This document shows positions 1 through 64,000 of a stretch of 64,000 nt of DNA, one piece after another. The translations under genes were made by a program, and so were the position numbers. The notes below the pieces were generated by a model, which did no database searches, was not told the origin of the DNA, and saw only the letters and a list, made by a program, of their open reading frames with translations. How positions within the stretch are numbered: the stretch's first letter is position 1; each line of letters begins with the position of its first letter. The DNA lies in assembly GCA_019637355.1 (NCBI GenBank), contig JAHBVT010000001.1, positions 2,883,192-2,947,191 of the forward strand. Reading direction: 5' to 3'. Source of the stretch: Gemmatimonadaceae bacterium (lineage in GTDB: Bacteria; Gemmatimonadota; Gemmatimonadetes; Gemmatimonadales; Gemmatimonadaceae).

Positions 1-311
1 TCCACCAGCCGCGCGATCTCGCCCCAGGGCGGGCGCTTGTCCAGCCAGACGCCTACCCAGCCGGCCTTGCCGACGTAGGGCGGGAAGTAGAAGCGCTGCG
101 GCCGGTCGGCGAGCATCAGTGCCTGGTCGCCGGGCGCCGCCTTGAGCCACACCCCAGGCCGTCCACCGCTATGCTTGGAGTCGCTCGGCTGCGCATACAT
201 CGCGAAGATCTTGCCGACGCGGAAGGTCGAGGTCTCCCAGGCCAGCACTTCCGTCGCTTCTGGCAGCGCGAGACAGATGCGGCGCAATCGTTCGAGTGGG
301 TCGGTCGCCAT
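1..311 (-). CDS. MmcQ/YjbR family protein, 3' end cut by window edge
   Basis: A minus-strand frame opens with ATG at 311-309 and runs off the left edge, giving 103 visible residues beginning MATDPLERLRRICLALPEAT. The central segment has the family signature FYFPPYVGKAGWVGVWLD, and the N-terminal half (LAWETSTFRVGKIFAMY) also fits MmcQ/YjbR (DUF419) proteins, which are usually about 115-120 residues, so roughly 15 residues are missing. Members adopt a CyaY-like fold and are called DNA-binding-like, but no reaction is established. It diverges from the M14 peptidase gene, so the 89 bases between them should hold both promoters. Family assignment is firm; function is unknown. Confidence 0.85.
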   Translation of the reverse strand, partial: MATDPLERLRRICLALPEATEVLAWETSTFRVGKIFAMYAQPSDSKHSGGRPGVWLKAAPGDQALMLADRPQRFYFPPYVGKAGWVGVWLDKRPPWGEIARLV

Positions 312-400
312 TGCCGGAAGATCCCGTACCGGCGGCGCGCCGGCAAGCACTCCGGCCGGGTGGCGCGTAGCTTCTGACCATCCTTGAGCCAGGAGCTTTC

Positions 401-3373
401 GTGCACGTCCTTCCCACCCGCGCGCGGCACATCCTCGCTGCGCTGTCGCTCACCGCGGCCCTCGCGCTGCCCGCCCTCGCACAGCAGCCGATCGACCAAG
501 AGTACACGGCCAAGATCCGCGAGCACCTGCAGGACCCGCGCATCACCACCGAGCTGGTGGACCATCTCCCGGCGCACCCGACGATCCCGACGCCGCTCAA
601 GTTCTTCGGCCGCATCGTCGGCACGCCGGGCGAACTCACCTACGCCGCGGACATCCACCGCTACTTCCAGGCGCTCGACGCCGCGTCCGACCGCGTGAAG
701 GTCTGGAAGATCGGGACCTCGGAAGAAGGCCGCGATATGTACGTGCTGGCCGTCTCCGACGAGGCGACCATCGCCAACCTCGAGCGCAACCGCGACCAGC
801 TCAAGGAGCTGACGGATCCGCGGCGCACCAGCGATGCCCGTGCCCAGGAGCTCATTCGCACGACCAAGCCGGCCTACTGGGTCACCACCGGGTTGCACTC
901 CGGTGAGACCGGCGGCCCCGAGATGGTGATGGAGCTGGCCTACCGGCTCGCCGTCTCCGAGATGCCGCTCATCCAGAACATCCGCAACAACAGCGTGGTC
1001 TTCATCACGCCGGTGCTCGAGGTGGACGGTCGCGAGCGCCAGGTGGATACCTACTACTTCAACAAGACCCGCCCCAGCGGCGAGGCGCAACTGCCGCTGA
1101 TGTACTGGGGCAAGTACGTGGCGCACGACAACAATCGCGACGGGATGGGGCAGTTCCTCGCCCTGACGCGCCACACGAACCGCTTCTTCCTCGACTGGGT
1201 ACCGCAGGTGATGCACGACCTGCACGAGTCGGTGTCGTACCTCTACACCTCCACCGGCACCGGCCCGTACAACGAGTGGCTGGATCCGATCACCGTCACC
1301 GAGTGGTGGACGATGGCGCAGGTGGACGTGATGGAGATGACCAAGCGCGGCGTGCCCGGCGTGTGGACCTACGGCTTCTACGACGGCTGGACGCCCAACT
1401 ACCTGTTCTTCGCGACGCACGCGCACAATGCCATCGGTCGCTTCTACGAAGTACAGCGCTACGGCCCGGACAACGTCGCGTCGCTGCGCGTGCCGCCACA
1501 GACGACCTCGCGCGAGTGGTTCCGCCCGAATCCGCCGCTGCCCGAGATCAAGTGGGGCCCCCGCAACTCGGTGAACATCGGCCAGTCGGGCCTGCTGTTC
1601 TCGCTCGATCACTTCGCCAGCAACCGGCGCCTGTACCTCGAGAACTACTGGCTCAAGAACAAGCGCTCGGTCGAGAAGGGACGCGCCGGCCCGACCTATG
1701 CCTGGCACGTGCCGGCCAACCAGCGCCGTCGCGTCGATGCCGTGGATGCCATCAACGAGCTGCAGCGCCAGGGCCTCGAGATCCACGTCGCCGACACCGA
1801 CTTCCAGGCCGGCAGCACGCGCGTCTCGCGCGGCGACTGGATCGTCCGCGCCGACCAGCCCTACCGCACGCTCGCCGATATGTACTTCAGCGTGCAGAAC
1901 TTCTCGCCCGCCAACCCGCGGCCCTACGACGACACCGGCTGGACCTTCCAGCTGATGCGCAACGTCGTCGTCACGCCGGTCTCCGACTCCAGTGTGCTCA
2001 CGCGCCGGATGACCCCGCTCACGGCGCCGGCACGGGCCACGGGCGGCATCAGCGGCAACGGACGCGTCGTCATCGTCGACCACACCACCGACAACGCGCT
2101 GGTCACCTTCCGCTTCCGGCTCAAGGACGTCGCGATGCGCGCGGCACAGGCGGACTTCGAGGCCGGCGGCCGCCGATTCCGCGCCGGCGCCTTCATCATC
2201 CCCGACGCCGACCTCGCGCGCGTGGGCGCCACGCTCGCGGAGCTCGGCCTGCAGGGCACGGCCGTCGCCGCGATGCCCAGCGTCGCCACGCACGACCTCG
2301 ACGTGCCGCGCATCGGCTACATCCACAGCTGGCAGCGCACGCAGGACGAAGGCTGGGTCCGCGCCGCGCTCGACACCTACGGCGTCCCTTACGAGTACTT
2401 CGCCGACCAGCGCCTGCGCGACGGCAACCTCCGCGCCCGCTACGACGTGATCATCTTCCCGCACGTCGGCGGCACGGCCCAGGCGCAGGTCAATGGCATT
2501 GCGATGACCGGCACGATGCCCCTGCCCTACAAGCGCACGCCCGAAACGCCCAACCTCGGCGCCAACGACGAGGCCGACGACATCCGCGGCGGGATGGGCA
2601 TCGAGGGCCTGATGGAGCTCTACAACTTCGTGAAGGCCGGCGGCACACTCATCGTCGAGGGCGCCACCAGCACCATCTTCCCCGAGTACAACCTCACCAC
2701 CGGCGTCTCCGTCGAGTCCCCGTCGGACCTCTTCGTGCGCGGCTCGGTGATGCGCGGCATCGTCACCGACCGCCGCAGCCCGATCGCCTACGGCTTCAAT
2801 GCACAGGTGCCGGTGTACTTCAACCAGGCGCCGGTACTCAGCGTCGCCGGCGCCGGCGGCGGCTTCGGCGGATTCGGCGGCGGGGGCGCCGGCGGCAACG
2901 CGGCGCAGCAGAACACCACGCCGATGGCCACGCGCGTGACGCTCTCGCCTTGGGATTTCAGCGCCGTCGAGGGCACGCCCACTGAACCCGCGGCCGCACC
3001 GGTTCGCGGCGGGCAGCGGCCGCCTGCCGCGACGCCGGCACCCGCAGCGGCTGGTGCCGCTGGCGGGCCACGCCCACAGGGCGCCGCAGCAGCGGGCGCC
3101 GCACCGGCAGCGGCCGCCGCCGCGCGCGCACGCGACACCCGGCCTCGCGCCATCCTCAGCTTCCCCGCCAACCCCGACCAGATGCTGCTCTCGGGCACGC
3201 TGGCCGGTGGCGAAGCCCTGGCCAACCGCGCGCAGGTCGTCGATGCGCCGGTCGGGGACGGACACGTCGTGATGTTCGGCATCCGCCCGTTCTGGCGCTG
3301 GCAGACGCACGGGACGTTCTTCCTCGGCTTCAACGCCATCCTGCACTGGAACGACCTCGACGCCGGGCGCTAG
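401..3373 (+). CDS. Secreted M14-family zinc carboxypeptidase-like protein
   Basis: A 990-residue protein starting at GTG 401, five bases after an AGGAG ribosome site at 391-395. Residues 1-28 are a signal peptide ending in ALPALAQ, so it acts outside the cytoplasm. The M14 zinc site is visible: H166 and E169 in TGLHSGETGGPE, the third ligand probably H275 (or H272) in MHDLHES, plus the substrate-binding segment HDNNRDG near 242. The catalytic domain covers about 60-400. The C-terminal half holds a glutamine-amidotransferase-like region and a long Ala/Pro/Gly linker (about 815-905). It is probably a metallopeptidase acting on external peptides; specificity cannot be read. A strong hairpin follows the stop. 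Confidence 0.88.
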   Translation: MHVLPTRARHILAALSLTAALALPALAQQPIDQEYTAKIREHLQDPRITTELVDHLPAHPTIPTPLKFFGRIVGTPGELTYAADIHRYFQALDAASDRVKVWKIGTSEEGRDMYVLAVSDEATIANLERNRDQLKELTDPRRTSDARAQELIRTTKPAYWVTTGLHSGETGGPEMVMELAYRLAVSEMPLIQNIRNNSVVFITPVLEVDGRERQVDTYYFNKTRPSGEAQLPLMYWGKYVAHDNNRDGMGQFLALTRHTNRFFLDWVPQVMHDLHESVSYLYTSTGTGPYNEWLDPITVTEWWTMAQVDVMEMTKRGVPGVWTYGFYDGWTPNYLFFATHAHNAIGRFYEVQRYGPDNVASLRVPPQTTSREWFRPNPPLPEIKWGPRNSVNIGQSGLLFSLDHFASNRRLYLENYWLKNKRSVEKGRAGPTYAWHVPANQRRRVDAVDAINELQRQGLEIHVADTDFQAGSTRVSRGDWIVRADQPYRTLADMYFSVQNFSPANPRPYDDTGWTFQLMRNVVVTPVSDSSVLTRRMTPLTAPARATGGISGNGRVVIVDHTTDNALVTFRFRLKDVAMRAAQADFEAGGRRFRAGAFIIPDADLARVGATLAELGLQGTAVAAMPSVATHDLDVPRIGYIHSWQRTQDEGWVRAALDTYGVPYEYFADQRLRDGNLRARYDVIIFPHVGGTAQAQVNGIAMTGTMPLPYKRTPETPNLGANDEADDIRGGMGIEGLMELYNFVKAGGTLIVEGATSTIFPEYNLTTGVSVESPSDLFVRGSVMRGIVTDRRSPIAYGFNAQVPVYFNQAPVLSVAGAGGGFGGFGGGGAGGNAAQQNTTPMATRVTLSPWDFSAVEGTPTEPAAAPVRGGQRPPAATPAPAAAGAAGGPRPQGAAAAGAAPAAAAAARARDTRPRAILSFPANPDQMLLSGTLAGGEALANRAQVVDAPVGDGHVVMFGIRPFWRWQTHGTFFLGFNAILHWNDLDAGR

Positions 3374-3394
3374 GCAGCGACCGGTCCGGACACG

Positions 3395-3428
3395 AAGCGG
3401 GGGCGCAGCGATCGCTGCGCCCCCGCTT
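3395..3428. terminator. Bidirectional palindromic terminator
   Basis: A perfect inverted repeat with two 16-base arms (AAGCGGGGGCGCAGCG and its complement) around AT. It lies between the convergent M14 peptidase and small secreted protein genes and can fold on either strand; only short T runs flank it. Confidence 0.75.
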
Positions 3429-3448
3429 TGCATCACCACCAGCCGAAG

Positions 3449-3886
3449 TCAGTTCACGAACAGCATCAGGCGGTATCCGCAGTTGCCCTGGCAGGTGGCC
3501 ATACTCACCTTCACGCGGATCTCGCCGGTCTGGTTTTCGAGGATGACAATCGGTACGTCATCGGGCTCGAAGTCCGAACCCACCGACTGGCTACCCTTGA
3601 AGACCTCGAGGTCGATGTCCGAACAGTTCGCGTCGCACACCGCGACGACGATGCCCGTCTTGCCAGTGGGGATCTCCAGCGTCACGTCACGCGAGGCCGA
3701 AGCCGCCAGCGCCCCGCGCGACTGCTGGGCGAGCGAGAAGCCCTGCGCGCGGAACATCGCGACCGCGCTGTCGGCCTGCGCATCGAGCAGCGGCGAGTCC
3801 GCCTGAGCCACCGCGGTCCGCGGCAGGACGGTCGCGAGTGCGACAAGGGCGACCAGCGACAGCACGGAGTGGAACGAACGACGCAT
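3449..3886 (-). CDS. Small secreted protein with two Cys pairs, unknown function
   Basis: I do not recognise this 145-residue protein. Residues 1-27 form a signal peptide ending in AVAQ. The mature part has a predicted beta-rich C-terminal half with two cysteine pairs, CDANC (near 83-87) and CQGNC (near 133-137), which could make disulfides outside the cytoplasm; the fold resembles secreted PPC-like or C2-like beta-sandwich domains, but that is only an impression. The start ATG 3886 follows GAGGTCCTGA, an acceptable ribosome site. It lies 127 bases downstream of the ATP-grasp/SET gene on the same strand and ends just before the shared terminator. It may belong to that transcript or have its own promoter. 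Confidence 0.72.
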   Translation of the reverse strand: MRRSFHSVLSLVALVALATVLPRTAVAQADSPLLDAQADSAVAMFRAQGFSLAQQSRGALAASASRDVTLEIPTGKTGIVVAVCDANCSDIDLEVFKGSQSVGSDFEPDDVPIVILENQTGEIRVKVSMATCQGNCGYRLMLFVN

Positions 3887-4013
3887 TCAGGACCTCGGGA
3901 AATGGAGTGAGGAGTGGGGGATGCCACAACCTACAGCCTCCCCGCGCGGGCTGATAGCGTGGCCGGCGACGCGATGTTCCCTGAGGTCCCCGGCTACGTC
4001 GCGGAACCGACGC

Positions 4014-5462
4014 TCACGCCGACAGCGGTGACCGTGCTGCCGCTTCGCGCGCGGTCACCGAGTTTCCCGCCGTCCCCGTGACCACGCCACGGCAACGCGG
4101 GGCTCCGCAGGCACAGTCGAAGGGCTCGGCGGCGGTGTCCAGGAACTGCGCGTAGTCGAGCGTCAGCTCTTCGCCAACGGCAATCGCACGCGCGGCCACG
4201 ACGTCGAGGCCGAGGTAGGCGGTGTTCGGGTCGCAGGAATGGTTCTGCGGCGCCCACGCCGAGGGCTCGCTGTCCCAGATCGCGTACACCTCGGCGCTGA
4301 TCGGGTACGCGTAGCGGCGGAACAGCTCCTGCTCCGTCGCGCCCCAGTGCGTCTCCACGTGACGCCGCGTCACGAGGCGGAAGGGGCGCTCCTCGCCGCG
4401 GAAGATCACCTCGCCCGCCTGCAGCGCGCGCGCCGCGACGATGCCATACCCCGCAATGGCGTCGCCGCGCATCGTGTACGCCTTGCGGCGCCGTGCGTAG
4501 CGAGCGCGCCCCTCCGCGACAATCCGCTCGAGGAACCCCGCCTGCCCCAATCCGTCCAGTCGCAGGATGTGGTCGGCCGAGCCTTCCCAGCCTTCGGGAT
4601 AGAACACGCTGCAGGTGAAGTTGATCTCGAGGAAGTACAGCGTCCCCGCCGCGTCCATCCGGAAGTCCATCCGCGCATAGCCCGTCGCGTCGAAGCTCCG
4701 GAAGACGATGCGCGCCGCGTCCTGCAGCCGCTGCACCAACGTCGGGTCCGTCACGCGCACATTGGCGTCGGGGTGCAGCTCGCTGGTCTTGAGCGCGTAG
4801 CTCTTGTAGCGGCGGCCCTCGGGAAAGCGATACTCGATCGGCGCCAGTGCCGTGCTGCGCCCGTGCCCGTCGGCGTCGCCGATGACCAACACGGTGAACT
4901 CGCGCCCCTCAATGAATTCCTCGACCAGCAGCTCCGGATAGTCCCGCTGCACCTGCGCCACCTGGCCGCGCAGCGCCTCGGCGTCGGCGACGCAGGCGTG
5001 CTCGTCCACGCCCAGCGAATCGCCGGCCTTCGCCGGCTTCACGAACAGCGGATAGCGCAGCTTGGCGCGAGCGGCCGCGGCCACGGCATCGTCGTCCGGT
5101 CCGACCACCACGTGCCGCGGCGTCGCCACGCCGGCCGAGTGCGCGACGTACTTCATCAAGGGCTTCGACGGATCGTAGAGTTGCGGCGTCGGCCCCGTGT
5201 AGGGCAGGTCCAGCTGCTCGAGCGAATGGATGACGTCCACGCTCGGCACGTCCCACTCGAGGTAGCCTTCACAGAGGTTCACATAGATGTCGAAGCCCTG
5301 CGGCTTCAGGGCCTGCAGCTGGCGGTGCACGCTGAGCTTGTGCAGGAACTCGTGGTGGACCGTGTGCCCAGGTGCCAGCGCCGCGAGGTTGCGCGGCGGA
5401 TCATAATGCCGGTAGTCCACCGTCGAGGTGGAATAGTCCGGCTGGAGGACGCAGATCTTCAC
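4014..5462 (-). CDS. ATP-grasp ligase fused to a SET methyltransferase domain
   Basis: A 482-residue two-domain protein. Residues 1 to about 315 are a D-Ala-D-Ala-ligase-like ATP-grasp fold: the nucleotide lysine sits in FVKPAKAGDSLG (K142), and the Mg-binding end reads GYARMDFR (261-268) and FLEINFTC (277-284). The usual NTxPGMT ending of true Ddl is absent, so the substrate is probably different. Residues about 325-462 are an intact SET domain: GYGIVAARALQAGE (338-351), NHSCDPNT (407-414), the catalytic tyrosine region EELTLDY (431-437) and a post-SET zinc knuckle with C450, C452 and C457. The protein could ligate an amino acid or peptide and methylate an amine. Its start overlaps the stop of the second ATP-grasp gene by four bases (ATGA), so the two are co-translated. 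Domain calls are strong; the pathway is unknown. Confidence 0.85.
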   Translation of the reverse strand: MKICVLQPDYSTSTVDYRHYDPPRNLAALAPGHTVHHEFLHKLSVHRQLQALKPQGFDIYVNLCEGYLEWDVPSVDVIHSLEQLDLPYTGPTPQLYDPSKPLMKYVAHSAGVATPRHVVVGPDDDAVAAAARAKLRYPLFVKPAKAGDSLGVDEHACVADAEALRGQVAQVQRDYPELLVEEFIEGREFTVLVIGDADGHGRSTALAPIEYRFPEGRRYKSYALKTSELHPDANVRVTDPTLVQRLQDAARIVFRSFDATGYARMDFRMDAAGTLYFLEINFTCSVFYPEGWEGSADHILRLDGLGQAGFLERIVAEGRARYARRRKAYTMRGDAIAGYGIVAARALQAGEVIFRGEERPFRLVTRRHVETHWGATEQELFRRYAYPISAEVYAIWDSEPSAWAPQNHSCDPNTAYLGLDVVAARAIAVGEELTLDYAQFLDTAAEPFDCACGAPRCRGVVTGTAGNSVTAREAAARSPLSA

Positions 5463-6613
5463 GCGGCGCGGCGCACGCCCACGCGGCTACGCTGCCGCGC
5501 GGCCGCGAGGATGGCCGCCACCGCGTGGGCGAACGGCCGGCGCGCGAACTTGAGGATCGCGCCGATGCTCGTGAACAGCTCGTCCTCCGACAGGCCGCAC
5601 TGCGCGTTCACCTCGAGCACCGCCAGCTCGCCGGTGGCGGCATCCTGCCGCAGGTCCACGCGCCCGTATCCGCGCCCACCCACCGCCGCGTACGCCGCCC
5701 AGCTCACCTCGCGGATCCGCGCCGCCTCGGCGCGCGGCACCGGCGCGTAGCGCCACAGGTCCTCGTCGCGCTCGTAGCCGCCCACCGGCGACTCCACCTC
5801 ATACATCCCCCAGAGACGGTCAAACGAAAGGAAGCGCTCTTCCATCGGCAGGCGCGAGTTGAACCGCCGCTCCACCGGCGCGTACACAAGGCGGCGCGAG
5901 GCGGCATCGTGGTTGCCCACGATGAATGCCGTGAACTCGCGGCCGGTCACGAAGCGCTCGGCCAGGACGCCGCCGCTGGTGAGGTCCCAGCCGTGATAGC
6001 CCAGGCGCAGGCGCTGCAGTTGTTCCTTGAGCTCGGCCGGCGTGCGCACCACCGACTTGGTCGTCACGCCCATACTGCCGGCGGAGACGGCGGGCTTCAC
6101 GATCAGCGGACCGCCGCCGAGGCGCGCGAACAGCGCCGCGGCACCGCGGCCGTCGCGCGGCACTTCGGCCCACGCCGCCGTCGGCACGCCGGCGCGATCG
6201 AAGGCGCGCTTCATATCCAGCTTCGACGTCGTGCCGTCGTAGAACGGCGCGTCGGCACCGGTGTAGCGCAGGCCGTGCCGCTCCAAGGCGTGGATGACGG
6301 AGAGGCCCGGCACGCCGTTGGCTTCGTCGCCATCGCAGAGATTGAAGACCGTGACGTCGTGCCGCTCGGCACTCTTGGCGATCCGCGCGATGACAGCATC
6401 ACGGTCCGCCAGTGTCACCTTCTGCCAGCGCCACGCGATGCCGAGGGCGGCGAAGGCCCGCCGATACTCGGCGCGGCTCTGCGAGAAGTCGTAGTACCAC
6501 GCGAGGTTCTCGTCGTCCGTCTCGAGATGCGGCACCAACACCCACACGAGCGGTTCGCGCGTGCGGGGGGGACTGGGGTCGCGCGGCGCCCGGACGCGCG
6601 CGGCCGTACTCAT
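5459..6613 (-). CDS. Stand-alone ATP-grasp ligase (D-Ala-D-Ala-ligase-like)
   Basis: A 384-residue ATP-grasp protein and the first gene of the pair. The N-terminal pre-ATP-grasp region has VFNLCDGDEANGVPG, comparable to NLCEGYLEWDVPS in its neighbour; the nucleotide lysine is in LIVKPAVSAGSMGVT, and the metal-binding end is GRVDLRQD followed by AVLEVNAQCGLS. As in the neighbour, the Ddl ending NTxPGMT is replaced, so cell-wall D-Ala-D-Ala synthesis is unlikely and a peptide or amino-acid ligase is more plausible. It is homologous to the ATP-grasp half of the SET fusion, suggesting duplication. The start ATG 6613 lies six bases after a CGTATT -10-like box, with no ribosome site, so it is probably leaderless. 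Confidence 0.83.
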   Translation of the reverse strand: MSTAARVRAPRDPSPPRTREPLVWVLVPHLETDDENLAWYYDFSQSRAEYRRAFAALGIAWRWQKVTLADRDAVIARIAKSAERHDVTVFNLCDGDEANGVPGLSVIHALERHGLRYTGADAPFYDGTTSKLDMKRAFDRAGVPTAAWAEVPRDGRGAAALFARLGGGPLIVKPAVSAGSMGVTTKSVVRTPAELKEQLQRLRLGYHGWDLTSGGVLAERFVTGREFTAFIVGNHDAASRRLVYAPVERRFNSRLPMEERFLSFDRLWGMYEVESPVGGYERDEDLWRYAPVPRAEAARIREVSWAAYAAVGGRGYGRVDLRQDAATGELAVLEVNAQCGLSEDELFTSIGAILKFARRPFAHAVAAILAAARQRSRVGVRRAA

Positions 6614-6619
6614 CGCCGG

Positions 6620-6625
6620 AATACG
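6620..6625 (-). promoter_or_regulatory. -10-like box of leaderless ATP-grasp transcript
   Basis: On the minus strand CGTATT is followed by CCGGCG and then ATG. The box-to-start spacing of six bases is identical to that before glnA and moeB. No clear -35 box is seen. Confidence 0.45.
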
Positions 6626-6673
6626 ATGGACATTCGAGCTATAAGCTAGCGAGGTCCGGGAAAAAGGAACACA

Positions 6674-6697
6674 GGGTGCCTAATCCCGCAGGCACCC
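6674..6697 (-). terminator. Terminator after the MATE gene
   Basis: On the minus strand the arms GGGTGCCT and AGGCACCC surround an eight-base loop and are followed by a T-rich run (TGTTCCTTTTT). It begins five bases after the MATE stop codon, so it probably separates that transcript from the ATP-grasp pair. Confidence 0.65.
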
Positions 6698-6701
6698 CGG
6701 T

Positions 6702-8102
6702 TCAGCCCGCCGGCGTGATCGAGATCGATCGCCAGGCGCCACGGCGGAACCGCCAGACGCTCAGCGCACAACGCGTGATGTGTCCGCAGAGGATCGCCAG
6801 CCAGATATCGCTCGCCGAGAGCGGCCGCAGTCCCTGCAGCGTCGTGAGCAGCCCGAGCGGCACGATGATCTGCGAGACGATCGAGATGTACAGCGGGCCC
6901 TTGGTGTCCCCGGTGCCCTGCAGACCACCGGTCACCGTGAGCGCGACCGAGATGAACAGCCCCGACACCGCCAGCCAGCGCAGCAGTTCGCTGCCGAGCG
7001 CCAGCACCGAGGGATCGTTCATCCCGAAGAGCCCGAGCAGCACGTTGGGCATCGTGAGGAACAGCGTGCCCACGACCACGGCGATGCCGACGCCGTACCC
7101 GGCCGCCACGCGCACCGCGACGGCCGAGCGTTCCGGCTTGCCGGCGCCGAGGTTCTGGCCGGCCACCGCCGCCGCGGCTCCCATCAGCCCCACGGACGTC
7201 CACGTGATGAGCGAGAAGAGCTCGGTGTAGCCCACCGCGTAGGCGGCCTGTGCCTCGGCGCTCTGCGGCAGCGAGCCGATGAACCGCAGCAACAGCACGC
7301 CGGCGACGTTCATCGCGATGCCCTGCAGGCCCGCCGGCAGTCCGAAGCGGAACAGCTGGCGGATCGTGCCCCAGTCGATGCGCCGCTGCTCGCGCGGCGG
7401 GAACTGCACCACGAGGCGGCCCGTCATCAGCATCCAGAGCCCGATGGCGCTGACCGTCACGCCCGCGATCATCGTTCCGATCGCGGCGCCTGCCACGCCG
7501 AAGGCCGGGATCGGCCCGAGCCCGCGGATCAGGATGATGTTCAGGAGCACGTTCATCACCGTCATCGCGACGCCCAGCCGCATCGGCGTCTGTGCGTCGC
7601 CGGCCGCGCGCAGCGCGCCGCCGAGCAGGAAGAACGTCATCATCCCGATGTTGCCGACGAGCATAATGCGCAGGTACAGCAGCGCCTCGGCCTGCACCGC
7701 CGGCGCGGCGCGTACGAGGTCGAGCAGCCACGGCGTGGCGAACCAGCCGATCGGCGCCAGCACGAACAGCGCGAGCAACATCGTCGCCACGAAGGCCTGG
7801 TACACCGCGTGGTTCACCAGTTCGGACTTGTCGGCGCCCGCGTGCCGTGCCACGAGCACCCCCATCCCCGTGTACAGCGACATCACGAAAACGATGACGA
7901 CGATGAAGATCTGCAGCGACACGCCCACGGCCGCGTTGCCGGCGTAGCCGACGTAGTGTCCCACCATCGCGTGGTCCACGATCCCCTGTAGCCCGCCGAT
8001 GACGTTCTGCAGCACGGTCGGCCACGCCAGCTTCCAGACGGCGCTGCTGACCGGCCCCTCGACGATCGAGCGGTCGAACTTCTTCGGTGTCGGCGCGGCC
8101 AA
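6702..8102 (-). CDS. MATE-family multidrug/metabolite exporter
   Basis: A 466-residue integral membrane protein with about twelve hydrophobic segments in two similar halves, the layout of MATE antiporters. The first helix region includes WKLAWPTVLQNVIGG, and GQNLGAGKPERS in the middle matches the conserved GQxxGAxxxxxA loop. These proteins export drugs or small metabolites in exchange for protons or sodium. The start is TTG 8102; no upstream ATG is available and the next Met lies inside the first helix. It follows the FKBP lipoprotein stop by three bases, so the two share a transcript with glnA upstream. A hairpin after the stop weakens the idea that it is co-transcribed with the ATP-grasp pair, but it could still export their product. 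Confidence 0.9.
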   Translation of the reverse strand: MAAPTPKKFDRSIVEGPVSSAVWKLAWPTVLQNVIGGLQGIVDHAMVGHYVGYAGNAAVGVSLQIFIVVIVFVMSLYTGMGVLVARHAGADKSELVNHAVYQAFVATMLLALFVLAPIGWFATPWLLDLVRAAPAVQAEALLYLRIMLVGNIGMMTFFLLGGALRAAGDAQTPMRLGVAMTVMNVLLNIILIRGLGPIPAFGVAGAAIGTMIAGVTVSAIGLWMLMTGRLVVQFPPREQRRIDWGTIRQLFRFGLPAGLQGIAMNVAGVLLLRFIGSLPQSAEAQAAYAVGYTELFSLITWTSVGLMGAAAAVAGQNLGAGKPERSAVAVRVAAGYGVGIAVVVGTLFLTMPNVLLGLFGMNDPSVLALGSELLRWLAVSGLFISVALTVTGGLQGTGDTKGPLYISIVSQIIVPLGLLTTLQGLRPLSASDIWLAILCGHITRCALSVWRFRRGAWRSISITPAG

Positions 8103-8105
8103 GGG

Positions 8106-8564
8106 CTACTCGACCTTCACGAGCCGCACGATCATCACGAGCGTGGCGTTGGGGGGCACCTTGCCGCGGCCACGCGCGCCATAGGCCAGTTCCGGCGGCA
8201 CGACCAGTTGGCGCACGCCGCCCGTGCGCATCCCGCGCAGGGCCAGTTCCATCGCGACGATGGACTGGCGCTCGCCGAGCTTGAACTGCAGCGGGCGCTC
8301 CGGTTCCGCACGGTCCACTTCGGTGCCGTCCGGCAACCGCACGACGTACGCGATGTGCACCGTGAGGCCGGGCTGTCCTTGGCGTCCGTCGCCGACGATG
8401 AAGTCGCGGAAGTAGAACCCGCGCTCGTGCTGCGTCATCTCGGCGAGATCGACCTCGGCTTCGACCGCGAACAGCTCCTGCGTGATCGGCTGCGGAGGCG
8501 GCGGCGGTGCCGCCGGTGCGCAGGCGGCCAAGGCGAGGGTCCCGAGCAGTACGGCACGGCGCAT
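8106..8564 (-). CDS. FKBP-type peptidyl-prolyl isomerase lipoprotein
   Basis: A 152-residue protein starting MRRAVLLGTLALAAC; the lipobox LAAC puts the processed Cys at residue 15, so it is a membrane-anchored envelope lipoprotein. After a Pro/Ala linker comes a C-terminal FKBP domain with VHIAYVVRLPDGTEVD, ALRGMRTGGVRQLVVPPELAYG and a terminal PPNATLVMIVRLV strand, the pattern of FkpA/MIP enzymes that catalyse proline isomerisation of folding envelope proteins. Its ATG overlaps the glnA stop by one base (TGATG), and it ends three bases before the MATE gene. The in-frame extension upstream of 8564 lies inside glnA and is rejected because the signal peptide begins at 8564. Confidence 0.9.
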   Translation of the reverse strand: MRRAVLLGTLALAACAPAAPPPPPQPITQELFAVEAEVDLAEMTQHERGFYFRDFIVGDGRQGQPGLTVHIAYVVRLPDGTEVDRAEPERPLQFKLGERQSIVAMELALRGMRTGGVRQLVVPPELAYGARGRGKVPPNATLVMIVRLVKVE

Positions 8565-9925
8565 CAGTACTTGGCCAGGTAGCGGTCCAGCTCCCACGCC
8601 GAGACCTGGGAGATGTAATCGCGCCACTCCTCGCGCTTGGCCGCGAGGAAGTGCTGCGTCACGTGCGGCCCCAGCGCCTCGCAGATCTCGGCGTCCTTCT
8701 CGAGTTCGTCGCAGGCTTCGTTGAGGTCGCGCGGCAGATCGTCGATGCGCAGGCGGCGACGCTCGCGGTGGCTCATCTCCCAGATGTTCTCGTTCACCGG
8801 CTCGCGCGACGTCGCCTCGGTGGCGATGCCGTCGAGGCCGGCGGCCAGCATCACCGCCAGCGCGAGGTAGGGGTTGGCGGCCGGGTCAGGCGAGCGCAGC
8901 TCCACCCGCGTGCCCGTCTGGCGGCGCGCCGGCACACGGATCAGCGGCGAGCGGTTGTGCAACGACCAGGCCACGTTCACCGGCGCCTCGAAGCCCGGCA
9001 CCAGGCGCTTGTACGAGTTCACCAGCGGGTTCGTGATCGCGCACATCCCGCGCGCGTGCTTGAGCAGGCCGCCGATGTAATGGTGCGCCACCGCGGAGAG
9101 CTCGAACTCACCCTTGCGGTCGTAGAAGGCGTTCTCGCCCTTCCGGAACAGGGACTGGTGCGTGTGCATCCCGCTGCCGTTCTGCCCGTACACCGGCTTC
9201 GGCATAAACGAGGCCACGAGCCCGAACTGCTGCGCCACGTGCTTCACGACAAAGCGGAACGTCGCGATGTTGTCGGCCGTCGTCAGCGCGTCGGCATAGC
9301 GGAAGTCGATCTCGTGCTGCCCGTGCGCGACCTCGTGGTGCGCCGCCTCGACCTCGAAGCCCATCTGTTCCAGCGTCGCCACGATCGCGCGCCGCGCATC
9401 TTCGCCGCGGTCCATCGGCGCGAGGTCGAAGTAGCCGCCCACGTCGTGCGTCAGCGTCGCCGCGCCTCCGTCCTGCGCCGGACGGAACAGGAAGAACTCC
9501 GCCTCCATCCCCGCGTTCATCACGTAGCCCTGCTCGGCGGCACGCGCCACCTGCCGCTTGAGCACGTGCCGCGGGTCGCCCGCGAACGGCGTACCGTCCG
9601 GCATCACCACGTCGCAGATCACCCGCGCCACGCGCTGCTGCGGATCGCCCCAGGGAAACACCCGGAACGTCCCGAAGTCGGGACGCAGCAGCATATCCGA
9701 CTCCTCCACGCGCACGAAGCCTTCGATCGACGACCCGTCGAAGAGGATGTCGCCGGCCAAGGCCTTGGCGAACTGCGACGCCGGCACCTCCACGTTCTTG
9801 TTGATGCCGAGGATGTCGGTGAACTGCAGGCGTAAGAACCGCACACCCTGCGACTCGGCGAGGGCGAGGATGTCCGTGGCGGTCGCGCCGGAAAGGTCGC
9901 CGGGCGCGGCGGGGGGCTTGGGCAT
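8564..9925 (-). CDS. glnA: Glutamine synthetase, type I alpha
   Basis: A 453-residue enzyme making glutamine from glutamate, ammonia and ATP in the cytoplasm. Hallmarks are FDGSSIEGF, MEAEFFLF, the ATP-binding KPVYGQNGSGMHTHQS and NRSPLIRVP. In place of the NLYDLPPEE adenylylation loop the sequence reads VNENIWEMSHRERRRLRIDD, as in Bacillus-type (alpha) enzymes, so control is expected through feedback or GlnR-like factors and not adenylylation. I chose ATG 9925 over the in-frame ATG 9961 because GATATT lies exactly six bases before 9925 and the later start leaves 67 bases for divergent promoters. It heads the transcript glnA, FKBP, MATE. Confidence 0.95.
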   Translation of the reverse strand: MPKPPAAPGDLSGATATDILALAESQGVRFLRLQFTDILGINKNVEVPASQFAKALAGDILFDGSSIEGFVRVEESDMLLRPDFGTFRVFPWGDPQQRVARVICDVVMPDGTPFAGDPRHVLKRQVARAAEQGYVMNAGMEAEFFLFRPAQDGGAATLTHDVGGYFDLAPMDRGEDARRAIVATLEQMGFEVEAAHHEVAHGQHEIDFRYADALTTADNIATFRFVVKHVAQQFGLVASFMPKPVYGQNGSGMHTHQSLFRKGENAFYDRKGEFELSAVAHHYIGGLLKHARGMCAITNPLVNSYKRLVPGFEAPVNVAWSLHNRSPLIRVPARRQTGTRVELRSPDPAANPYLALAVMLAAGLDGIATEATSREPVNENIWEMSHRERRRLRIDDLPRDLNEACDELEKDAEICEALGPHVTQHFLAAKREEWRDYISQVSAWELDRYLAKY

Positions 9926-9931
9926 CCGTGG

Positions 9932-9937
9932 AATATC
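9932..9937 (-). promoter_or_regulatory. -10-like box of leaderless glnA transcript
   Basis: Minus strand GATATT, then CCACGG, then ATG 9925. The transcript would start on or next to the start codon, and no ribosome site is present. The same spacing precedes moeB and the ATP-grasp gene. Confidence 0.45.
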
Positions 9938-9992
9938 GGCCGTTGCCGAGGGCCACGCCATTGGCGCGACGCACCGCGATTAGCTTTTCGTA

Positions 9993-10688
9993 ATGGCCAA
10001 ACACTGCGCGCAATGCGGCGCCCCGCTCGGCGACCGGGGCGCCTTCTGTCATCGCTGCGGGGCGCCGCGCCAGGGCGCTCCGGCTCGCCAGGCCACCGGC
10101 GGTGCCGACGCCACGCCCGTGCTCCCCTGGGTCATCGCCGGCATCGCCGTGCTCGCCTTCGTGGCCTTCGTGGCCGGCCAACGCTTCGGCGGGCGACCCG
10201 CGGCGCCCGCGGCGCAAGGGCCCGCGCCCAGTGGCGCGCGGGCGGTGGACCTCGCGTCAATGTCGCCACAAGAGCGCGCCGATCGCCTCTTCCAGCGCGT
10301 GATGACCTACGTCAGCGAAGGCAAGAGCGACTCCGTGCAGTTCTTCGCGCCGATGGCCATCGCCAGCTTCGAAGCCCTCGCGCCACTCGATGCGCACCAG
10401 CGCTACGACCTCGGACTCATCGGCCTCGTCAGCGGCGATGCCGTGATGGCGCGCGCACAAGCGGACACGATACTCAGCGGCCAGCCGACGCACCTGCTCG
10501 GGTTAATCCTCGGGATGCGCGCCGCCGGCCTTCAAGGAGACCAAGCGGCTCGCGCGCAGTTCGCTTCGCTGCTGTCGCGCTCGATCGTGAGCGAGCGGGC
10601 AAAGAGCCTGCCCGAGTATGTGGACCACGGACCGGACATAGACGCTGCTGTGCGCGAGGCCGATGTGAAAATTTCAAGTACACCATAA
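9993..10688 (+). CDS. Zinc-ribbon membrane protein with extracytoplasmic helical domain
   Basis: A 231-residue protein with an N-terminal zinc ribbon (CAQCG at residues 5-9 and CHRCG near 20-24), a single membrane helix around 46-62 (VLPWVIAGIAVLAFVAFVAG), a Pro/Ala linker and a C-terminal helical region of about 140 residues that looks TPR-like. Zinc-ribbon-plus-helix proteins of this layout are common in Gram-negative genomes and mostly uncharacterised. It diverges from glnA with a gap of 67 bases to the chosen glnA start. The function is unknown; a structural or scaffolding role at the membrane is only a guess. Confidence 0.78.
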   Translation: MAKHCAQCGAPLGDRGAFCHRCGAPRQGAPARQATGGADATPVLPWVIAGIAVLAFVAFVAGQRFGGRPAAPAAQGPAPSGARAVDLASMSPQERADRLFQRVMTYVSEGKSDSVQFFAPMAIASFEALAPLDAHQRYDLGLIGLVSGDAVMARAQADTILSGQPTHLLGLILGMRAAGLQGDQAARAQFASLLSRSIVSERAKSLPEYVDHGPDIDAAVREADVKISSTP

Positions 10689-10865
10689 GACCAGTTATGA
10701 GACAGCATAAGGCCTTTGTTTCCGCCAATAGCGGCCAAGCTCTACTTTCAGATTTTTCCGACCTGTCCGTCTAACGCACGCCGTATTAAACGATTGGCGA
10801 TACTGTGGTGGCAATCCTTCGTTCGCTGTCGCACATTCTCCCGACATTGACCTCGCACTGATTGA

Positions 10866-11981
10866 ATGACTGCCCCTCGCTCCCCCGCTCCGGGTCGACT
10901 CACCTCGGCCATCCGCGCGGTCGCCGAACCGCCGGCCCGCCACGTCCTCGTCGTTGACGACGAGGAAGTCATTCGCACCTCGCTCGCGCGCTTCCTCCGC
11001 GCGCGCGGCTTCGATGTGACGACCGCCGAGTCCGGACGCGCCGCAGTCGCTGCGCTGCAGCAGGAGAAGTTCCTCGCGATGCTCTCCGACATCCGGATGC
11101 CAGGGATGACGGGCCTCGAGCTCGTGCCCGAGGCGCATCGGATCGACCCGGACCTCGCGATCATTATGCTGACCGCGGTCAACGACGCCCCGACGGCCAC
11201 CGAGGCCCTCGGGATGGGCGCGATGGACTACCTGATGAAGCCGGTCGAGCTCGGCGACTTGGCCACCGCCCTGGAGCGCGCGCTCCATAAGCGCGCGCTG
11301 TCCATCGAGCAGCGCAAGGTTGAGCGGCTGATCCGCGAGGAAGTCGCGGCCCAGACCGAGGAACTGCGCCTCGAGCGTGAGCGACTGCATTCGGTGGTCG
11401 TCGAGACCGTGCAGGCCCTGGTCCGCGCCCAGGAAGCCAAGGACCACTTTATGGGCGGCCACTCGGACCGCGTGGCCGACCTCGCCGGCTCCATCGCCTC
11501 GGCGCTCGGCCTCGCGGATGATGAAGTCGACGCCATCCGCATCGCCGCCCGAGTGATGGACGTCGGCAAGATCGGCATCCGCGAGTCGGTGCTGAACAAG
11601 CCGGGCGCGCTCACCGCCGAGGAGTTCGAGCACGTCCAGAGCCACGTGAACATCGGGGTCGAGATCCTCTCGGCAATCACGCCCCTGCACCGCGCGCTGG
11701 ACCCGGTGCGGCACCATCACGAGCACTTCGACGGCACCGGGTATCCGGCCGGCCTCGCCGGGGACGAGATCTCCATCGGCGGGCGCATCCTCTCGGCCGC
11801 CGACACCTACGATGCGCTCACCTCACGCCGGGCCTGGCGCGATCCGATGACGCCGCCGGAGGCCGTCTCCTTCCTGGAGGAGCGCAGCGGCACGCTGCTC
11901 GACCCCCAAGTGTTCGCCGCACTCCGCGGCATCGTCACGCGCCGCAAGACGCTGCAGTTCCTGGATCCCGAAGAGTCCTAG
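10866..11981 (+). CDS. Response regulator with HD-GYP domain, metal site altered
   Basis: A 371-residue protein. Residues 26-140 are a receiver domain with acidic pocket D31/D32, phosphoacceptor D75 (SDIRMPG), T103 and K125. A coiled-coil linker (about 140-190) leads to an HD-GYP domain, which in the family hydrolyses cyclic di-GMP. The GYP motif is present (HFDGTGYPAGL, near 287-297), as are H199 and H260, but the HD pair itself reads M231-D232 in RVMDVGKIGI where the family has HD. Loss of this metal-binding His may abolish or change catalysis. It stands alone between the zinc-ribbon gene and the RND operon, with 177 AT-richer bases upstream, and no partner kinase is adjacent. Confidence 0.88.
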   Translation: MTAPRSPAPGRLTSAIRAVAEPPARHVLVVDDEEVIRTSLARFLRARGFDVTTAESGRAAVAALQQEKFLAMLSDIRMPGMTGLELVPEAHRIDPDLAIIMLTAVNDAPTATEALGMGAMDYLMKPVELGDLATALERALHKRALSIEQRKVERLIREEVAAQTEELRLERERLHSVVVETVQALVRAQEAKDHFMGGHSDRVADLAGSIASALGLADDEVDAIRIAARVMDVGKIGIRESVLNKPGALTAEEFEHVQSHVNIGVEILSAITPLHRALDPVRHHHEHFDGTGYPAGLAGDEISIGGRILSAADTYDALTSRRAWRDPMTPPEAVSFLEERSGTLLDPQVFAALRGIVTRRKTLQFLDPEES

Positions 11982-12033
11982 GCGTCCATCGCGCGGCGTG
12001 AACGGGACGCCGCGCCCACGCGTACATCTGTAG

Positions 12034-13464
12034 ATGCGCCTGACCCTGTTTGGCGGAGCCCTTTGTGCCGCCGCCGCCATTGCCGTCTCGTCCCCTGTCG
12101 CCCTGCGCGCCCAGGCCGCCGACTCCCTTCGCCTCAGCCTCGAAGACGCCGTCGCGCGCGTGCTGCGCAGTTCCGACGAAGCGCGCATCGCCGATGCCCT
12201 CGTCGAGCTCGCCGACGCGCAGGTCACGGCGGCACGCGCCGCCGGCCTCCCGCAGCTGCGGCTCAACAGTAACTACCAACAAGTCCTGAAGAACGCCCGC
12301 GCCCAGATCGTCGGCGCGATCTTCAACCAGAACTACGTCTACAACTCCAACCTCAACGTCCAGCAGGCGGTCTTCCAAGGCGGACGCGTCTTCGCCGCGT
12401 CGCAGGCCGCGTCGCGCGCGGAGCAGGCGGCGACGCTCTCCCGCGAGGAAACCCGTGCGCTGCTCGCCGTCGACATCCAGCGCGTGTACCTCAACGCCGT
12501 CTTCACCGCGCGGATCGCCGAGATCCAGGCCAGCAACCTCGCCCTCGCTGACGAGCGCGTGACGCAGGCCGAGCAGCTCGAACGCGCCGGTCGCGCCTCG
12601 CGCTACGAACTGCTGCGCGCGCGTGTCGAACGGGCCAACCTTGAGCCGTTGCTGCGTCAAGCCGAGAGCGACCGTGCGCTCGCCGAGCTCGAGCTACGTC
12701 GGCTGCTGGACCTGCCGCCCACGCAGCCGCTGGCCCTGGTCACCGCCCTCGACGCCGCCCGCGTGCGCACGCTGGCCGAGTCGCAGGCGAGCGACCGTGC
12801 ACCCGGCGTGCGCCCCGGCGTCCGTGCCGCCGAACTCACCGCCTCGGCCCGCAGCGCCGGCATCCGCGTGGCACGCGCCGACCTGCTCCCCACCTTCAAC
12901 GCCGGCTTCACGTTCGGTTACCTCGCGCTCCCGACCGACCCCAGCTTCCCCACCCTCGGTGGCGATCGCGGCAACCAGTACTGCCCCCCCGGCGCACCAC
13001 CGACGCAGCAGTGCCAGAACAACGGCTGGTTCCCGGACCGCAACTTCTCCGTCCAGATGAGCTGGCCCCTATTTGATGGCCTCCGCGCCAAGGGCCAGAT
13101 CGACCTCGCGCAGGCACAGGCACGCATCGCCGACCTGCAGGCGCGGCAGGCACGCGAGCAGGCCGCGATCGACGTCGAGCGCGCCCGCGCCGAGCTCGTC
13201 CGCGCGCAGGCCGTGGCTTCGGCGCGCGAGTCGGTGGTGCGCGAGGCCGAGGAAGCCTTCGAGCTCGCCTCACTGCGCCTCGCGCGCGGCGTCGGGACAC
13301 AGCTCGAGGTCTCTGATGCCCAGTTGGCCCTTCTCACCGCGCGCTCGACCGATGCGCGCGCGGTCTTCGATCTCTATCTCGCGGTCGCCGAGCTCGCGCG
13401 CGTGCGCGCCGAACCCATCCCACTCCCCGATGGGAGCACCGTGACCATCCGCCGGACTCGCTGA
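12034..13464 (+). CDS. TolC-family outer-membrane efflux protein
   Basis: A 476-residue protein with a signal peptide (residues 1-27, ending LRAQA) and two repeated outer-membrane-efflux halves rich in long amphipathic helices. Typical elements are SLEDAVARVLRSS at the start of the mature protein and the second-half repeat beginning ADLLPTFNAGFTFGY. It would form the trimeric outer-membrane channel of the tripartite RND pump encoded by the next two genes; its stop overlaps the adaptor start by one base (TGATG). A hairpin at about 11991-12015 precedes it and may end the HD-GYP transcript. CATCTGTAGATG, an inverted repeat, spans the start codon and could be an operator. Confidence 0.92.
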   Translation: MRLTLFGGALCAAAAIAVSSPVALRAQAADSLRLSLEDAVARVLRSSDEARIADALVELADAQVTAARAAGLPQLRLNSNYQQVLKNARAQIVGAIFNQNYVYNSNLNVQQAVFQGGRVFAASQAASRAEQAATLSREETRALLAVDIQRVYLNAVFTARIAEIQASNLALADERVTQAEQLERAGRASRYELLRARVERANLEPLLRQAESDRALAELELRRLLDLPPTQPLALVTALDAARVRTLAESQASDRAPGVRPGVRAAELTASARSAGIRVARADLLPTFNAGFTFGYLALPTDPSFPTLGGDRGNQYCPPGAPPTQQCQNNGWFPDRNFSVQMSWPLFDGLRAKGQIDLAQAQARIADLQARQAREQAAIDVERARAELVRAQAVASARESVVREAEEAFELASLRLARGVGTQLEVSDAQLALLTARSTDARAVFDLYLAVAELARVRAEPIPLPDGSTVTIRRTR

Positions 13465-14609
13465 TGCGCCGCCTCGCCCTCGCCCTGCCGCTCGCCGCCG
13501 CGCTGCTCGCTGGCTGCGACAAGTCTGACGCCGCACCGGCCACCGGCGGCCCGCCCGCCGCAGCATCCTCCGCCGCGCGCGGTGCCGGCTCGGTCGTGCT
13601 CAGCGGCGCCGACCTCTACACGGTCGTCGCCGGACGCATCGAAGAAGGCGTCGCCATCAGCGGCGGCCTGCGCCCCATCGAGACGCTCGTCATCCGGGCG
13701 CGTCTGGAGGGCGACGTCGTCGAGGTCCTGGTGCGCGAAGGCGACGTCGTGGCCGCCGGGACGCTGCTCGCGCGCTTCGAAAGCACCGAACAGGAAGCCG
13801 CGCTGCGTTCGGCCGAGGCCGACAAGGTCGCCGCCGAGATGGACGCGCGCACCGCGACGTGGAACTTCGAGCAGTCGCGTGAGCTGTTCCAGGCCGGCGC
13901 GATCCCCGAGCGCGACTTCCGCGCCGCCGAGCAGCTTGCCGTCAGCGCCGCCGCCCGCCTCGCCGCCTCCGAGGCGCGGCTGCGCGCGTCGGCGCTCGTC
14001 GAGCGCGACACGCGCATCGTCGCCCCTGTCGCCGGCACCATCGAGCGCCGCGGCATCGAACGCGGCGTGCGCGCCCTGCGCGGCGCCGAACTCTTCACGC
14101 TCGTACGCACCGACATCCTCGAACTCACGGCTGCCGTGCCCGCACGCCTCGCCGCCGGCGTGAAGCCCGGACTCGCGGTGCGCTTCACCGCCGACGGCCG
14201 CGCCATCGAAGGCCGCGTGGCGCGCGTCAGCCCCACCATCGACCCGGCCTCGCAGTCGGTCACCGTCTACGTGCAGGTGCCCAACGCAGGCGCAGGCCTC
14301 AAAGGCAACAGTTTCGCGACGGGCCAAATCGTCGAGCGCGCCCTCGACGACCAGCTGCTGATCCCGCAGCAGGCTGTGCGGACGGCCGCCGGTGGCAGCG
14401 AGCCCTTCGTGTGGCGCCTGCAAGGCGGTGTGCTCGAGCGCGCCAACGTGCGGCTCGGCATCGTCGACGAAGCCCGCGGCATCGTCCAAGTGCTCGACGG
14501 CATCGCCGTCGGCGACCAGGTTGTCACCGGCAACGTCGGGATGCTCGGTGTGGGGATGCAGGTGCAGCTCATCGGGGGTGAACCTTCCCCGGCTTCCGGA
14601 GGCCGCTGA
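13464..14609 (+). CDS. RND efflux periplasmic adaptor lipoprotein
   Basis: A 381-residue membrane-fusion protein. Residues 1-18 are a lipoprotein signal (ALLAGC, Cys 18). The lipoyl/biotinyl-like halves are visible: GDVVEVLVREGDVVAAGTLL before a helical hairpin (about 110-180) and VAPVAGTIERRGIERG after it, followed by beta-barrel and membrane-proximal domains. It links the inner-membrane pump to the TolC-like channel. Its ATG overlaps the upstream stop, and its own stop overlaps the pump ATG, so all three are translationally coupled. Confidence 0.93.
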   Translation: MRRLALALPLAAALLAGCDKSDAAPATGGPPAAASSAARGAGSVVLSGADLYTVVAGRIEEGVAISGGLRPIETLVIRARLEGDVVEVLVREGDVVAAGTLLARFESTEQEAALRSAEADKVAAEMDARTATWNFEQSRELFQAGAIPERDFRAAEQLAVSAAARLAASEARLRASALVERDTRIVAPVAGTIERRGIERGVRALRGAELFTLVRTDILELTAAVPARLAAGVKPGLAVRFTADGRAIEGRVARVSPTIDPASQSVTVYVQVPNAGAGLKGNSFATGQIVERALDDQLLIPQQAVRTAAGGSEPFVWRLQGGVLERANVRLGIVDEARGIVQVLDGIAVGDQVVTGNVGMLGVGMQVQLIGGEPSPASGGR

Positions 14610-17600
14610 TGTTCCTCTCCGACATCTCCATCAAGCGACCCGTCTTCGCGACGATGATGATGGTCGCGTTGGTCGTCGTCGGCGCGGTGGGCTTCGTGCG
14701 TCTGTCCGTGGATGAGTATCCGGACGTGACCTACCCCGTGATCGTCGCGCAGACGCTGTACCCGGGCGCCTCGCCCGAAGTCGTCGAGCGCGAGGTCTCC
14801 AAGCCGCTCGAGGAGGCGCTCAACACCACCGAGGGCCTCAAGGAGATCACCTCCACCAGCACCGAGGGCGCTTCGCTCGTCCGCCTGCAGTTCAACCTCG
14901 GCGTCGACGTGCAACAGATGCAGCCCGAGGTGCAGGGGAAGATCGGTCGCATCCGCCGCCAGCTCCCGCGCGACATCGAGGAACCCATCGTCATCCGGTT
15001 CGATCCCAACGATCGGCCGATTATGAGCGTGGCGCTGCAGAGCGACGCCCGGCCGATGCGCGAGATCACCGACCTCGGTCGCGAGGTCATCAAACCGCGC
15101 ATCGAGGCCATCCCCGGCGTCGGCGGCGTGACCTTGGTGGGCGGCGCCACGCGCGAGATCCGCGTCGAGCTCGACCCGGCCGCCCTGCGCGCCTACGGAC
15201 TCTCGCCAATCAGCGTCGTCGGGGCGCTCGAGCGCGAAAACCAAGAGGTGCCGGCCGGCCGCGTGCAGCGCGGCGATTCCGAACGCCTCGTGCGCATCAC
15301 CGGGCGCATCCTCGACCCGATGGCCTTCCGCGACGTCACCGTCGCCGTGCGCAACGGCGCGCCGGTGCGCGTACGCGACGTCGCCACCGTCCGCGACGGC
15401 GTCGCCGAGGCCCGCAGCGCGTCGTTTATGGGCAGCGACCCCGCGCTCTCGCTCGACGTGCTCAAGATCTCCGGCGCCAACACCGTCGACGTCGCCGACC
15501 AGGTCCGGGTCGTCGTCGAGGAACTCACGCGCCAGCTCCCGGACGACATCCGCCTCACCATTATCCGCGACGACTCCGCCAAGATCCGCGAGGCCCTCTG
15601 GGACGTCGAGCTCACGCTCGTGCTCGGCGCCATCCTCACGATCGTCATCATCTACTTCTTCCTCGCGTCCTGGCGCTCGACGGTCATCACCGGGCTCACG
15701 CTGCCGGTGGCCATCATCTCCAGCTTCTTCGCGATGTGGGCGTTCGGCTTCACGCTCAACACGATGACGCTGCTGGCGCTGTCGCTGTCGATCGGCCTGC
15801 TCATCGACGACGCCATCGTCGTGCGCGAGAACATCGTCCGCCACGTGGCGATGGGGAAGGACCACTACACCGCCGCCCGCGAAGGCACCAGCGAGATCGG
15901 CCTCGCCGTCTTCGCCACCACGCTGGCTGTCATCGCCGTGTTCATCCCGGTGGCGTTTATGGGCGGGATGATCGGCAAGATCTTCTTCCAGTTCGGCGTC
16001 ACCGTGGCCTTCGCCGTCAGCGTCTCGCTCTTCGTGAGCTTCACGCTGGACCCGATGCTCTCATCCATCTGGCACGACCCCGAGGCCGAGCACCACAACG
16101 CCGAGGCCCGCGCCAAGAGCGGCCCCATTCGCCGCGTGGCCTTGGCCTTTGACGGTTGGTTCGAGCGAATGGCGGAGCGTTATCCCCCGCTGCTGCACCG
16201 CGCCCTGGGCCACCGCTGGCTCGTCCTCGGCGGCGGCGGCGTATCCGTCGTCCTCGCCCTCTTCATCGCCGCGAAGCTCGGCTTCACGTGGATGCCGGAC
16301 TACGACGCCGGCGAGTTCAACATCTCCTACCGCGTGCCCCCCGGCGCGCGCGTCGAGTACACCGTCGGCAAGGGGATGGCGCTCGACTCCATCGTCCGGG
16401 ACGTGCCGGAGGTGGAGTTCACGTATCTCACCGTCGGCTCCGGATTCCGCGGTACCGTCACCACTGGCCAGCTGTTCGTGAAGCTCAAGCCGAGCCACGA
16501 CCGCAAGCGCTCGATGGCCGACGTGCAGAACGCCATCCGCCCGCAGCTGCGCAATGTCTCCGGCACGCGCGCCAGCATCGACGGCACGCGCTCCATCTTC
16601 GGCGGCTTCCGGCAGCCGATCATCGTGAACGTGCAGGGACCGGAGCCGAACCGCCTCAAGCTCATCGCCGCGCAGGTCAACGAGATTATGCGCGACGTGC
16701 CGGGGATGGCCGAGCCCTTCTCCAGCGATGAAGGCGACATCCCGCAGCTCGATGTGCGCGTCGACCGTCAGCAGGCCTGGGCCGCTGGCCTCGGCATCGG
16801 TGCGATCGCCGGCACGCTGCAACCGCTCTTCACCGGCACGCGCGCCACGCGCTGGCAGGACGAGCAGGGCTACTCGCACGACGTGCGCGTCGTGTATCCC
16901 GACTCGCTCCGCGCCTCGGCCGAGGACGTCGCCAACATCCCCGTCGCGGCCGCCGCCGTGGATGCCCGCGGACTTCCGGTCGCCATCCCCCTCGCCCAGG
17001 TCGCGGACGTCCGCGCCGGCGTCGGCCCGCAGCAGATCGAGCGCCGCCAGCTGGAGCGCCAGATCTCCATCTCCGCCGGCGTGCTTCCGGGCGCTGCGGT
17101 CGGCGACGTCGCCGCCGCCACCCAGGCCGCGCTCGACTCGCTCGTGCTGCCCGCCGGCTACCGCACCGTGTTCACCGGCGATGTGCAGAATCTCAACGAG
17201 ACCAAGGGCTTCGTGCTCGAGGCCATCCTACTCGCCATCGTCTTCATCTATTTGATCTTGGCCTCGTTGTTCGGATCCTTCCTGCAGCCGCTGGCCATTA
17301 TGTTCTCGCTGCCACTCTCGCTGCTGGGCGTGTCGCTGGCGCTGTGGTGGACGAAAGGCACCATCAACGTGATGTCGATGATCGGCATCATTATGCTGAT
17401 GGGCCTGGTGACGAAGAACGGCATCCTGCTCATCGACTTCGTCAACCAAGCCCGCGGTGAGGGCAAGGACCGGCTCACCGCCATCCTCGAGGCCGGCCGC
17501 ATCCGGCTGCGGCCCATCATTATGACGACCGCCGCGATGATCTTCGGGATGCTCCCGCTCGCCCTGGCCATTGGCGAGGGCGCCGAGCAGCGCGCCCCGA

Positions 17601-17794
17601 TGGCCCGCGCCGTCATCGGCGGGCTCATTACGTCTACGATCCTGACGCTCTTCGTCGTGCCCGTGGTGTACACCATCTTGGACGACCTCTCCAGCGGCTG
17701 GGCGCGTCGGCGGCAGGCCCGTGCCACCTCCGAAGCCCGCCCCGCGCCGGAGGCGCCGGCGCTGGCCCACGGTGAAGCGGGGAACCCCGCTTGA
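14609..17794 (+). CDS. RND-family efflux pump (HAE1/AcrB type)
   Basis: A 1061-residue inner-membrane transporter starting MFLSDISIKRPVFATMMMVA, the conserved N-terminal HAE1 helix. The proton-relay region of the fourth helix reads LALSLSIGLLIDDAIVVREN, with the two adjacent aspartates used for proton coupling, and the second half has MSMIGIIMLMGLVTKNGILLIDF. Length and two-fold repeat match AcrB/MexB pumps that expel hydrophobic compounds with the adaptor and channel encoded upstream. No regulator gene adjoins the operon. Several Ile-Met and Phe-Met pairs use ATT and TTT, which avoids CATG. Confidence 0.95.
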   Translation: MFLSDISIKRPVFATMMMVALVVVGAVGFVRLSVDEYPDVTYPVIVAQTLYPGASPEVVEREVSKPLEEALNTTEGLKEITSTSTEGASLVRLQFNLGVDVQQMQPEVQGKIGRIRRQLPRDIEEPIVIRFDPNDRPIMSVALQSDARPMREITDLGREVIKPRIEAIPGVGGVTLVGGATREIRVELDPAALRAYGLSPISVVGALERENQEVPAGRVQRGDSERLVRITGRILDPMAFRDVTVAVRNGAPVRVRDVATVRDGVAEARSASFMGSDPALSLDVLKISGANTVDVADQVRVVVEELTRQLPDDIRLTIIRDDSAKIREALWDVELTLVLGAILTIVIIYFFLASWRSTVITGLTLPVAIISSFFAMWAFGFTLNTMTLLALSLSIGLLIDDAIVVRENIVRHVAMGKDHYTAAREGTSEIGLAVFATTLAVIAVFIPVAFMGGMIGKIFFQFGVTVAFAVSVSLFVSFTLDPMLSSIWHDPEAEHHNAEARAKSGPIRRVALAFDGWFERMAERYPPLLHRALGHRWLVLGGGGVSVVLALFIAAKLGFTWMPDYDAGEFNISYRVPPGARVEYTVGKGMALDSIVRDVPEVEFTYLTVGSGFRGTVTTGQLFVKLKPSHDRKRSMADVQNAIRPQLRNVSGTRASIDGTRSIFGGFRQPIIVNVQGPEPNRLKLIAAQVNEIMRDVPGMAEPFSSDEGDIPQLDVRVDRQQAWAAGLGIGAIAGTLQPLFTGTRATRWQDEQGYSHDVRVVYPDSLRASAEDVANIPVAAAAVDARGLPVAIPLAQVADVRAGVGPQQIERRQLERQISISAGVLPGAAVGDVAAATQAALDSLVLPAGYRTVFTGDVQNLNETKGFVLEAILLAIVFIYLILASLFGSFLQPLAIMFSLPLSLLGVSLALWWTKGTINVMSMIGIIMLMGLVTKNGILLIDFVNQARGEGKDRLTAILEAGRIRLRPIIMTTAAMIFGMLPLALAIGEGAEQRAPMARAVIGGLITSTILTLFVVPVVYTILDDLSSGWARRRQARATSEARPAPEAPALAHGEAGNPA

Positions 17795-17850
17795 CGGCGA
17801 GGGGTTGCCCAGTGTATTCAGCGGTCATCGTGCAGGGCCAATTTTCGATC

Positions 17851-17857
17851 TAGGAGG
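17851..17857 (+). promoter_or_regulatory. Strong ribosome binding site
   Basis: TAGGAGG five bases before ATG 17863. It is one of the few near-consensus Shine-Dalgarno sites in the window and suggests high expression of the histone-H1-like gene. Confidence 0.7.
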
Positions 17858-17862
17858 CGATT

Positions 17863-18603
17863 ATGCCTGGCAGGGAACTCATCGATAGCCTGTTCAACGA
17901 CGGCGACGACGACGACGACTCGGGCTTCGGCGGCGGTGGCGGCCGCGCCTCGTACGACGACGACGAGGACGAGGACGGCGGTTGGGCCGTCAACAAGGAC
18001 AACTCCGACTCGCTCTGGGATTCCGCCGAGGACTCCGACGAGGACGAAGAGGAGGGGGGCATCGCGCCCCTCGCCGCTGAAGAAGAGGAAGAAGACGGCG
18101 ATCTCTTCGGGGACTCGCTCGCACCGCGCCGCCGCGGGCGCAAGCCGGCGCCCAAGCCCATCGTCCGCTCCATCTTCGAGACCACCGGGGAGATGCCGAT
18201 TCCCGATATCGCCGCTGCCGCTGCGCCCGTGGTGAAGGCGGCCAAGGACGTGCAGGCGAAGACAACGAATGCCGTGAAGGACGTCGCCGCCAAGGCCAAG
18301 GTCGAGGTCGCCAAGGGCAGCAAGGCCGCCGCGAAGCAGGTGAAGGTCGTGGAGAAGAAGGCCAAGACCGTGCAGAAGAAGGCCACGGGCGCTGCCAAGT
18401 CGCTCAAGAAGAAGGCCGTCGCCGCCAAGAAGTCCGCGACCAAGGCTGCCAAGGGCGCCGCGAAGAAGGCGGGGGCCAAGGCGAAGGCCATCCAGAAGGC
18501 CGGCAAGAAGGTGATGAAGAAGGCCGCGGCCAAGGCCAAGGCGGTCAGGAAGGCAGTGAAGAAGGCGGCGAACAAGGCGAAGAAGGCCGCCAGCAAGAAG
18601 TAG
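17863..18603 (+). CDS. Acidic/basic histone-H1-like protein
   Basis: A 246-residue low-complexity protein split into two opposite halves. Residues 1 to about 90 are strongly acidic with Asp and Glu runs. A short middle (about 90-125) contains RRRGRKPAPKP. Residues about 125-246 are a Lys/Ala-rich tail with repeated AAKK and KKA units, similar to eukaryotic histone H1 tails and to bacterial HctA/AlgP-type proteins. The tail would bind DNA or RNA non-specifically and the acidic head could mask it or bind basic partners. A strong ribosome site at 17851-17857 implies abundance, as expected for a nucleoid protein. Conservation of the acidic head is unknown. Confidence 0.75.
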   Translation: MPGRELIDSLFNDGDDDDDSGFGGGGGRASYDDDEDEDGGWAVNKDNSDSLWDSAEDSDEDEEEGGIAPLAAEEEEEDGDLFGDSLAPRRRGRKPAPKPIVRSIFETTGEMPIPDIAAAAAPVVKAAKDVQAKTTNAVKDVAAKAKVEVAKGSKAAAKQVKVVEKKAKTVQKKATGAAKSLKKKAVAAKKSATKAAKGAAKKAGAKAKAIQKAGKKVMKKAAAKAKAVRKAVKKAANKAKKAASKK

Positions 18604-18666
18604 TCACTGCATTCGGCGACGGGCGAACTATCCGCGCCGGACATTCCGCGTTAGTCTTTGCGGACG

Positions 18667-19215
18667 ATGTCGGACTCGCCCGTCGCCTTGCTCCGCGCCC
18701 ACGCGCGGCACGCCCCGTGGAATGCGCGGGGCCTCGCGTCTCACGCCACCGCCCTTGTGGACGCGGCCGGGATGCGCCCCACCAACACCTCGGCCCGCGC
18801 CACGCCCAGCGCACGCGCGATCCGCTTCTACGTGGCCAACGGGTTGCTCGACCATCCCGAAGGCAAAGGCACCGCCGCCACGTATCACTACAAGCATTTG
18901 CTGCAGCTGCTGGCGATCAAGATCCGCCAGCGCGAAGGCCAGCGGCTCGAAGTCATCAAGGACGAGCTGGCCGGTATGCAAGGCGACCAGCTCGAGAAGC
19001 GCGTGGCCGCCGCACTCGCGCCCGCACTCGGCAACGGCTTCGCGCCGGCAACGCCGAGCGCCGAGGAGACGGGCCCCGCGACCTGGCGACGCATCGTCGT
19101 CGGCGACGGCATCGAGCTGCACGTCCGCGACGACTCGCCGGCCGCGCGCGAGTCCGCGCTGATGGCGCTGCGCGAGGCGGTGCGGGCCGCGGTCGGCCGC
19201 GAGGATCTGCGATAG
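18667..19215 (+). CDS. MerR-like DNA-binding protein
   Basis: A 182-residue protein. Residues about 45-100 look like a MerR-type winged helix: ARAIRFYVANGLLDHPEGKG corresponds to the family's RYYxxxGLLxPxRxxxG, followed by YHYKHLLQLLAIKIRQREG. The C-terminal part is helical and carries no recognisable ligand domain. I start at ATG 18667 and not TTG 18658. TAGTCT lies nine bases before the ATG and could be a -10 box. The next gene, a RepA-like initiator, follows in the same direction after 84 bases, so this may regulate or partner it. Confidence 0.72.
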   Translation: MSDSPVALLRAHARHAPWNARGLASHATALVDAAGMRPTNTSARATPSARAIRFYVANGLLDHPEGKGTAATYHYKHLLQLLAIKIRQREGQRLEVIKDELAGMQGDQLEKRVAAALAPALGNGFAPATPSAEETGPATWRRIVVGDGIELHVRDDSPAARESALMALREAVRAAVGREDLR

Positions 19216-19299
19216 CGCGTCCCTCGCACGCAAGGCACAGGCGGCAGTCCCGCGCCTCGCCACTTGCCCGCATTCACGAGTATCACGACATTTGCGGTG

Positions 19300-20139
19300 A
19301 TGGCTCCCGCCCCTCGACGCCGGCCTCCGTCGCGCACGGTGTTGCTGGATCGCGCGATCGAGGCGTTGCCGCTCTTCAGGCTCTCCGATAGCTCGGAAGA
19401 CGCCATCGTCGCCTGCACCACCGACGACGGCGGGCGCTGGCGAGTCCTCCCGACCCCCGGCGAACGTCTCCCCGGCACCTTCGACCAAGACGTCTACGTC
19501 GAGGTGATGCGGCGCTATCACGAAGCCGAGCTACCAGCCGACGGCACGCTCGGCTTTACGCTCCACGCCTTCCTCCGCTCGATGGGTCGACGCGTCGACG
19601 GACGCACCTACGAACAGCTGCGCGGTGCGCTCGGGCGCCTCGAGCGCACCGTGCTTGAGAGCGAGGGCGCCTGGCTGGACGCCGCCACCGGCGCGCGCGC
19701 CCACAACCGATTCACGCTCCTCTCCACGGTCGCCATCGATCGGCGCCGCTTCACCGACCGCGACCAGCTCGCCCTCTTTCCCGCGCTCGCCAGCAACGAG
19801 CCCGGCGACGCGCGGGTCACCATCGCCGCTCCGTTGCGCAGCAACATCGCGGCCGGGCATTGCATCAGCCTCAACGCCCAGAAGTACACCGCCCTCTCGT
19901 CGCCCGTCGCCCGCCGGCTGTATCGCCTGCTCGAAGCCGAGCGCGCCCGCAGCGGGGGCGCCCCCTGGCGCCCCACCCTTGAGCGCTTGGCCGAGCTGCT
20001 CCCACTCACCCAGCGCTACCCATCCCATCTCCAGCGCGTCGTCCAGCCGGCGCACGAGATGTTACTCGCCGCCGGCATCGTCCGCGGCGCCCGCTTCGAC
20101 CAGGACGGACGTGCCTGGTTCGTCGAGTACAAGTGGTGA
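19300..20139 (+). CDS. RepA-like replication initiator protein
   Basis: A 279-residue protein that resembles plasmid replication initiator protein A (RPA family): an N-terminal LPLFRLSDSSED, the conserved GTFDQDVYVEVMRRYHE, LHAFLRSMGRRVDGRTYEQLRGALGRL helices and a C-terminal winged-helix-like region ending WFVEYKW. Such proteins bind iterons and recruit DnaB on plasmids; chromosomal copies also occur in some high-GC phyla, where the role is unclear. I chose ATG 19300 over TTG 19264 because similarity begins after it. No iteron series is visible around the gene. It follows the MerR-like gene and may be part of an old integrated replicon or a domesticated regulator. Confidence 0.7.
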   Translation: MAPAPRRRPPSRTVLLDRAIEALPLFRLSDSSEDAIVACTTDDGGRWRVLPTPGERLPGTFDQDVYVEVMRRYHEAELPADGTLGFTLHAFLRSMGRRVDGRTYEQLRGALGRLERTVLESEGAWLDAATGARAHNRFTLLSTVAIDRRRFTDRDQLALFPALASNEPGDARVTIAAPLRSNIAAGHCISLNAQKYTALSSPVARRLYRLLEAERARSGGAPWRPTLERLAELLPLTQRYPSHLQRVVQPAHEMLLAAGIVRGARFDQDGRAWFVEYKW

Positions 20140-20232
20140 CCCGAGGCACTGTCACCATCTCCTGACGGAACCACTGCTGGCCCCTGCGGTATTGCCTGAG
20201 TACGTTCCGAGGTCACTCAGCTCAGGGTCCCA

Positions 20233-21858
20233 ATGTCCCGTCGCCGCGTCATCACGTTCGTTGCCATTCTCGCCATCCCGCTCGCGGCTGGCGCCTTCGT
20301 CGTGCAGGAGCGCGCCACCACGGCCAGCGCCACGCTGTTCGACCAAGTCCTCTCGCTCGTCGGCGATCGCTTCGTAGACTCCATCGGCACGCGCGAACTC
20401 TACGAGCGCGCCGCCCGCGGCCTCGTCGAGGAACTGCAGGATCCCTACAGCGAGCTCTACACGCCCGCGCAGCTCGAGGCGTTCAACACCTCGACTGGCG
20501 GCTTCTACGGCGGCGTCGGGATGCTCATCGAAGACCAGGACGGCGTCATCATCATCAGCCGCGTCTATCCCAACACGCCCGCTGAGGATGCCGGCATCCG
20601 CGAAGGCGACCGCATCATCGGCGTGGACACCAACTCCACGCGCGGCTGGCGGCTCGACCAGGTCTCCGGCGCCCTGCGCGGCCAGCCGGGGTCGAAGGTC
20701 AAGGCGCGCTTCCAGCGGCCCGGTGTCGCGCAGCCCTTCGAAGTCGAATTCACGCGCCGTACCATCCGCATTCCGGCGATCCCCTTCGAGCTGATGCTGC
20801 AGGACGACATCGGCTACATCCCGGTGCAGCAGTTCAACGAGACCACCACCCGCGAGTTCGCCCAGCACTATCGTCGCCTGATGGACCAGGGCGCGAAGGG
20901 GCTCGTCGTCGACCTGCGCGGCAACGCCGGCGGCTTCCTCGACCAAGCGCTGGAGATGGTGAACTTCTTCCTGCCGCGCGGGCGCGAGCTCGCCAGCGTC
21001 CGCGGCCGCGGCGGGCAGATCGAACGCTACCGCGCCGAGGCCACGCCGCTGGCGCCGAGCATCCCCGTCGTCGTGCTCACCGATGGCTTCTCGGCGTCGG
21101 CGTCGGAGATCGTCGCCGGCGCGCTCCAGGACCACGACCGCGCCCTCGTCGTCGGCACCACCACCTTCGGCAAGGGCCTCGTCCAGTCGGTGTTCCGCCT
21201 CGAGGGCGGCTACGCCATCAAGCTGACGACCGGCAAGTGGTACACCCCGAGCGGGCGCACCATCCAGAAGGACCGCGTGCTCGACGGCAACGGCCGCCTC
21301 GTCGAGGCGCGTCCCGACTCGATGGAATCCGATTCGGCACGCGCCGCACGGCCGGTGTATCGCTCCACCGGCGGACGCCCGATCTACGGCGGAGGCGGCA
21401 TCACGCCGGATGTGATCGTCCCCTACGACACGATGACCGCGCCTGAGCTGCGCCTCGCACGCACGCTCGTCCCGCGCCAGCAGGACCTGTATCTCGCGCT
21501 CACCGAGTACGCCTCCGGCCTCAAGGATCAGGTGCGGCCGGACTTCCAGGTCACGCAGACGATGCGCGACGGGTTCCGCACGCGCCTCGAGGCCAGGGGC
21601 GTCACGGTCGACCGCAGCGAGTGGGATGCGGGCCGTGCCTACGTGGATCGCCTCTTGGTGAACCGCATTGCCCGACTCGCCTTCGGCGACTCCACGGCCA
21701 AGCGCCGGGAGATTCCCGAGGACGTGCAGTTGCAGCGCGCGATGGACCTCCTCCGTCGCGCCCGTACCACGCAGGAACTCCTCGCCCTCGCGCCGGCCGT
21801 GCCGGCGCCGGCGACGCCTGCGCCCACGGCGGCCGCTCAGGTGCGCCGCCCCGAGTAG
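20233..21858 (+). CDS. C-terminal processing serine peptidase (S41, CtpA/CtpB type)
   Basis: A 541-residue protease with an N-terminal signal or anchor helix (residues 7-23), a PDZ domain (about 85-170, including FYGGVGMLIEDQDG) and an S41 catalytic core. The nucleophile is S291 in SASASEIVAGALQD and the general base K314 in TTTFGKGLVQ, with Q318 in the conserved position. It cleaves C-terminal tails of envelope proteins in the periplasm. The last 60 residues (Ala/Pro-rich) are an unusual tail. A beta-propeller lipoprotein gene follows after 25 bases and is likely co-transcribed. Confidence 0.93.
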   Translation: MSRRRVITFVAILAIPLAAGAFVVQERATTASATLFDQVLSLVGDRFVDSIGTRELYERAARGLVEELQDPYSELYTPAQLEAFNTSTGGFYGGVGMLIEDQDGVIIISRVYPNTPAEDAGIREGDRIIGVDTNSTRGWRLDQVSGALRGQPGSKVKARFQRPGVAQPFEVEFTRRTIRIPAIPFELMLQDDIGYIPVQQFNETTTREFAQHYRRLMDQGAKGLVVDLRGNAGGFLDQALEMVNFFLPRGRELASVRGRGGQIERYRAEATPLAPSIPVVVLTDGFSASASEIVAGALQDHDRALVVGTTTFGKGLVQSVFRLEGGYAIKLTTGKWYTPSGRTIQKDRVLDGNGRLVEARPDSMESDSARAARPVYRSTGGRPIYGGGGITPDVIVPYDTMTAPELRLARTLVPRQQDLYLALTEYASGLKDQVRPDFQVTQTMRDGFRTRLEARGVTVDRSEWDAGRAYVDRLLVNRIARLAFGDSTAKRREIPEDVQLQRAMDLLRRARTTQELLALAPAVPAPATPAPTAAAQVRRPE

Positions 21859-21883
21859 TCCCCCCGCACTCTCTCCACGACTG

Positions 21884-22942
21884 ATGTCCAAGCAGCTCTT
21901 GATCGCCGTCGCGCTTCTCGGCGCGACGGCTTGCGGCGAACGCTCCCCCATCGTCCAGCGCAACGCCGAAGCCAAGGAGACCCGTCTCTCCAACCTCCGC
22001 CAGCTCACCTTCGGCGGCGAGAACGCCGAGGCGTACTGGAGCCCGGACGGCGAGTGGATCACGTTCCAGTCGACGCGCGACGGACGTACCTGCGACCAGC
22101 AGTTCGTCGTGCGCGCCGACGGCACGGGGTTGCGCCAAGTCTCCGACGGCCGCGGCAAGACCACCTGCGGATGGTTCTTCCCCGGCGGCGAGCGTCTGTT
22201 TTTCGCGTCCACCAGCGCCCACGACGAGGCCTGCCCCGTGCGGCCGGACCCGTCCCAGGGCTATGTCTGGCCGCTGGACCGCTACGACATCTACACGGTC
22301 AACCGCGACGGCTCCGACCTGCGCCGACTGACCAACTATGACATCTACACGGCCGAGGGCATCCTGTCGCCCGACGGCTCGAAGATCGTCTTCACGTCGC
22401 TGAAGGACGGCGATCTTGACATCTACACGATGAACGCCGACGGCACGGATGTGCGGCGCCTCACCACCACGCCGGGCTACGACGGCGGCCCCTGGTGGTC
22501 CCCCGACGGCACGAAGATTGTGTACCGCGCCCACCACCCCAAGGACAGCACCGAGCTGCGCGAGTATCAGGACCTGCTCCGCCAGGGCCTCATCCGCCCC
22601 AGCAAGGTCGAGCTCTGGGTGATGGACGCCGACGGTGGCAACCAGCGCCAGATCACAGCGCTCGGCGGCGCCAACTTCGGCCCCTCGTGGAGCCCCGACG
22701 GAACGAAGATTATCTTCTCGTCCAACTTCTTCGCCCCGCGCAGCGGCAACTTCGAGCTCTTCCTCGTCAGCGCCGACGCCTCGATGGCCGGCCCGGACCA
22801 GCTCGAGCAGGTCACCTTCAACGACTCCTTCGACGGCTTCCCGATTTTCCACCCCAAGGGTCACCAGCTGCTGTGGGCCAGCAACCGGCACGGCAGCACC
22901 CAAGGCGAGACCAACCTCTTCGTCGCCGATTTCCGGTGGTAG
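21884..22942 (+). CDS. TolB-like beta-propeller lipoprotein
   Basis: A 352-residue protein beginning MSKQLLIAVALLGATACG; the lipobox ATAC makes Cys 17 the likely lipid-modified residue. The rest is a series of WD40-like (PD40) blades seen as repeated SPDG motifs: YWSPDGEW, ILSPDGSKIVFTS, WWSPDGTKIVY and SWSPDGTKIIFSS. The arrangement matches TolB and related periplasmic six-bladed propellers that bind partner proteins or peptides. It is not beside tolQRA or pal, so it is probably a TolB relative with another task. The in-frame extension upstream overlaps ctpA and is rejected because the signal peptide starts at 21884. Confidence 0.87.
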   Translation: MSKQLLIAVALLGATACGERSPIVQRNAEAKETRLSNLRQLTFGGENAEAYWSPDGEWITFQSTRDGRTCDQQFVVRADGTGLRQVSDGRGKTTCGWFFPGGERLFFASTSAHDEACPVRPDPSQGYVWPLDRYDIYTVNRDGSDLRRLTNYDIYTAEGILSPDGSKIVFTSLKDGDLDIYTMNADGTDVRRLTTTPGYDGGPWWSPDGTKIVYRAHHPKDSTELREYQDLLRQGLIRPSKVELWVMDADGGNQRQITALGGANFGPSWSPDGTKIIFSSNFFAPRSGNFELFLVSADASMAGPDQLEQVTFNDSFDGFPIFHPKGHQLLWASNRHGSTQGETNLFVADFRW

Positions 22943-22972
22943 ATTAGGGGCGTCTCTCCCCGGAGGAGCCCT

Positions 22973-24004
22973 GTGGAGTTCTTCGTTGGCGCGGTGGTCC
23001 TGGTCGTCGGCGTCGCGGTCGTCAAAGGCATCCGCATCATCGGCCAAGCCGAGGTGATGGTCGTTGAGCGCCTCGGCCGCTTCAATCGCGTCGCGCGCTC
23101 CGGCCTCAACATCCTGATTCCGTTCGTCGAACGGCCGAAGACGATTGACGTCCGGTACTTCGAGAGCGACGTCACCGGACTCAAGAAGATCATCGCCAGC
23201 ACCGTCTCGCGCATCGATTTGCGCGAGCAGGTGCTGAACTTCCCGTCGCAACCGGTCATCACGAAGGACAACGTGACGATCGACATCGACGCTGTGCTGT
23301 ACTACCGCGTCGCCGATCCACAGAAGGCCACCTACGCGGTGCAGAACCTGCCCTTCGCGCTCGAGACTCTCACGCGCACGACGCTGCGCAACATCGTCGG
23401 CGAGATCGAACTCGACCAGACGCTGGCCTCGCGCGATATGATCAACAAGAAGATGCGCGAGGTCATCGAGGAAGCTTCGATCGGCTGGGGCGTCGACGTC
23501 ACCCGCGTCGAGCTCCAGAGCATCGAGCCGCCGCGCGACATCCAGCAGTCGATGGAGCTGCAGATGCGCGCCGAGCGCGAGCGCCGCGCCGCCGTCACCA
23601 ACGCCGAGGCCAGCAAGCGCGCCGCCGTGCTCGAGGCCGAGGGCCATCGCGAGTCGCAGATCCGCAAGGCGGAGGGCGAGAAGGAAGCCGCCATCCTCCG
23701 TGCGCAGGGCCTCGCCGAGGCCCGCCTCGCGATGGCGGACGCCGAGGCCGAGGCCGTGCGCCGCATCGCCGCCGCCCTGCCGCCCGGCGAGGCCGCGACC
23801 TACCTGCTCGGCCTCAAGTATCTCGAGGCGCTGCCGGCGCTCGCGCAGGGCAAGGGCACCACGGTGTTCCTGCCGAGCGAAGCCACCGGCGTACTCGGCG
23901 CGATCGGCGGCATCAAGGAACTCCTCAAGGCGGGCGGGCACAGCAGCGAACCGCAGTCCGGCAAGGCCAGCGGTGCTCTCGGCAGCGGACCCTTCGTCCC
24001 GTAA
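22973..24004 (+). CDS. SPFH/stomatin-like membrane protein (QmcA type)
   Basis: A 343-residue protein starting at GTG 22973 after a GGAGGAG ribosome site. One N-terminal membrane helix (residues 1-19) is followed by a band-7/SPFH domain (AEVMVVERLGRFNRVARSGL, DNVTIDIDAVLYYRVADP) and a long coiled coil of charged, Ala/Glu-rich repeats (about 190-270), as in stomatin and QmcA. These oligomerise on the inner membrane and influence membrane microdomains and FtsH-type proteolysis. It lies 30 bases after the propeller gene and 9 bases before a small zinc ribbon, so the run 20233-25215 is probably one operon. No NfeD partner is seen next to it. Confidence 0.92.
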   Translation: MEFFVGAVVLVVGVAVVKGIRIIGQAEVMVVERLGRFNRVARSGLNILIPFVERPKTIDVRYFESDVTGLKKIIASTVSRIDLREQVLNFPSQPVITKDNVTIDIDAVLYYRVADPQKATYAVQNLPFALETLTRTTLRNIVGEIELDQTLASRDMINKKMREVIEEASIGWGVDVTRVELQSIEPPRDIQQSMELQMRAERERRAAVTNAEASKRAAVLEAEGHRESQIRKAEGEKEAAILRAQGLAEARLAMADAEAEAVRRIAAALPPGEAATYLLGLKYLEALPALAQGKGTTVFLPSEATGVLGAIGGIKELLKAGGHSSEPQSGKASGALGSGPFVP

Positions 24005-24013
24005 TCACTCCAC

Positions 24014-24235
24014 GTGCCCAAACTGACGCGCGAGAAGGCGGAGAAGATCGCCAAGGCCCACGCCTGCTCGCATTGCAAGGAATACACGTACCGTCGGCTG
24101 ACCGTGAAGCCGGCGACGAAGGCCATTGTCGATGAGCTCGGCGCCGTCTGGGTCGCGAACAAGATCTGCGGCGTCTGCGAGTACAAGGAAGAGATCGGCA
24201 TCGCCGAAGACGGCGACATCGTCTACACGAGCTGA
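24014..24235 (+). CDS. Small zinc-ribbon protein
   Basis: A 73-residue protein beginning at GTG 24014, with two CxxC pairs: CSHC (residues 18-21) and CGVC (52-55), which should bind one zinc ion. The rest is a short helix plus beta segments. I do not recognise a named family. Its stop codon shares bases with the ATG of the YhaM-type exonuclease gene (24235), so it is translated with it; a role in RNA or nucleic-acid binding alongside that enzyme is a reasonable guess only. Confidence 0.75.
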   Translation: MPKLTREKAEKIAKAHACSHCKEYTYRRLTVKPATKAIVDELGAVWVANKICGVCEYKEEIGIAEDGDIVYTS

Positions 24236-25215
24236 TGGCACCGCTCGAGATTCCCAAGCTCGCCGTCGGCGACCGCGTGCAGCACGAGCTGCTCGTGCGG
24301 GAACGCGACGACAAGGTCACGAAGGCCGGCGATCCCTTCCTCGTCCTCAAGCTTGGCAACGCCAGCGGCGTCCTCTCCGCGAACGTGTGGAAGGAGATGG
24401 TCCCGCAGGTCGCGGCCGTCAAACCGGGCCACGTCGTCCAGGTCATCGGCGTCATCGAGGAGTACGCCGGGCGCCGCCAGCTCAAGCTCACGGCACCGCC
24501 GCGCGTCGTCCCCACCGGCAGCGCAGACATCGAGCAGTTCCTCCCGCGCATCCGCGTGCCCGAGCAGGAGCTCTGGGCCAAGGTGGATGCCTGGCGCGCC
24601 GAGATGCGCGGCGCATTGCGGAAGGCCGTCGACCTCTTCTTCGCCGACGAAGCCTTCCGCGCCGACTTCGCGCGCACGCCGGGCGCCACGCGCGGCCACC
24701 ACGCCGTCGTCGGCGGGCTCCTCCTGCACTCCTGCGAAGTCGCCGAGATCGCCCGCGCCTCGGCGCGCACGATGGGCGGCGACGTCACGCTCGTCACCGC
24801 GGGCGCGCTGCTGCACGACATCGGCAAGACGCAGGCGTATCGCGTCGATCTCGCTGGCTTCGACTACACCCGCGCCGGGATGCTGCTGCAGCACATCGTC
24901 CTCGGCTCGCTGATGCTCGACGAGCGCCTCGCGACGCTGGCCGCGCACGAGCGGCTCTCCGACGAGCAGCGCCTGGAACTGCATCACTTTATCCAGTCGC
25001 ATCACGGCTTCCTGGAGTTCGGCGCCGCCGTGCGTCCGATGACGCTCGAAGCCGAGATCCTGCACTTCGCCGACAACACCTCGGCCAAGGGCAACGACTT
25101 CACCGAGGCGGTCGAGGACACCGAGCTCTTCCCCGGCGCCGACCTCGAGTTCTCAGCGAAGCGAAGCTGGCGCCTCGAGCGTCGCGTCTGGAAGCGTCGC
25201 CACCGCTGGGACTGA
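24235..25215 (+). CDS. YhaM-type 3'-5' exoribonuclease (OB fold plus HD domain)
   Basis: A 326-residue protein. Residues 1-90 form an OB-fold nucleic-acid-binding domain (GDPFLVLKLGNASGVLSANVW); residues about 150-290 form an HD hydrolase domain with GGLLLHSCEV, the HD pair in ALLHDIGKTQAY, and downstream His residues in LHHFIQSHH. This two-domain order and length match Bacillus YhaM, a manganese-dependent 3'-5' exonuclease. It is the last gene of a run starting at ctpA. Its final 63 bases overlap the convergent PepSY gene, so the tails of both proteins are encoded by the same DNA. Confidence 0.88.
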   Translation: MAPLEIPKLAVGDRVQHELLVRERDDKVTKAGDPFLVLKLGNASGVLSANVWKEMVPQVAAVKPGHVVQVIGVIEEYAGRRQLKLTAPPRVVPTGSADIEQFLPRIRVPEQELWAKVDAWRAEMRGALRKAVDLFFADEAFRADFARTPGATRGHHAVVGGLLLHSCEVAEIARASARTMGGDVTLVTAGALLHDIGKTQAYRVDLAGFDYTRAGMLLQHIVLGSLMLDERLATLAAHERLSDEQRLELHHFIQSHHGFLEFGAAVRPMTLEAEILHFADNTSAKGNDFTEAVEDTELFPGADLEFSAKRSWRLERRVWKRRHRWD

Positions 25216-26430
25216 GCGACGGCGGCGCACGCGCCACCAACTGGCCAGCCGCCGCCACGCCAATGCAAATCCCGTCCACACCAAGAGCACGCCCACGGCG
25301 CTGGCAATCGTCGCCAGGATCTGTCCGGGGATCCCGAACACTTCACCGGTGTGGCCGAAGCGCACCCAGGCGCGAATCTTCCGCGCCGCGCTGAGGTCAG
25401 CGTATCCGGCGGCGGAGACGACTCCCGCCGAGGCGCGATCGAGCTCAAGCGTCCAGCGCTGGTCCGGCCGGTAGGTATTGCCCTCGGCCACCGCGACGCG
25501 CATCGCCGCCTTTGGGGAGTCCGGCAACGTGAGGGTCAGCTGCGCCCACTTGGGATGCGCGGCCTTCGCACTCGTCGCGTACGACTGCAACGTCGCGTCA
25601 TCGTCGCGGAGCGCCGGCGGACGCGGTGCTTCGGGCTCTTGCGTTGCGGGCGCAGCGGCGGTAGCCGTTGAGGTAGGCGTGGGGCCGGGAGTGGGCGCCT
25701 GCAGCGCCGCGCGCGCGGCCGCCTTCTCCTGTGCGCTGCCCAGCGCGAGATCGAGGTACTGCCCCGGCCAGCGGAACGAGATGAACGCTGCCGTCGCGAC
25801 AATCAACGCGAGCGGCACCGCAAACCAGAACCCGAGCGCGTTGTGCCAGTTGAAGTCGCGCACCTTGCCGGCGCGATGCCACTGTGGCACCGCCGTCGCC
25901 CGCAGCCGCGCCGGCGTCCAGCGCGCAGGCCACCACAGGTACAGCCCGGAGAGCACGAGCGCGAGGAACACCAAGTTCGCAACGCCGTTCACGACCTTCA
26001 TCTGCGCGCGCAGCTCGGCGCCTTGCGCACCGATCCAGCGATGCCAGCGCCGAAGCGCCGAGAAGAACGCCTGCCCTGAGCCGTCGCCGCTGGCCTGGAG
26101 CACCTCGCCGCGGAACGGATCCACCAACATCGGCGCCGCATCGCGCTCGCGCAGACGCAACGTGGTCGGCTGCGTCGCGTCGGCTTTGACGACGATGCTC
26201 GCCACCACCTCGCGCTCAACTCCGACGCGCAGCAATAAGGAATCGAGCGGCAGGCGGTCCATCGCGGCGGGCGCGACCCGCGGCGCCCCGTCGATCCACG
26301 CAATCATTTGCCGTTCGAAGCCGAGCATCACGCCGGTGACGCTCATCAAGAGAATGAGTAGCCCGGCCGAGAGTCCGATGCCCAGATGAATCCAGAAGAA
26401 GACCGAGCGAATGGTGCGGCGCAGCGACAT
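25153..26430 (-). CDS. PepSY-associated transmembrane protein
   Basis: A 425-residue membrane protein starting MSLRRTIRSVFFWIHLGIG, with further membrane segments near 150, 190 and 370. Two PepSY-like regions are seen, the first with RLRERDAAPMLVDPFRGEVL and a following LRRWHRWIG, the second with SAAGYADLSAARKIRAWVRFGHTGEVFGI. Such iron-regulated membrane proteins often accompany TonB-dependent siderophore receptors and may act as ferric reductases. A perfect Fur-box palindrome lies 19 bases upstream (26449-26465), supporting repression by iron. A Pro/Ala linker sits near 235-260. No receptor gene adjoins it. The 3' end overlaps the exonuclease gene by 63 bases. Confidence 0.85.
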   Translation of the reverse strand: MSLRRTIRSVFFWIHLGIGLSAGLLILLMSVTGVMLGFERQMIAWIDGAPRVAPAAMDRLPLDSLLLRVGVEREVVASIVVKADATQPTTLRLRERDAAPMLVDPFRGEVLQASGDGSGQAFFSALRRWHRWIGAQGAELRAQMKVVNGVANLVFLALVLSGLYLWWPARWTPARLRATAVPQWHRAGKVRDFNWHNALGFWFAVPLALIVATAAFISFRWPGQYLDLALGSAQEKAAARAALQAPTPGPTPTSTATAAAPATQEPEAPRPPALRDDDATLQSYATSAKAAHPKWAQLTLTLPDSPKAAMRVAVAEGNTYRPDQRWTLELDRASAGVVSAAGYADLSAARKIRAWVRFGHTGEVFGIPGQILATIASAVGVLLVWTGFALAWRRLASWWRVRRRRSVPAVATLPDATLEAPASLR

Positions 26431-26448
26431 TTCCAGCGAATTCCGTGG

Positions 26449-26465
26449 TTGAGAATGATTCTCAA
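26449..26465. promoter_or_regulatory. Fur box
   Basis: TTGAGAATGATTCTCAA, a perfect 8-1-8 palindrome close to the Fur consensus core, between the divergent PepSY gene (start 26430) and fumarase (start 26553). It should control the PepSY gene by iron and could also affect the fumarase. Confidence 0.75.
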
Positions 26466-26539
26466 ATGAAGGTCTCGCAGTCTATTTCAATTCCGATGTT
26501 TTCGCTAGGGTATCCGGAAACCCCAGTCGCCGCGACGTT

Positions 26540-26545
26540 TAGATT
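26540..26545 (+). promoter_or_regulatory. -10-like box before fumarase
   Basis: TAGATT, then seven bases, then ATG 26553. It suggests a leaderless fumarase transcript; no ribosome site is visible and no good -35 box was found. Confidence 0.35.
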
Positions 26546-26552
26546 CCTTCTT

Positions 26553-28079
26553 ATGACCACCACGATTCGGCAGGACGACTTCATCCAGTCCATCGCGGAC
26601 GCGCTCCAGCACATCTCCTACTACCACCCGCTGGACTACATCCGCGCGCTCGCCGATGCCTACGAGCTCGAGCAGTCGCCGGCCGCAAAGGACGCAATCG
26701 CGCAGATCCTCACCAATTCGCGGATGTGCGCCGAGGGCCATCGCCCGATCTGCCAGGACACCGGCATCGTCGTGGTCTTCCTCAAGATCGGAATGGACGT
26801 CCGCTGGGACGCCAAGCTCTCCATCCAGGAAATGGTCAACGAAGGCGTGCGCCGCGCCTATCTCCACCCCGACAACACCCTGCGCGCCAGCATCGTCGCC
26901 GACCCGGCCTTCACGCGGAAGAACACCCGCGACAACACGCCGGCCGTCGTCCACTATGAACTGGTTCCCGGACATCACGTCGAGGTGAAGCTCGCCGCCA
27001 AGGGCGGCGGCTCGGAGAACAAGTCCAAGTTCGCGATGCTCAACCCGAGTGACTCCATCGTGGACTGGGTAATGAAGACCGTCCCGACGATGGGCGCCGG
27101 CTGGTGCCCGCCGGGAATGCTCGGCATCGGCATCGGAGGCTCCGCCGAAAAGTCGATGCTGATGGCGAAGGAGTCGCTGATGGAGCCCATCGATATGGCC
27201 CAACTCAAGCAGCGCGGCCCGCAGAACAAGATCGAGGAACTGCGCATCGAACTCTGCGACAAGATCAACGCGCTCGGCATCGGTGCGCAGGGGCTCGGCG
27301 GACTTTCCACCGTCCTCGACGTGAAGGTCTTCGACTTCCCGACGCACGCCGCCTCAAAGCCCATCGCGATGATCCCCAACTGCGCCGCTACTCGGCACGC
27401 GCACTTCCATCTCGATGGCTCGGGCGTGGCACAGCTGCCCGTGCCCTCGCTCGCTGATTGGCCGAACGTCACGTGGATGCCCGACGTCAACGCCAAGCGT
27501 GTGGACCTCGACTCGCTCACGCCGGAAATCGTCGCCTCGTGGAAGGCCGGCGATCGCCTCCTGCTCAACGGCAAGCTGCTCACCGGGCGCGACGCGGCGC
27601 ACAAGCGCATCGCCGACATCTTCGCCAAGGGTGAGTCACTGCCCGCTGGCGTCGACTTCACCAACCGCGTCATCTATTACGTGGGTCCGGTCGATCCCGT
27701 GCGCGACGAAGCCGTGGGCCCCGCGGGGCCCACCACCGCCACGCGGATGGACAAGTTCACCGAGATGATGCTCGAGAAGACCGGCCTTATCGCGATGATC
27801 GGCAAGGCCGAGCGCGGGCCCACAGGGCTCGAGGCCATCCGCAAGCACAAGGCGGCGTACCTGATGGCCGTCGGCGGCGCGGCCTACCTCGTGTCCAAGG
27901 CCATCCGCTCGTCGCGCGTCGTCGCCTTCGAGGACCTCGGGATGGAAGCCATCTATGAGTTCGAAGTCGAGGAGATGCCGGTGACCGTCGCTGTGGACGC
28001 CACCGGGAGCAACGTGCACGAGACGGGCCCGCGGGAATGGGCGGAGAAGATTCGCAACCTTCCCGTGCTTCAGGCGTAA
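26553..28079 (+). CDS. Class I (iron-sulfur) fumarate hydratase
   Basis: A 508-residue single-chain enzyme of the FumA/FumB class, interconverting fumarate and malate in the TCA cycle with a 4Fe-4S cluster. Cluster cysteines are in RPICQDTGIVVVF, GAGWCPPGMLGIGIGG and MIPNCAATRHAHF. The C-terminal domain (from about residue 330) has VGPVDPVRDEAVGPAGPTTATRMDKF, typical of the beta half. I start at ATG 26553 and not at an in-frame GTG at 26445, because the extension runs through the Fur box and a -10-like element sits just before 26553. The Fur site makes iron-linked expression of this iron-sulfur enzyme plausible. Confidence 0.93.
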   Translation: MTTTIRQDDFIQSIADALQHISYYHPLDYIRALADAYELEQSPAAKDAIAQILTNSRMCAEGHRPICQDTGIVVVFLKIGMDVRWDAKLSIQEMVNEGVRRAYLHPDNTLRASIVADPAFTRKNTRDNTPAVVHYELVPGHHVEVKLAAKGGGSENKSKFAMLNPSDSIVDWVMKTVPTMGAGWCPPGMLGIGIGGSAEKSMLMAKESLMEPIDMAQLKQRGPQNKIEELRIELCDKINALGIGAQGLGGLSTVLDVKVFDFPTHAASKPIAMIPNCAATRHAHFHLDGSGVAQLPVPSLADWPNVTWMPDVNAKRVDLDSLTPEIVASWKAGDRLLLNGKLLTGRDAAHKRIADIFAKGESLPAGVDFTNRVIYYVGPVDPVRDEAVGPAGPTTATRMDKFTEMMLEKTGLIAMIGKAERGPTGLEAIRKHKAAYLMAVGGAAYLVSKAIRSSRVVAFEDLGMEAIYEFEVEEMPVTVAVDATGSNVHETGPREWAEKIRNLPVLQA

Positions 28080-28090
28080 TAGATGCCGTG

Positions 28091-28891
28091 ATGAAGACGC
28101 TGCTCGCAGCTTGCTGCCTCCTGCCCGCCGCGGTCGGCGCGCAGGAGGCGCTTTTTCCCGCGCGGCCCACGGGCCTCGTGAGCGACTTCGCCAACGTCAT
28201 CCCGGCGGACGCCGAGGCGCGGATGACGCAGTTGATCGAGACCGTCCGTGCGGGCTCGCGCGGCGAGATTGCCGTCGTCACGCTGCGCGACATCGGCGGC
28301 CGCGAAGCCGGTGACGTCGCGCTGCAGATCGGGCGCGCCTGGGGCGTGGGGGCGCGTGCGGACATCGGCGACCGCGCACGAAACGCCGGCGTCGTCGTCC
28401 TGCTCGTACCCAAAGAGACGGCCAGCGATGGCAGCGGGCAGATCTTCATTGCCGTCGGCCAGGGCGCCGAGGGCTTCCTCACGGATGGGATGGCCGGCGA
28501 GATCCGCCGTGAGGCGACGCCGCTGTTGGCGCAGGGACGCTACGGCGACGGTCTGACGCTGATCACCGCACGTGTCGCCGAACGCTACGCCGCCGAGTTC
28601 GGCTTCGCGCTGGACTCGGCGTTGGTACCACCTCGGCGACAGGGCAAGCCGCAGATTCCGCCCATCGTCGTGCTCATCGCGTTCATCATCCTGATGTCGC
28701 TGCTCTCTGGCGGCGGGCGGGGCGGGCGCGGGGGCCGACGGCGGCGCGGTGTGGTCGTCCTGCCTTTCCCGATCGGCGGCGGCTTCGGCGGTGGATTCGG
28801 CGGCGGCGGTGGATTCGGCGGTGGCGGTGGCTTCGGCGGCTTTGGCGGTGGCGGTGGATTTTCCGGCGGTGGCGCCGGGGGACGGTTCTAA
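28091..28891 (+). CDS. TPM-domain (YgcG-like) membrane protein
   Basis: A 266-residue protein with a signal peptide (MKTLLAACCLLPAAVGAQ), a TPM domain (about 28-165: VSDFANVIPADAEARMTQLI, GEIAVVTLRDIGG, IFIAVGQGAEGFLTDGMAGEI), one membrane helix near 198-212 and a Gly-rich tail of repeated GGGFGG units ending GGRF. This order is typical of YgcG proteins, which often accompany LemA, as here. TPM proteins have been linked to photosystem repair and acid phosphatase activity, but the bacterial role is open. Its stop (TAA) shares one base with the next gene's ATG. Start 28091 is set by the signal peptide. Confidence 0.87.
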   Translation: MKTLLAACCLLPAAVGAQEALFPARPTGLVSDFANVIPADAEARMTQLIETVRAGSRGEIAVVTLRDIGGREAGDVALQIGRAWGVGARADIGDRARNAGVVVLLVPKETASDGSGQIFIAVGQGAEGFLTDGMAGEIRREATPLLAQGRYGDGLTLITARVAERYAAEFGFALDSALVPPRRQGKPQIPPIVVLIAFIILMSLLSGGGRGGRGGRRRRGVVVLPFPIGGGFGGGFGGGGGFGGGGGFGGFGGGGGFSGGGAGGRF

Positions 28892-29622
28892 TGGCAGCGA
28901 TGACGCTCGAGACATTCAGCACCGAACTCGCCGAGTCCTTCGGCAACGACTGCAGCGCCGTCGTGCTCTACGGATCGGCGGCCGTCCGCGACACGCCTGA
29001 ACCGGGCGCGGACTTCGACCTCCTCATCATCGTGCGCCGGCTCCAACCGGACGCGCTGCGCCGCTGCGCCAGTACCGTGCAGCGCTGGCAGGCCGAGGGG
29101 CATCGCGCCCCACTCATCCTCACCGAGGCCGAGTGGCGGTCCAGCCGCGACGTGTTCGCGATGGAGCACGCCGACATCCTTGCGCGGCATCGCGTGCTCA
29201 TCGGCGCCCTGCCGGCCCTCGCAAGCGTGCGCGCCGACGACCTCCGCCGCCAGTTGGAATACGAGGCGATGGGCGCGTTGGTGCACCTGCGTCGCGGCGT
29301 GCTGGCTGTCGGCAGCGATCCGCTCCGCACGCTCGAGCTGCTCGCGCGCGTGAAGGGAACGGTGCTCGCCCTCTTGCGCACGCTGCTGCGCGTCCACGGC
29401 CTGACCGTGCCTGACGATGCTGCGAGCGTCATCACGCAGGCGGCATCCCGCGTTGGGTTCGACCCGGCGGGCCTGCTCGCAGCCCTCGCGCACACGCGCG
29501 GCGAGCGTTCCATCCCGCCCAACCGCGCCGGTGAGACGCTCGACGCCGTCCACATCAGCCTGAAGCAGCTCGTCGCGCACGTCGATGCGATGGTCCATCC
29601 CGACACCCCCGCCATCGACTGA
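28891..29622 (+). CDS. Nucleotidyltransferase-fold protein
   Basis: A 243-residue protein. The N-terminal half carries a minimal nucleotidyltransferase motif, VVLYGSAAVRDTPEPGADFDLLIIV (quoted in part: YGSAA then DFDLL), with the GS and DxD-type catalytic pattern intact; the C-terminal half is helical and HEPN-like in appearance but lacks a clear RxxxxH. It may transfer a nucleotide to a protein or small molecule, or act as a toxin/antitoxin component, though no partner gene is evident. It is inserted between the TPM and LemA genes, which usually adjoin each other, and shares one base with the TPM stop codon. Confidence 0.75.
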   Translation: MAAMTLETFSTELAESFGNDCSAVVLYGSAAVRDTPEPGADFDLLIIVRRLQPDALRRCASTVQRWQAEGHRAPLILTEAEWRSSRDVFAMEHADILARHRVLIGALPALASVRADDLRRQLEYEAMGALVHLRRGVLAVGSDPLRTLELLARVKGTVLALLRTLLRVHGLTVPDDAASVITQAASRVGFDPAGLLAALAHTRGERSIPPNRAGETLDAVHISLKQLVAHVDAMVHPDTPAID

Positions 29623-29675
29623 CACCGCCGGCCTCGCCTTTCGTATTGCCAGCGGACCCTCACCCGGAGTCGTAG

Positions 29676-30230
29676 ATGAAGGCCAAGTGGTTGCTCCCCG
29701 TCCTTACCCTGTTTCTCACGGCCTGCGGCTACAACACCATCCAGACGATGGATGAGTCGGCCGCCGCCGCACGGCAGCAGATCGAGGTCCAACTCCAGCG
29801 CCGCGCCGACCTCGTGCCGAACCTGGTCGAGACCGTCAAGGGCTACGCCGCGCAGGAAGAGCGCATCTTCACCGAAGTCGCGCAGGCCCGCTCGGCGCTC
29901 ATCGGCGCCCGCGGCAGCGGCGACATCGGCGAGATGGCCAACGCCAACCAGCAGCTCACGGGTGCGCTGGGCCGCCTGCTCGCCATCTCCGAGAACTACC
30001 CGCAGCTCAAGAGCGATCAGAACTTCCTCCGGCTGCAAGACGAGCTCACCGGGACCGAGAACCGAATCGCCGTGGCGCGCACCGACTACAACAACGCCGT
30101 GCGCGACTACAACGCCTACATCCGGCGCTTTCCGGCCGTCCTGACCGCGAAGGTCACGGGGGCCAAGTCGCGGGAGTACTTCGAAGTCACCAACGCCGAG
30201 TCGCGTGACGTCCCGCGGGTGTCGTTCTGA
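29676..30230 (+). CDS. LemA family lipoprotein
   Basis: A 184-residue protein with a lipoprotein signal (LTLFLTACG, Cys 17) and a LemA core: QIEVQLQRRADLVPNLVETVKGYAAQEERIF (seen as RRADLVPNLVETVKGY) and a C-terminal YNNAVRDYNAYIRRFPA. LemA proteins are helical and membrane-anchored, of unclear biochemical function, and typically sit beside TPM/YgcG genes, as here. The stop overlaps the next start by one base (TGATG). Confidence 0.93.
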   Translation: MKAKWLLPVLTLFLTACGYNTIQTMDESAAAARQQIEVQLQRRADLVPNLVETVKGYAAQEERIFTEVAQARSALIGARGSGDIGEMANANQQLTGALGRLLAISENYPQLKSDQNFLRLQDELTGTENRIAVARTDYNNAVRDYNAYIRRFPAVLTAKVTGAKSREYFEVTNAESRDVPRVSF

Positions 30231-30703
30231 TGCGCCGCGCCCTCTCCACTGCCGCAGCGCTGTTGCTGGCTGGCGTCCTCTCGGCGCCAGCCGCGCAGGC
30301 CCAGTCAGCTGAGCAGGACGCCGTCTACGCCGTCGTGACCGGACTGTTCGACGGAATGCGCACGCGCGACACCGCGTCGATGCGCGCCGCGTTCGTGTCC
30401 GGCGCGACGTTGCAGTCGGTGTCGGCAAACGGCATTCGTGTCGACGCCATCGATGCCTGGATCGGCTCCGTCGGCTCGGCGCCAGCCGGCCTCGTGCTCG
30501 ACGAGCGGCTCGCCAACCCCGTCGTCCAAGTGGATGGCGATCTCGCGAGCGTGTGGGTCGAGTATTGGTTCTTCGCCGGTGAACGGTTCTCGCATTGCGG
30601 CGTCGATGCCTTCGTGCTCGCCCGGCAAGGCGGCGCTTGGCGGATCATCTCGGTCGCCGACACTCGCAAGCGAGAGGGCTGTGCCCCGGCTCCGGCGCGA
30701 TAG
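30230..30703 (+). CDS. Secreted NTF2-like (SnoaL-type) protein
   Basis: A 157-residue protein with a signal peptide (residues 1-25, ending AAQAQ) and an NTF2-like fold: an N-terminal helix pair (DAVYAVVTGLFDGMRTRDTASMRAAF) followed by strands including VQVDGDLASVWVEYWFFAGERFSHCG and GGAWRIISVADTRKREGC. Such periplasmic proteins usually bind small hydrophobic ligands; the substrate cannot be predicted. The gene is coupled to lemA by a one-base overlap and is probably the last gene of the operon starting at 28091. Confidence 0.8.
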   Translation: MRRALSTAAALLLAGVLSAPAAQAQSAEQDAVYAVVTGLFDGMRTRDTASMRAAFVSGATLQSVSANGIRVDAIDAWIGSVGSAPAGLVLDERLANPVVQVDGDLASVWVEYWFFAGERFSHCGVDAFVLARQGGAWRIISVADTRKREGCAPAPAR

Positions 30704-30954
30704 CCGGAGCCGCCGGTACGTCCCAAAAGCGGATTATTCACATTAGGACTCCCGTGTCCGGCGTTGGCACGGAAATGCCTTTGTCCTAAGGAGTTAGGTG
30801 CTGTCGGAAATTAGGACCGCTGGGTCCTTGACCGGCTTGTTACCCGCAAACGGTTGCGGCACTTGGATTTAGAGCCTGGCGCATTAGTTTTCGTTCAAAG
30901 CGAACGATAGCTCGGCCCCCCGGTCGTGCTGTCCCAGCCCCAGACGGAGACTGC
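30704..30954. other. Gene-free region with two hairpins before the zinc-ribbon/cold-shock genes
   Basis: No coding frame is convincing here. Two small hairpins stand out: CCGCAA-ACGG-TTGCGG at 30844-30859 and TCGTTC-N5-GAACGA at 30891-30907. Lower GC than the surroundings and the position before a cold-shock gene suggest a promoter plus a structured leader of the sort that gives cold-dependent translation. Confidence 0.45.
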
Positions 30955-31164
30955 ATGCGGAAGCCTCGTCCCAACTCGTACAACCCCGCCCAGGCCCTCC
31001 ACCTGATCGCGAGCGATCGCAACGGCGATCCGCTCAGCTGCCCATCCTGCTCCGGCTCCATCAAGCGGGAGCCCCGGATGGCACCGCCGCCGCCGCGTTC
31101 GCAAGTGACGCTGGCCTGCGTCGCCTGCGGTCGCATCGCGCGGTACATCGCCGGCGCAGCCTGA
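30955..31164 (+). CDS. Small zinc-ribbon protein next to a cold-shock gene
   Basis: A 69-residue basic protein with two CxxC pairs, CPSC (about 29-32) and CVAC (about 55-58), which should hold a zinc ion. It begins [19 protein letters not shown] recognise no named family. It lies 35 bases upstream of a cold-shock protein gene in the same direction and probably shares its transcript, hinting at an RNA-related role. Its start codon is part of one of only three CATG sites seen in the window. Confidence 0.65.
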
Positions 31165-31199
31165 TCAGCCCCTTCTTCTCCCACAGGAGTACGTCGCAG

Positions 31200-31406
31200 A
31201 TGGCTCGCATCACCGGCACCGTGAAGTGGTTCAATGACGCGAAGGGCTTCGGATTCATCCAGCGCGAAGGCGGGCCGGATGTGTTCGTGCATTTCAGCGC
31301 CATCCAAGGCAACGGCTTCAAGTCGCTCGCAGAGGGCGACGCCGTCGAGTTCGAAGTCGTGGACGGACAGAAGGGTCCTCAGGCCGCGAACGTCACGAAA
31401 GTCTGA
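31200..31406 (+). CDS. Cold-shock protein (CspA family)
   Basis: A 68-residue single-domain OB-fold protein with both RNA-binding motifs: KGFGFIQ (RNP1) and VFVHFSAI (RNP2). The family melts mRNA secondary structure as an RNA chaperone. The ATG follows ACAGGAG with good spacing. A structured 5' region (30704-30954) and a very stable terminator (31423-31460) frame the two-gene unit. A second Csp is encoded at 43781-43990. Confidence 0.96.
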
Positions 31407-31422
31407 CGTCGGCGTTGACGAC

Positions 31423-31460
31423 GAAGCGCCCCCGACCGGACTCCCGGTCGGGGGCGCTTC
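31423..31460. terminator. Terminator between csp and the convergent small gene
   Basis: A perfect 17-bp stem (31423-31439 pairing with 31444-31460) with a four-base loop. It serves both convergent genes, csp on the plus strand and the 108-residue gene on the minus strand. Confidence 0.8.
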
Positions 31461-31477
31461 CTGCATCTGCGACGGCC

Positions 31478-31804
31478 TCAGGCGGAGAGCGGCAGCTCCA
31501 TCTGCTGGGGCCGCGGCGCGCGGCGCTGGCGCACGGCCGGTGGGAGCACCGTCCGTACGGGCTCCACGAGCTCGGGCTGATCGGCCGCCGGCAGGTCGCG
31601 CAGGAGTTCAGCCGTCTGGAAGCGCAACTGCATCGTGCGCATCGGCGCGGCCAGGGCGTCGCGCTCACCCGCGACGAATGCGGCCGCCTCGGTCCGCACC
31701 TCGTCCGGCAGGAGGCGGGCCAAGGGATGGGCAAGCAACCGCGAGGCTTCGGTGCCATCCCGCACCGTCAAAGCCGCCAGCAAGGCATCGAGGTAGCCGA
31801 GCAT
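31478..31804 (-). CDS. Hypothetical protein, 108 residues
   Basis: I do not recognise this protein. It starts MLGYLDALLAALTVRDGTEA and looks wholly helical: a Leu-rich N-terminus, then EVRTEAAAFVAGERDALAAP and a C-terminal tail RQRRAPRPQQMELPLSA. The start at 31804 is set by a perfect AAAGGAGGT ribosome site, the strongest in the window, so expression is likely high; upstream extension lacks support. It lies 93 bases downstream of the NrtR-like gene on the same strand and could be its neighbour in a regulated unit. The end abuts the shared terminator. Confidence 0.65.
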   Translation of the reverse strand: MLGYLDALLAALTVRDGTEASRLLAHPLARLLPDEVRTEAAAFVAGERDALAAPMRTMQLRFQTAELLRDLPAADQPELVEPVRTVLPPAVRQRRAPRPQQMELPLSA

Positions 31805-31897
31805 AGGACCTCCTTTAGCCGTTAGGTACACATTGCAACTATTACGTACCCCGAGCAACCCCCCTTGTGTCACCATCGCGTCGCGATCGCTACCGAA

Positions 31898-32506
31898 TCA
31901 GCCCAGCAGCTCGAACCGCACGGCCCGCTGCACACCCCGGCGGCGGCGCGGCGAGAAACGAAAGAGCTGAGCCGGTCGGCCACGGCCCTCGGACCGCCAG
32001 GCCTCCGTCGGCTCCACCAGATGCGCCGAGAGCAGCGTCCGGCGGAAGCTCGCCTTATGCAGACGCCGCTCGAGCAGCAGCTCGTACACCTGCTGCAGGT
32101 CCGACAGCGTGAACTGCGGCCCGAGGAGGTGGAAGGCGATCGGCTCGCGGTCGAGGCGGTCACGCAGGTGTGCCACCGCCGCGCGGATCAGCGGCGCAGC
32201 GCCGCCCCGCCCGACAGGCAGCCACCGATGCCCCGTCGGTGCGGCGGTACCGACCGGCACCAACGCCGCGTAAGCGATCACGAGCGCGGACTCGGCGCGC
32301 ATCGCCGCGACTTGCCCTTGCCAGGTCGACACGCGGCCCAGCAGGCTCCGGCGCAATCCCTCGGCTGCGGCGTCCGGTGTTTCCCTGGCACCGAGCGCAC
32401 GCGTCGGCAGCGCCGCACCGCGGTCGGTAACGAGGACGGCCAGCGCGCCGTCAAGCAGGCTGCAACAGACGAGCGTCACCTGCGGCGACGCGGAGCGGGG
32501 GGGCAT
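31898..32506 (-). CDS. NrtR-like transcription regulator (Nudix plus winged helix)
   Basis: A 202-residue protein. The N-terminal 120 residues resemble a Nudix-related domain without an intact Nudix box (LAVLVTDRGAALPTRALGARETPDAAAEGLRR). The C-terminal region (about 125-175) is the NrtR winged helix: FTLSDLQQVYELLLERRL followed by KASFRRTLL. Family members bind ADP-ribose or related nucleotides and repress NAD-metabolism genes through 21-bp palindromes. Such a palindrome lies immediately upstream (32515-32535), indicating autoregulation. No NAD gene is close, so the regulated pathway may differ. Start ATG 32506 is preferred over 32524, which would lie inside the operator. Confidence 0.82.
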   Translation of the reverse strand: MPPRSASPQVTLVCCSLLDGALAVLVTDRGAALPTRALGARETPDAAAEGLRRSLLGRVSTWQGQVAAMRAESALVIAYAALVPVGTAAPTGHRWLPVGRGGAAPLIRAAVAHLRDRLDREPIAFHLLGPQFTLSDLQQVYELLLERRLHKASFRRTLLSAHLVEPTEAWRSEGRGRPAQLFRFSPRRRRGVQRAVRFELLG

Positions 32507-32514
32507 CCCCCCAA

Positions 32515-32535
32515 TTAGTATCAAACTGACACTAA
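32515..32535. promoter_or_regulatory. NrtR-type 21-bp operator
   Basis: On the minus strand TTAGTGTCA-N3-TGATACTAA, a 9-3-9 inverted repeat with one mismatch and the same total length as NrtR operators. It sits nine bases before the regulator's start codon. Confidence 0.6.
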
Positions 32536-32560
32536 AGTCAACCGGCGCCCCTGCCGCCCG

Positions 32561-32839
32561 TCAGTGCGCGATCGTCCCTTGCTTCGAAGTGTCGACCTCG
32601 TCCTCCTGCCCTGTCTTGAACAGGAACGCTTCCATATTCCGCGTCAGGAACTGCCGCGCCTGCGGATCCATCACGTTCAGGCCGTAGTGATTGATCAGCA
32701 TCGTCTGCTGTTTCAGCCAGAGCTGCCAGCAGTCGGGGCAGGTACCTTCGAGGATGCGCGCGCCGATGGCGCCGGGAAACGGGGCGCGCTCAAAGCCAGC
32801 CTTGGTGCCGCCGCAGCGCGCGCAGGTGATGTCAGCCAT
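32561..32839 (-). CDS. YggX-like protein with an added four-Cys zinc site
   Basis: A 92-residue protein aligning with YggX, the Fe(II)-trafficking/oxidative-damage-protection family: FPGAIGARI, then WQLWLKQQTMLINHYGLN and DPQARQFLTRNMEAFLF. E. coli YggX has one conserved N-terminal Cys; here there are four in two CxxC pairs, CARC (6-9) and CPDC (34-37), so the protein probably binds a zinc or iron ion in a ribbon. In the family it limits iron-driven damage to iron-sulfur proteins. The ATG at 32839 fixes the length; it follows the hydrolase gene on the same strand by 38 bases. Confidence 0.85.
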   Translation of the reverse strand: MADITCARCGGTKAGFERAPFPGAIGARILEGTCPDCWQLWLKQQTMLINHYGLNVMDPQARQFLTRNMEAFLFKTGQEDEVDTSKQGTIAH

Positions 32840-32877
32840 CAGTTCGACTCCGGACGTCGGGGATACAGGCCAGTAAT

Positions 32878-33783
32878 CTAGTCGGCCGGGCGTGCCGAGG
32901 GACCGCGCGCCGGCCAGCGTGCGTCCAGCCACGCCGCGACGTAGTCGGCGAGCGCCGGCCAGCCATAGTCCATCGTGAGCACGTGTCCCGCCCCAGTCAC
33001 CCAGTGCGCTGACTTGTCCACCGCCCCGAGTCGCGCGTAGGCGCGTCGGCTCTGGTCCTCGGGGAGGCGGTTGTCCTCGCGCGATTGACACACCAGCGTC
33101 GGCACCTTCACGAAGTCCAACCGCGGCACGGCGCTCGCCGCAATGCGCTCCAAGGCCTCGAGCGAGCGCCGCGTGGAGCACCCGTAGCTGATGCTGCGAC
33201 GTTGGGCGTCCGGGTCGCGAATCGAGCGTTGCCCGCCGCCTGCGATGTACCGCGTCAGCGCCGACCACACGCGCGCCGTGCTCACCGCGACTTCCATCGG
33301 TCGCGGCACGAAGAGCATCGGGGCGAACAGCACCACGCCGTCCGCGTCCGCCTCCGCCGCCAGCCAGCACGCCAATGCGCCACCCATCGACAGGCCGCCG
33401 ACCACCACCACCCCGTACCGCGCTCGCAGGGCCGCGTACTCCTCACGCACTTGCGTCCACACTTCATCCGCGCGCCAATCGTCCCAGGCTTCGAGCGAGC
33501 GTCCGTGACCGGCCAACAATGGCAGGCGCACCGTCCAGCCGGCGGCGTGCAGGCGCTGCGCGATGTCGTCCAGCGACTTCGGAGAATCGTTATAGCCGTG
33601 GATCAGCAAGATCGCGCGATGCGGATCGCCCACGTACGTGCGCGGCTCGGCGCCGATCACGATGCCGTCGGGTCCCGCCGGAAAGCGACGACGGAACTTC
33701 CGTTCTCGTCGCGCCGCGCGCCACGCGCGTTGCGCCCACGTCAGCGCTGTCAGTCCGAGGGCCCACAGCAACAGCGCCACCAC
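32878..33783 (-). CDS. Alpha/beta-hydrolase, membrane-anchored
   Basis: A 301-residue protein with an N-terminal hydrophobic helix (VVALLLWALGLTALTWAQ) and an alpha/beta-hydrolase core: oxyanion segment LIHGYNDSPKSL, nucleophile elbow GLSMGG, an Asp in QSREDNRLP and the terminal His in GAGHVLTMD. It resembles monoacylglycerol-lipase/carboxylesterase types. The substrate is unknown. The start is taken as GTG 33783, three bases after the moeB stop; GTG 33780 is also possible. With moeB upstream and yggX 38 bases downstream it is likely co-transcribed. Confidence 0.82.
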   Translation of the reverse strand: MVALLLWALGLTALTWAQRAWRAARRERKFRRRFPAGPDGIVIGAEPRTYVGDPHRAILLIHGYNDSPKSLDDIAQRLHAAGWTVRLPLLAGHGRSLEAWDDWRADEVWTQVREEYAALRARYGVVVVGGLSMGGALACWLAAEADADGVVLFAPMLFVPRPMEVAVSTARVWSALTRYIAGGGQRSIRDPDAQRRSISYGCSTRRSLEALERIAASAVPRLDFVKVPTLVCQSREDNRLPEDQSRRAYARLGAVDKSAHWVTGAGHVLTMDYGWPALADYVAAWLDARWPARGPSARPAD

Positions 33784-33785
33784 GC

Positions 33786-34925
33786 TCAGTACCGCGGAAC
33801 CTGCGGGTCTACCTCGACGCTCCACCGATCGATGCCGCCCGTCACGTTCAGCACCTGCGGATGTCCGGCGCTGCGCAGGTACTCCGCGACCATCGCACTG
33901 CGCATCCCGTGATGGCAGAGCACAGCGACGGGACGGTCGCGCGGCAGGGTCGTCTGCCGCGCCGGCACCAGCGACATCGGCACGTGCAGCGCCCCGGCCA
34001 CGGCGGCGGTCGCGACCTCCCAGTCCTCCCGCACGTCGAGCAGCAGCAGGTCGCCTGACGCGACCAGCGGCGCCGCATCCGCCGGACGGATGTCGCGCGC
34101 ACCGCTTGGCACGCTCTCGGCAGGCGGCGCCTCGCCGCAGAACGCGGCGTAATCGTCGAGCAACGCCTGCCGCGTGCGCGTGGCGCACCATTCGCAGTTG
34201 GGGTCGCGGTCGATGGCCACCTGCGTGAAGCGCATTCCGAGCGCGTCCACCGCCAACATCCGTCCGCTGAGCGACGTCCCGATCCCGAGGATCCACTTGA
34301 TTGCCTCGGTTGCCTGCAGCGTGCCGAGCAATCCGGGCAGCACGCCGAGCACACCGCCTTCGGCGCAACTCGGGACGCTCCCCGGCGGCGGCGGTTCCGG
34401 GTGCAGGCAGCGATAGCAGGGTCCGTCTCGTGTGCCGAACACCGCCACCTGGCCCTCGAAGCGATGCACGCTCGCGTGCACGAGCGGCCGCCCCTCCAGC
34501 ACACAGGCGTCATTGAGCAGGTAGCGCGTGGTGAACGTGTCGGTGCCGTCTACGACGACATCATAGTCCGCCACGATGCCGCGGACGTTCTCGCGCGTGA
34601 GCGCCAGGTGCCAGGTCTCGAGGCGCACGTCTGGATTCAACGCCTCGATCCGCGCGCGTGCCGAGTCCGTCTTGGCGCGCCCCACCGACGGCGTGTCGTG
34701 GAGGATCTGGCGCTGCAGGTTGTGCACGGCGACCGTATCGTGGTCGAGCAGGCCGAGTCGGCCGACTCCTGCGGCGGCGAGATACAGTGCGGCCGGCGAT
34801 CCCAATCCCCCAAGCCCGACGACGAGCACCGAGGCGGCCTTCAGGCGCTCCTGTCCCTGCGCACCGACCAGTGGCAATGAGAGATGGCGCGCGTAGCGCT
34901 GCCGATCATCGGGCGAGAGCGACAT
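33786..34925 (-). CDS. moeB: MoeB/ThiF-type adenylyltransferase with rhodanese domain
   Basis: A 379-residue E1-like enzyme. Residues 1-250 adenylate the C-terminus of a ubiquitin-like sulfur carrier: YARHLSLPLVGAQGQERL, the nucleotide loop VVGLGGLGSPAALYLAAAGVG, DHDTVAVHNLQRQILH and zinc pairs CYRC and CEWC. Residues about 275-379 are a rhodanese domain with active Cys in AVLCHHGMRS, which supplies sulfur. This fusion serves molybdopterin, thiamine or tRNA thiolation; which one is not decidable as no carrier gene adjoins. A TATATT box six bases before ATG 34925 suggests a leaderless transcript. Confidence 0.92.
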   Translation of the reverse strand: MSLSPDDRQRYARHLSLPLVGAQGQERLKAASVLVVGLGGLGSPAALYLAAAGVGRLGLLDHDTVAVHNLQRQILHDTPSVGRAKTDSARARIEALNPDVRLETWHLALTRENVRGIVADYDVVVDGTDTFTTRYLLNDACVLEGRPLVHASVHRFEGQVAVFGTRDGPCYRCLHPEPPPPGSVPSCAEGGVLGVLPGLLGTLQATEAIKWILGIGTSLSGRMLAVDALGMRFTQVAIDRDPNCEWCATRTRQALLDDYAAFCGEAPPAESVPSGARDIRPADAAPLVASGDLLLLDVREDWEVATAAVAGALHVPMSLVPARQTTLPRDRPVAVLCHHGMRSAMVAEYLRSAGHPQVLNVTGGIDRWSVEVDPQVPRY

Positions 34926-34931
34926 AGGCGG

Positions 34932-34937
34932 AATATA
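34932..34937 (-). promoter_or_regulatory. -10-like box of leaderless moeB transcript
   Basis: Minus strand TATATT, then CCGCCT, then ATG 34925; same layout as before glnA and the ATP-grasp gene. It overlaps the edge of the terminator at 34937-34976. Confidence 0.5.
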
Positions 34938-34976
34938 CGTGAGGGGGCACCGCCGCTCGGCGATGCCCCCTCACGT
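34937..34976 (-). terminator. Terminator after the M28 peptidase gene
   Basis: Arms ACGTGAGGGGGCA and TGCCCCCTCACGT with an inner CCGCC/GGCG pairing make a long hairpin 49 bases after the M28 stop codon, before moeB. Confidence 0.7.
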
Positions 34977-35025
34977 GCGCGGGAGTGGCCCCGGAACCAC
35001 CCCCGCCGGCGTCCGCCGCGTTGCG

Positions 35026-37143
35026 CTAGCGCCCTCGCAACGCGCGCGTCGCGCGTTCAATCGCTCCGGTCGCGGCGTCGAAGCGCTCGACCAGGTCCTG
35101 CATCTCCGCTGCGAACAATGCCTCGCTGCCGTAGCGAATCGCTTCGTTCACGGACGGAAAAACCATCGTGCCGTAGCCGTTATCGACATCGGCGACGTAT
35201 ATGAGATTCCTATACCACGGCCGAGAACGCAAGCCCTCCGGCCGTGTCATCGCGCGCTCGACCTCGCGCAGCGCGGCGTTGGCGGGAATCTGACGGGCGC
35301 GCGGCACGCCCGCCGCGAGCGCGGAATCGCGCGTCGCATTGAACGATTGCGCCGCGCGTTCCATCCGGTCGATCGCCGCCGCCAGCGGCGCCGAGGAGCC
35401 GCGCCAGCCGCGCTGCTGCAGCGCACGGTCGACCGGCGCGAGGTACCGACGCATCGTGCGCGCGAACTCCGCGTAGTCGTAGGGCAGCACGTCGGCGTTC
35501 GCGAGCCGCATCATCATCACTGCGCCGATGCGCGCCGCCGCCGCGTGATAGCGATAGCCCGGATCCCCGAAGCGCTCCATAAACGTGTAGGAGTCGTAGT
35601 TCGAGTGATAGATGCCGTTGCCGCCGCCGAAGCCCCAGTCGCTGTGCGGAATGCCGAGGTGGTTGTAGAAGCCGGCGAAGTCACTGCCGCCGCCCGGATC
35701 GCCCATCGCCGGCTCTTCGCCCTCGGCCGGGCGCACGCGCGCGCGCCACACGTCGTACACGCTGCCGGCGCCGCTTGGGTCCGGCACGGTCTTGGCGGCG
35801 TCACGCAGCAACCCGCGCAGACTCGGGCTACCGCCGCCGCCGAACGACGGTCCGCTCGCCGAGACGTCTTGGTTGAGGTATGCGACGGCGCCGCGCATCA
35901 GCCGCAGCGAATCGTCCTCGACGTACTCAGTGGACCCGACGAGGCCCCACTCCTCGGCGTCCCAAGTCGCGAAGACCAGCGTGCGCCGCGGGCGCCAGCC
36001 CGCACGCATCTGCGCCGCCACCGCGCGCGCCGCCTCCACCACGCTCACCGTGCCCGAGACGTTGTCCACGGCGCCGGGGCTCCACGCGTCGCGGTGCGCC
36101 CCGATGATCACCAGCTCGTCGGGGAAGTCGGTGCCGCGGATGATGCCGTAGGTGTTCCAGATCGGCTTGATAGCGGCCGTCGCCGAATCGCTGAACACGC
36201 GCACCCGCGCCACCACCGGCCCCGGCCCGACGTGGTAGCGGAACGGCAAGCCGCCTTGCCAACTCGCGGGGATGTCGCGGCCGCGCACGTCGCGCAGCAA
36301 CTCGATGGCGTTGCCATACGACAGCGGCAGCACCGGGATGCGCGGCACCGGCATCGAGTCCAGCGGAATGCGGCGGGCGCCCGGCTTGGACGGGTAGCCC
36401 GGCGTCGACGGATCGCCGGCCCCGTTCATCACGCTGCCGCGCTGCACACCGCGCTCGTTGCGGTACGGGCCCTCGGGATACACGTCGCCGCGCACGTAGC
36501 CATCGTCCTGCGGGTCGGAGTACATCAGCAGCGCCAGCGCGCCGCGTTTCTCGGCTTCGCGCGCCTTGATGCCGCGGAAGCTGCGGCCGTAGCGTGCGAT
36601 GACGATCTTGCCGCGCACGCTCACGCCGATCGAGTCCAGTTGTGCGTAGTCCTCGATCAATCCGTAGTTGACGTACACCACTTCGCCGGTGACGTCGCCG
36701 GTCCCGCTGTAGCCGTTGACCGTCGGGTACTCGTCGTGCTGCATCGTGGTCGGATCTTCCGGCACGCGGCCCTCGCGCAGGTCGAGTTCCTTGGGCTCGG
36801 GCCGGATGCGCCACACGCCATAGTCCACGGTGTGCGGCAACCACACGTGATACTCGCCGATCTCCGTCTCCAACCCGGCCTCGCGCATCGCCGCGATGAC
36901 GAGGTCGCGCGTGCGCGCCTGAGCCGGCGTCCCGGCAATGTGCGGACGGTCGGCCAGCGCGCGCGCCAAGGCCTGCGCCCGGGCGGTGTCCGGCCGCGCA
37001 ATGGCGGCGCGCTCGGCGTTGCGCTGCGCCTCGGTGGCGGCGCGCGAGAATCCGGGAATCGGGGCCTGCGCCGAGACGACGGTCGGCAGGAGAGCGAGCG
37101 CCGCCGCGCCGATTGCGCGACGGGCCAAGGACCGAACGGACAT
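35026..37143 (-). CDS. Secreted M28 peptidase (glutamate carboxypeptidase II-like)
   Basis: A 705-residue protein with a signal peptide (residues 1-26, ending VVSAQ). It has a PA domain inserted in the peptidase (about 115-330, VRGKIVIARYGRSFRGIKAREAEKRGALALL), an M28 core with zinc ligands in GAHRDAWSPGAVDNVSG, the catalytic and metal glutamates in WDAEEWGLVGSTE, Asp in LNQDVSASG and His in YHSNYDSYTF, and a C-terminal helical dimerisation domain. The architecture matches GCPII/PSMA-type carboxypeptidases. It probably trims exported peptides for uptake. It is 17 bases from the end of the aldo/keto-reductase-like gene on the same strand. Confidence 0.93.
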   Translation of the reverse strand: MSVRSLARRAIGAAALALLPTVVSAQAPIPGFSRAATEAQRNAERAAIARPDTARAQALARALADRPHIAGTPAQARTRDLVIAAMREAGLETEIGEYHVWLPHTVDYGVWRIRPEPKELDLREGRVPEDPTTMQHDEYPTVNGYSGTGDVTGEVVYVNYGLIEDYAQLDSIGVSVRGKIVIARYGRSFRGIKAREAEKRGALALLMYSDPQDDGYVRGDVYPEGPYRNERGVQRGSVMNGAGDPSTPGYPSKPGARRIPLDSMPVPRIPVLPLSYGNAIELLRDVRGRDIPASWQGGLPFRYHVGPGPVVARVRVFSDSATAAIKPIWNTYGIIRGTDFPDELVIIGAHRDAWSPGAVDNVSGTVSVVEAARAVAAQMRAGWRPRRTLVFATWDAEEWGLVGSTEYVEDDSLRLMRGAVAYLNQDVSASGPSFGGGGSPSLRGLLRDAAKTVPDPSGAGSVYDVWRARVRPAEGEEPAMGDPGGGSDFAGFYNHLGIPHSDWGFGGGNGIYHSNYDSYTFMERFGDPGYRYHAAAARIGAVMMMRLANADVLPYDYAEFARTMRRYLAPVDRALQQRGWRGSSAPLAAAIDRMERAAQSFNATRDSALAAGVPRARQIPANAALREVERAMTRPEGLRSRPWYRNLIYVADVDNGYGTMVFPSVNEAIRYGSEALFAAEMQDLVERFDAATGAIERATRALRGR

Positions 37144-37160
37144 TGTGCCTGGACTGGGAG

Positions 37161-38060
37161 TCAGTAGCCGTGGACCGCCAAGCCGGCGGCCGAGTCGAAT
37201 TCCTGCGTGGTCTTGTAGCGCTCGAATCGCCCGTCGCCGGCCATCGCGCGCGCCTTCGCACGCACGGCGTCCATCTCGCCGGCGTGGAAGGGCTTGTAGG
37301 TGGTCGCCGCCTTGAGCGTCTTCTTGAGCACCGGGCTCGAGTCGCAGCCCACGAGTACGCTACTCACGGGCAACGACCACACGTAGCGGAACGCGTCGTC
37401 CACCTTCACGACCTTCGAGCCGTTCACGGCGCCGCCCGCCAACGCCTTCGTGCCGATCACCGACCCACCGCGACGGATCACCTCGGGAAGCACCTGCTTT
37501 TCAAAGGAGCGGAACGAGGCATCGAACGGGTTCAGCGGCATCAGCGCCACGTCCCAGATGAAGCCGCGCGCCAGCAGCTTGAGCGCGATGTGCGGCGACT
37601 TCTCCGCGTGGAAACCGATCCAGCGTGCGCGACCCTGATCCCGCGCTTCCTGCGCCGCATCGAGCCCGCCGTGGTCGTACATCCAATCCGGATCGTTGTC
37701 GTAGTTCACCTGGTGAAAGCTGAACACCTCGACCCGGTCCGTCTTGAGCACCGCCAACGTGGCCTCGAGTTGGGCCATCGACGTCTTGTAGTCCCGGAGG
37801 TACGCGGCGCATTGCCACACCAATGAGACCTTGTCGCGATAGCCGTCCTTGAGCGCCATCCCGACCCATTTCTCGGCGCGCCCGTCGGCAAAGCCCGGCG
37901 AAACCTCGAGCACGTTCACCCCGGCATCGATCGCTTCGCGGATGACGCGGATGGTCGCCTGCTGTCCAGCCTCGGCGAGCTGGCGTGTGCCGAGCCCGAG
38001 GATGGTGGTCGCGCCGCTGCGACCGAAACTGCGAAGCTCCAACGGAGGAGGTGCGCGCAT
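37161..38060 (-). CDS. Aldo/keto reductase-like protein with altered active site
   Basis: A 299-residue TIM-barrel protein of the aldo/keto reductase superfamily: LRSFGRSGATTILGLGTRQL at the start, AIDAGVNVLEVSPGFADGRAEKWVGMAL, HQV near 116 and QEARDQGRARWIGFHAEK. Of the usual tetrad Asp-Tyr-Lys-His, the Asp position is E52 and the Tyr position is F57; K77 and H116 are kept. A Tyr-to-Phe change normally removes NADPH-dependent reduction, so it may be inactive or do another reaction. It lies upstream of the M28 peptidase on the same transcript. The start follows a weak ribosome region. Confidence 0.83.
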   Translation of the reverse strand: MRAPPPLELRSFGRSGATTILGLGTRQLAEAGQQATIRVIREAIDAGVNVLEVSPGFADGRAEKWVGMALKDGYRDKVSLVWQCAAYLRDYKTSMAQLEATLAVLKTDRVEVFSFHQVNYDNDPDWMYDHGGLDAAQEARDQGRARWIGFHAEKSPHIALKLLARGFIWDVALMPLNPFDASFRSFEKQVLPEVIRRGGSVIGTKALAGGAVNGSKVVKVDDAFRYVWSLPVSSVLVGCDSSPVLKKTLKAATTYKPFHAGEMDAVRAKARAMAGDGRFERYKTTQEFDSAAGLAVHGY

Positions 38061-38147
38061 ATGCAGGGAGAGAGGGGATTCGCGTCCCTATGTTGGCCCC
38101 TCGCCGCGCATCCCACCAGAGGGGATGCGCCACGAAGTCGCCGGCGA

Positions 38148-39329
38148 TCAGTCGATAGCCGTCTCGAGCAGGGCCAGGCCCTCGGCCAGGTCGGCCCGCG
38201 ACATCACCAGTGGCGGGAGCAGGCGCAGGGTGTACTCACCGGCCGCCACCAGGATCAAGCCCCGGTCCAGCGCCCGGGCCACGACGTCCTTGGCCGGTTC
38301 GGTGACGTCCACGCCCCACATCAGCCCACGCCCGCGCGTCGCACGGACCTTCGGCGAGCGCGACGCCAGCGCCGCCAGCTGCTCGCCCAGCCATTCGCCC
38401 TCGCGTCGCACCTGTGCCAGCATCGCCGCATCGTGCAAGCGATCGAACACGTGGTTGGCCACGTGCGCCACCAACGGTCCGCCCCCGAACGTCGTGCCGT
38501 GGTCCCCCGGCTGGATGGCGTCGGCCACGCGTTGCGTGAGCAGCACCGCGCCCATCGGTAGCCCACCGGCCATCGGCTTCGCGACGGTCAGGAGGTCCGG
38601 CACGATGCCCGTGTGCTCATACGCGAAGAAGTGACCCGTGCGACCGTAACCGCACTGGATCTCGTCGAGGATCAGCAGGACGTTGCGTTCGGCGGTCAGC
38701 GCGCGGAGTTCACGCAGGAAGCCGTCGTCGAGCACGCGCATCCCGCCCTCGCCCTGGATGGGTTCGACGATCACGGCGGCGGTCTGTTCGTCCGAAATGA
38801 CGCGCGAGAGTTCCTCGATGTCGCGCTCGTGGATATGGATCCCGCCCGCCAGCGGCCTGAACTGATTGCGATACTGCGGCCGATCGGTCGCGGCGACCGT
38901 CCCGAACAGTCGGCCGTGAAACGCCCCGCGCAGCGAGATGATTTCGTGCTTGGCCGGGCCACCGATGCCCCGGGCCCAGCGCCGCGCGAACTTGAACGCG
39001 CCTTCGTTGGCTTCGGCGCCCGAATTGCAGAAGAACACCCGGTCGGCGAACGAGGCCGCGATCAGCTTGTCGGCCAGTTGTTCACCGGCACGCGTGCGAA
39101 AGAGGTTCGAGGTATGGATGAGCCCCGTCGCGCTGGCCTCGGCAATGGCGGCGTTCACGCCGGCATCGTTGTAGCCGAGCGCGTTGACCGCGATGCCCGA
39201 TGCGAAGTCGAGGTAGGCCTTGCCCTCGCTGTCGAACAGCCGAACCCCGTCGGCACGAACGAATTCCATTGGCGCGCGACGGTAGGTGCCGAGGAGGGAG
39301 TCTGTCATCGGAAGCGCGGCTGCGGTCAC
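38148..39329 (-). CDS. argD: Acetylornithine aminotransferase
   Basis: A 393-residue class III PLP aminotransferase: SGAEANEGAFKFAR, GRLFGTVAAT, the cofactor-binding LILDEIQCGYGRTG and the PLP lysine in LTVAKPMAGGLPMGA. It converts N-acetylglutamate semialdehyde to N-acetylornithine in arginine synthesis, and may also serve lysine synthesis. The start is GTG 39329, which overlaps the argB stop by four bases (GTGA). It is the last gene of the argC-argB-argD transcript. Confidence 0.93.
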   Translation of the reverse strand: MTAAALPMTDSLLGTYRRAPMEFVRADGVRLFDSEGKAYLDFASGIAVNALGYNDAGVNAAIAEASATGLIHTSNLFRTRAGEQLADKLIAASFADRVFFCNSGAEANEGAFKFARRWARGIGGPAKHEIISLRGAFHGRLFGTVAATDRPQYRNQFRPLAGGIHIHERDIEELSRVISDEQTAAVIVEPIQGEGGMRVLDDGFLRELRALTAERNVLLILDEIQCGYGRTGHFFAYEHTGIVPDLLTVAKPMAGGLPMGAVLLTQRVADAIQPGDHGTTFGGGPLVAHVANHVFDRLHDAAMLAQVRREGEWLGEQLAALASRSPKVRATRGRGLMWGVDVTEPAKDVVARALDRGLILVAAGEYTLRLLPPLVMSRADLAEGLALLETAID

Positions 39330-40102
39330 GGGTTGCCCTGGGTGGCTGGAACGGAGGAGACGATGGTGGTGCCGGCCTGCGGGTCGCCGAGGCACGCGAG
39401 GGTGCCGATGCGGATGGCGCCGACGCCGGCCTCAAGCGCGGCGACGGCCGCCTCGAGCTTCGCGAGCATCCCGCCCTGCACCACGCCGCGGGCGGCGAGG
39501 GCCTGGATTGCGGCAGGATCGAGTTGGGGAATGCGCTGGCCCCCGTTGAGCACGCCCTCGACGTCGGCGATGAAGCAGAGCTCCTGCGCCTGGAGCGCCA
39601 CGGCCACGGCGGTGGCCGCGTCGTCGCCGTTGACATTGAGCCCGGCGCCGTCAGCCGAGTCGCGATCGCGTGCGAGTGGAGAGATGACTGGGAGCCACCC
39701 GGCGGCGAGGAGATCCGCGAGCACGCGGACGTCCGCGAGAACGTCGCGCCCCACCCGACCGAATGTCGGGTCGGTCACGCGGGCGCTGAGCAACCCCGCG
39801 TCCTCGCCGCTCAGGCCCACGGCGCGTACGCCAGCCGTCACGAGCTGGGCGACGAGTCGCTTGTTGACGGTGCCGGAGAGCAGCATTCGCACCACTTCGA
39901 GATCCGCCTCGCTGGTCACGCGGCGTCCGCCGACGAACTGCGGCTCGAGGCCGAGTCGGCGCTGCATCGCGCTGACGTCGTCGCCGCCGCCGTGCACGAC
40001 GACGACGCGCGCGCCCGGTGCCTGCGCCGCTGCCGCGAGCAACGTCGGCAAGGCCGAATCACCCTGCGCGCGGCCGCCGAACTTCACCACGCGCGTCGTC
40101 AC
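39326..40102 (-). CDS. argB: Acetylglutamate kinase
   Basis: A 258-residue amino-acid kinase: VVKFGGRAQGD at the N-terminus, VVVVHGGGDDVSAMQRRLG, the substrate-binding LNVNGDDAATAVAVAL and FIADVEGVLNGG. It phosphorylates N-acetylglutamate. It lacks the extended N-terminal helix linked to arginine feedback inhibition, so control may rest mainly on ArgR. Its ATG overlaps the argC stop by four bases. Confidence 0.93.
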   Translation of the reverse strand: MTTRVVKFGGRAQGDSALPTLLAAAAQAPGARVVVVHGGGDDVSAMQRRLGLEPQFVGGRRVTSEADLEVVRMLLSGTVNKRLVAQLVTAGVRAVGLSGEDAGLLSARVTDPTFGRVGRDVLADVRVLADLLAAGWLPVISPLARDRDSADGAGLNVNGDDAATAVAVALQAQELCFIADVEGVLNGGQRIPQLDPAAIQALAARGVVQGGMLAKLEAAVAALEAGVGAIRIGTLACLGDPQAGTTIVSSVPATQGNP

Positions 40103-41061
40103 GCCGGCAGTCCCATCGTCTCGTCGAACCCCAGCATCAGGTTGGCGTTCTGCAACGCCTGGCCAGCCGCGCCCTTCATCAGGTTGTCAATCGCACTGAA
40201 GACCTGCAGCGTCGGCGTGCGCAGGTGCGACGCTGCGCGGACGGCGATGCGCGCCACGTTGCGTCCGCGCACCTGCCGGAGTTCCGGGAGGTCGTCGGTG
40301 ACTTCGATGAACGGCTCGTCCGCGTAGCGCGCGCGGAAGAGCGCGAGTGGATCGGCGAGCGGTGCGCGGAGCGGCACCGTGATCGTCGCGAGGATGCCTC
40401 GGGCCGTCGGCAGCAAATGCGGCGTGAAGAGCAGGTCCACGTCAGCGCCCGCGTCGGCGACGGCCGCGCGCATCTCGTTCAGGTGGCGATGCGTGTTGCC
40501 GACGCCGTAGGCCCTGTAGTTCTCGGTGATCTCGCCGAACAGCAGGTCGAGTCGCGGCGTGAGCCCGGCGCCAGTCACGCCGCTGGCCGCGTTGATCGAG
40601 ATCGTCGCGCCGGTCGCCACCTGCCCAGCCTCGAGCAGCGGCAGCACGCCCAACAGCGATGCCGTCGGATAGCATCCTGGATTCGCCACGACCTGCGCTC
40701 CGCGCACGGCCTCGCGGCGCCATTCGGTGAGTCCGTACGGCACCGACTCCGCCGCGCCGTTGCCGATGCGCAGGTCGTTCGAGAGATCGACGACGCGCGC
40801 GCCCGCGGCGCGCGCGCGCGCGACCCATTCGGCGCTGGCGCCGTGTGGCAGCGACGAGAACACCAGCGCCGCGTCCGCGAGCGGCGCGTCATCGGTCGCC
40901 ACGAACGTGACGTCGCCACCCGGCAGCGCCAAGCGTTCCCCGCGCTGCGCGTTGGCCGTGGCAAACGCCAGCGACAAGCGGGGATGTTGCGCCACGAGGG
41001 CGCAGAGCTCGCGCCCTGCGTATCCGGACGCGCCGAGGACGCCGACTGGTGTTTTATGCAC
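40099..41061 (-). CDS. argC: N-acetyl-gamma-glutamyl-phosphate reductase
   Basis: A 320-residue NADPH-dependent reductase with an N-terminal Rossmann motif GVLGASGYAGREL, the catalytic Cys in VVANPGCYPTASLLGVLPLL and a C-terminal HLLPTARGI. It reduces N-acetylglutamyl phosphate to the semialdehyde. The start is GTG 41061. Inverted repeats resembling ArgR operators overlap and precede it (41054-41080). It diverges from argR and heads argC-argB-argD. Confidence 0.95.
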   Translation of the reverse strand: MHKTPVGVLGASGYAGRELCALVAQHPRLSLAFATANAQRGERLALPGGDVTFVATDDAPLADAALVFSSLPHGASAEWVARARAAGARVVDLSNDLRIGNGAAESVPYGLTEWRREAVRGAQVVANPGCYPTASLLGVLPLLEAGQVATGATISINAASGVTGAGLTPRLDLLFGEITENYRAYGVGNTHRHLNEMRAAVADAGADVDLLFTPHLLPTARGILATITVPLRAPLADPLALFRARYADEPFIEVTDDLPELRQVRGRNVARIAVRAASHLRTPTLQVFSAIDNLMKGAAGQALQNANLMLGFDETMGLPA

Positions 41062-41080
41062 CGATAATGCATAATGATGC
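41054..41080. promoter_or_regulatory. ArgR-type operator region of argC
   Basis: Two overlapping inverted repeats: TTATGCA-N7-TGCATAA (41054-41074) and GCATAATGATGC (41069-41080). The second matches GCATACTTATGC before argH at 10 of 12 positions, pattern GCATAMTKATGC. The site overlaps the argC start codon, as expected for repression. Confidence 0.55.
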
Positions 41081-41156
41081 TGGGGCGCGCTGTCAATGCT
41101 CTGCTTCCCGCCGGCCGCTCCGCCGTGCTACACTCAGGCAACCTCGAGTCCGCCCT

Positions 41157-41630
41157 GTGACCGCCAATAAGCGCGAACGCCAACACGCCATCCTCGAGCT
41201 CATCGGCTCCCGTGAGATCGGAAGCCAGGAAGAGCTCCGCCAGTTGCTGCTCAAGCACGGCTGGGACGTCACGCAGTCGACGCTCTCGCGTGACCTGCGC
41301 GACCTGCGCGTCGCGCGAGTGCCGTCGCCGCAGGGCGTACGCTACGTCATCGGAGAAGCGGGGGGGGGCGGCGACGACGGCAGCCGCGCCCCGCTGGCCG
41401 GGATCCTGCCGCAACTGTTCCTGTCACTCGACGGAGTCGGCCCGCTCCTGGTGCTGAAGACGGTTATCGGCGGAGCGCAACCGGTCGCCTCGGCCATCGA
41501 CTCCGAGTCGCCCAACGACATCCTCGGGACCATCGCCGGCGACGACACCATCCTGATGATTTGCCGCTCCGAGCAGGCCCGCGAGCGCGTGGCGCGGCGC
41601 CTCAGCAGCCTGGCCAAGCGCGCGCGCTGA
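41157..41630 (+). CDS. argR: Arginine repressor
   Basis: A 157-residue regulator starting at GTG 41157. The N-terminal winged helix has SQEELRQLLLKHGWDVTQST and LSRDLRDLRVARV, the ArgR DNA-recognition region; the C-terminal oligomerisation and arginine-binding domain has NDILGTIAGDDTILMICRS. It represses arginine biosynthesis when arginine binds. It lies between argC and argH, with candidate operators on both sides. I reject an in-frame extension from 41049 because it runs through the operator. Confidence 0.94.
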   Translation: MTANKRERQHAILELIGSREIGSQEELRQLLLKHGWDVTQSTLSRDLRDLRVARVPSPQGVRYVIGEAGGGGDDGSRAPLAGILPQLFLSLDGVGPLLVLKTVIGGAQPVASAIDSESPNDILGTIAGDDTILMICRSEQARERVARRLSSLAKRAR

Positions 41631-41670
41631 GCGCGGGCGCCGCAGTCGCGCGCTGCGCGTGCCTTCCAAT

Positions 41671-41684
41671 CGCATACTTATGCG
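41671..41684. promoter_or_regulatory. ArgR-type operator before argH
   Basis: CGCATA-CT-TATGCG, a perfect 6-2-6 inverted repeat 55 bases upstream of argH, sharing the GCATAMTKATGC pattern with the argC site. Confidence 0.55.
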
Positions 41685-41738
41685 TTTACGTTTCCTGCCG
41701 TACCGATATCGCGCCGAGCGTGGCGCAGGAGTCCCATC

Positions 41739-43121
41739 GTGAGTGCCAGCGACGGCGCGCATAAGCTCTGGGGTGGTCGCTTCGCTGGCGGTCCGGCCCC
41801 CGAGCTTGAGGCAGTGAACCGGTCCATCGGGACCGATATCCGCTTGTGGCCCTTTGATGTGCGGCTTTCGCAAGCGTGGGCAGCGGCGCTCGCGACGGCC
41901 GGCGTGTACTCGCCTGAGGAGGCGCAGTTGGTGCGCGAGGGGCTCGATCGGGTCGCCGCGCGAATCAGCGCGGGCGAGCAGCCCATCGCGTCTGACGAAG
42001 ACGTGCACACCTTCGTCGACCGGTTGCTGCACCTAGAGGTCGCTGGCCCCGCAGGGCGGTTGCACACCGGGCGCAGCCGGAACGATCAGGTCGCGACGGA
42101 TACGCGGATGTGGACGATGGATGCCATCGACCGCGTCACCGAATTGGTGCGGCAACTGCAGGAGGCAATCCTGCTGCAGGCCGAAGCGCACCGCGATGCG
42201 GTGATGCCGGCGTACACGCACCTGCAGCGCGCGCAGCCGGTCTCCGTGGCCCACTGGTTGCTCTCGCACTTCTGGGCCCTCGAGCGCGACCGCGGCCGCT
42301 TGGCCGCCGCGCGCAAGGCGGCGGCGGTGCTTCCGCTTGGCTCGGGCGCCATCGCGGGTTCGGCGTTCCCGATCTCGCGGGAGCAACTGCGTGAGGCGCT
42401 CGGCTTCGACCGCATCTCCGAGAACTCCATCGATGCCGTCGGCGATCGTGACTTCATCGCCGAAACTCTGTTCGCGCTCACGATGCTGGGCACGCATTGC
42501 TCTCGCATCGCGGAGGACCTGATCCTTTTTGGGTCGAGCGAGTTCGGTTTCGTGCGCTACGGCGACGCGTACTCGACCGGCTCCTCGATGATGCCGCAGA
42601 AGCGGAACCCGGACGCCCTCGAGCTCGCTCGTGGGTCGGGCGCACGGATGCTTGGCGATCTCGTGGCCTTGGTCGGCACGCTGAAGGGTCTGCCGAGCGG
42701 CTACAACAAGGATCTGCAGGAGGACAAGCGAGCGCTGTTCGACGCCGTGGACGGAATCTCGTTGTTGCTTCCGGCAATCGCGGGTTCAGTCGCCACGCTG
42801 CGCTTCGACGTCGCGCGGATGCGGGAGGCCGTGAGCGGGGCGATGATGGCCACGGACCTCGCGGACTACCTGGTGCGCAAGTCGGTCAGCTTTCGCGATG
42901 CGCACGGTGCGGTGGGCCGGCTCGTGCGCGAAGCGGAGGAGGCCGGCGTGGATCTCAGTGCCCTGCCCTTCAGCTCTTTCTCCGCGGCGCACTCGGCGTT
43001 TGCCGCGGACGTGCTTCGAGAGCTGTCGCCTGAGCAGTCGCTGCAGCATCGGAACGTCGCTGGCGGGACCGGTCCGGATGCGCTGGCGGCGCAACTGGCT
43101 GCAGCTCGAGAGCGGATCTAG
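41739..43121 (+). CDS. argH: Argininosuccinate lyase
   Basis: A 460-residue fumarase/aspartase-superfamily lyase: KLWGGRFAGG at the start, LHTGRSRNDQVATD and the signature loop GSSMMPQKRNPD. It splits argininosuccinate to arginine and fumarate, the last step of arginine synthesis. The start is GTG 41739 after CAGGAG. argG, argF and an argJ/argE gene are not in the window, so the pathway is split between loci. Confidence 0.96.
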   Translation: MSASDGAHKLWGGRFAGGPAPELEAVNRSIGTDIRLWPFDVRLSQAWAAALATAGVYSPEEAQLVREGLDRVAARISAGEQPIASDEDVHTFVDRLLHLEVAGPAGRLHTGRSRNDQVATDTRMWTMDAIDRVTELVRQLQEAILLQAEAHRDAVMPAYTHLQRAQPVSVAHWLLSHFWALERDRGRLAAARKAAAVLPLGSGAIAGSAFPISREQLREALGFDRISENSIDAVGDRDFIAETLFALTMLGTHCSRIAEDLILFGSSEFGFVRYGDAYSTGSSMMPQKRNPDALELARGSGARMLGDLVALVGTLKGLPSGYNKDLQEDKRALFDAVDGISLLLPAIAGSVATLRFDVARMREAVSGAMMATDLADYLVRKSVSFRDAHGAVGRLVREAEEAGVDLSALPFSSFSAAHSAFAADVLRELSPEQSLQHRNVAGGTGPDALAAQLAAARERI

Positions 43122-43265
43122 CGACGCGGCGCGCTAGGTCGCAGATCGCGCAACCAGTTCGATACGAAGCACCTAGCTCTTAATAAGCTCGGATACCATT
43201 ATTATTGACTGGCGGGGCTCGGCCTGTTGAGGTAGCTTTTTTCAATACTTTCGACAGAGTTTCTT

Positions 43266-43721
43266 TTGCGAGCCATCACTGCCGCAACCGCAGCTGCGAT
43301 TCTTCAGGTCGACAGGAAGACCTTCGACAATCTGTTGCTCCGGATAGGCGATCACGCGCTACCGCGTGGACGCCAGGGCGTTGAACGGCGCATTCCTGTT
43401 GCGCTGATTGAAGAGCTTCTGCTCTCAAGGGACCTGACAGCGGCCCTCAACATTCCGGCGCGGGAGGCCTTTGTGGTGGCCCGGCGCCTGTTGGGACGCA
43501 CCCCGGGCGCCGGCGCGCCGGACTTGGAGGCTGGCTTCGTGGGTAGCCTCCCCGTGGGGGAGTTCATTCAGCTCGGTGCAGACCTCGTGGCGCTGCGCGC
43601 GGAGCTGCAGGCGCGCCTGGAGGCCGCGGTCGAGGCTGTGGTGCGTCGCCCGCGAGGGCGGCCCGCGCGGTCGAAGCGCGGGCGGGCGGACCCGGCACCG
43701 TTCGCGCTTGGAGATGCCTAG
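43266..43721 (+). CDS. Putative DNA-binding protein with AT-hook-like tail
   Basis: A 151-residue protein from a TTG start at 43266. The N-terminus (TAATAAAILQVDRKTFDNLL) resembles a short MerR/excisionase-type helix-turn-helix, and the C-terminus has RRPRGRPARSKRGR, an AT-hook core (RGRP) in a basic tail. The middle is helical. I recognise no family. The 144-base upstream gap is much more AT-rich than the window (TTGACT at 43205-43210 could be a -35 box), suggesting its own promoter or recent arrival. A strong terminator follows at once. Confidence 0.6.
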   Translation: MRAITAATAAAILQVDRKTFDNLLLRIGDHALPRGRQGVERRIPVALIEELLLSRDLTAALNIPAREAFVVARRLLGRTPGAGAPDLEAGFVGSLPVGEFIQLGADLVALRAELQARLEAAVEAVVRRPRGRPARSKRGRADPAPFALGDA

Positions 43722-43730
43722 ATGTCAAAC

Positions 43731-43758
43731 GGGGCCCGGAGCTTTCGCTCCGGGCCCC
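43731..43758. terminator. Terminator between convergent genes
   Basis: Perfect 12-bp stem GGGGCCCGGAGC / GCTCCGGGCCCC with a TTTC loop, between the DNA-binding-like gene and the second cold-shock gene. Confidence 0.75.
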
Positions 43759-43780
43759 GCCCGATTGTGCCGGCTCGTGG

Positions 43781-43990
43781 TTACGAGACCTTCGAGACGT
43801 TCTCGGCAGCCGGGCCCTTGGCCCCCTGCACGATGTCGAACTCGACGGAATCACCCTCGGCGAGCGACTTGAAGCCGGTGCCCTGGATCGCGCTGTAGTG
43901 CACGAAGCAATCCTTGGTGCCGTTGTCGGGCGTGATGAACCCGAAGCCCTTCGCATCGTTGAACCACTTCACCTTGCCGGTCGTACGCAT
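43781..43990 (-). CDS. Cold-shock protein (CspA family)
   Basis: A 69-residue OB-fold RNA chaperone with KGFGFIT (RNP1) and CFVHYSAI (RNP2). It is about 70% identical by eye to the Csp at 31200-31406 (same [15 protein letters not shown]-type start, [11 protein letters not shown]). It has a long gene-free upstream region, as expected for a cold-shock leader, and the convergent terminator follows its stop. Confidence 0.95.
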
Positions 43991-44326
43991 TCCCTACTCC
44001 TGATGATGTTGATTGATGCCGGGAGCGGAACGCGCCGCACCTGCACAATCGTACTCGCGAGACTGACGGATCCCTCGCGTTGGACCATCCTTCAGAATGC
44101 CTGAAGGACAGCTAAAGCTAGGCCGGGCGGGAACGTACCGCAATAGCACGGAGTTCCCGGCCGAACCGGGGCATTGCCGGGGGGCTCGAGTTCCCAGCTC
44201 CGCCCCGCAGGGCCTTCACGCCGCCTGACGCGGCGGAACCGTTGGGAAGCCCAAGCCGGTTCGCTACCATTGTAGGGGTCCGTCCGGCCCTCCCTGCCCC
44301 GCCCTTTCCTTCCCCGTCCGCCCGCC
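43991..44326. other. Gene-free region between divergent csp and ispG
   Basis: 336 bases with no supportable gene on either strand. The left part is probably the 5' leader of the cold-shock gene. The right part holds an ispG promoter candidate (44242-44270). No tRNA or known riboswitch shape was recognised. Confidence 0.6.
44242..44270 (+). promoter_or_regulatory. Candidate sigma-70 promoter of ispG
   Basis: TTGGGA, 17 bases, TACCAT. Transcription would begin near 44277, about 50 bases before the ispG start. Confidence 0.45.
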
Positions 44327-45559
<1,233 letters not shown>

Positions 45560-45585
45560 GCGGCACGGCGCGAGGGGAGGGCAGG

Positions 45586-45616
45586 GAGGGGGCGAGGCCG
45601 ACGGCCTCGCCCCCTC
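45586..45616. terminator. Terminator between ispG and the HD hydrolase
   Basis: Perfect 15-base arms (45586-45600 and 45602-45616, beginning GAGGGGGCGAGG) around one base; the innermost pairs must open to form a loop. It serves convergent genes. Confidence 0.7.
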
Positions 45617-45623
45617 GGTGCGT

Positions 45624-46220
45624 TCAGCCCGTCTCGAGCGCGGCGACCAGCTCGGCGAGCTCGGCCACGATGGGCGCATTGAATCCGACCTCACGCAGTC
45701 GCGCCAGCACGTCGCGATACCACTGCAGCGTCCCGTCGCGTCCGCCGCCGAAGCGCCCCCACACGCTCTCCGAATCGATGGTTCGGCGCAGGTCAGCGAG
45801 GATGCTCCCGGCGTTGTGGACCTTGTCGGCCGCACAGACCCACCGTGCTTGCTCGCCCGCCTCGGCGAGACGCGCGAGATAGTCGGCACGAATCTCATCG
45901 CGCGCGAGTTCGACGCCGTCGTCATCGAGCTTGCGCTTGGTGACGGCGAGGACGGCGTGTAGCACCGGCTCGCCGAACTTGCTGGCGATGCGCTCCTCGA
46001 GCATCTCGCGCGTCCACCCTTCACGCACGCAATCCTCGACCACGTCGTGCAGGATGCCGGCGACGACCGTGTCCTCGTCGCAGCCGTAGCGCGTAAGGAT
46101 CAGCGCCACGTTCGCGGGGTGCGTGAGATAGGGCAATCGCGTGCCCTTGCGCACTTGGCGGTCGTGGTGCTTCGCGGCGAAAGCGAAGGCGTGGTTGATG
46201 CGGTCGGAGTAGCCGGTCAT
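45624..46220 (-). CDS. HD-domain hydrolase related to SpoT/MESH1
   Basis: A 198-residue HD-superfamily protein: RKGTRLPYLTHPANVALIL, the HD pair in VVAGILHDVVEDC and a later Asp in CAADKVHNAGSILADL. This layout matches the hydrolase half of SpoT and small alarmone hydrolases that split (p)ppGpp, with no synthetase or regulatory domain. The start MTGYSDRINHAF at 46220 fits homologues; further upstream Mets are not supported. A role in lowering (p)ppGpp is likely but related nucleotides are possible. Confidence 0.83.
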   Translation of the reverse strand: MTGYSDRINHAFAFAAKHHDRQVRKGTRLPYLTHPANVALILTRYGCDEDTVVAGILHDVVEDCVREGWTREMLEERIASKFGEPVLHAVLAVTKRKLDDDGVELARDEIRADYLARLAEAGEQARWVCAADKVHNAGSILADLRRTIDSESVWGRFGGGRDGTLQWYRDVLARLREVGFNAPIVAELAELVAALETG

Positions 46221-46355
46221 CGCGTGGACGGGAACATAGTGGGCGCTCGCGCTCAGCGCACAGTTGGCGGCGGGGCGGTGCATCGTGAATCGCTCGTACG
46301 CGCCCGCGTTTGCCCGGTGCGGTTTGCAGCTGCAGGCCGGTCGTCTACGGTGCAA

Positions 46356-48017
46356 TCAATCTAGGTTGGTGGCTTCAATGTATTTTTGTACTGGCTTTTT
46401 AATGGCTTCTTGAACAGCCTTAAACGAGCCACCCGGCGTACGGCCCTTTCGCTTCGACAACCACGCAGCGAGCTCGGCGCGCGAGGGCAGGGTCGGACGA
46501 GGCGCATCCCAGAGAACGAGGCTATGTACTGCGCCGGCGAGCTCCTCGACCTGCGCGGCCGCGTGGCGCAGTTCGGCGACTCGCGTTACGCCGAGCGTCG
46601 CGCAGAGGACAATTGGAGCCTCCGGCATCAGGGCCTGCGCGTACCGAAGATCTTTGAGGCTGACCGCAAGGATCGAGAACTCGAACGCCTCGCGGAAGGC
46701 GCGGAACTCTTCCGCCGCCCGCGCGGCGCGCTCCGGCTCGACGGGGTCACGCGTCGTGCCCGCCGGCAGCATCGCGATCGACAGGCCATCGCTCGACCCG
46801 ACGTTGCGGGCGATTTCACGCCAGGTGAATGCGCCGGCCATTGCGTCGCTGACACCCGGCTCCGGGTGGTCGCGGAAGATGCGCGCGAGCGCAATCTGCT
46901 CGCTGTCCCACTCGCCCACCAAGGTCGTGCGGTGGTCGGCGGCGGCGGCGATCGCGAGACGCGCTCCCGCTGCCGCGACGATCACTGCGTCGTCGCCGGT
47001 GACAATGACGGTACGGGTGCGCGTGCCGGTGGAGGTGAGCTGCAGATAGAGCACGCGAAACGGATCGACGCCACTCGGACGAAACCGGAGCGGGCCGTCG
47101 GGCAGGGGATCGCGCACCCACGACAGCGCAGCGGCACCGACGGTGCGCTCGGCTTCGAGCGGATGGGCGAGTCGAGGATCTCCGAGTTCGCGCACCATCG
47201 CGAGTGCGAGGCGCACCACATACCCGATGATCACGAGCGCCATCAACGCCAGCCCGGGTGAGAGGAGCGGCACCTGTGCACGAGACGCGGCAGCGCGTTG
47301 GTCCGCCGCGTCGAGCCGCGCCTGTGCGTCGGCGTGCGCCTGGCGGGCTGCGGCGAGCGTGTCGCGTTCGGCCGCGACGATCGCCACCGCAGCCATCGTG
47401 TCGGCGCGCGGCACGGGTGGGGTAGGCAGCGCGGGCGCGATCGGGGCTTCACCGAGCGAACGCAACCGGAACTCCGCCATCGCGATGATCGTGCCCGCGA
47501 GCCGATACGCCTCTTCAGGTGTCGCCGCGATGCGGAAGGAATCGGCGGTCGCCTGCATCCGGGGGCCGTACGCCACGGCCGGCTCGGCTGCCAGCGCGAG
47601 GACGTTGGCCTGCGTGCGCGCCGCACGCGCCGCCGCGATGGCGCGCGCGAGTGGGCTGGCCTCGTCGGTGCCGGCGACACGCGGGCGCGGTGCCGGTGCG
47701 GCGGTAGCGGCCGCTCGCGCGGCAATGAGCACGGAGTCGGCCGCGTCCGCGCGCAACGTCGCGCGCGCGAGCACGGCCGCCGTACGCAGCGTGTCGGCGG
47801 CGGCGCGCTCCACCGCCGCGCGCAATTCGGAATCGGGATCGCCGGTCGCGACCGGCAACAGAAGCGCGACGACCGTCAGCACGCCGCCCACGCCCAGCCA
47901 CCACCGCGTGAAGCGCCGCGTGCGCGCGACGGCCAGCGAGAGGCGCGCGGCCATCCACAGCGAGCCGGTCAGCGGCTGCCGAGGTGGGCGGGCGCGGGTA
48001 GTCGCAGGAGGCATCAC
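46356..48017 (-). CDS. Wzz/BY-kinase-like membrane protein without a Walker A motif
   Basis: A 553-residue protein. Two membrane helices, one near 41-58 (VGGVLTVVALLLPVA) and one near 250-270, enclose an Ala-rich coiled-coil periplasmic region, the layout of polysaccharide co-polymerases. The cytoplasmic part (about 310-500) follows the order of a bacterial tyrosine kinase/ParA fold: FRVLYLQLTS, TVIVTGDDAVIVAAAGARLA where the P-loop should be, PGVSDAMAG and MLPAG. The Walker A GxxxGKS/T is missing, so it probably does not hydrolyse ATP. I infer a regulatory copy of an exopolysaccharide kinase. No polysaccharide genes are next to it. Confidence 0.65.
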   Translation of the reverse strand: MMPPATTRARPPRQPLTGSLWMAARLSLAVARTRRFTRWWLGVGGVLTVVALLLPVATGDPDSELRAAVERAAADTLRTAAVLARATLRADAADSVLIAARAAATAAPAPRPRVAGTDEASPLARAIAAARAARTQANVLALAAEPAVAYGPRMQATADSFRIAATPEEAYRLAGTIIAMAEFRLRSLGEAPIAPALPTPPVPRADTMAAVAIVAAERDTLAAARQAHADAQARLDAADQRAAASRAQVPLLSPGLALMALVIIGYVVRLALAMVRELGDPRLAHPLEAERTVGAAALSWVRDPLPDGPLRFRPSGVDPFRVLYLQLTSTGTRTRTVIVTGDDAVIVAAAGARLAIAAAADHRTTLVGEWDSEQIALARIFRDHPEPGVSDAMAGAFTWREIARNVGSSDGLSIAMLPAGTTRDPVEPERAARAAEEFRAFREAFEFSILAVSLKDLRYAQALMPEAPIVLCATLGVTRVAELRHAAAQVEELAGAVHSLVLWDAPRPTLPSRAELAAWLSKRKGRTPGGSFKAVQEAIKKPVQKYIEATNLD

Positions 48018-48049
48018 GCAGAACTAGCGCAGGACGACGGCGAACGCAA

Positions 48050-48084
48050 ACGGGCGGCGGCGAGCCTTGCTCGCCACCGCCCGT
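48050..48084 (-). terminator. Terminator after the cupredoxin gene
   Basis: A 16-bp stem with one mismatch (arms starting ACGGGCGG and ending CCGCCCGT) and a CTT/AAG loop, 31 bases after the cupredoxin stop codon. Confidence 0.7.
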
Positions 48085-48115
48085 CGCGCACGCGCGCCGC
48101 GAGGCGCGCGACGGC

Positions 48116-48616
48116 TTACTGCACCGTGATGACGCCCTTCATGTTCATCGCGAGGTGCGGGGTGCAGTTGTACTCGTACTGCCCCGGCGGGATGTTCGCG
48201 AACGACATCGTGAAGCCCTCGCCGGCGGCGAGGTACATCTGCGAGGAGAGGTCCATCATCCGCGCGGGGCCAAGGTTGGCGTTGAGCTGCGCCTTGACCG
48301 CGTCGGCGAGGCCGGTGCCCACGAACGCCACGTTGTGCGGGAAGCCCGAGACGCCGACGAACTTGATGGCATCGCCCTGCTTGATCGTGATGTTGGCCGG
48401 CTCGTAGCGGAAGCCCTTCTCGTCGCCGAGCATCTTGATCTCGTGCACCGTGCCGGTGGCCGGCGCTGCCGTCGCAGCACCCGCCGGCGCCGCGGCCGGA
48501 GTGGCCTCAGCGGTTGCAGCAGGCGCGGTGTCCGCCGCCGGCTGGCTGTCGGAACCGCCGCCACAGGCGGCAAACAGAATCGCGCTCGCAACGAGCGCCA
48601 GACCCTTGAACTGCAT
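48116..48616 (-). CDS. Plastocyanin/azurin-like copper lipoprotein
   Basis: A 166-residue protein with a lipoprotein signal (ASAILFAACG, Cys 18), a long Ala/Thr/Pro linker and a cupredoxin domain. Type-1 copper ligands are visible: His in GFPHNVAF, then Cys in YNCTPH, His in the same motif and Met in HLAMNMKG. It is an envelope electron carrier, probably shuttling electrons to or from a respiratory or nitrogen-oxide enzyme. Start 48616 is set by the lipoprotein signal and a GGAGG site. A perfect CRP/FNR-type palindrome lies at 48682-48699. Its coding sequence contains one of only three CATG sites found. Confidence 0.9.
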   Translation of the reverse strand: MQFKGLALVASAILFAACGGGSDSQPAADTAPAATAEATPAAAPAGAATAAPATGTVHEIKMLGDEKGFRYEPANITIKQGDAIKFVGVSGFPHNVAFVGTGLADAVKAQLNANLGPARMMDLSSQMYLAAGEGFTMSFANIPPGQYEYNCTPHLAMNMKGVITVQ

Positions 48617-48663
48617 TACGTGAGGCCTCCAGGCCGAACAATAAATGTGATGGGGTTGCTGCC

Positions 48664-48678
48664 GCAGGGAGTCCCTGC
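48664..48678. repeat. Short palindrome upstream of the cupredoxin gene
   Basis: GCAGGGA-G-TCCCTGC, a 7-1-7 perfect inverted repeat just inside the CRP/FNR-like box. It could be a second operator or an mRNA hairpin. Confidence 0.4.
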
Positions 48679-48681
48679 AGG

Positions 48682-48699
48682 TTGTGAAAAATATCACAA
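48682..48699. promoter_or_regulatory. CRP/FNR-family operator
   Basis: TTGTGA-N6-TCACAA, a perfect palindrome containing TGTGA-N6-TCACA. It lies 66 bases before the cupredoxin start codon and about 110 bases before the his leader; its position favours control of the cupredoxin gene. Confidence 0.6.
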
Positions 48700-48775
48700 T
48701 CCGGTTGGCAGTGCCAAGTGTAACCCTCCCAACGCCTTCCGAGTTCCAATTTCCTGAACAGCGTCTGGACTAGGC

Positions 48776-48805
48776 TTGACCCTCGGCTGCCCGCCCGATT
48801 AGGCT
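48776..48805 (+). promoter_or_regulatory. Candidate promoter of the his operon
   Basis: TTGACC, 18 bases, TAGGCT (48800-48805). The predicted start is seven to eight bases on, at or next to the ATG of the His leader (48813), so the leader may be translated from a leaderless transcript. Confidence 0.5.
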
Positions 48806-48812
48806 TCGCGCC

Positions 48813-48899
48813 ATGACGCAGCGCCAGCAGCATCACGTCCACCATCACCACGGCCCGACGGGTCGGGGATGGCGGACGCGCGCGTCCGGGAGCCGATAA
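48813..48899 (+). CDS. hisL: Histidine-rich leader peptide of the his operon
   Basis: A 28-codon frame ATG to TAA with His at codons 7, 8, 10, 11, 12 and 13 (MTQRQQHHVHHHH, then 15 more residues). The run of His codons directly upstream of a strong terminator and hisG is the classical arrangement for translation-coupled attenuation: slow reading of His codons when charged histidyl-tRNA is scarce prevents the terminator from forming. No ribosome site precedes the ATG; a -10 box placed seven bases before suggests leaderless translation. It starts with CATG, rare in this DNA. The peptide itself has no expected function. Confidence 0.82.
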   Translation: MTQRQQHHVHHHHGPTGRGWRTRASGSR

Positions 48900-48942
48900 G
48901 CAAGCCGCTCCCCAGAGCTTTCGCTCTCCTCACCGACCCGTC
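48857..48942 (+). promoter_or_regulatory. Candidate antiterminator pairing of the his leader
   Basis: GACGGGTCGG at 48857-48866, inside the leader frame just after the His codons, is exactly complementary to CCGACCCGTC at 48933-48942, the 5' arm of the terminator. Pairing would prevent the terminator. A further small hairpin AGAGC-TTTC-GCTCT (48914-48927) lies between. Confidence 0.55.
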
Positions 48943-48966
48943 CGGACACTCCGGACGGGTCGTTTT
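48934..48966 (+). terminator. his operon attenuator
   Basis: A perfect 13-bp stem (CGACCCGTCCGGA with its complement at 48950-48962), a three-base loop and TTTT at 48963-48966, 41 bases before hisG. It is the only hairpin in the window that both lies before an operon and is followed by a T run in the right orientation. Confidence 0.82.
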
Positions 48967-49006
48967 GCGTTTGCCCAACTCACGTTCACTCCTTCACGCG
49001 GTTTCG

Positions 49007-49879
49007 ATGCTCCGACTTGCCATTCCCAACAAGGGGCGCCTGCACGACGACGCCCGTTCTCTCCTCGCCGACGCCGGGCTCGAGGTGCGCGCCTCCTCCG
49101 AACGCGCCCTCGTCGCCTCACTCGGCGGCGAGTTCGAAGCCATCTTCGTGCGTGCCCAGGACATCCCGGAGTTCGTCGCCGATGGTGCGGCCGACGCCGG
49201 CATCACGGGCCGGGATCTCGTCGCGGAGTCTGGTCGCCCGCTTGAAAGCCGATTGGACCTCGGCTTCGGCCGCTGCCGAGTGGTCGTTGCGGCCAAGGAC
49301 GACGGCAGCACGCGTCGTGTGGGCGACATTCCTGACGGCGCACGCGTGGCCTCGGTGTTCCCGCGACTGACCGAACGCTTCTTCTCCGAGCTCGGCAAAC
49401 GCGTGCAGCTGGTGCCGGTGTCCGGCGCAGTCGAGATCGCGCCGCACCTAGGCATCGCCGACGTCATCGTGGACCTCACGTCCACGGGATCGACGCTGCG
49501 CGTGAACGGCCTGCGTGAACTGGGCACCGTGCTCGAGTCCACCGCGCATCTCGTCGTACCGAGCGCGGCGAACGGACGTGCGCCGAATGGAGAGCGCGAC
49601 GTCGCGCTGCGCGAGCTGGTTGACGCGTTGGCATCGGTGCTCGCGGCGCGCGGACAGCGCTATCTGATGGCAAACGTGCCGCGGAGCCGCCTCGACGACG
49701 TGCGCCGCTTGCTCCCCGGCATTTCGGGCCCGACGGTCATCGACGTGATGAACGGCGGCTCCAAGGTGGCCGTGCACGCGGTGTGTCCGGCCGCGGGCAT
49801 CTACCGCACGATCAACGCGCTCAAGGCGATCGGCGGCGAGGGCATCCTCGTGACCCGCATCGAACGGCTGCTCCCGTGA
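49007..49879 (+). CDS. hisG: ATP phosphoribosyltransferase, long form
   Basis: A 290-residue enzyme for the first step of histidine synthesis, joining ATP and PRPP. Seen: LRLAIPNKGRL at the start, DAGITGRDLV, the PRPP-binding DVIVDLTSTGSTLRVNGL and a C-terminal ACT-like regulatory domain (about 215-290), which marks the long, hexameric, histidine-inhibited form. No HisZ is needed. ATG 49007 is preferred: the in-frame extension upstream runs through the attenuator. The stop overlaps hisD (GTGA). Confidence 0.96.
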   Translation: MLRLAIPNKGRLHDDARSLLADAGLEVRASSERALVASLGGEFEAIFVRAQDIPEFVADGAADAGITGRDLVAESGRPLESRLDLGFGRCRVVVAAKDDGSTRRVGDIPDGARVASVFPRLTERFFSELGKRVQLVPVSGAVEIAPHLGIADVIVDLTSTGSTLRVNGLRELGTVLESTAHLVVPSAANGRAPNGERDVALRELVDALASVLAARGQRYLMANVPRSRLDDVRRLLPGISGPTVIDVMNGGSKVAVHAVCPAAGIYRTINALKAIGGEGILVTRIERLLP

Positions 49880-51183
49880 CGCCGCTCGACTTTGCCGCTC
49901 GCGGCCCGCTCGCAACGCTCGGCGCCGACGCGCGGCGCGCTTTGTTCGACCGCGGCACATCGAGCGACGATGCCGTCCGCATCCAGACGGCGGAGATCGT
50001 CGCGCGCGTCCGCCGTGACGGCGACGTTGCGCTCCGCGATTTTGCGCGTGACTTCGACGGCGTCGTGCTCGAGCGCATTGAAGTGCCGCGCGCCGCGTGG
50101 ACTGCCGCGCTGGACGCGCTCGAGCCAGCATTGTGCCGTGCACTCGAGCGCGCCGCCGACAACATCCGCACGGTGCACGAGGCGTTTCGTCCGATGGCCC
50201 GTGAGGTGACCACGGCCGACGGCGCCATCATCGGCCGCCGGCCCGATCCGCTCGGCCGCGTCGGCGTCTACGCACCCGGTGGGCGCGCGACGTATCCGAG
50301 TTCGTTGCTGATGGGCGCGGTGCCCGCGCGGGTGGCGGGCGTCGGTGAGGTGATCGTGTGTTCACCGCCGGGCGCGAACGGCCTGCCGAGCGATGTGCTG
50401 CTCGCGGCCGCACGCATCGCGGAGGTAGATCGCGTTTTCGCTGTGGGCGGCGCCGGCGCCGTGGCGGCGATGACGTTCGGCACCGAGAGCGTGCCGTCCG
50501 TGGACCGCATCGTCGGGCCAGGCAACGCTTTTGTGGCCGAGGCGAAGCTGCAGGTCTCCGGTGTGGTGGGCATCGACTCGCCAGCCGGACCCAGCGAATT
50601 GCTGGTCGTGGCGGACGCGTCGGCGACGCCCGCCGTCGTCGCGCGGGAGATGTTGGCGCAAGCGGAGCACGACCCGATGGCGGCGGTGGTGCTCGTCACG
50701 GATTCTCAGGCGCTGGCCGACGCGGTCGCGATGGAACTCGAGGGGCGCACCGATGCCGAACCGCGAGCCGCGGTGATCCGCTCGGCGTTCGCCGCGCGCG
50801 GAGGCATCCTGACAGTCGCCACACTCGACGAAGCGGTCGCTTTCGCCAACCGATGGGCGGCCGAGCACCTGCTGCTGGCCGTCGCAACGTCGGAGCAGGA
50901 TCGGCTGCTCTCGGCGTTGCGCGGTGCCGGGACGGTCTTCGTCGGCGAGACGGCCAGCGTGGCCTTCGGCGACTACTTGAGCGGCGCCAACCACGTGTTG
51001 CCGACCGGCGGACTGGCGCGTGTGTGGTCGGGACTCTCGACGCTCGACTTCGTGCGCTGGACGACGTGGCAACGCATCGACCGCGCAACCGCGCGCGCCC
51101 TGGCGGCCGACGTGGACCGCTTCGCGATGGCCGAAGGATTGCCTGCACACGCCGCCGCCGCGCGGCAATGGAGCGATGCGTGA
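49876..51183 (+). CDS. hisD: Histidinol dehydrogenase
   Basis: A 435-residue zinc enzyme oxidising histidinol to histidine, the last two steps. Conserved parts include VYAPGGRATYPSSLLMGAVP, IVGPGNAFVAEAK, GIDSPAGPSELLVVAD, LAQAEHD and GDYLSGANHVLPTGG. The GTG start at 49876 overlaps the hisG stop by four bases, and its stop overlaps hisC in the same way. Confidence 0.97.
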   Translation: MTPLDFAARGPLATLGADARRALFDRGTSSDDAVRIQTAEIVARVRRDGDVALRDFARDFDGVVLERIEVPRAAWTAALDALEPALCRALERAADNIRTVHEAFRPMAREVTTADGAIIGRRPDPLGRVGVYAPGGRATYPSSLLMGAVPARVAGVGEVIVCSPPGANGLPSDVLLAAARIAEVDRVFAVGGAGAVAAMTFGTESVPSVDRIVGPGNAFVAEAKLQVSGVVGIDSPAGPSELLVVADASATPAVVAREMLAQAEHDPMAAVVLVTDSQALADAVAMELEGRTDAEPRAAVIRSAFAARGGILTVATLDEAVAFANRWAAEHLLLAVATSEQDRLLSALRGAGTVFVGETASVAFGDYLSGANHVLPTGGLARVWSGLSTLDFVRWTTWQRIDRATARALAADVDRFAMAEGLPAHAAAARQWSDA

Positions 51184-52229
51184 CGACGACCCGCGAAGAC
51201 CTCGCCGCCGTTCCGCTCTACGCACCCCAGCCGTTGGCGGGCGTAGACCTGGACCTGCGGGACAACGTGAATCTCTGGGGCACTCCACCCGCCGCGCTTG
51301 CGGCAGTGCGGGCCGTGGAACTGGCTGACCTGCGCGAGTATCCGAACGGCAGTGCGTCAACGCTCGGCCGGCTCGTCGCCGAGCGCGTGGGAGTCGGCAC
51401 CGAGCAGGTGGTGCTGGGCTGCGGCAGCGACGATGTAATTGATGCGTGGCTGAGGGCCGTCGGTTCGTCCGGCGACATCGTCGCGCACGCCGACCCGAGC
51501 TTCTCGATGGTCCCGACCTTCGCGCGGCTCAACCGCCTGCGCCCGATCGGCGTGCCGTTGACCGCAGATGGCCCGATGGACGTGGACGCGTTGTTGGCCA
51601 CCGGGGCGCCGCTCATTTATGTGTGCTCGCCGAACAATCCGACGGGGACGGTCACGCCGCGCGCGGAGCTGTTGCGGCTGTTCGACCGTGCGCCGGGCGC
51701 GGTGCTGCTCGACGAAGCCTACGCCGAGTTCAGCGACGCGCACGACCTGCGCGCGGAGGCGGCGCGCCGACCGAACGTGTTGGTGACGAGGACATTCTCA
51801 AAGGCCTGGGGCCTGGCCGGACTTCGCGTCGGATACGGCGTCGGCAGTGCCGCACTCGTCGCAGCCGTCACCAAGGCGCGTGGCCCATACAAGGTGAATG
51901 CGATGGCCGAGCGCGCCGCCGCCGCCGCGTTGCGCGCGGACGTCACCTGGGTGGAGGACGCCGCAGGTGAGGCGCGTGAGGTTCGTGAGCGCTTCGCCGA
52001 CGGGCTGCGCGGCCGGAAGGGCGTGACCGTATGGCCCTCGGAAGGCAACTTCGTGTTCTTGCAGGTAGACGGCCGCGCAGCCGACGTCGCGGAACGTTTC
52101 AGGGCGGGTGGCATCGGCGTGCGCGCTTTTACGGGCCTGACGGGGATCGGCGATGCCGTGCGCATCGGGGTGGCGCCGTGGCCGCAGATGGCGCGCGCAC
52201 TTCGCGTGGCGCAGGAGATCTGGCCGTGA
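51180..52229 (+). CDS. hisC: Histidinol-phosphate aminotransferase
   Basis: A 349-residue PLP aminotransferase of fold type I: VCSPNNPTGT, LLDEAYAEF and the PLP lysine in TRTFSKAWGLAGLRVGY. It transaminates imidazole-acetol phosphate. The start is taken as GTG 51180 (GTGA overlap with hisD, the pattern used by several genes here); ATG 51168 is an alternative. Confidence 0.95.
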   Translation: MTTTREDLAAVPLYAPQPLAGVDLDLRDNVNLWGTPPAALAAVRAVELADLREYPNGSASTLGRLVAERVGVGTEQVVLGCGSDDVIDAWLRAVGSSGDIVAHADPSFSMVPTFARLNRLRPIGVPLTADGPMDVDALLATGAPLIYVCSPNNPTGTVTPRAELLRLFDRAPGAVLLDEAYAEFSDAHDLRAEAARRPNVLVTRTFSKAWGLAGLRVGYGVGSAALVAAVTKARGPYKVNAMAERAAAAALRADVTWVEDAAGEAREVRERFADGLRGRKGVTVWPSEGNFVFLQVDGRAADVAERFRAGGIGVRAFTGLTGIGDAVRIGVAPWPQMARALRVAQEIWP

Positions 52230-52852
52230 TGCGGATCGCCATCTTCGATTACGGCGCCGGAAACCTGCACTCGCTGACGAAGGCCTTGGCCGACGCAGGG
52301 CGCGAGGTGCGCATCGAGACGGATGCCGCGGCAGCCGTCCGTGGCACGGACGCGCTGGTGCTGCCGGGCGTGGGTGCGTTTGCACCGGCGGCCGCTCGGC
52401 TCGCACCTGGTCGTGACGTGATGCGCGCGGCGATCAAGCACGGGCTGCCCACGCTCGGCATCTGCCTGGGAATGCAACTGCTGTTCGACGCCAGTGATGA
52501 AGGCGCGGGTGACGGGCTCGGAGTCGTTTCCGGGCGCGTCACCAAGCTCGCTGCGGACCGGCTTCCGCAGATCGGGTGGAACGCGCTCGACGATGCGCGC
52601 GACCCGCTCCTGACGGCGAGCGGGCTCGCGATGGCATACTATGCGAACAGCTTCGCGTGCCGACCGACCGATACGACGTCGGTCATCGCCTGGTCGACGC
52701 ACGAGCGCGATCGTTTCCCGGCAGCGGTGCGGAGCGGCGCCTGCGTCGGGGTGCAGTTCCATCCGGAGAAGAGCAGCCAGCCGGGCCTGCGGTTCCTCGA
52801 AGCGTTCCTCGCCGCGGCTCGCCGCGGCGCCCCAGTCACCGAATCCCTGTAA
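52229..52852 (+). CDS. hisH: Imidazole glycerol phosphate synthase, glutaminase subunit
   Basis: A 207-residue class I glutamine amidotransferase: IFDYGAGNLHSL, nucleophile Cys in GICLGMQLLFDAS, His-Glu of the triad in VQFHPEKSSQ. It supplies ammonia to HisF. The ATG shares one base with the hisC stop (GTG 52226 also possible), and the stop shares bases with hisA. Confidence 0.95.
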   Translation: MRIAIFDYGAGNLHSLTKALADAGREVRIETDAAAAVRGTDALVLPGVGAFAPAAARLAPGRDVMRAAIKHGLPTLGICLGMQLLFDASDEGAGDGLGVVSGRVTKLAADRLPQIGWNALDDARDPLLTASGLAMAYYANSFACRPTDTTSVIAWSTHERDRFPAAVRSGACVGVQFHPEKSSQPGLRFLEAFLAAARRGAPVTESL

Positions 52853-53565
52853 TGCTCGCAATCCCTGCAATCGACCTTCGCGACGGCCACTGCGTGCAGC
52901 TCGTCGGCGGAGACTATGCCAACGAGGCCGTGCGCCTCGACGAACCGTTGCGCGTCGCCCAACGCTGGGTGGCGGCAGGCTTCACGCGACTGCACATCGT
53001 GGACCTCGATGCGGCGACGGGCCGCGGCAGCAATCGCGACCTCGTGCGGGAGATGCTGCTGCGTGCCGCTGTCCCGGCACAGGTGGGCGGCGGCGTGCGG
53101 AACGGCGAAGCCGTGCACGCTCTGTTCGAGGACGGCGCTGACCGGGTCATCGTCGGCACCCGCGGCGTGGAGGATCCTGAGTGGCTGGCGGAACAGGCCG
53201 CGCGCGCGCCGGGACGCATCGTGCTGGCCGCGGACGTGAAGGGCCGGCGCGTTGTCTCGCGTGGCTGGGAGAGCCAAACCAATCGCGAGATCCTCGATCT
53301 CGTCCGGGAGGTCGAAGCACTGCCGCTCGCCGGCCTGCTCGTGACGGCCGTCCAACAGGAGGGCAAGATGCAAGGCACCGACCTGACACTGATGGCCGAT
53401 GTAGCCGAGGCCGCTCCGTGGCCGCTCATCGCCTCCGGCGGCGTGGGCTCGATGGCCGACCTTCGCGCGCTCGAGGACCGCGGCGTGGCTGCCGTCGTGC
53501 TCGGGATGGCGCTCTACACCGACGCGCTCGATGCGCGTCTCGTGGCCGAGGAGTTCTCAGAATGA
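52852..53565 (+). CDS. hisA: ProFAR isomerase
   Basis: A 237-residue TIM barrel: IPAIDLRDGHCVQLVGGDY, LHIVDLDAATG, AQVGGGVRN, and the C-terminal half GLLVTAVQQEGKMQGTDL and PLIASGGVGS. It isomerises ProFAR to PRFAR. The ATG overlaps the hisH stop (TAATG), and its stop overlaps hisB (ATGA). Confidence 0.95.
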   Translation: MLAIPAIDLRDGHCVQLVGGDYANEAVRLDEPLRVAQRWVAAGFTRLHIVDLDAATGRGSNRDLVREMLLRAAVPAQVGGGVRNGEAVHALFEDGADRVIVGTRGVEDPEWLAEQAARAPGRIVLAADVKGRRVVSRGWESQTNREILDLVREVEALPLAGLLVTAVQQEGKMQGTDLTLMADVAEAAPWPLIASGGVGSMADLRALEDRGVAAVVLGMALYTDALDARLVAEEFSE

Positions 53566-54116
53566 AGTCCCAATCCGCTCCGGTAGTCGTGGAACGCCGC
53601 ACGAAGGAAACGCAGATCCGCGTCGAGGCAAGGCTGGGCGATGGCACGGCCACCGTCGACACGACGGTGCCGTTCCTCGACCATATGATGGTGGCCCTGG
53701 CGAAGTACAGCGGCGTGGACCTGCAAATCACGGCCCGCGGCGACTTGCGGCACCACATCATTGAAGACGTCGCGCTCACTGTTGGACCGGCAATCGCCGG
53801 CGCCATTCCGGCAACGGCAGCACGCTACGGCGAACGTACCGTCCCGATGGACGAGGCGCTCGTGCAGGCCGTGCTCGACGTCGGCGGGCGCCCGTACTAT
53901 GAAGGACCGATCCCCAGCTCGCTGTATGAGCACTGGATGCGCTCGTTCTGTGACGCGGCGCGCTTCACGCTGCACCTGCGCGTGCTGCGCGGCGAAGACC
54001 GGCACCACATCGTGGAGGCGGCGTTCAAGGCGCTCGGCTTCGCGATCCGCGAGGCCGCGCGCGAGAGCGGTGCGGTGTTCAGCACCAAGGGCGCCATCGC
54101 GCTGGAGGTCGAGTGA
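53562..54116 (+). CDS. hisB: Imidazoleglycerol-phosphate dehydratase
   Basis: A 184-residue monofunctional dehydratase with the metal-binding motifs HHIIEDVAL and [26 protein letters not shown] and [10 protein letters not shown]. There is no fused HAD phosphatase, consistent with a separate HisN. It is placed after hisA, unlike the more common position before hisH. Confidence 0.96.
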
Positions 54117-54880
54117 TGCTGACGCGACGGCTGATCGTATGCCTCGACGTCGATCGCGGGCGGGTCGTGAAGGGCACGCGCTTCGTGGACCTGCGCGATG
54201 TCGGAGACCCGGTCGCGCTCGCCGAGCGCTATGAGGCCGAAGGGGCGGACGAAATCGTCTTCCTCGACATCTCGGCGACGCACGAGGCACGCAGCACCAC
54301 GCTCGACCTGGCGCGCCGAACGGCCGAGCGGCTGTTCATCCCGCTGACGATAGGTGGTGGCATCGATTCCGCCGACGCGATGGCGGCGGCGCTCCGCGCC
54401 GGCGCCGACAAGGTCGCGGTCAACAGCGCGGCCGTGCGGCGTCCGGCGCTGATCACCGAGGGCGCCGAACGCTTCGGCTCGCAGTGCGTGGTGGCGAGCA
54501 TCGATGCCGCGCGGGACGGCGACGCGTGGAAGGTCTTCGTCGCCGGCGGGCGCGTGCCCACGGGGCTCGATGCCGTCGCCTGGGCCGCCGAATGCGCCCG
54601 GCGCGGCGCCGGGGAGATTCTCCTCACGAGCATCGACCGCGACGGCGCGCGCGATGGCTACGACCTGGCGCTCACGCGTGCCGTCGCCGCCGCAGTGACC
54701 GTGCCGGTCATTGCATCGGGGGGCGCGGGAAGTGCCGCGCACGTACGCGCCGCCTTGACCGACGGCGGTGCCGATGCGGCTTTGGTGGCGGGCATCCTGC
54801 ACGACGGCAGCACGACGGTCCGCGCGCTGAAGGACGCGATGCGCGAGGCGGCGTTGCCCGTGCGTGGAGTGGCGGCGTGA
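54116..54880 (+). CDS. hisF: Imidazole glycerol phosphate synthase, cyclase subunit
   Basis: A 254-residue TIM barrel with [19 protein letters not shown] (first catalytic Asp), [15 protein letters not shown]-like [26 protein letters not shown] (second Asp) and [10 protein letters not shown]. With HisH it forms IGP and AICAR. ATG 54116 shares bases with the hisB stop. Confidence 0.96.
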
Positions 54881-55638
54881 GCAAAGAACTGCTGACCGCC
54901 GCCGAGGCCTTGGCCCGCCACATCGGCGCCGTGGCGCTCGGGCACTACCGCTCGCTGCTCAAGGTCGAGACCAAGCCGGACGGTTCTCCGGTCACGATTG
55001 CCGATCGCGAGGCCGAGACGGCTGCGCGCGAATGGCTTGCGCAGCACTATCCGGATGACGGCATCCTCGGCGAGGAGCTCGGCGCGCTCGAGGGCAGCAG
55101 CGGTCGCACGTGGGTGATCGATCCGATTGACGGCACCAAGACCTTCGTGCGCGGCGTCCCGCTCTGGGGGTCCTTGGTCGCGTTGGTGCGGGGCGAGGAT
55201 GTGCTGGCCGGAGCGGCGTTCTTTCCGGCGGTCGACGAGCTGGTCGTCGCGGCGCCGGCGCAGGGCTGTTGGTGGAACGGCCAGCGCGCGCGTGTCAGCA
55301 ACTGCGCAACGCTCGCCGGTGCCACCGTGCTAATCACCGACGAACGCAGCTTCCACACGGCCGCCAAGCGCGACGGCTGGCGCACGCTGACCGGCGAGGC
55401 CTCGCTCGCCCGGACCTGGGGCGACTGCTACGGCTACTTGCTGGTGGCCACCGGACGCGCCGAAGCGATGGTGGATCCGATCGTGAACCCGTGGGACGCC
55501 GCGTGCTTCCAACCGATCATCACCGAGGCCGGCGGGGTGTTCACCGACCTTGCGGGACGCGCGACCGCGTTCTCGGGATCGGCGATAGCGACCAACGCCG
55601 CGTTAGCGGCTTCGATTCGAGACTACTTCGATGATTGA
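54877..55638 (+). CDS. hisN: Histidinol-phosphatase, inositol-monophosphatase type
   Basis: A 253-residue IMPase-superfamily phosphatase: [15 protein letters not shown], metal ligands in ILGEELG, the [20 protein letters not shown] motif and [22 protein letters not shown]. Its place within the his operon, with GTGA overlap to hisF, supports the histidinol-phosphate role and completes the pathway, since HisB has no phosphatase domain. It overlaps hisIE by eight bases. Confidence 0.93.
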
Positions 55639-56239
55639 CCTCGACCAGTTGGACTTCCGCAAGGGCGGTGGCTTGGTCCCCGTCGTGGCGCAGGACGTGC
55701 GCAGCGGCGCCGTGCTGATGGTGGCCTACGCGGACCGCGAGGCCCTCGAGCGCACGCAGGCGAGCGGCGAACTCCACCTGCGGAGCCGGGCGCGCGGCGC
55801 GTGGCACAAAGGCGCGACGAGCGGCAATGTGCTGCGCGTCCGCGCGCTCGTCGCCGATTGCGATGCGGACACAGTCCTCGCACGCGTCGAGCCCGCCGGA
55901 CCGGCCTGCCACACCGGAAGCACGAGCTGCTTTGGCGCGACGCCACCCGGGGACGCGCTCTCGGCGCTCGATGCGACGATCAGTCAGCGAATGGAGGAGG
56001 CCGCGCCGACCGGCGCCGGCTACACGCAGCGCTTGCTCGGGGACCGCAATCTGCGGCTCAAGAAGATCGGCGAGGAAGCCAGCGAGCTCGTCACGGCTTG
56101 CGCCGACGGCGACGCCGCGCGCGCAACCGAGGAAGCGGCTGACCTGATCTACCACACGCTGGTCGCGCTGCGGGCGGCGGGCGGTTCGCTGGATGCCGTG
56201 CGCGCCGTGCTGGACGCCCGCGCGCACGGCGCGCGCTAG
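55631..56239 (+). CDS. hisIE: Bifunctional phosphoribosyl-AMP cyclohydrolase/PR-ATP pyrophosphatase
   Basis: A 202-residue fusion. HisI domain (1 to about 110): VPVVAQDVRSGAVLMVAYAD, RSRARGAWHKGATSGN and CHTGSTSCF with the zinc cysteines. HisE domain (about 115-202): YTQRLLGDRNLRLKKIGEEASELV and EEAADLIYHTLVAL. It performs steps two and three of histidine synthesis and ends the operon, four bases from the convergent M16 gene end. Confidence 0.96.
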   Translation: MIDLDQLDFRKGGGLVPVVAQDVRSGAVLMVAYADREALERTQASGELHLRSRARGAWHKGATSGNVLRVRALVADCDADTVLARVEPAGPACHTGSTSCFGATPPGDALSALDATISQRMEEAAPTGAGYTQRLLGDRNLRLKKIGEEASELVTACADGDAARATEEAADLIYHTLVALRAAGGSLDAVRAVLDARAHGAR

Positions 56240-57540
56240 AAGCCCATCAGCCGAAAGCGATTGACCTGCTGCGGATTCCCGATGTACGCGAAGCGGACGT
56301 TGCGCATATAGGTGCGCGCGACGCGCTGCACGTCCTCACCGGTCACCGCACGCAGGTCCGAGACGAAGCGCTCGGCGGCGCGGAAGTCGCCGCGGTAGAG
56401 TTCGGCGCGGGCGAGAAAGTCCGCTTGTGCGCCTGACGTTTCGTTGTCCACGAAGTACTCCGTCAGGAACTGCTGGATGAGCGGCCGCAGGTTCTCCGTC
56501 GGAATGACGAACTGTTGCAGCGCGCGGATCTCGGCGCGCATCAGCCCGAGCGTGGTGTCGGGCCGCGTGGTCGTGACGTAGAGTCCGCCCGAGGTCAGGG
56601 CTTCATCGCGGAAGCGCGCCTCGACGGCGTAGGTGAGGTTGCGACGCGAGCGGATCTCGGCGAAGAGCCGTCCTGAGAGAATCGCCGACGCGACGCGCAG
56701 GGCCGGGACGTCGGGATGGCCGGCTGGTGGTCCCTCGAACCACCCGAGGACATAGTTGGTCGGGAGGCGCCGCGGCTCGATATGCACCGCCGATCCCGGT
56801 CGCGCTGCGCCGGCTGGCGGAGCGGTCCAGGTGTAGTCGCCGCGCGGCAAGGTGCCGAGCGTCGAGGCCACCATCGCCTGCAACTTGGCACGCGGGATGT
56901 TGCCGACGATGACCAGCAACATCCGCGAGGTCACCATCTGTTCGCGATGGAACGCGAGCAGGTCGTCTCGCGAGATGCCGCGAATCGACCTTGAGGTGCC
57001 GACGGGTGACAGCCCGTACGGATGTCCGGCGAATGCGACGCTGTCGGCCAAGTAGGAGAGCAGGGCGTCCGGCGAATCGCTGCGTTGGTCGAGGATCGCG
57101 ACACGGTTCTCGCGCACGAACTCGACGTCCGCCGCCGTCAGCGTGGGCCGGAGCAGGCGGTCCGTATAGATGCTCCACGTCGAGTCGAGCCGATCGGTGG
57201 TCGTGCGCATCCCGAAGATCGTCCAGTCGTTCTGCGCTCCCACGCCGATCTCACTGCCCGTGCGGGCCATCGCGCGGCGCAGCTGGTCGCCGGGATAGCG
57301 CTGCGTTCCGCGCCCCGTGACCTCAAGCAGCATCGGTTCGATGCCGGCGGTACGGGCGCTCACCAGCTGCGTGCCACCGAGCAGGTACAGGTTGGCGACG
57401 ACGAGGTTGTTGTTTGTCTGGCGGTGAATGATGCGGACGCCAGCGACCTCGAAGCGGATGGTCCCCGTGTCCGGCAGCGCTTGCGCGACGACGACGCTCG
57501 GGGCGACCGCAAGCAGCAACAGGGCGAGTGCGCGGCGCAT
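56236..57540 (-). CDS. M16-family peptidase-like subunit lacking the zinc motif
   Basis: A 434-residue protein with a signal peptide (MRRALALLLLAVAPSVVVAQ) and an M16 fold seen in LLEVTGRGTQRYPGDQLRRA, GHPYGLSPVGTSRSI and LSGRLFAEIRSRRNLTYAVEA. The HxxEH zinc motif is absent, as in the non-catalytic partners of two-subunit M16 peptidases. It is coupled to the catalytic subunit upstream by a TGATG overlap (start 57540, or 57543 with ATGATG). It likely forms the second half of a periplasmic peptidase clamp. Confidence 0.9.
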   Translation of the reverse strand: MRRALALLLLAVAPSVVVAQALPDTGTIRFEVAGVRIIHRQTNNNLVVANLYLLGGTQLVSARTAGIEPMLLEVTGRGTQRYPGDQLRRAMARTGSEIGVGAQNDWTIFGMRTTTDRLDSTWSIYTDRLLRPTLTAADVEFVRENRVAILDQRSDSPDALLSYLADSVAFAGHPYGLSPVGTSRSIRGISRDDLLAFHREQMVTSRMLLVIVGNIPRAKLQAMVASTLGTLPRGDYTWTAPPAGAARPGSAVHIEPRRLPTNYVLGWFEGPPAGHPDVPALRVASAILSGRLFAEIRSRRNLTYAVEARFRDEALTSGGLYVTTTRPDTTLGLMRAEIRALQQFVIPTENLRPLIQQFLTEYFVDNETSGAQADFLARAELYRGDFRAAERFVSDLRAVTGEDVQRVARTYMRNVRFAYIGNPQQVNRFRLMGF

Positions 57541-58973
57541 CATCGGCGGGCTCCGAGGTCGGCGAGGTCGGCCTCGCTGAGATTCAGCGCGCGCCGCGCA
57601 CCCCGCGGCAGCATCACGCCGGTGATGTGCGGGCGGTCCACGATGTAGGTGCGGGCGTAGCGCTGGAGGTCGGCCTCCGTCTGCCGCGCCATCTCGTCGA
57701 TGTACCGCAGGTGATAGTCGAGCCCGATGACGCTCCACCAGAACCCGATCGTGTGCGAGTTCTCGGTGCTCCGCTCCTGGCCGAAGGCGGTGGTGACGGC
57801 GCGATTGGCCTTCACCGCCTCGAGCTCTTCAGCGGCGAAGTACCCAGGCTCGAGCGTCGCGCGAAGTTCGGCGTGCAGTGCGACCAGCGCCTCGCGGAGG
57901 CGTTCCGGCGAGGTCTGCCCGCTGACCGTGATGGGCCCGACGTGATTCAGCGTGTAGTAGTTGACGACCACGCCCTGCCAGAGACCGCTCTCCACGAGAC
58001 GCTCCTGGAATCGTGACGACGGTTGGTTGAGCACATCCGAGTACACGTCGGCGGCGAAGGTGGCCGCTTCATCCTTGGAGGCGCTCGGCCCGTGCCACTG
58101 GATCTGCACGGTGACGGCGTTCACGTCTTCCTCGACGATGAGGCCCTGGTTTGCACGAAGCGGGGGCACCGGCGGGATGGGCGCGCGCGCGAAGGGATCC
58201 TCGCCGCGCGGCCAGTCCCCGAAGACGCGCTCGGCCAGCGCAAACATCGCGTCGGCCCGTACGTCACCGGAAATGATGACCGCCGAGTTGTTCGGCACGT
58301 AGTAGAGATCGCGGATCGTGCGCATTTGCTGCGGCGTGACGTTCTGGATGACGCTGCGGTCGCCGATGGTGTTCTTGCGGCTCCAGAAGTCGCCCCAGAG
58401 CTGGCGGCCCATCGCCTCGTCGAGCCGGAACCACGGAGACGACTCGGCGCGGTCGTACTCCCCGAGCACCACCTGCTTCTCACGGTTCAGCTCGTCGGCG
58501 CGGAACTGCGCCCCGCGTAGCGCGGCATTGAGGAAGCGCATTCCGCCTTCGACCGAATCAGAGACGACGGTCACGTAGTAGTTGACGAGCTCCTCTCGCG
58601 TGGTGGCGTTGAAGAGCGCGCCGAGGTCGGCCGCGCGGTCGAGGAAGGCGTCCGGTTCCGGATAGGTATCGTTGGCCTTGAAGAACATATGCTCGAACAG
58701 ATGCGCGAGGCCGGCGTACTCGGGCGGCTGCGTGAAGGCGCCGTTCTTGACGACCAACTCGATGGTGGCGAGCGGGACGCCACCGTTCGGCACGACGATG
58801 ACCTCGAGTCCGTTGGCCAGCACGCAACGCTGGATGGTGCGCTCGAGTTCGGCCCGCTGCGCGGCGACGGGTTCGGCCGAAGCCGCCAACGTCCCCAACA
58901 ATGCCAGCGTCATCGCGATGGCACGCCATCCACGGCTGGCGGCTCGCCTCGCGCCCGCGTTGATTTCCCGCAT
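57540..58973 (-). CDS. M16-family zinc peptidase, catalytic subunit
   Basis: A 477-residue protein with the inverted zinc motif H91-x2-E94-H95 (AHLFEHMFF) and the downstream Glu in GEYDRAES region, followed by a second M16 half. An N-terminal signal peptide ends in EPVAAQ. The start is uncertain: ATG 58985, 58982, 58973 and 58913 are all in frame. I use 58973, which keeps Arg residues before the hydrophobic core and does not cross the murB start. It works with the non-catalytic partner downstream on short peptides outside the cytoplasm. Confidence 0.9.
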   Translation of the reverse strand: MREINAGARRAASRGWRAIAMTLALLGTLAASAEPVAAQRAELERTIQRCVLANGLEVIVVPNGGVPLATIELVVKNGAFTQPPEYAGLAHLFEHMFFKANDTYPEPDAFLDRAADLGALFNATTREELVNYYVTVVSDSVEGGMRFLNAALRGAQFRADELNREKQVVLGEYDRAESSPWFRLDEAMGRQLWGDFWSRKNTIGDRSVIQNVTPQQMRTIRDLYYVPNNSAVIISGDVRADAMFALAERVFGDWPRGEDPFARAPIPPVPPLRANQGLIVEEDVNAVTVQIQWHGPSASKDEAATFAADVYSDVLNQPSSRFQERLVESGLWQGVVVNYYTLNHVGPITVSGQTSPERLREALVALHAELRATLEPGYFAAEELEAVKANRAVTTAFGQERSTENSHTIGFWWSVIGLDYHLRYIDEMARQTEADLQRYARTYIVDRPHITGVMLPRGARRALNLSEADLADLGARR

Positions 58974-58976
58974 CCT

Positions 58977-59957
58977 ATGCATCATACCCCTTCGAGTGGT
59001 CGTTCGCAGTCGTCAGCCGAGCTCGCGGCGGCCTTGGCGCCGGCACTCGGCGTCGACCGGCTCCGGCGGGATGTCCCGCTCGCTCCGTACACCACGTTCC
59101 GCATCGGCGGTCCCGCCGACGTGCTGTACGATGCCACGACGGCGGAGGAACTCGCCACTGCCGTGACGGCGGCGCGCCGCGCCGGCATCCCGGTCTTCGT
59201 CCTCGGACTCGGGGCGAACATCCTCGTCGGCGACCTCGGCGTGCGTGGCCTGGTCGTGCGGAACCGCGCCGACGCCGTGCACATTGGCGTCGACGGACGC
59301 GTGTATGCCGAGAGCGGGGCAATCATCGCCGACGTCATCAAGGCGACCGTTGCCGCCGGCTGGTCCGGGCTCGAGCACTATGTCGGCATCCCGAGCTCGG
59401 TCGGCGGTGCGGTCTGGCAGAACCTGCACTTCCTGTCGCCGGCGCCTGAGCGCGCGCGCACGATGTTCATCGCCGAGGTCGTCGCCGCAGTCGACTTGCT
59501 GTTGCCGACCGGCGAGCGGCAGCGCGTGCGTGGGGATGAGATGCAGTTCGGCTACGACGTCTCTCGCCTGCACGGCAGCGGCGAGATCGCGCTCGGCGTG
59601 GAGTTCCAGCTGGCGGCGGGCGATGCCGCCGAGATGCACCGCATCCAGCAGGAGAACCTGGCCTGGCGCGGGGCCCGCCATCCGTGGCTCGAGGTGCACC
59701 CCAGCGCGGGCAGCATCTTCAAGAAGATCGAAGGCGTCGGTGCCGGGCGGCTCATCGACCAGTGCGGGCTCAAGGGGTTCCGCATCGGCGACGCGCAGAT
59801 CTCGCACATCCACGCCAACATTATGGTAAACCTGGGTCAGGCCACGGCGGCGGACGTCCGCAGGCTCATCGTGCACGCGCAGGAGGCCGTGCGCGCCAAG
59901 TGCAGTCAGTCGCTGGAACCCGAGATCGGATTCATCGGCGAGTTCAGCGCGACGTAG
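58977..59957 (+). CDS. murB: UDP-N-acetylenolpyruvoylglucosamine reductase
   Basis: A 326-residue FAD enzyme for peptidoglycan precursor synthesis. Seen: TTFRIGGPADVLYDA, VLGLGANILVGD, IPSSVGGAVWQN, the active-site Ser in HPSAGSIFKK, LIDQCGLKGFRIGDAQIS and the terminal Glu in LEPEIGFIGEF. The ATG at 58977 is nearly back to back with the divergent M16 gene start, so their promoters must lie inside each other's coding DNA. No other mur or fts gene is near. Its last 14 bases overlap the convergent lipoprotein gene. Confidence 0.94.
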   Translation: MHHTPSSGRSQSSAELAAALAPALGVDRLRRDVPLAPYTTFRIGGPADVLYDATTAEELATAVTAARRAGIPVFVLGLGANILVGDLGVRGLVVRNRADAVHIGVDGRVYAESGAIIADVIKATVAAGWSGLEHYVGIPSSVGGAVWQNLHFLSPAPERARTMFIAEVVAAVDLLLPTGERQRVRGDEMQFGYDVSRLHGSGEIALGVEFQLAAGDAAEMHRIQQENLAWRGARHPWLEVHPSAGSIFKKIEGVGAGRLIDQCGLKGFRIGDAQISHIHANIMVNLGQATAADVRRLIVHAQEAVRAKCSQSLEPEIGFIGEFSAT

Positions 59958-60543
59958 GGTCGGTGGAATCGGTGGCGGGCAGGCAGGGCACCAGCATCAG
60001 CTGCCGTCCGAGGCCGCGCATTGCCCGCGGCACGGGCCCGCCACGCGGGATCTCGCCGCGCTCGACGCGGCGCGAGAGCCCCTGCCGCGTTTCCGTCCAC
60101 CACGTGGACGTCGTGCGGTCGCGCTCGCCGTCCCAGATGAGCCCGCGCTGGCCGCGCGCAGGGACGCGGCGGATGTACTCCACACGGCTCAGCGCGCCCG
60201 TGGCCGGCTGGGCGACGGCGTAGAGCACCGCCGAGGAGCCATCACCGAAGCGGAAGCTGATGCGCCGGCGCGTCGTACCGATCGACGCGGGTTCGAGCAC
60301 GCGGCAGCGCGTGGAATCCGGCGGCGTCGCCCGCGCCTCGATGAGCGCATCGCGCACGTCGAGGAACTCGCGCAGCGGGTCAGGAAGCGCGCTGAAGGCC
60401 GCCGAGTCTGCGGCGGCGGAGTCGGCGAGTTGCTGCTCGTATGGCGTGAGCGCGGCCTCGACCTGCCGTGGACCTTCGCAGGCGACGGCGGCGGCCAGTG
60501 CGGCGCCTAGAGCCGCTGCCCGAGTTCGAAGACCCATCGCCAT
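59944..60543 (-). CDS. Hypothetical lipoprotein
   Basis: A 199-residue protein not recognised by me. It starts MAMGLRTRAAALGAALAAAVAC; the Cys at 22 follows a lipobox-like AVAC, so it is probably an envelope lipoprotein. The mature part begins with a Ser/Ala-rich helix and continues with beta-like segments (RISFRFGDGSSAVLYAVAQP) and a basic C-terminal half. Its start lies inside the end of the outer-membrane gene upstream (37-base overlap), so the two are co-transcribed. Confidence 0.7.
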   Translation of the reverse strand: MAMGLRTRAAALGAALAAAVACEGPRQVEAALTPYEQQLADSAAADSAAFSALPDPLREFLDVRDALIEARATPPDSTRCRVLEPASIGTTRRRISFRFGDGSSAVLYAVAQPATGALSRVEYIRRVPARGQRGLIWDGERDRTTSTWWTETRQGLSRRVERGEIPRGGPVPRAMRGLGRQLMLVPCLPATDSTDPTSR

Positions 60544-62684
60544 TCTGCAGGATAGTCCAAGGGGCGCGCGACGCCCAGCCCCACCGCCTGGCCGAAGAAC
60601 CGAAGCGTCAAGGATGCCGAGGATCGCACGCGCCCGGTGGTCTCGGAGCCGAGGAGCTGCACGGTGTTCAGTGCCGTCGGCGTGCTGGCGCGCGTATAGC
60701 CCGCCTGCAGCGAGAGCGCGATGCCTGGCGAGATCGGCGGCAGCCAGAGACGAGGCGTGATGCGGGTGGGCATTCCGAGGATGCCGAATCCTCGGAAGAC
60801 CTGCCCGCGCAGGATGGCCGCCTGATCACCCGCGAACTGCTTGTAGTCGTATCCGGGCAGGTTCTGGTTGCGGCCGAGTTCGAAGAACTGCTGCGGCGGC
60901 GCGCCTGGCGTCGTCGCGCCGACGTCCAGTCGCGCCCCCAGGGCAAGCTTGCCGCGATTGACGCGTGCCGTGAACCGCCCTTCGACGCGCTGATACCGCA
61001 GCTGACCGTCGCCACGTTCATAGATGAGCCGCGTGCCAAGACCAGGGCGCAGGAACTCCAGCGCCACGTCGGGTCGCCACTCGAAGGTCAGGACGTTGCG
61101 GGCATAGCTCCCGTTGCGCACCGGGCGATTCGGACGGAAAGGCCTGCCGAGCCCGACGGGACTCTCGAGATAGTTCTCGACCACGCCGCGGTCCTCGGCG
61201 ACGCCCGTCTCAAGCCGCACTTGCCCTTCCTGATACCGGCCGAGGAAGCGTTGAACCAGCAGCATCGCCGAGCGGCGATCTACATAGTCGTAGTCGTCGC
61301 GCCCGAAGAAGGCGCCCGTCGTCGTACCCGAGTCGTACGGATTGCGAAAGTCGTTCGTGATGTCGAGGGAGCGTCCAGCGCGTAGTTGCGCGATGGTGCG
61401 CCCACGACGCTTCTCGACGACCGCCCGTCCGCGCAGGGTCTGCTCGCCCCAGGAATATCCCACGGCGCCGCGGAGTGCGAGTCCCGGCGAGCGATCGCGA
61501 AACCGGTACACGGCACCGATGCCCGTGAACACGCCCTGCACCTTGTCCATCCGGATCACATCGAGAAAGCGTTCGGTCTCGATGGAGAAGCGCGGCGGGC
61601 CCGTCGCACTCCACTGGTCCGGCGCGATGTCGTTGAAGTCGTCAGCGGACACGATCGCGTTGGCGGTCCCGAGGTCACTGCGCCACTCGGAGTAGGCCGC
61701 GAGCGAGTCGGTCGCCTCGACAATGAGGCGGAAGGGCTGCACCCGGAGCGTGTCCTCCGGCGCGCCGACAGCGACGCCCTCGGGTATCGGCAGCAGCGTG
61801 CGGTCCCGGTAGCGCGTGAGGATGCGGAAGACCGCGCGGCTCTCGCCGACGGTGTTGGAGGTGGCGTGGGCCTCGAAGCGCTGGTAGGCTGGCAGCCAGA
61901 ACTCGCCATTCACCTCGGCATTCTCCGCTTCAACGAACGCGATTCCTTGCAGCCGGGCCTCGCGCAGGAGGTCGAAGCGCGGCTTCGGTCCGCCCACGGT
62001 GGCGAAGTAGCCGCGAATCCGCACCAGCTGCTTGCGTGTGGCATCGAGGTCCAGCTCGCCGACGAAGACGACGCTGCGATTCGGCACGTCGTCGCGCAAG
62101 CCGACTTCAACCCGTACGATGGGAATCTCCCGACCATCCACGCGCATCGTGACGAGGGTGTCGCCGCCCGAGAAGCGATAGTAGGTATCGCGGTCGTCGG
62201 CGAGCGGATGGACGGCGTAGAGTGGATCGCCGCCACGGCGATCTCGCCGCCGGCGACTCGCCTCCGACGTATCGCGCCCGAACAGCAGCGCCAGGCGGTT
62301 ACCGTACAACGAGGGAATTGCCCATCCGACGCGGAAGAAGCCCAGCGTGGCCGGGCTCGTCCCCAGCGACTGCGAGCGATACCCGACGACGCGCTGTTCG
62401 TAGCGGCCGGTACGGTCCCATCGGAGCGTGCTCGCGATCTGCTCCAGCTGGACCGACATCTCCATCCGCTCGGAACGGCGGTTGCCGATCGATATTTCCG
62501 ACTCCAGCCGGGCGTGATAGCCGCCAAGCGCGTCGGGGACGCGGCGATTGATGTCGGCTGCTTGAGCCACGAGGACTCGCAGCGCTTCAGACGCATAGCA
62601 CGCGGTATCACACGACAGCGCCTGGGCCGGCGCCTGGGCAACCACGACGAACAGCGCGAGAAGGGAGAGCAGGTATCGATGCAC
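60507..62684 (-). CDS. Outer-membrane beta-barrel protein
   Basis: A 725-residue exported protein beginning at GTG 62684 (VHRYLLSLLALFVVVAQAPAQA signal peptide). The N-terminal 320 residues are soluble, with an SCDTAC pair after the signal; from about 400 on alternating strands with aromatic girdles suggest a barrel, including a surface-antigen-like LPGYDYKQFAGDQAA and a final strand ending FELGQRL, typical for Bam-dependent insertion. It resembles DUF5686/Omp85-related proteins. The function is unknown. It is followed by a lipoprotein gene, perhaps a partner. Confidence 0.72.
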   Translation of the reverse strand: MHRYLLSLLALFVVVAQAPAQALSCDTACYASEALRVLVAQAADINRRVPDALGGYHARLESEISIGNRRSERMEMSVQLEQIASTLRWDRTGRYEQRVVGYRSQSLGTSPATLGFFRVGWAIPSLYGNRLALLFGRDTSEASRRRRDRRGGDPLYAVHPLADDRDTYYRFSGGDTLVTMRVDGREIPIVRVEVGLRDDVPNRSVVFVGELDLDATRKQLVRIRGYFATVGGPKPRFDLLREARLQGIAFVEAENAEVNGEFWLPAYQRFEAHATSNTVGESRAVFRILTRYRDRTLLPIPEGVAVGAPEDTLRVQPFRLIVEATDSLAAYSEWRSDLGTANAIVSADDFNDIAPDQWSATGPPRFSIETERFLDVIRMDKVQGVFTGIGAVYRFRDRSPGLALRGAVGYSWGEQTLRGRAVVEKRRGRTIAQLRAGRSLDITNDFRNPYDSGTTTGAFFGRDDYDYVDRRSAMLLVQRFLGRYQEGQVRLETGVAEDRGVVENYLESPVGLGRPFRPNRPVRNGSYARNVLTFEWRPDVALEFLRPGLGTRLIYERGDGQLRYQRVEGRFTARVNRGKLALGARLDVGATTPGAPPQQFFELGRNQNLPGYDYKQFAGDQAAILRGQVFRGFGILGMPTRITPRLWLPPISPGIALSLQAGYTRASTPTALNTVQLLGSETTGRVRSSASLTLRFFGQAVGLGVARPLDYPAEWRWVFELGQRL

Positions 62685-62773
62685 GGGTGACTGCAAGTGT
62701 AACGCGGGAGCCCAGCGCGCGGATTCACGCGGGCCGCTTGTTTCTACCCCGTCAGGGCCGCATTCTTGCCGCC

Positions 62774-64000
62774 GTGCCTCCCACTCCGTCGCCAACGCCA
62801 GCCAAGTTGCGCCCGATTCCGCTGGCGCTCGGCCCGCTTGTCTTCCTGCTCCTCCGCCTCTGGGCTCCCGGCGGCCTCGACGGTCCCCAGGCGACCGTGC
62901 TCGGGGCGGCGGCCTGGATGGCCACCTGGTGGATCAGCGAATGCCTGCCGTTGGCCGTGACCGCGCTGCTGCCCATCGCGCTGTTCCCGATGCTCGGGGC
63001 GACGACATCGCGGGAAGCGACCGCACCATTCGCGAACGAGGTCGTCTTCTTGTATTTGGGCGGATTCCTGCTGGCTGAGGCGCTGCAGCACTGGCGCGCC
63101 CACGAGCGCATCGCTTTTGGCGTCATCCTGCGGGTGGGTACCGATTCTCGGCGGCTTGTCTTCGGCGTGATGCTGGCCACTGCGTTCATCTCGATGTGGA
63201 TCTCCAATACCGCGACGGCGGCGATGATGTATCCCATCGCGCTGGCCATCGGCGCGCGTTTCGGAGACGGACCGTCGGCACGCAGCCAGCAGGTGGCGCT
63301 GTTGCTCGGCGTCGCGTTTGCCGCGAGCATCGGGGGAATGGCGACGCTCATCGGCACGCCGCCAAACCTGATTCTCGCGGGAGCGGCACGTGAGCTCATC
63401 GGGGTGTCGCTGGACTTCTTCACGTTCCTGAAGTTCGGCCTGCCGATTGCCATCATCCTGTTGCCGGTATGCTGGGCGCTGCTGGTCTTCGTGTTTCACC
63501 GCGATCGGCTCGTGCTCGGCGCGGAGGGCGTCGAGTCCCTGAAGGCGCAGCGCGACGCGCTTGGATCGATGACCCTGGGAGAGCGCCGGGTCGTCACGAT
63601 TTTCGTCTGTATGGCGTTGGCCTGGTTCTTCCGCGAACCGAAGGTCATCGGCCCGGTGACCGTGTTCGGACTCACGACGCTGCTGCCGGGACTCACGGAC
63701 GCTGGCATCGCGATTATTGGCGGTATCTCGCTGTTTCTCACCCCAGGGCGTGATGGCGCCGGGGGGGCGGCGCGACCGCTTCTTACGTGGCGCGAAGCGC
63801 GTGGCCTGCCGTGGGACGTGCTCCTGTTGTTCGGCGGCGGCCTCTCGCTCGCCGGGGCGATGGACTCGACGGGGCTCGCCACTCGCATCGGGCTTTGGAT
63901 GAGCGGCCTTGAAGGCTATCCGCTCCCGGTCGTGCTGATCGGTGTGGCGGTTGTCACGGTGATCATTTCCGAGTTGGCGTCCAACGCCGCCACGGCCTCG
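62774..64000 (+). CDS. SLC13 (DASS) family sodium/dicarboxylate transporter, 3' end cut
   Basis: An open frame from GTG 62774 to the window end, 409 codons without a stop. It has many membrane helices and both DASS signatures: FISMWISNTATAAMM (first SNT motif) and IISELASNAATAS at the right edge (second, here SNA), plus MATLIGTPPNLILAG after the first. These transporters import di- or tricarboxylates such as succinate or malate with sodium. The family is about 450-500 residues, so 50-90 residues are missing. It diverges from the outer-membrane gene. Confidence 0.92.
   Translation, partial: MPPTPSPTPAKLRPIPLALGPLVFLLLRLWAPGGLDGPQATVLGAAAWMATWWISECLPLAVTALLPIALFPMLGATTSREATAPFANEVVFLYLGGFLLAEALQHWRAHERIAFGVILRVGTDSRRLVFGVMLATAFISMWISNTATAAMMYPIALAIGARFGDGPSARSQQVALLLGVAFAASIGGMATLIGTPPNLILAGAARELIGVSLDFFTFLKFGLPIAIILLPVCWALLVFVFHRDRLVLGAEGVESLKAQRDALGSMTLGERRVVTIFVCMALAWFFREPKVIGPVTVFGLTTLLPGLTDAGIAIIGGISLFLTPGRDGAGGAARPLLTWREARGLPWDVLLLFGGGLSLAGAMDSTGLATRIGLWMSGLEGYPLPVVLIGVAVVTVIISELASNAATAS

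Follow-up and report, generated by a model that had tools for sequence, protein, structure and literature searches.

The roles of the residues with which D-Ala-D-Ala ligases (Ddl) hold ATP, Mg2+ and D-Ala are well established, and the characterised Ddl-type members of the ATP-grasp family act on small amino acids. In E. coli DdlB numbering, the residues taken to hold D-Ala are Glu15, His63, Ser150 and those around Tyr216, together with the N-[ST]-x-P-G motif. Graspetide ligases form another branch of the ATP-grasp family than the Ddl type. The SET domains of bacteria are usually discussed as histone-modifying effectors (for example PMC3980110). A different role is documented for BurB, the methionine S-methyltransferase of the DMSP/malleicyprol pathway (PDB 9l4t, 9l4v), a SET enzyme that converts free Met to S-methylmethionine and is inactive on MTHB and MMPA (PMC12542666). 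Within its T-x-Q-x5-H strand the main chain of Thr73 contacts the substrate amine (PMC12542666). BurB, a stand-alone protein that belongs to a different pathway, is not described with ATP-grasp ligases.

Two further systems resemble the locus studied here in layout. In the animal protein TTLL12 a SET-like domain is joined to an ATP-grasp-type (TTL) domain (PMC3520985), and microviridin-type graspetide clusters combine two tandem ATP-grasp genes with a transporter (PMC8939145). The 64,000-nucleotide stretch of a Gemmatimonadaceae genome analysed here (the window) carries a pair of Ddl-like ATP-grasp genes, one of them fused to a SET domain. In the literature searched, which lacked most subscription journals, we found no publication on an ATP-grasp/SET fusion from bacteria. 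The present analysis also adds a third partner that was absent from the earlier note on this DNA, a stand-alone BurB-like SET protein that we term SET1.

Results

Both genes of the pair lie on the minus strand of the window. The upstream gene, ATPG2 (positions 5459-6613, ATG start), encodes a stand-alone Ddl-like ATP-grasp ligase of 384 aa with the motifs NLCDGDExNG, KPAVSAGSMG and LEVNAQCGLSEDE. The downstream gene, ATPG-SET (4014-5462, GTG start), encodes a fusion of 482 aa in which residues 1-325 (4488-5462) form the ATP-grasp part and residues 326-482 (4017-4487) the SET and post-SET part. When the two open reading frames were searched with Pfam, the Dala_Dala_lig_C domain (PF07478) exceeded its gathering score in ATPG2 (49.5 bits) and in the fusion (75.3 bits; cut-off 24), and the SET domain (PF00856) did so in the fusion (37.6 bits; cut-off 22.4). 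The ligases are 31% identical over 306 columns (E 1e-26), so the description of two homologous ATP-grasp proteins holds. An overlap of the two genes had also been noted; there is indeed a 4-base overlap (5459-5462), but the junction reads GTGA, not ATGA, and the fusion begins with GTG, a start that agrees with the first residue of homologues. Homologues from the best 80 loci, when aligned with the fusion, were 53-71% identical to it along its whole length, so it is not a product of chance.

To place the ligases relative to Ddl, both were aligned with the genome's own true Ddl. The ATP/Mg2+ residues Lys, RxD and ExN were kept in both ligases and their homologues, so that the catalytic residues are in place as had been proposed. 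The Ddl substrate residues, in contrast, were replaced in both ligases and in all homologues aligned: HG of Ddl reads C[ED] in both, KPSKQGS has become KPAKAGD in the fusion and KPAVSAG in ATPG2, and the N-[ST]-x-P-G motif is absent, with NFTCSV or NAQCGL at its place. Against the NCBIfam Ddl model the fusion scored 83.7 bits and ATPG2 71.4 bits, neither reaching the cut-off of 243, while the housekeeping Ddl gene, situated away from the pair (L006, 1225-2151), scored 339 bits. These results bear out the earlier statement that both proteins lack the Ddl substrate signature, and support the view that neither of them is an ordinary D-Ala-D-Ala ligase. An AlphaFold2 model of the whole fusion (pLDDT 85.9, pTM 0.76) placed the ligase part close to S. 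aureus Ddl (7u9k_B; Z 31.2, rmsd 2.5, 300 residues). The pair thus shares with the Ddl/VanA/VanG family (PF07478) the fold of the ligase part and the ATP/Mg2+-binding residues, and differs from it in the replaced D-Ala-holding residues, in scores far under the family cut-offs and in the SET domain joined to one copy.

We then examined how far the pair is conserved. A scan of 84,980 species genomes gave at least 556 relatives, of which the best 80 loci were studied; these are full-length fusions from Bacteroidota (mostly Chitinophagaceae) and Gemmatimonadota. In 79 of these best 80 loci the fusion is directly preceded on its strand by an ATPG2 orthologue; the junctions are mostly within 100 bases, with a 4-base overlap in 8 of the 68 measured and a largest gap of about 1.1 kb (L022). 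The sole locus without a second upstream ATP-grasp gene is L055 (9001-10413). Among 150 Gemmatimonadota genomes, ATPG2 was found in exactly the 12 that have the clade-1 fusion, and both genes were present in all 35 Chitinophagaceae carriers. Far from being rarely adjacent, the two genes are therefore conserved neighbours, as the earlier note had expected. An apparent fusion of both ligases in L068 was discarded, because the 865-aa open reading frame proved to be a wrong-frame upstream extension and tblastn returned two separate genes. Plasmid-borne fusions were not borne out, as the matches were partial ATP-grasp ones, none of which covered 80% of the query. In a tree of the ligase parts, the window fusion clusters with L013, which is labelled Chitinophagaceae, inside Bacteroidota, suggesting that the fusion has been transferred between Bacteroidota and Gemmatimonadota. 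One locus (L064) comes from a metagenome-assembled genome labelled Streptomyces griseus; its gene order is like that of Chitinophagaceae-like loci, and the label is therefore probably wrong.

SET1 is a stand-alone SET gene product of about 165 aa whose gene often precedes the pair in Bacteroidota, and in one Gemmatimonadota locus (L108) the fusion, ATPG2, SET1 and a gene with an ABC_membrane_3 domain all occur together. The fusion, ATPG2 and SET1 are linked in, for example, Lacibacter and Sediminibacterium. Co-occurrence was sampled in the phyla represented among the loci, namely Bacteroidota (with Chlorobi) and Gemmatimonadota. Among Chitinophagaceae, where the presence of the fusion is patchy, the fusion, ATPG2 and SET1 were found in one copy each in exactly the same 35 of 119 genomes (Fisher p 6e-31, a value inflated by shared ancestry). 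Because SET1 is unlinked to the pair in 3 of these 35 carriers, its match to them does not come from linkage alone. In Gemmatimonadota a strong SET1-like match was present in 8 of 12 fusion carriers versus 4 of 138 non-carriers (Fisher p 4e-8, likewise inflated by shared ancestry); SET1 is unlinked in most genomes of this phylum, and in 4 of the 12 carriers no SET1 match above 100 bits was found. The genome of the window has an unlinked SET1-like gene (L098, 7896-8453) about 1.24 Mb from the pair. At least four SET-domain loci were seen in this genome, namely the fusion, L098, L005 and L007.

The comparison of a SET1 profile with the PDB placed BurB first by a wide margin (84.7 bits, followed by KMT2A with 44.6), making it the best solved relative of SET1. 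The two share a T/S-x-Q-x5-H strand and a Y-x-[SA]-[TS]-E motif, which in BurB read T-x-Q-x5-H and Y-x-S-T-E; in these motifs of the window genome's unlinked copy, Thr73 is replaced by Ser, and Ser by Ala, and before HSC the Leu of BurB is Asn in SET1. From this BurB-like sequence and the shared motifs, and since BurB acts on free methionine, we infer a small molecule, probably an amino acid, as the substrate of SET1. Lysine side chains had been named as what SET domains methylate. That the fusion carries a methyltransferase domain stands, but with a BurB-related second SET protein in the cassette a small molecule would be a likelier target than protein lysine.

For the SET domain of the fusion itself, we found that GxG, NHxC, Tyr437 of the catalytic site and the zinc cysteines 410, 450, 452 and 457 are invariant in 24-27 homologues. 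The NHSC motif (Asn407-Cys410; 4233-4244, minus strand), which serves SAM binding and zinc, has N407, H408 and C410 invariant and S409 in at least 90%, and the post-SET cysteines C450-x-C452-x4-C457 map to 4092-4115 on the same strand. The module is thus complete, as had been claimed, and its motifs give no sign of a missing S-adenosylmethionine pocket. Modelled alone (AlphaFold2 pLDDT 84.0, pTM 0.72), the SET part matched ASH1L (4ypa_B; Z 11.3, rmsd 2.8, 132 residues) and BurB (9l4v; Z 10.7, rmsd 2.5, 120 residues) in a tie, and by sequence BurB came first in a near tie (51.1 versus 49.2 bits). The BurB T-x-Q-x5-H strand is absent here, and an RYA[YW]P segment takes its place. Because this strand is missing and the structural comparison ties BurB with a histone methyltransferase, the target of the fused domain could be a protein. 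The likeness to the histone lysine methyltransferases ASH1L, SETD2 and MLL comprises the fold, NHxC, the catalytic-site Tyr and the post-SET zinc cysteines, whereas the fused domain is bacterial, is joined to an ATP-grasp ligase and has no known chromatin substrate.

These comparisons bear on the possibility that the system tags proteins, in which the ATP-grasp enzymes would attach amino acids to a protein and lysines of this protein or a different one would be methylated by the SET domains, much as tubulin-modifying TTL enzymes and histone methyltransferases do. Besides its likeness to BurB, the fused SET domain also resembles ASH1L, SETD2 and MLL, and TTLL12 offers a eukaryotic precedent for the domain architecture. 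The ATP-grasp parts of the pair, however, are of Ddl type and not of TTL or RimK type, the type in which TTLL12 differs; the regular partner SET1 is closest to a free-methionine enzyme; a dedicated transporter occurs in carriers only; and no conserved gene for a target protein was found near the pair. We therefore regard protein tagging as unlikely.

Next to clade 1, to which the window fusion belongs, the ligase-part tree contains a separate second clade, whose members are 35-42% identical to the window fusion. Genomes of a Chlorobi-like family have an operon that lacks ATPG2 and runs in the order SET1, clade-2 fusion, full ABC exporter, third small SET protein; of 61 genomes of this family, exactly the same 6 contain SET1 and the fusion. 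The third SET protein, of 118-120 aa, follows the ABC exporter in L118-L123 (for example L119, 10727-11089), so that one Chlorobi-like operon holds three SET active sites. Genes for the magnesium chelatase subunits BchI and BchD adjoin one of these loci. The clade-2 fusions of L117 and of Gemmatimonadota L099-L101 have neither ATPG2 nor an adjacent SET1. Beside the fusion of L117 lie genes for an N-formylglutamate amidohydrolase (FGase), a MATCAP-family carboxypeptidase-like protein and a glutathione-synthetase-like ATP-grasp protein (3041-6872), with a gamma-glutamyltransferase on the other flank.

The ABC_membrane_3 gene follows the pair in 43 of 78 loci, in Bacteroidota and also in some Gemmatimonadota, and was present in 15 of 35 Chitinophagaceae carriers and in none of 84 non-carriers; at the sequence level searched it is absent from more than half of the carriers. 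The encoded transmembrane protein has weak similarity to a model of MsbA. We considered whether it is the membrane half of the Chlorobi-like exporter and rejected this, as BLASTP similarity was nil. In the window a MATE transporter gene (6702-8102, minus strand, MatE Pfam match) lies upstream of ATPG2. It adjoins the pair in the genus-mates L103 and L104 and not in L010, L028, L012 or other families, and glnA, FKBP and MATE genes form a block upstream of the pair on its strand (6702-9961) that is shared with L103 and L104 and does not stand beside the pair in other families. MATE was accordingly dismissed as a general partner, being a neighbour in only part of one genus and belonging to this synteny. 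For export by MATE, which had been suggested as a possibility, the position of the gene offers a link in some genus-mates alone, and that position is ordinary genus synteny; elsewhere the ABC_membrane_3 protein or a full ABC exporter is found instead. The upstream GlnA was rejected as an amidoligase partner, since it is an ordinary type I GlnA that is not near the pair in other families. No further conserved neighbour of the pair was found in the homologous loci, and none of four cassette proteins matched the PADLOC models of anti-phage defence.

The transporters also raise the possibility of a cell-envelope function, in which the ligases would build or decorate a peptidoglycan stem or a lipid-linked precursor and the transporter would flip the product. 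This fits the Ddl fold of the ligases, the full ABC exporter of the Chlorobi-like operon and the resemblance, if weak, of the transmembrane protein to the MsbA model. Against it, the cassette is patchy within families (35 of 119, 12 of 150 and 6 of 61 genomes), which argues against a core envelope role; there are no conserved Mur or glycosyltransferase neighbours, and the Ddl substrate residues are lost. An envelope role is, in our assessment, decidedly unlikely.

We also searched for a precursor peptide, as would be required if the ATP-grasp pair cyclised or extended a short precursor as in microviridins and the SET enzymes methylated the product. Some graspetide clusters do show this arrangement of tandem ATP-grasp genes and a transporter (PMC8939145). 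In the homologous loci, however, no conserved small precursor ORF was found upstream (70 stretches), between the ligases (68), between ligase and transporter (43) or downstream (75), and the ligases are of Ddl type, which graspetide ligases are not. Maturation of such a ribosomal peptide (RiPP) is thus very improbable. The cassette also differs from microviridin-type clusters in having SET methyltransferases in place of other tailoring enzymes. Finally, it is hardly credible that the pair are plain D-Ala-D-Ala (or D-Ala-D-Ser/Lac) ligases, perhaps conferring resistance, one of which carries its SET domain incidentally, since Ddl and Van ligases are their top family matches but both score far below a cut-off that another gene of the genome passes, the Ddl substrate residues are replaced in every aligned homologue and the pair co-occurs strictly with SET1.

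Discussion

The case for a dedicated pathway starts from what was observed directly: the architecture, the intact motifs, the folds, the linkage and the exact co-occurrence. On balance, we consider that the pair probably supplies the core ligases of a self-contained pathway, whose product would be a small amino-acid conjugate that carries methyl groups, resembles a di- or tripeptide and is probably exported. The earlier note had proposed a pathway to a methylated peptide or amino-acid conjugate, and two non-Ddl ligases with a methyltransferase, conserved as neighbours, agree with its core, whereas the peptide nature of the product and its export are what we would infer from context.

Such a pathway may proceed in four steps. 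First, SET1 would use SAM to methylate a free amino acid or a comparable small molecule, as its homology to BurB suggests; in the window genome it would be represented by the unlinked gene. Second, each ATP-grasp ligase would use ATP to turn a carboxylate into an acyl phosphate and would then couple this to an amine, a chemistry predicted from the Ddl fold and the retained ATP/Mg2+ residues. Third, the fused SET domain, whose site is intact, would add at least one methyl group to the presumed substrate or product of the second ligase. Fourth, judging from gene context, a lineage-specific transporter would export the product: the ABC_membrane_3 protein in Chitinophagaceae and some Gemmatimonadota, the full ABC exporter in the Chlorobi-like family and perhaps MATE here. 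If the product is cationic and methylated, export by MATE would be fitting in the genus of the window, although the MATE link there is no more than genus synteny.

A broader and more tentative proposal is a so far undescribed group of small-molecule pathways in Bacteroidota (with Chlorobi) and Gemmatimonadota in which methylation may be the dedicated task of SET domains, and two to three SET sites with one to two Ddl-like ligases would give a multiply methylated, exported conjugate. The pathway would be of a known kind, ATP-grasp plus methyltransferase, with an unusual choice of methyltransferase. Its exact inheritance as a unit in scattered environmental bacteria points to a pathway that has not been described. 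As the gene set is compact, its product should be findable through expression and mass spectrometry. That the cassette forms an exact unit of several genes in lineages apart from each other suggests that SET domains have a wider role in small-molecule biosynthesis, beyond BurB.
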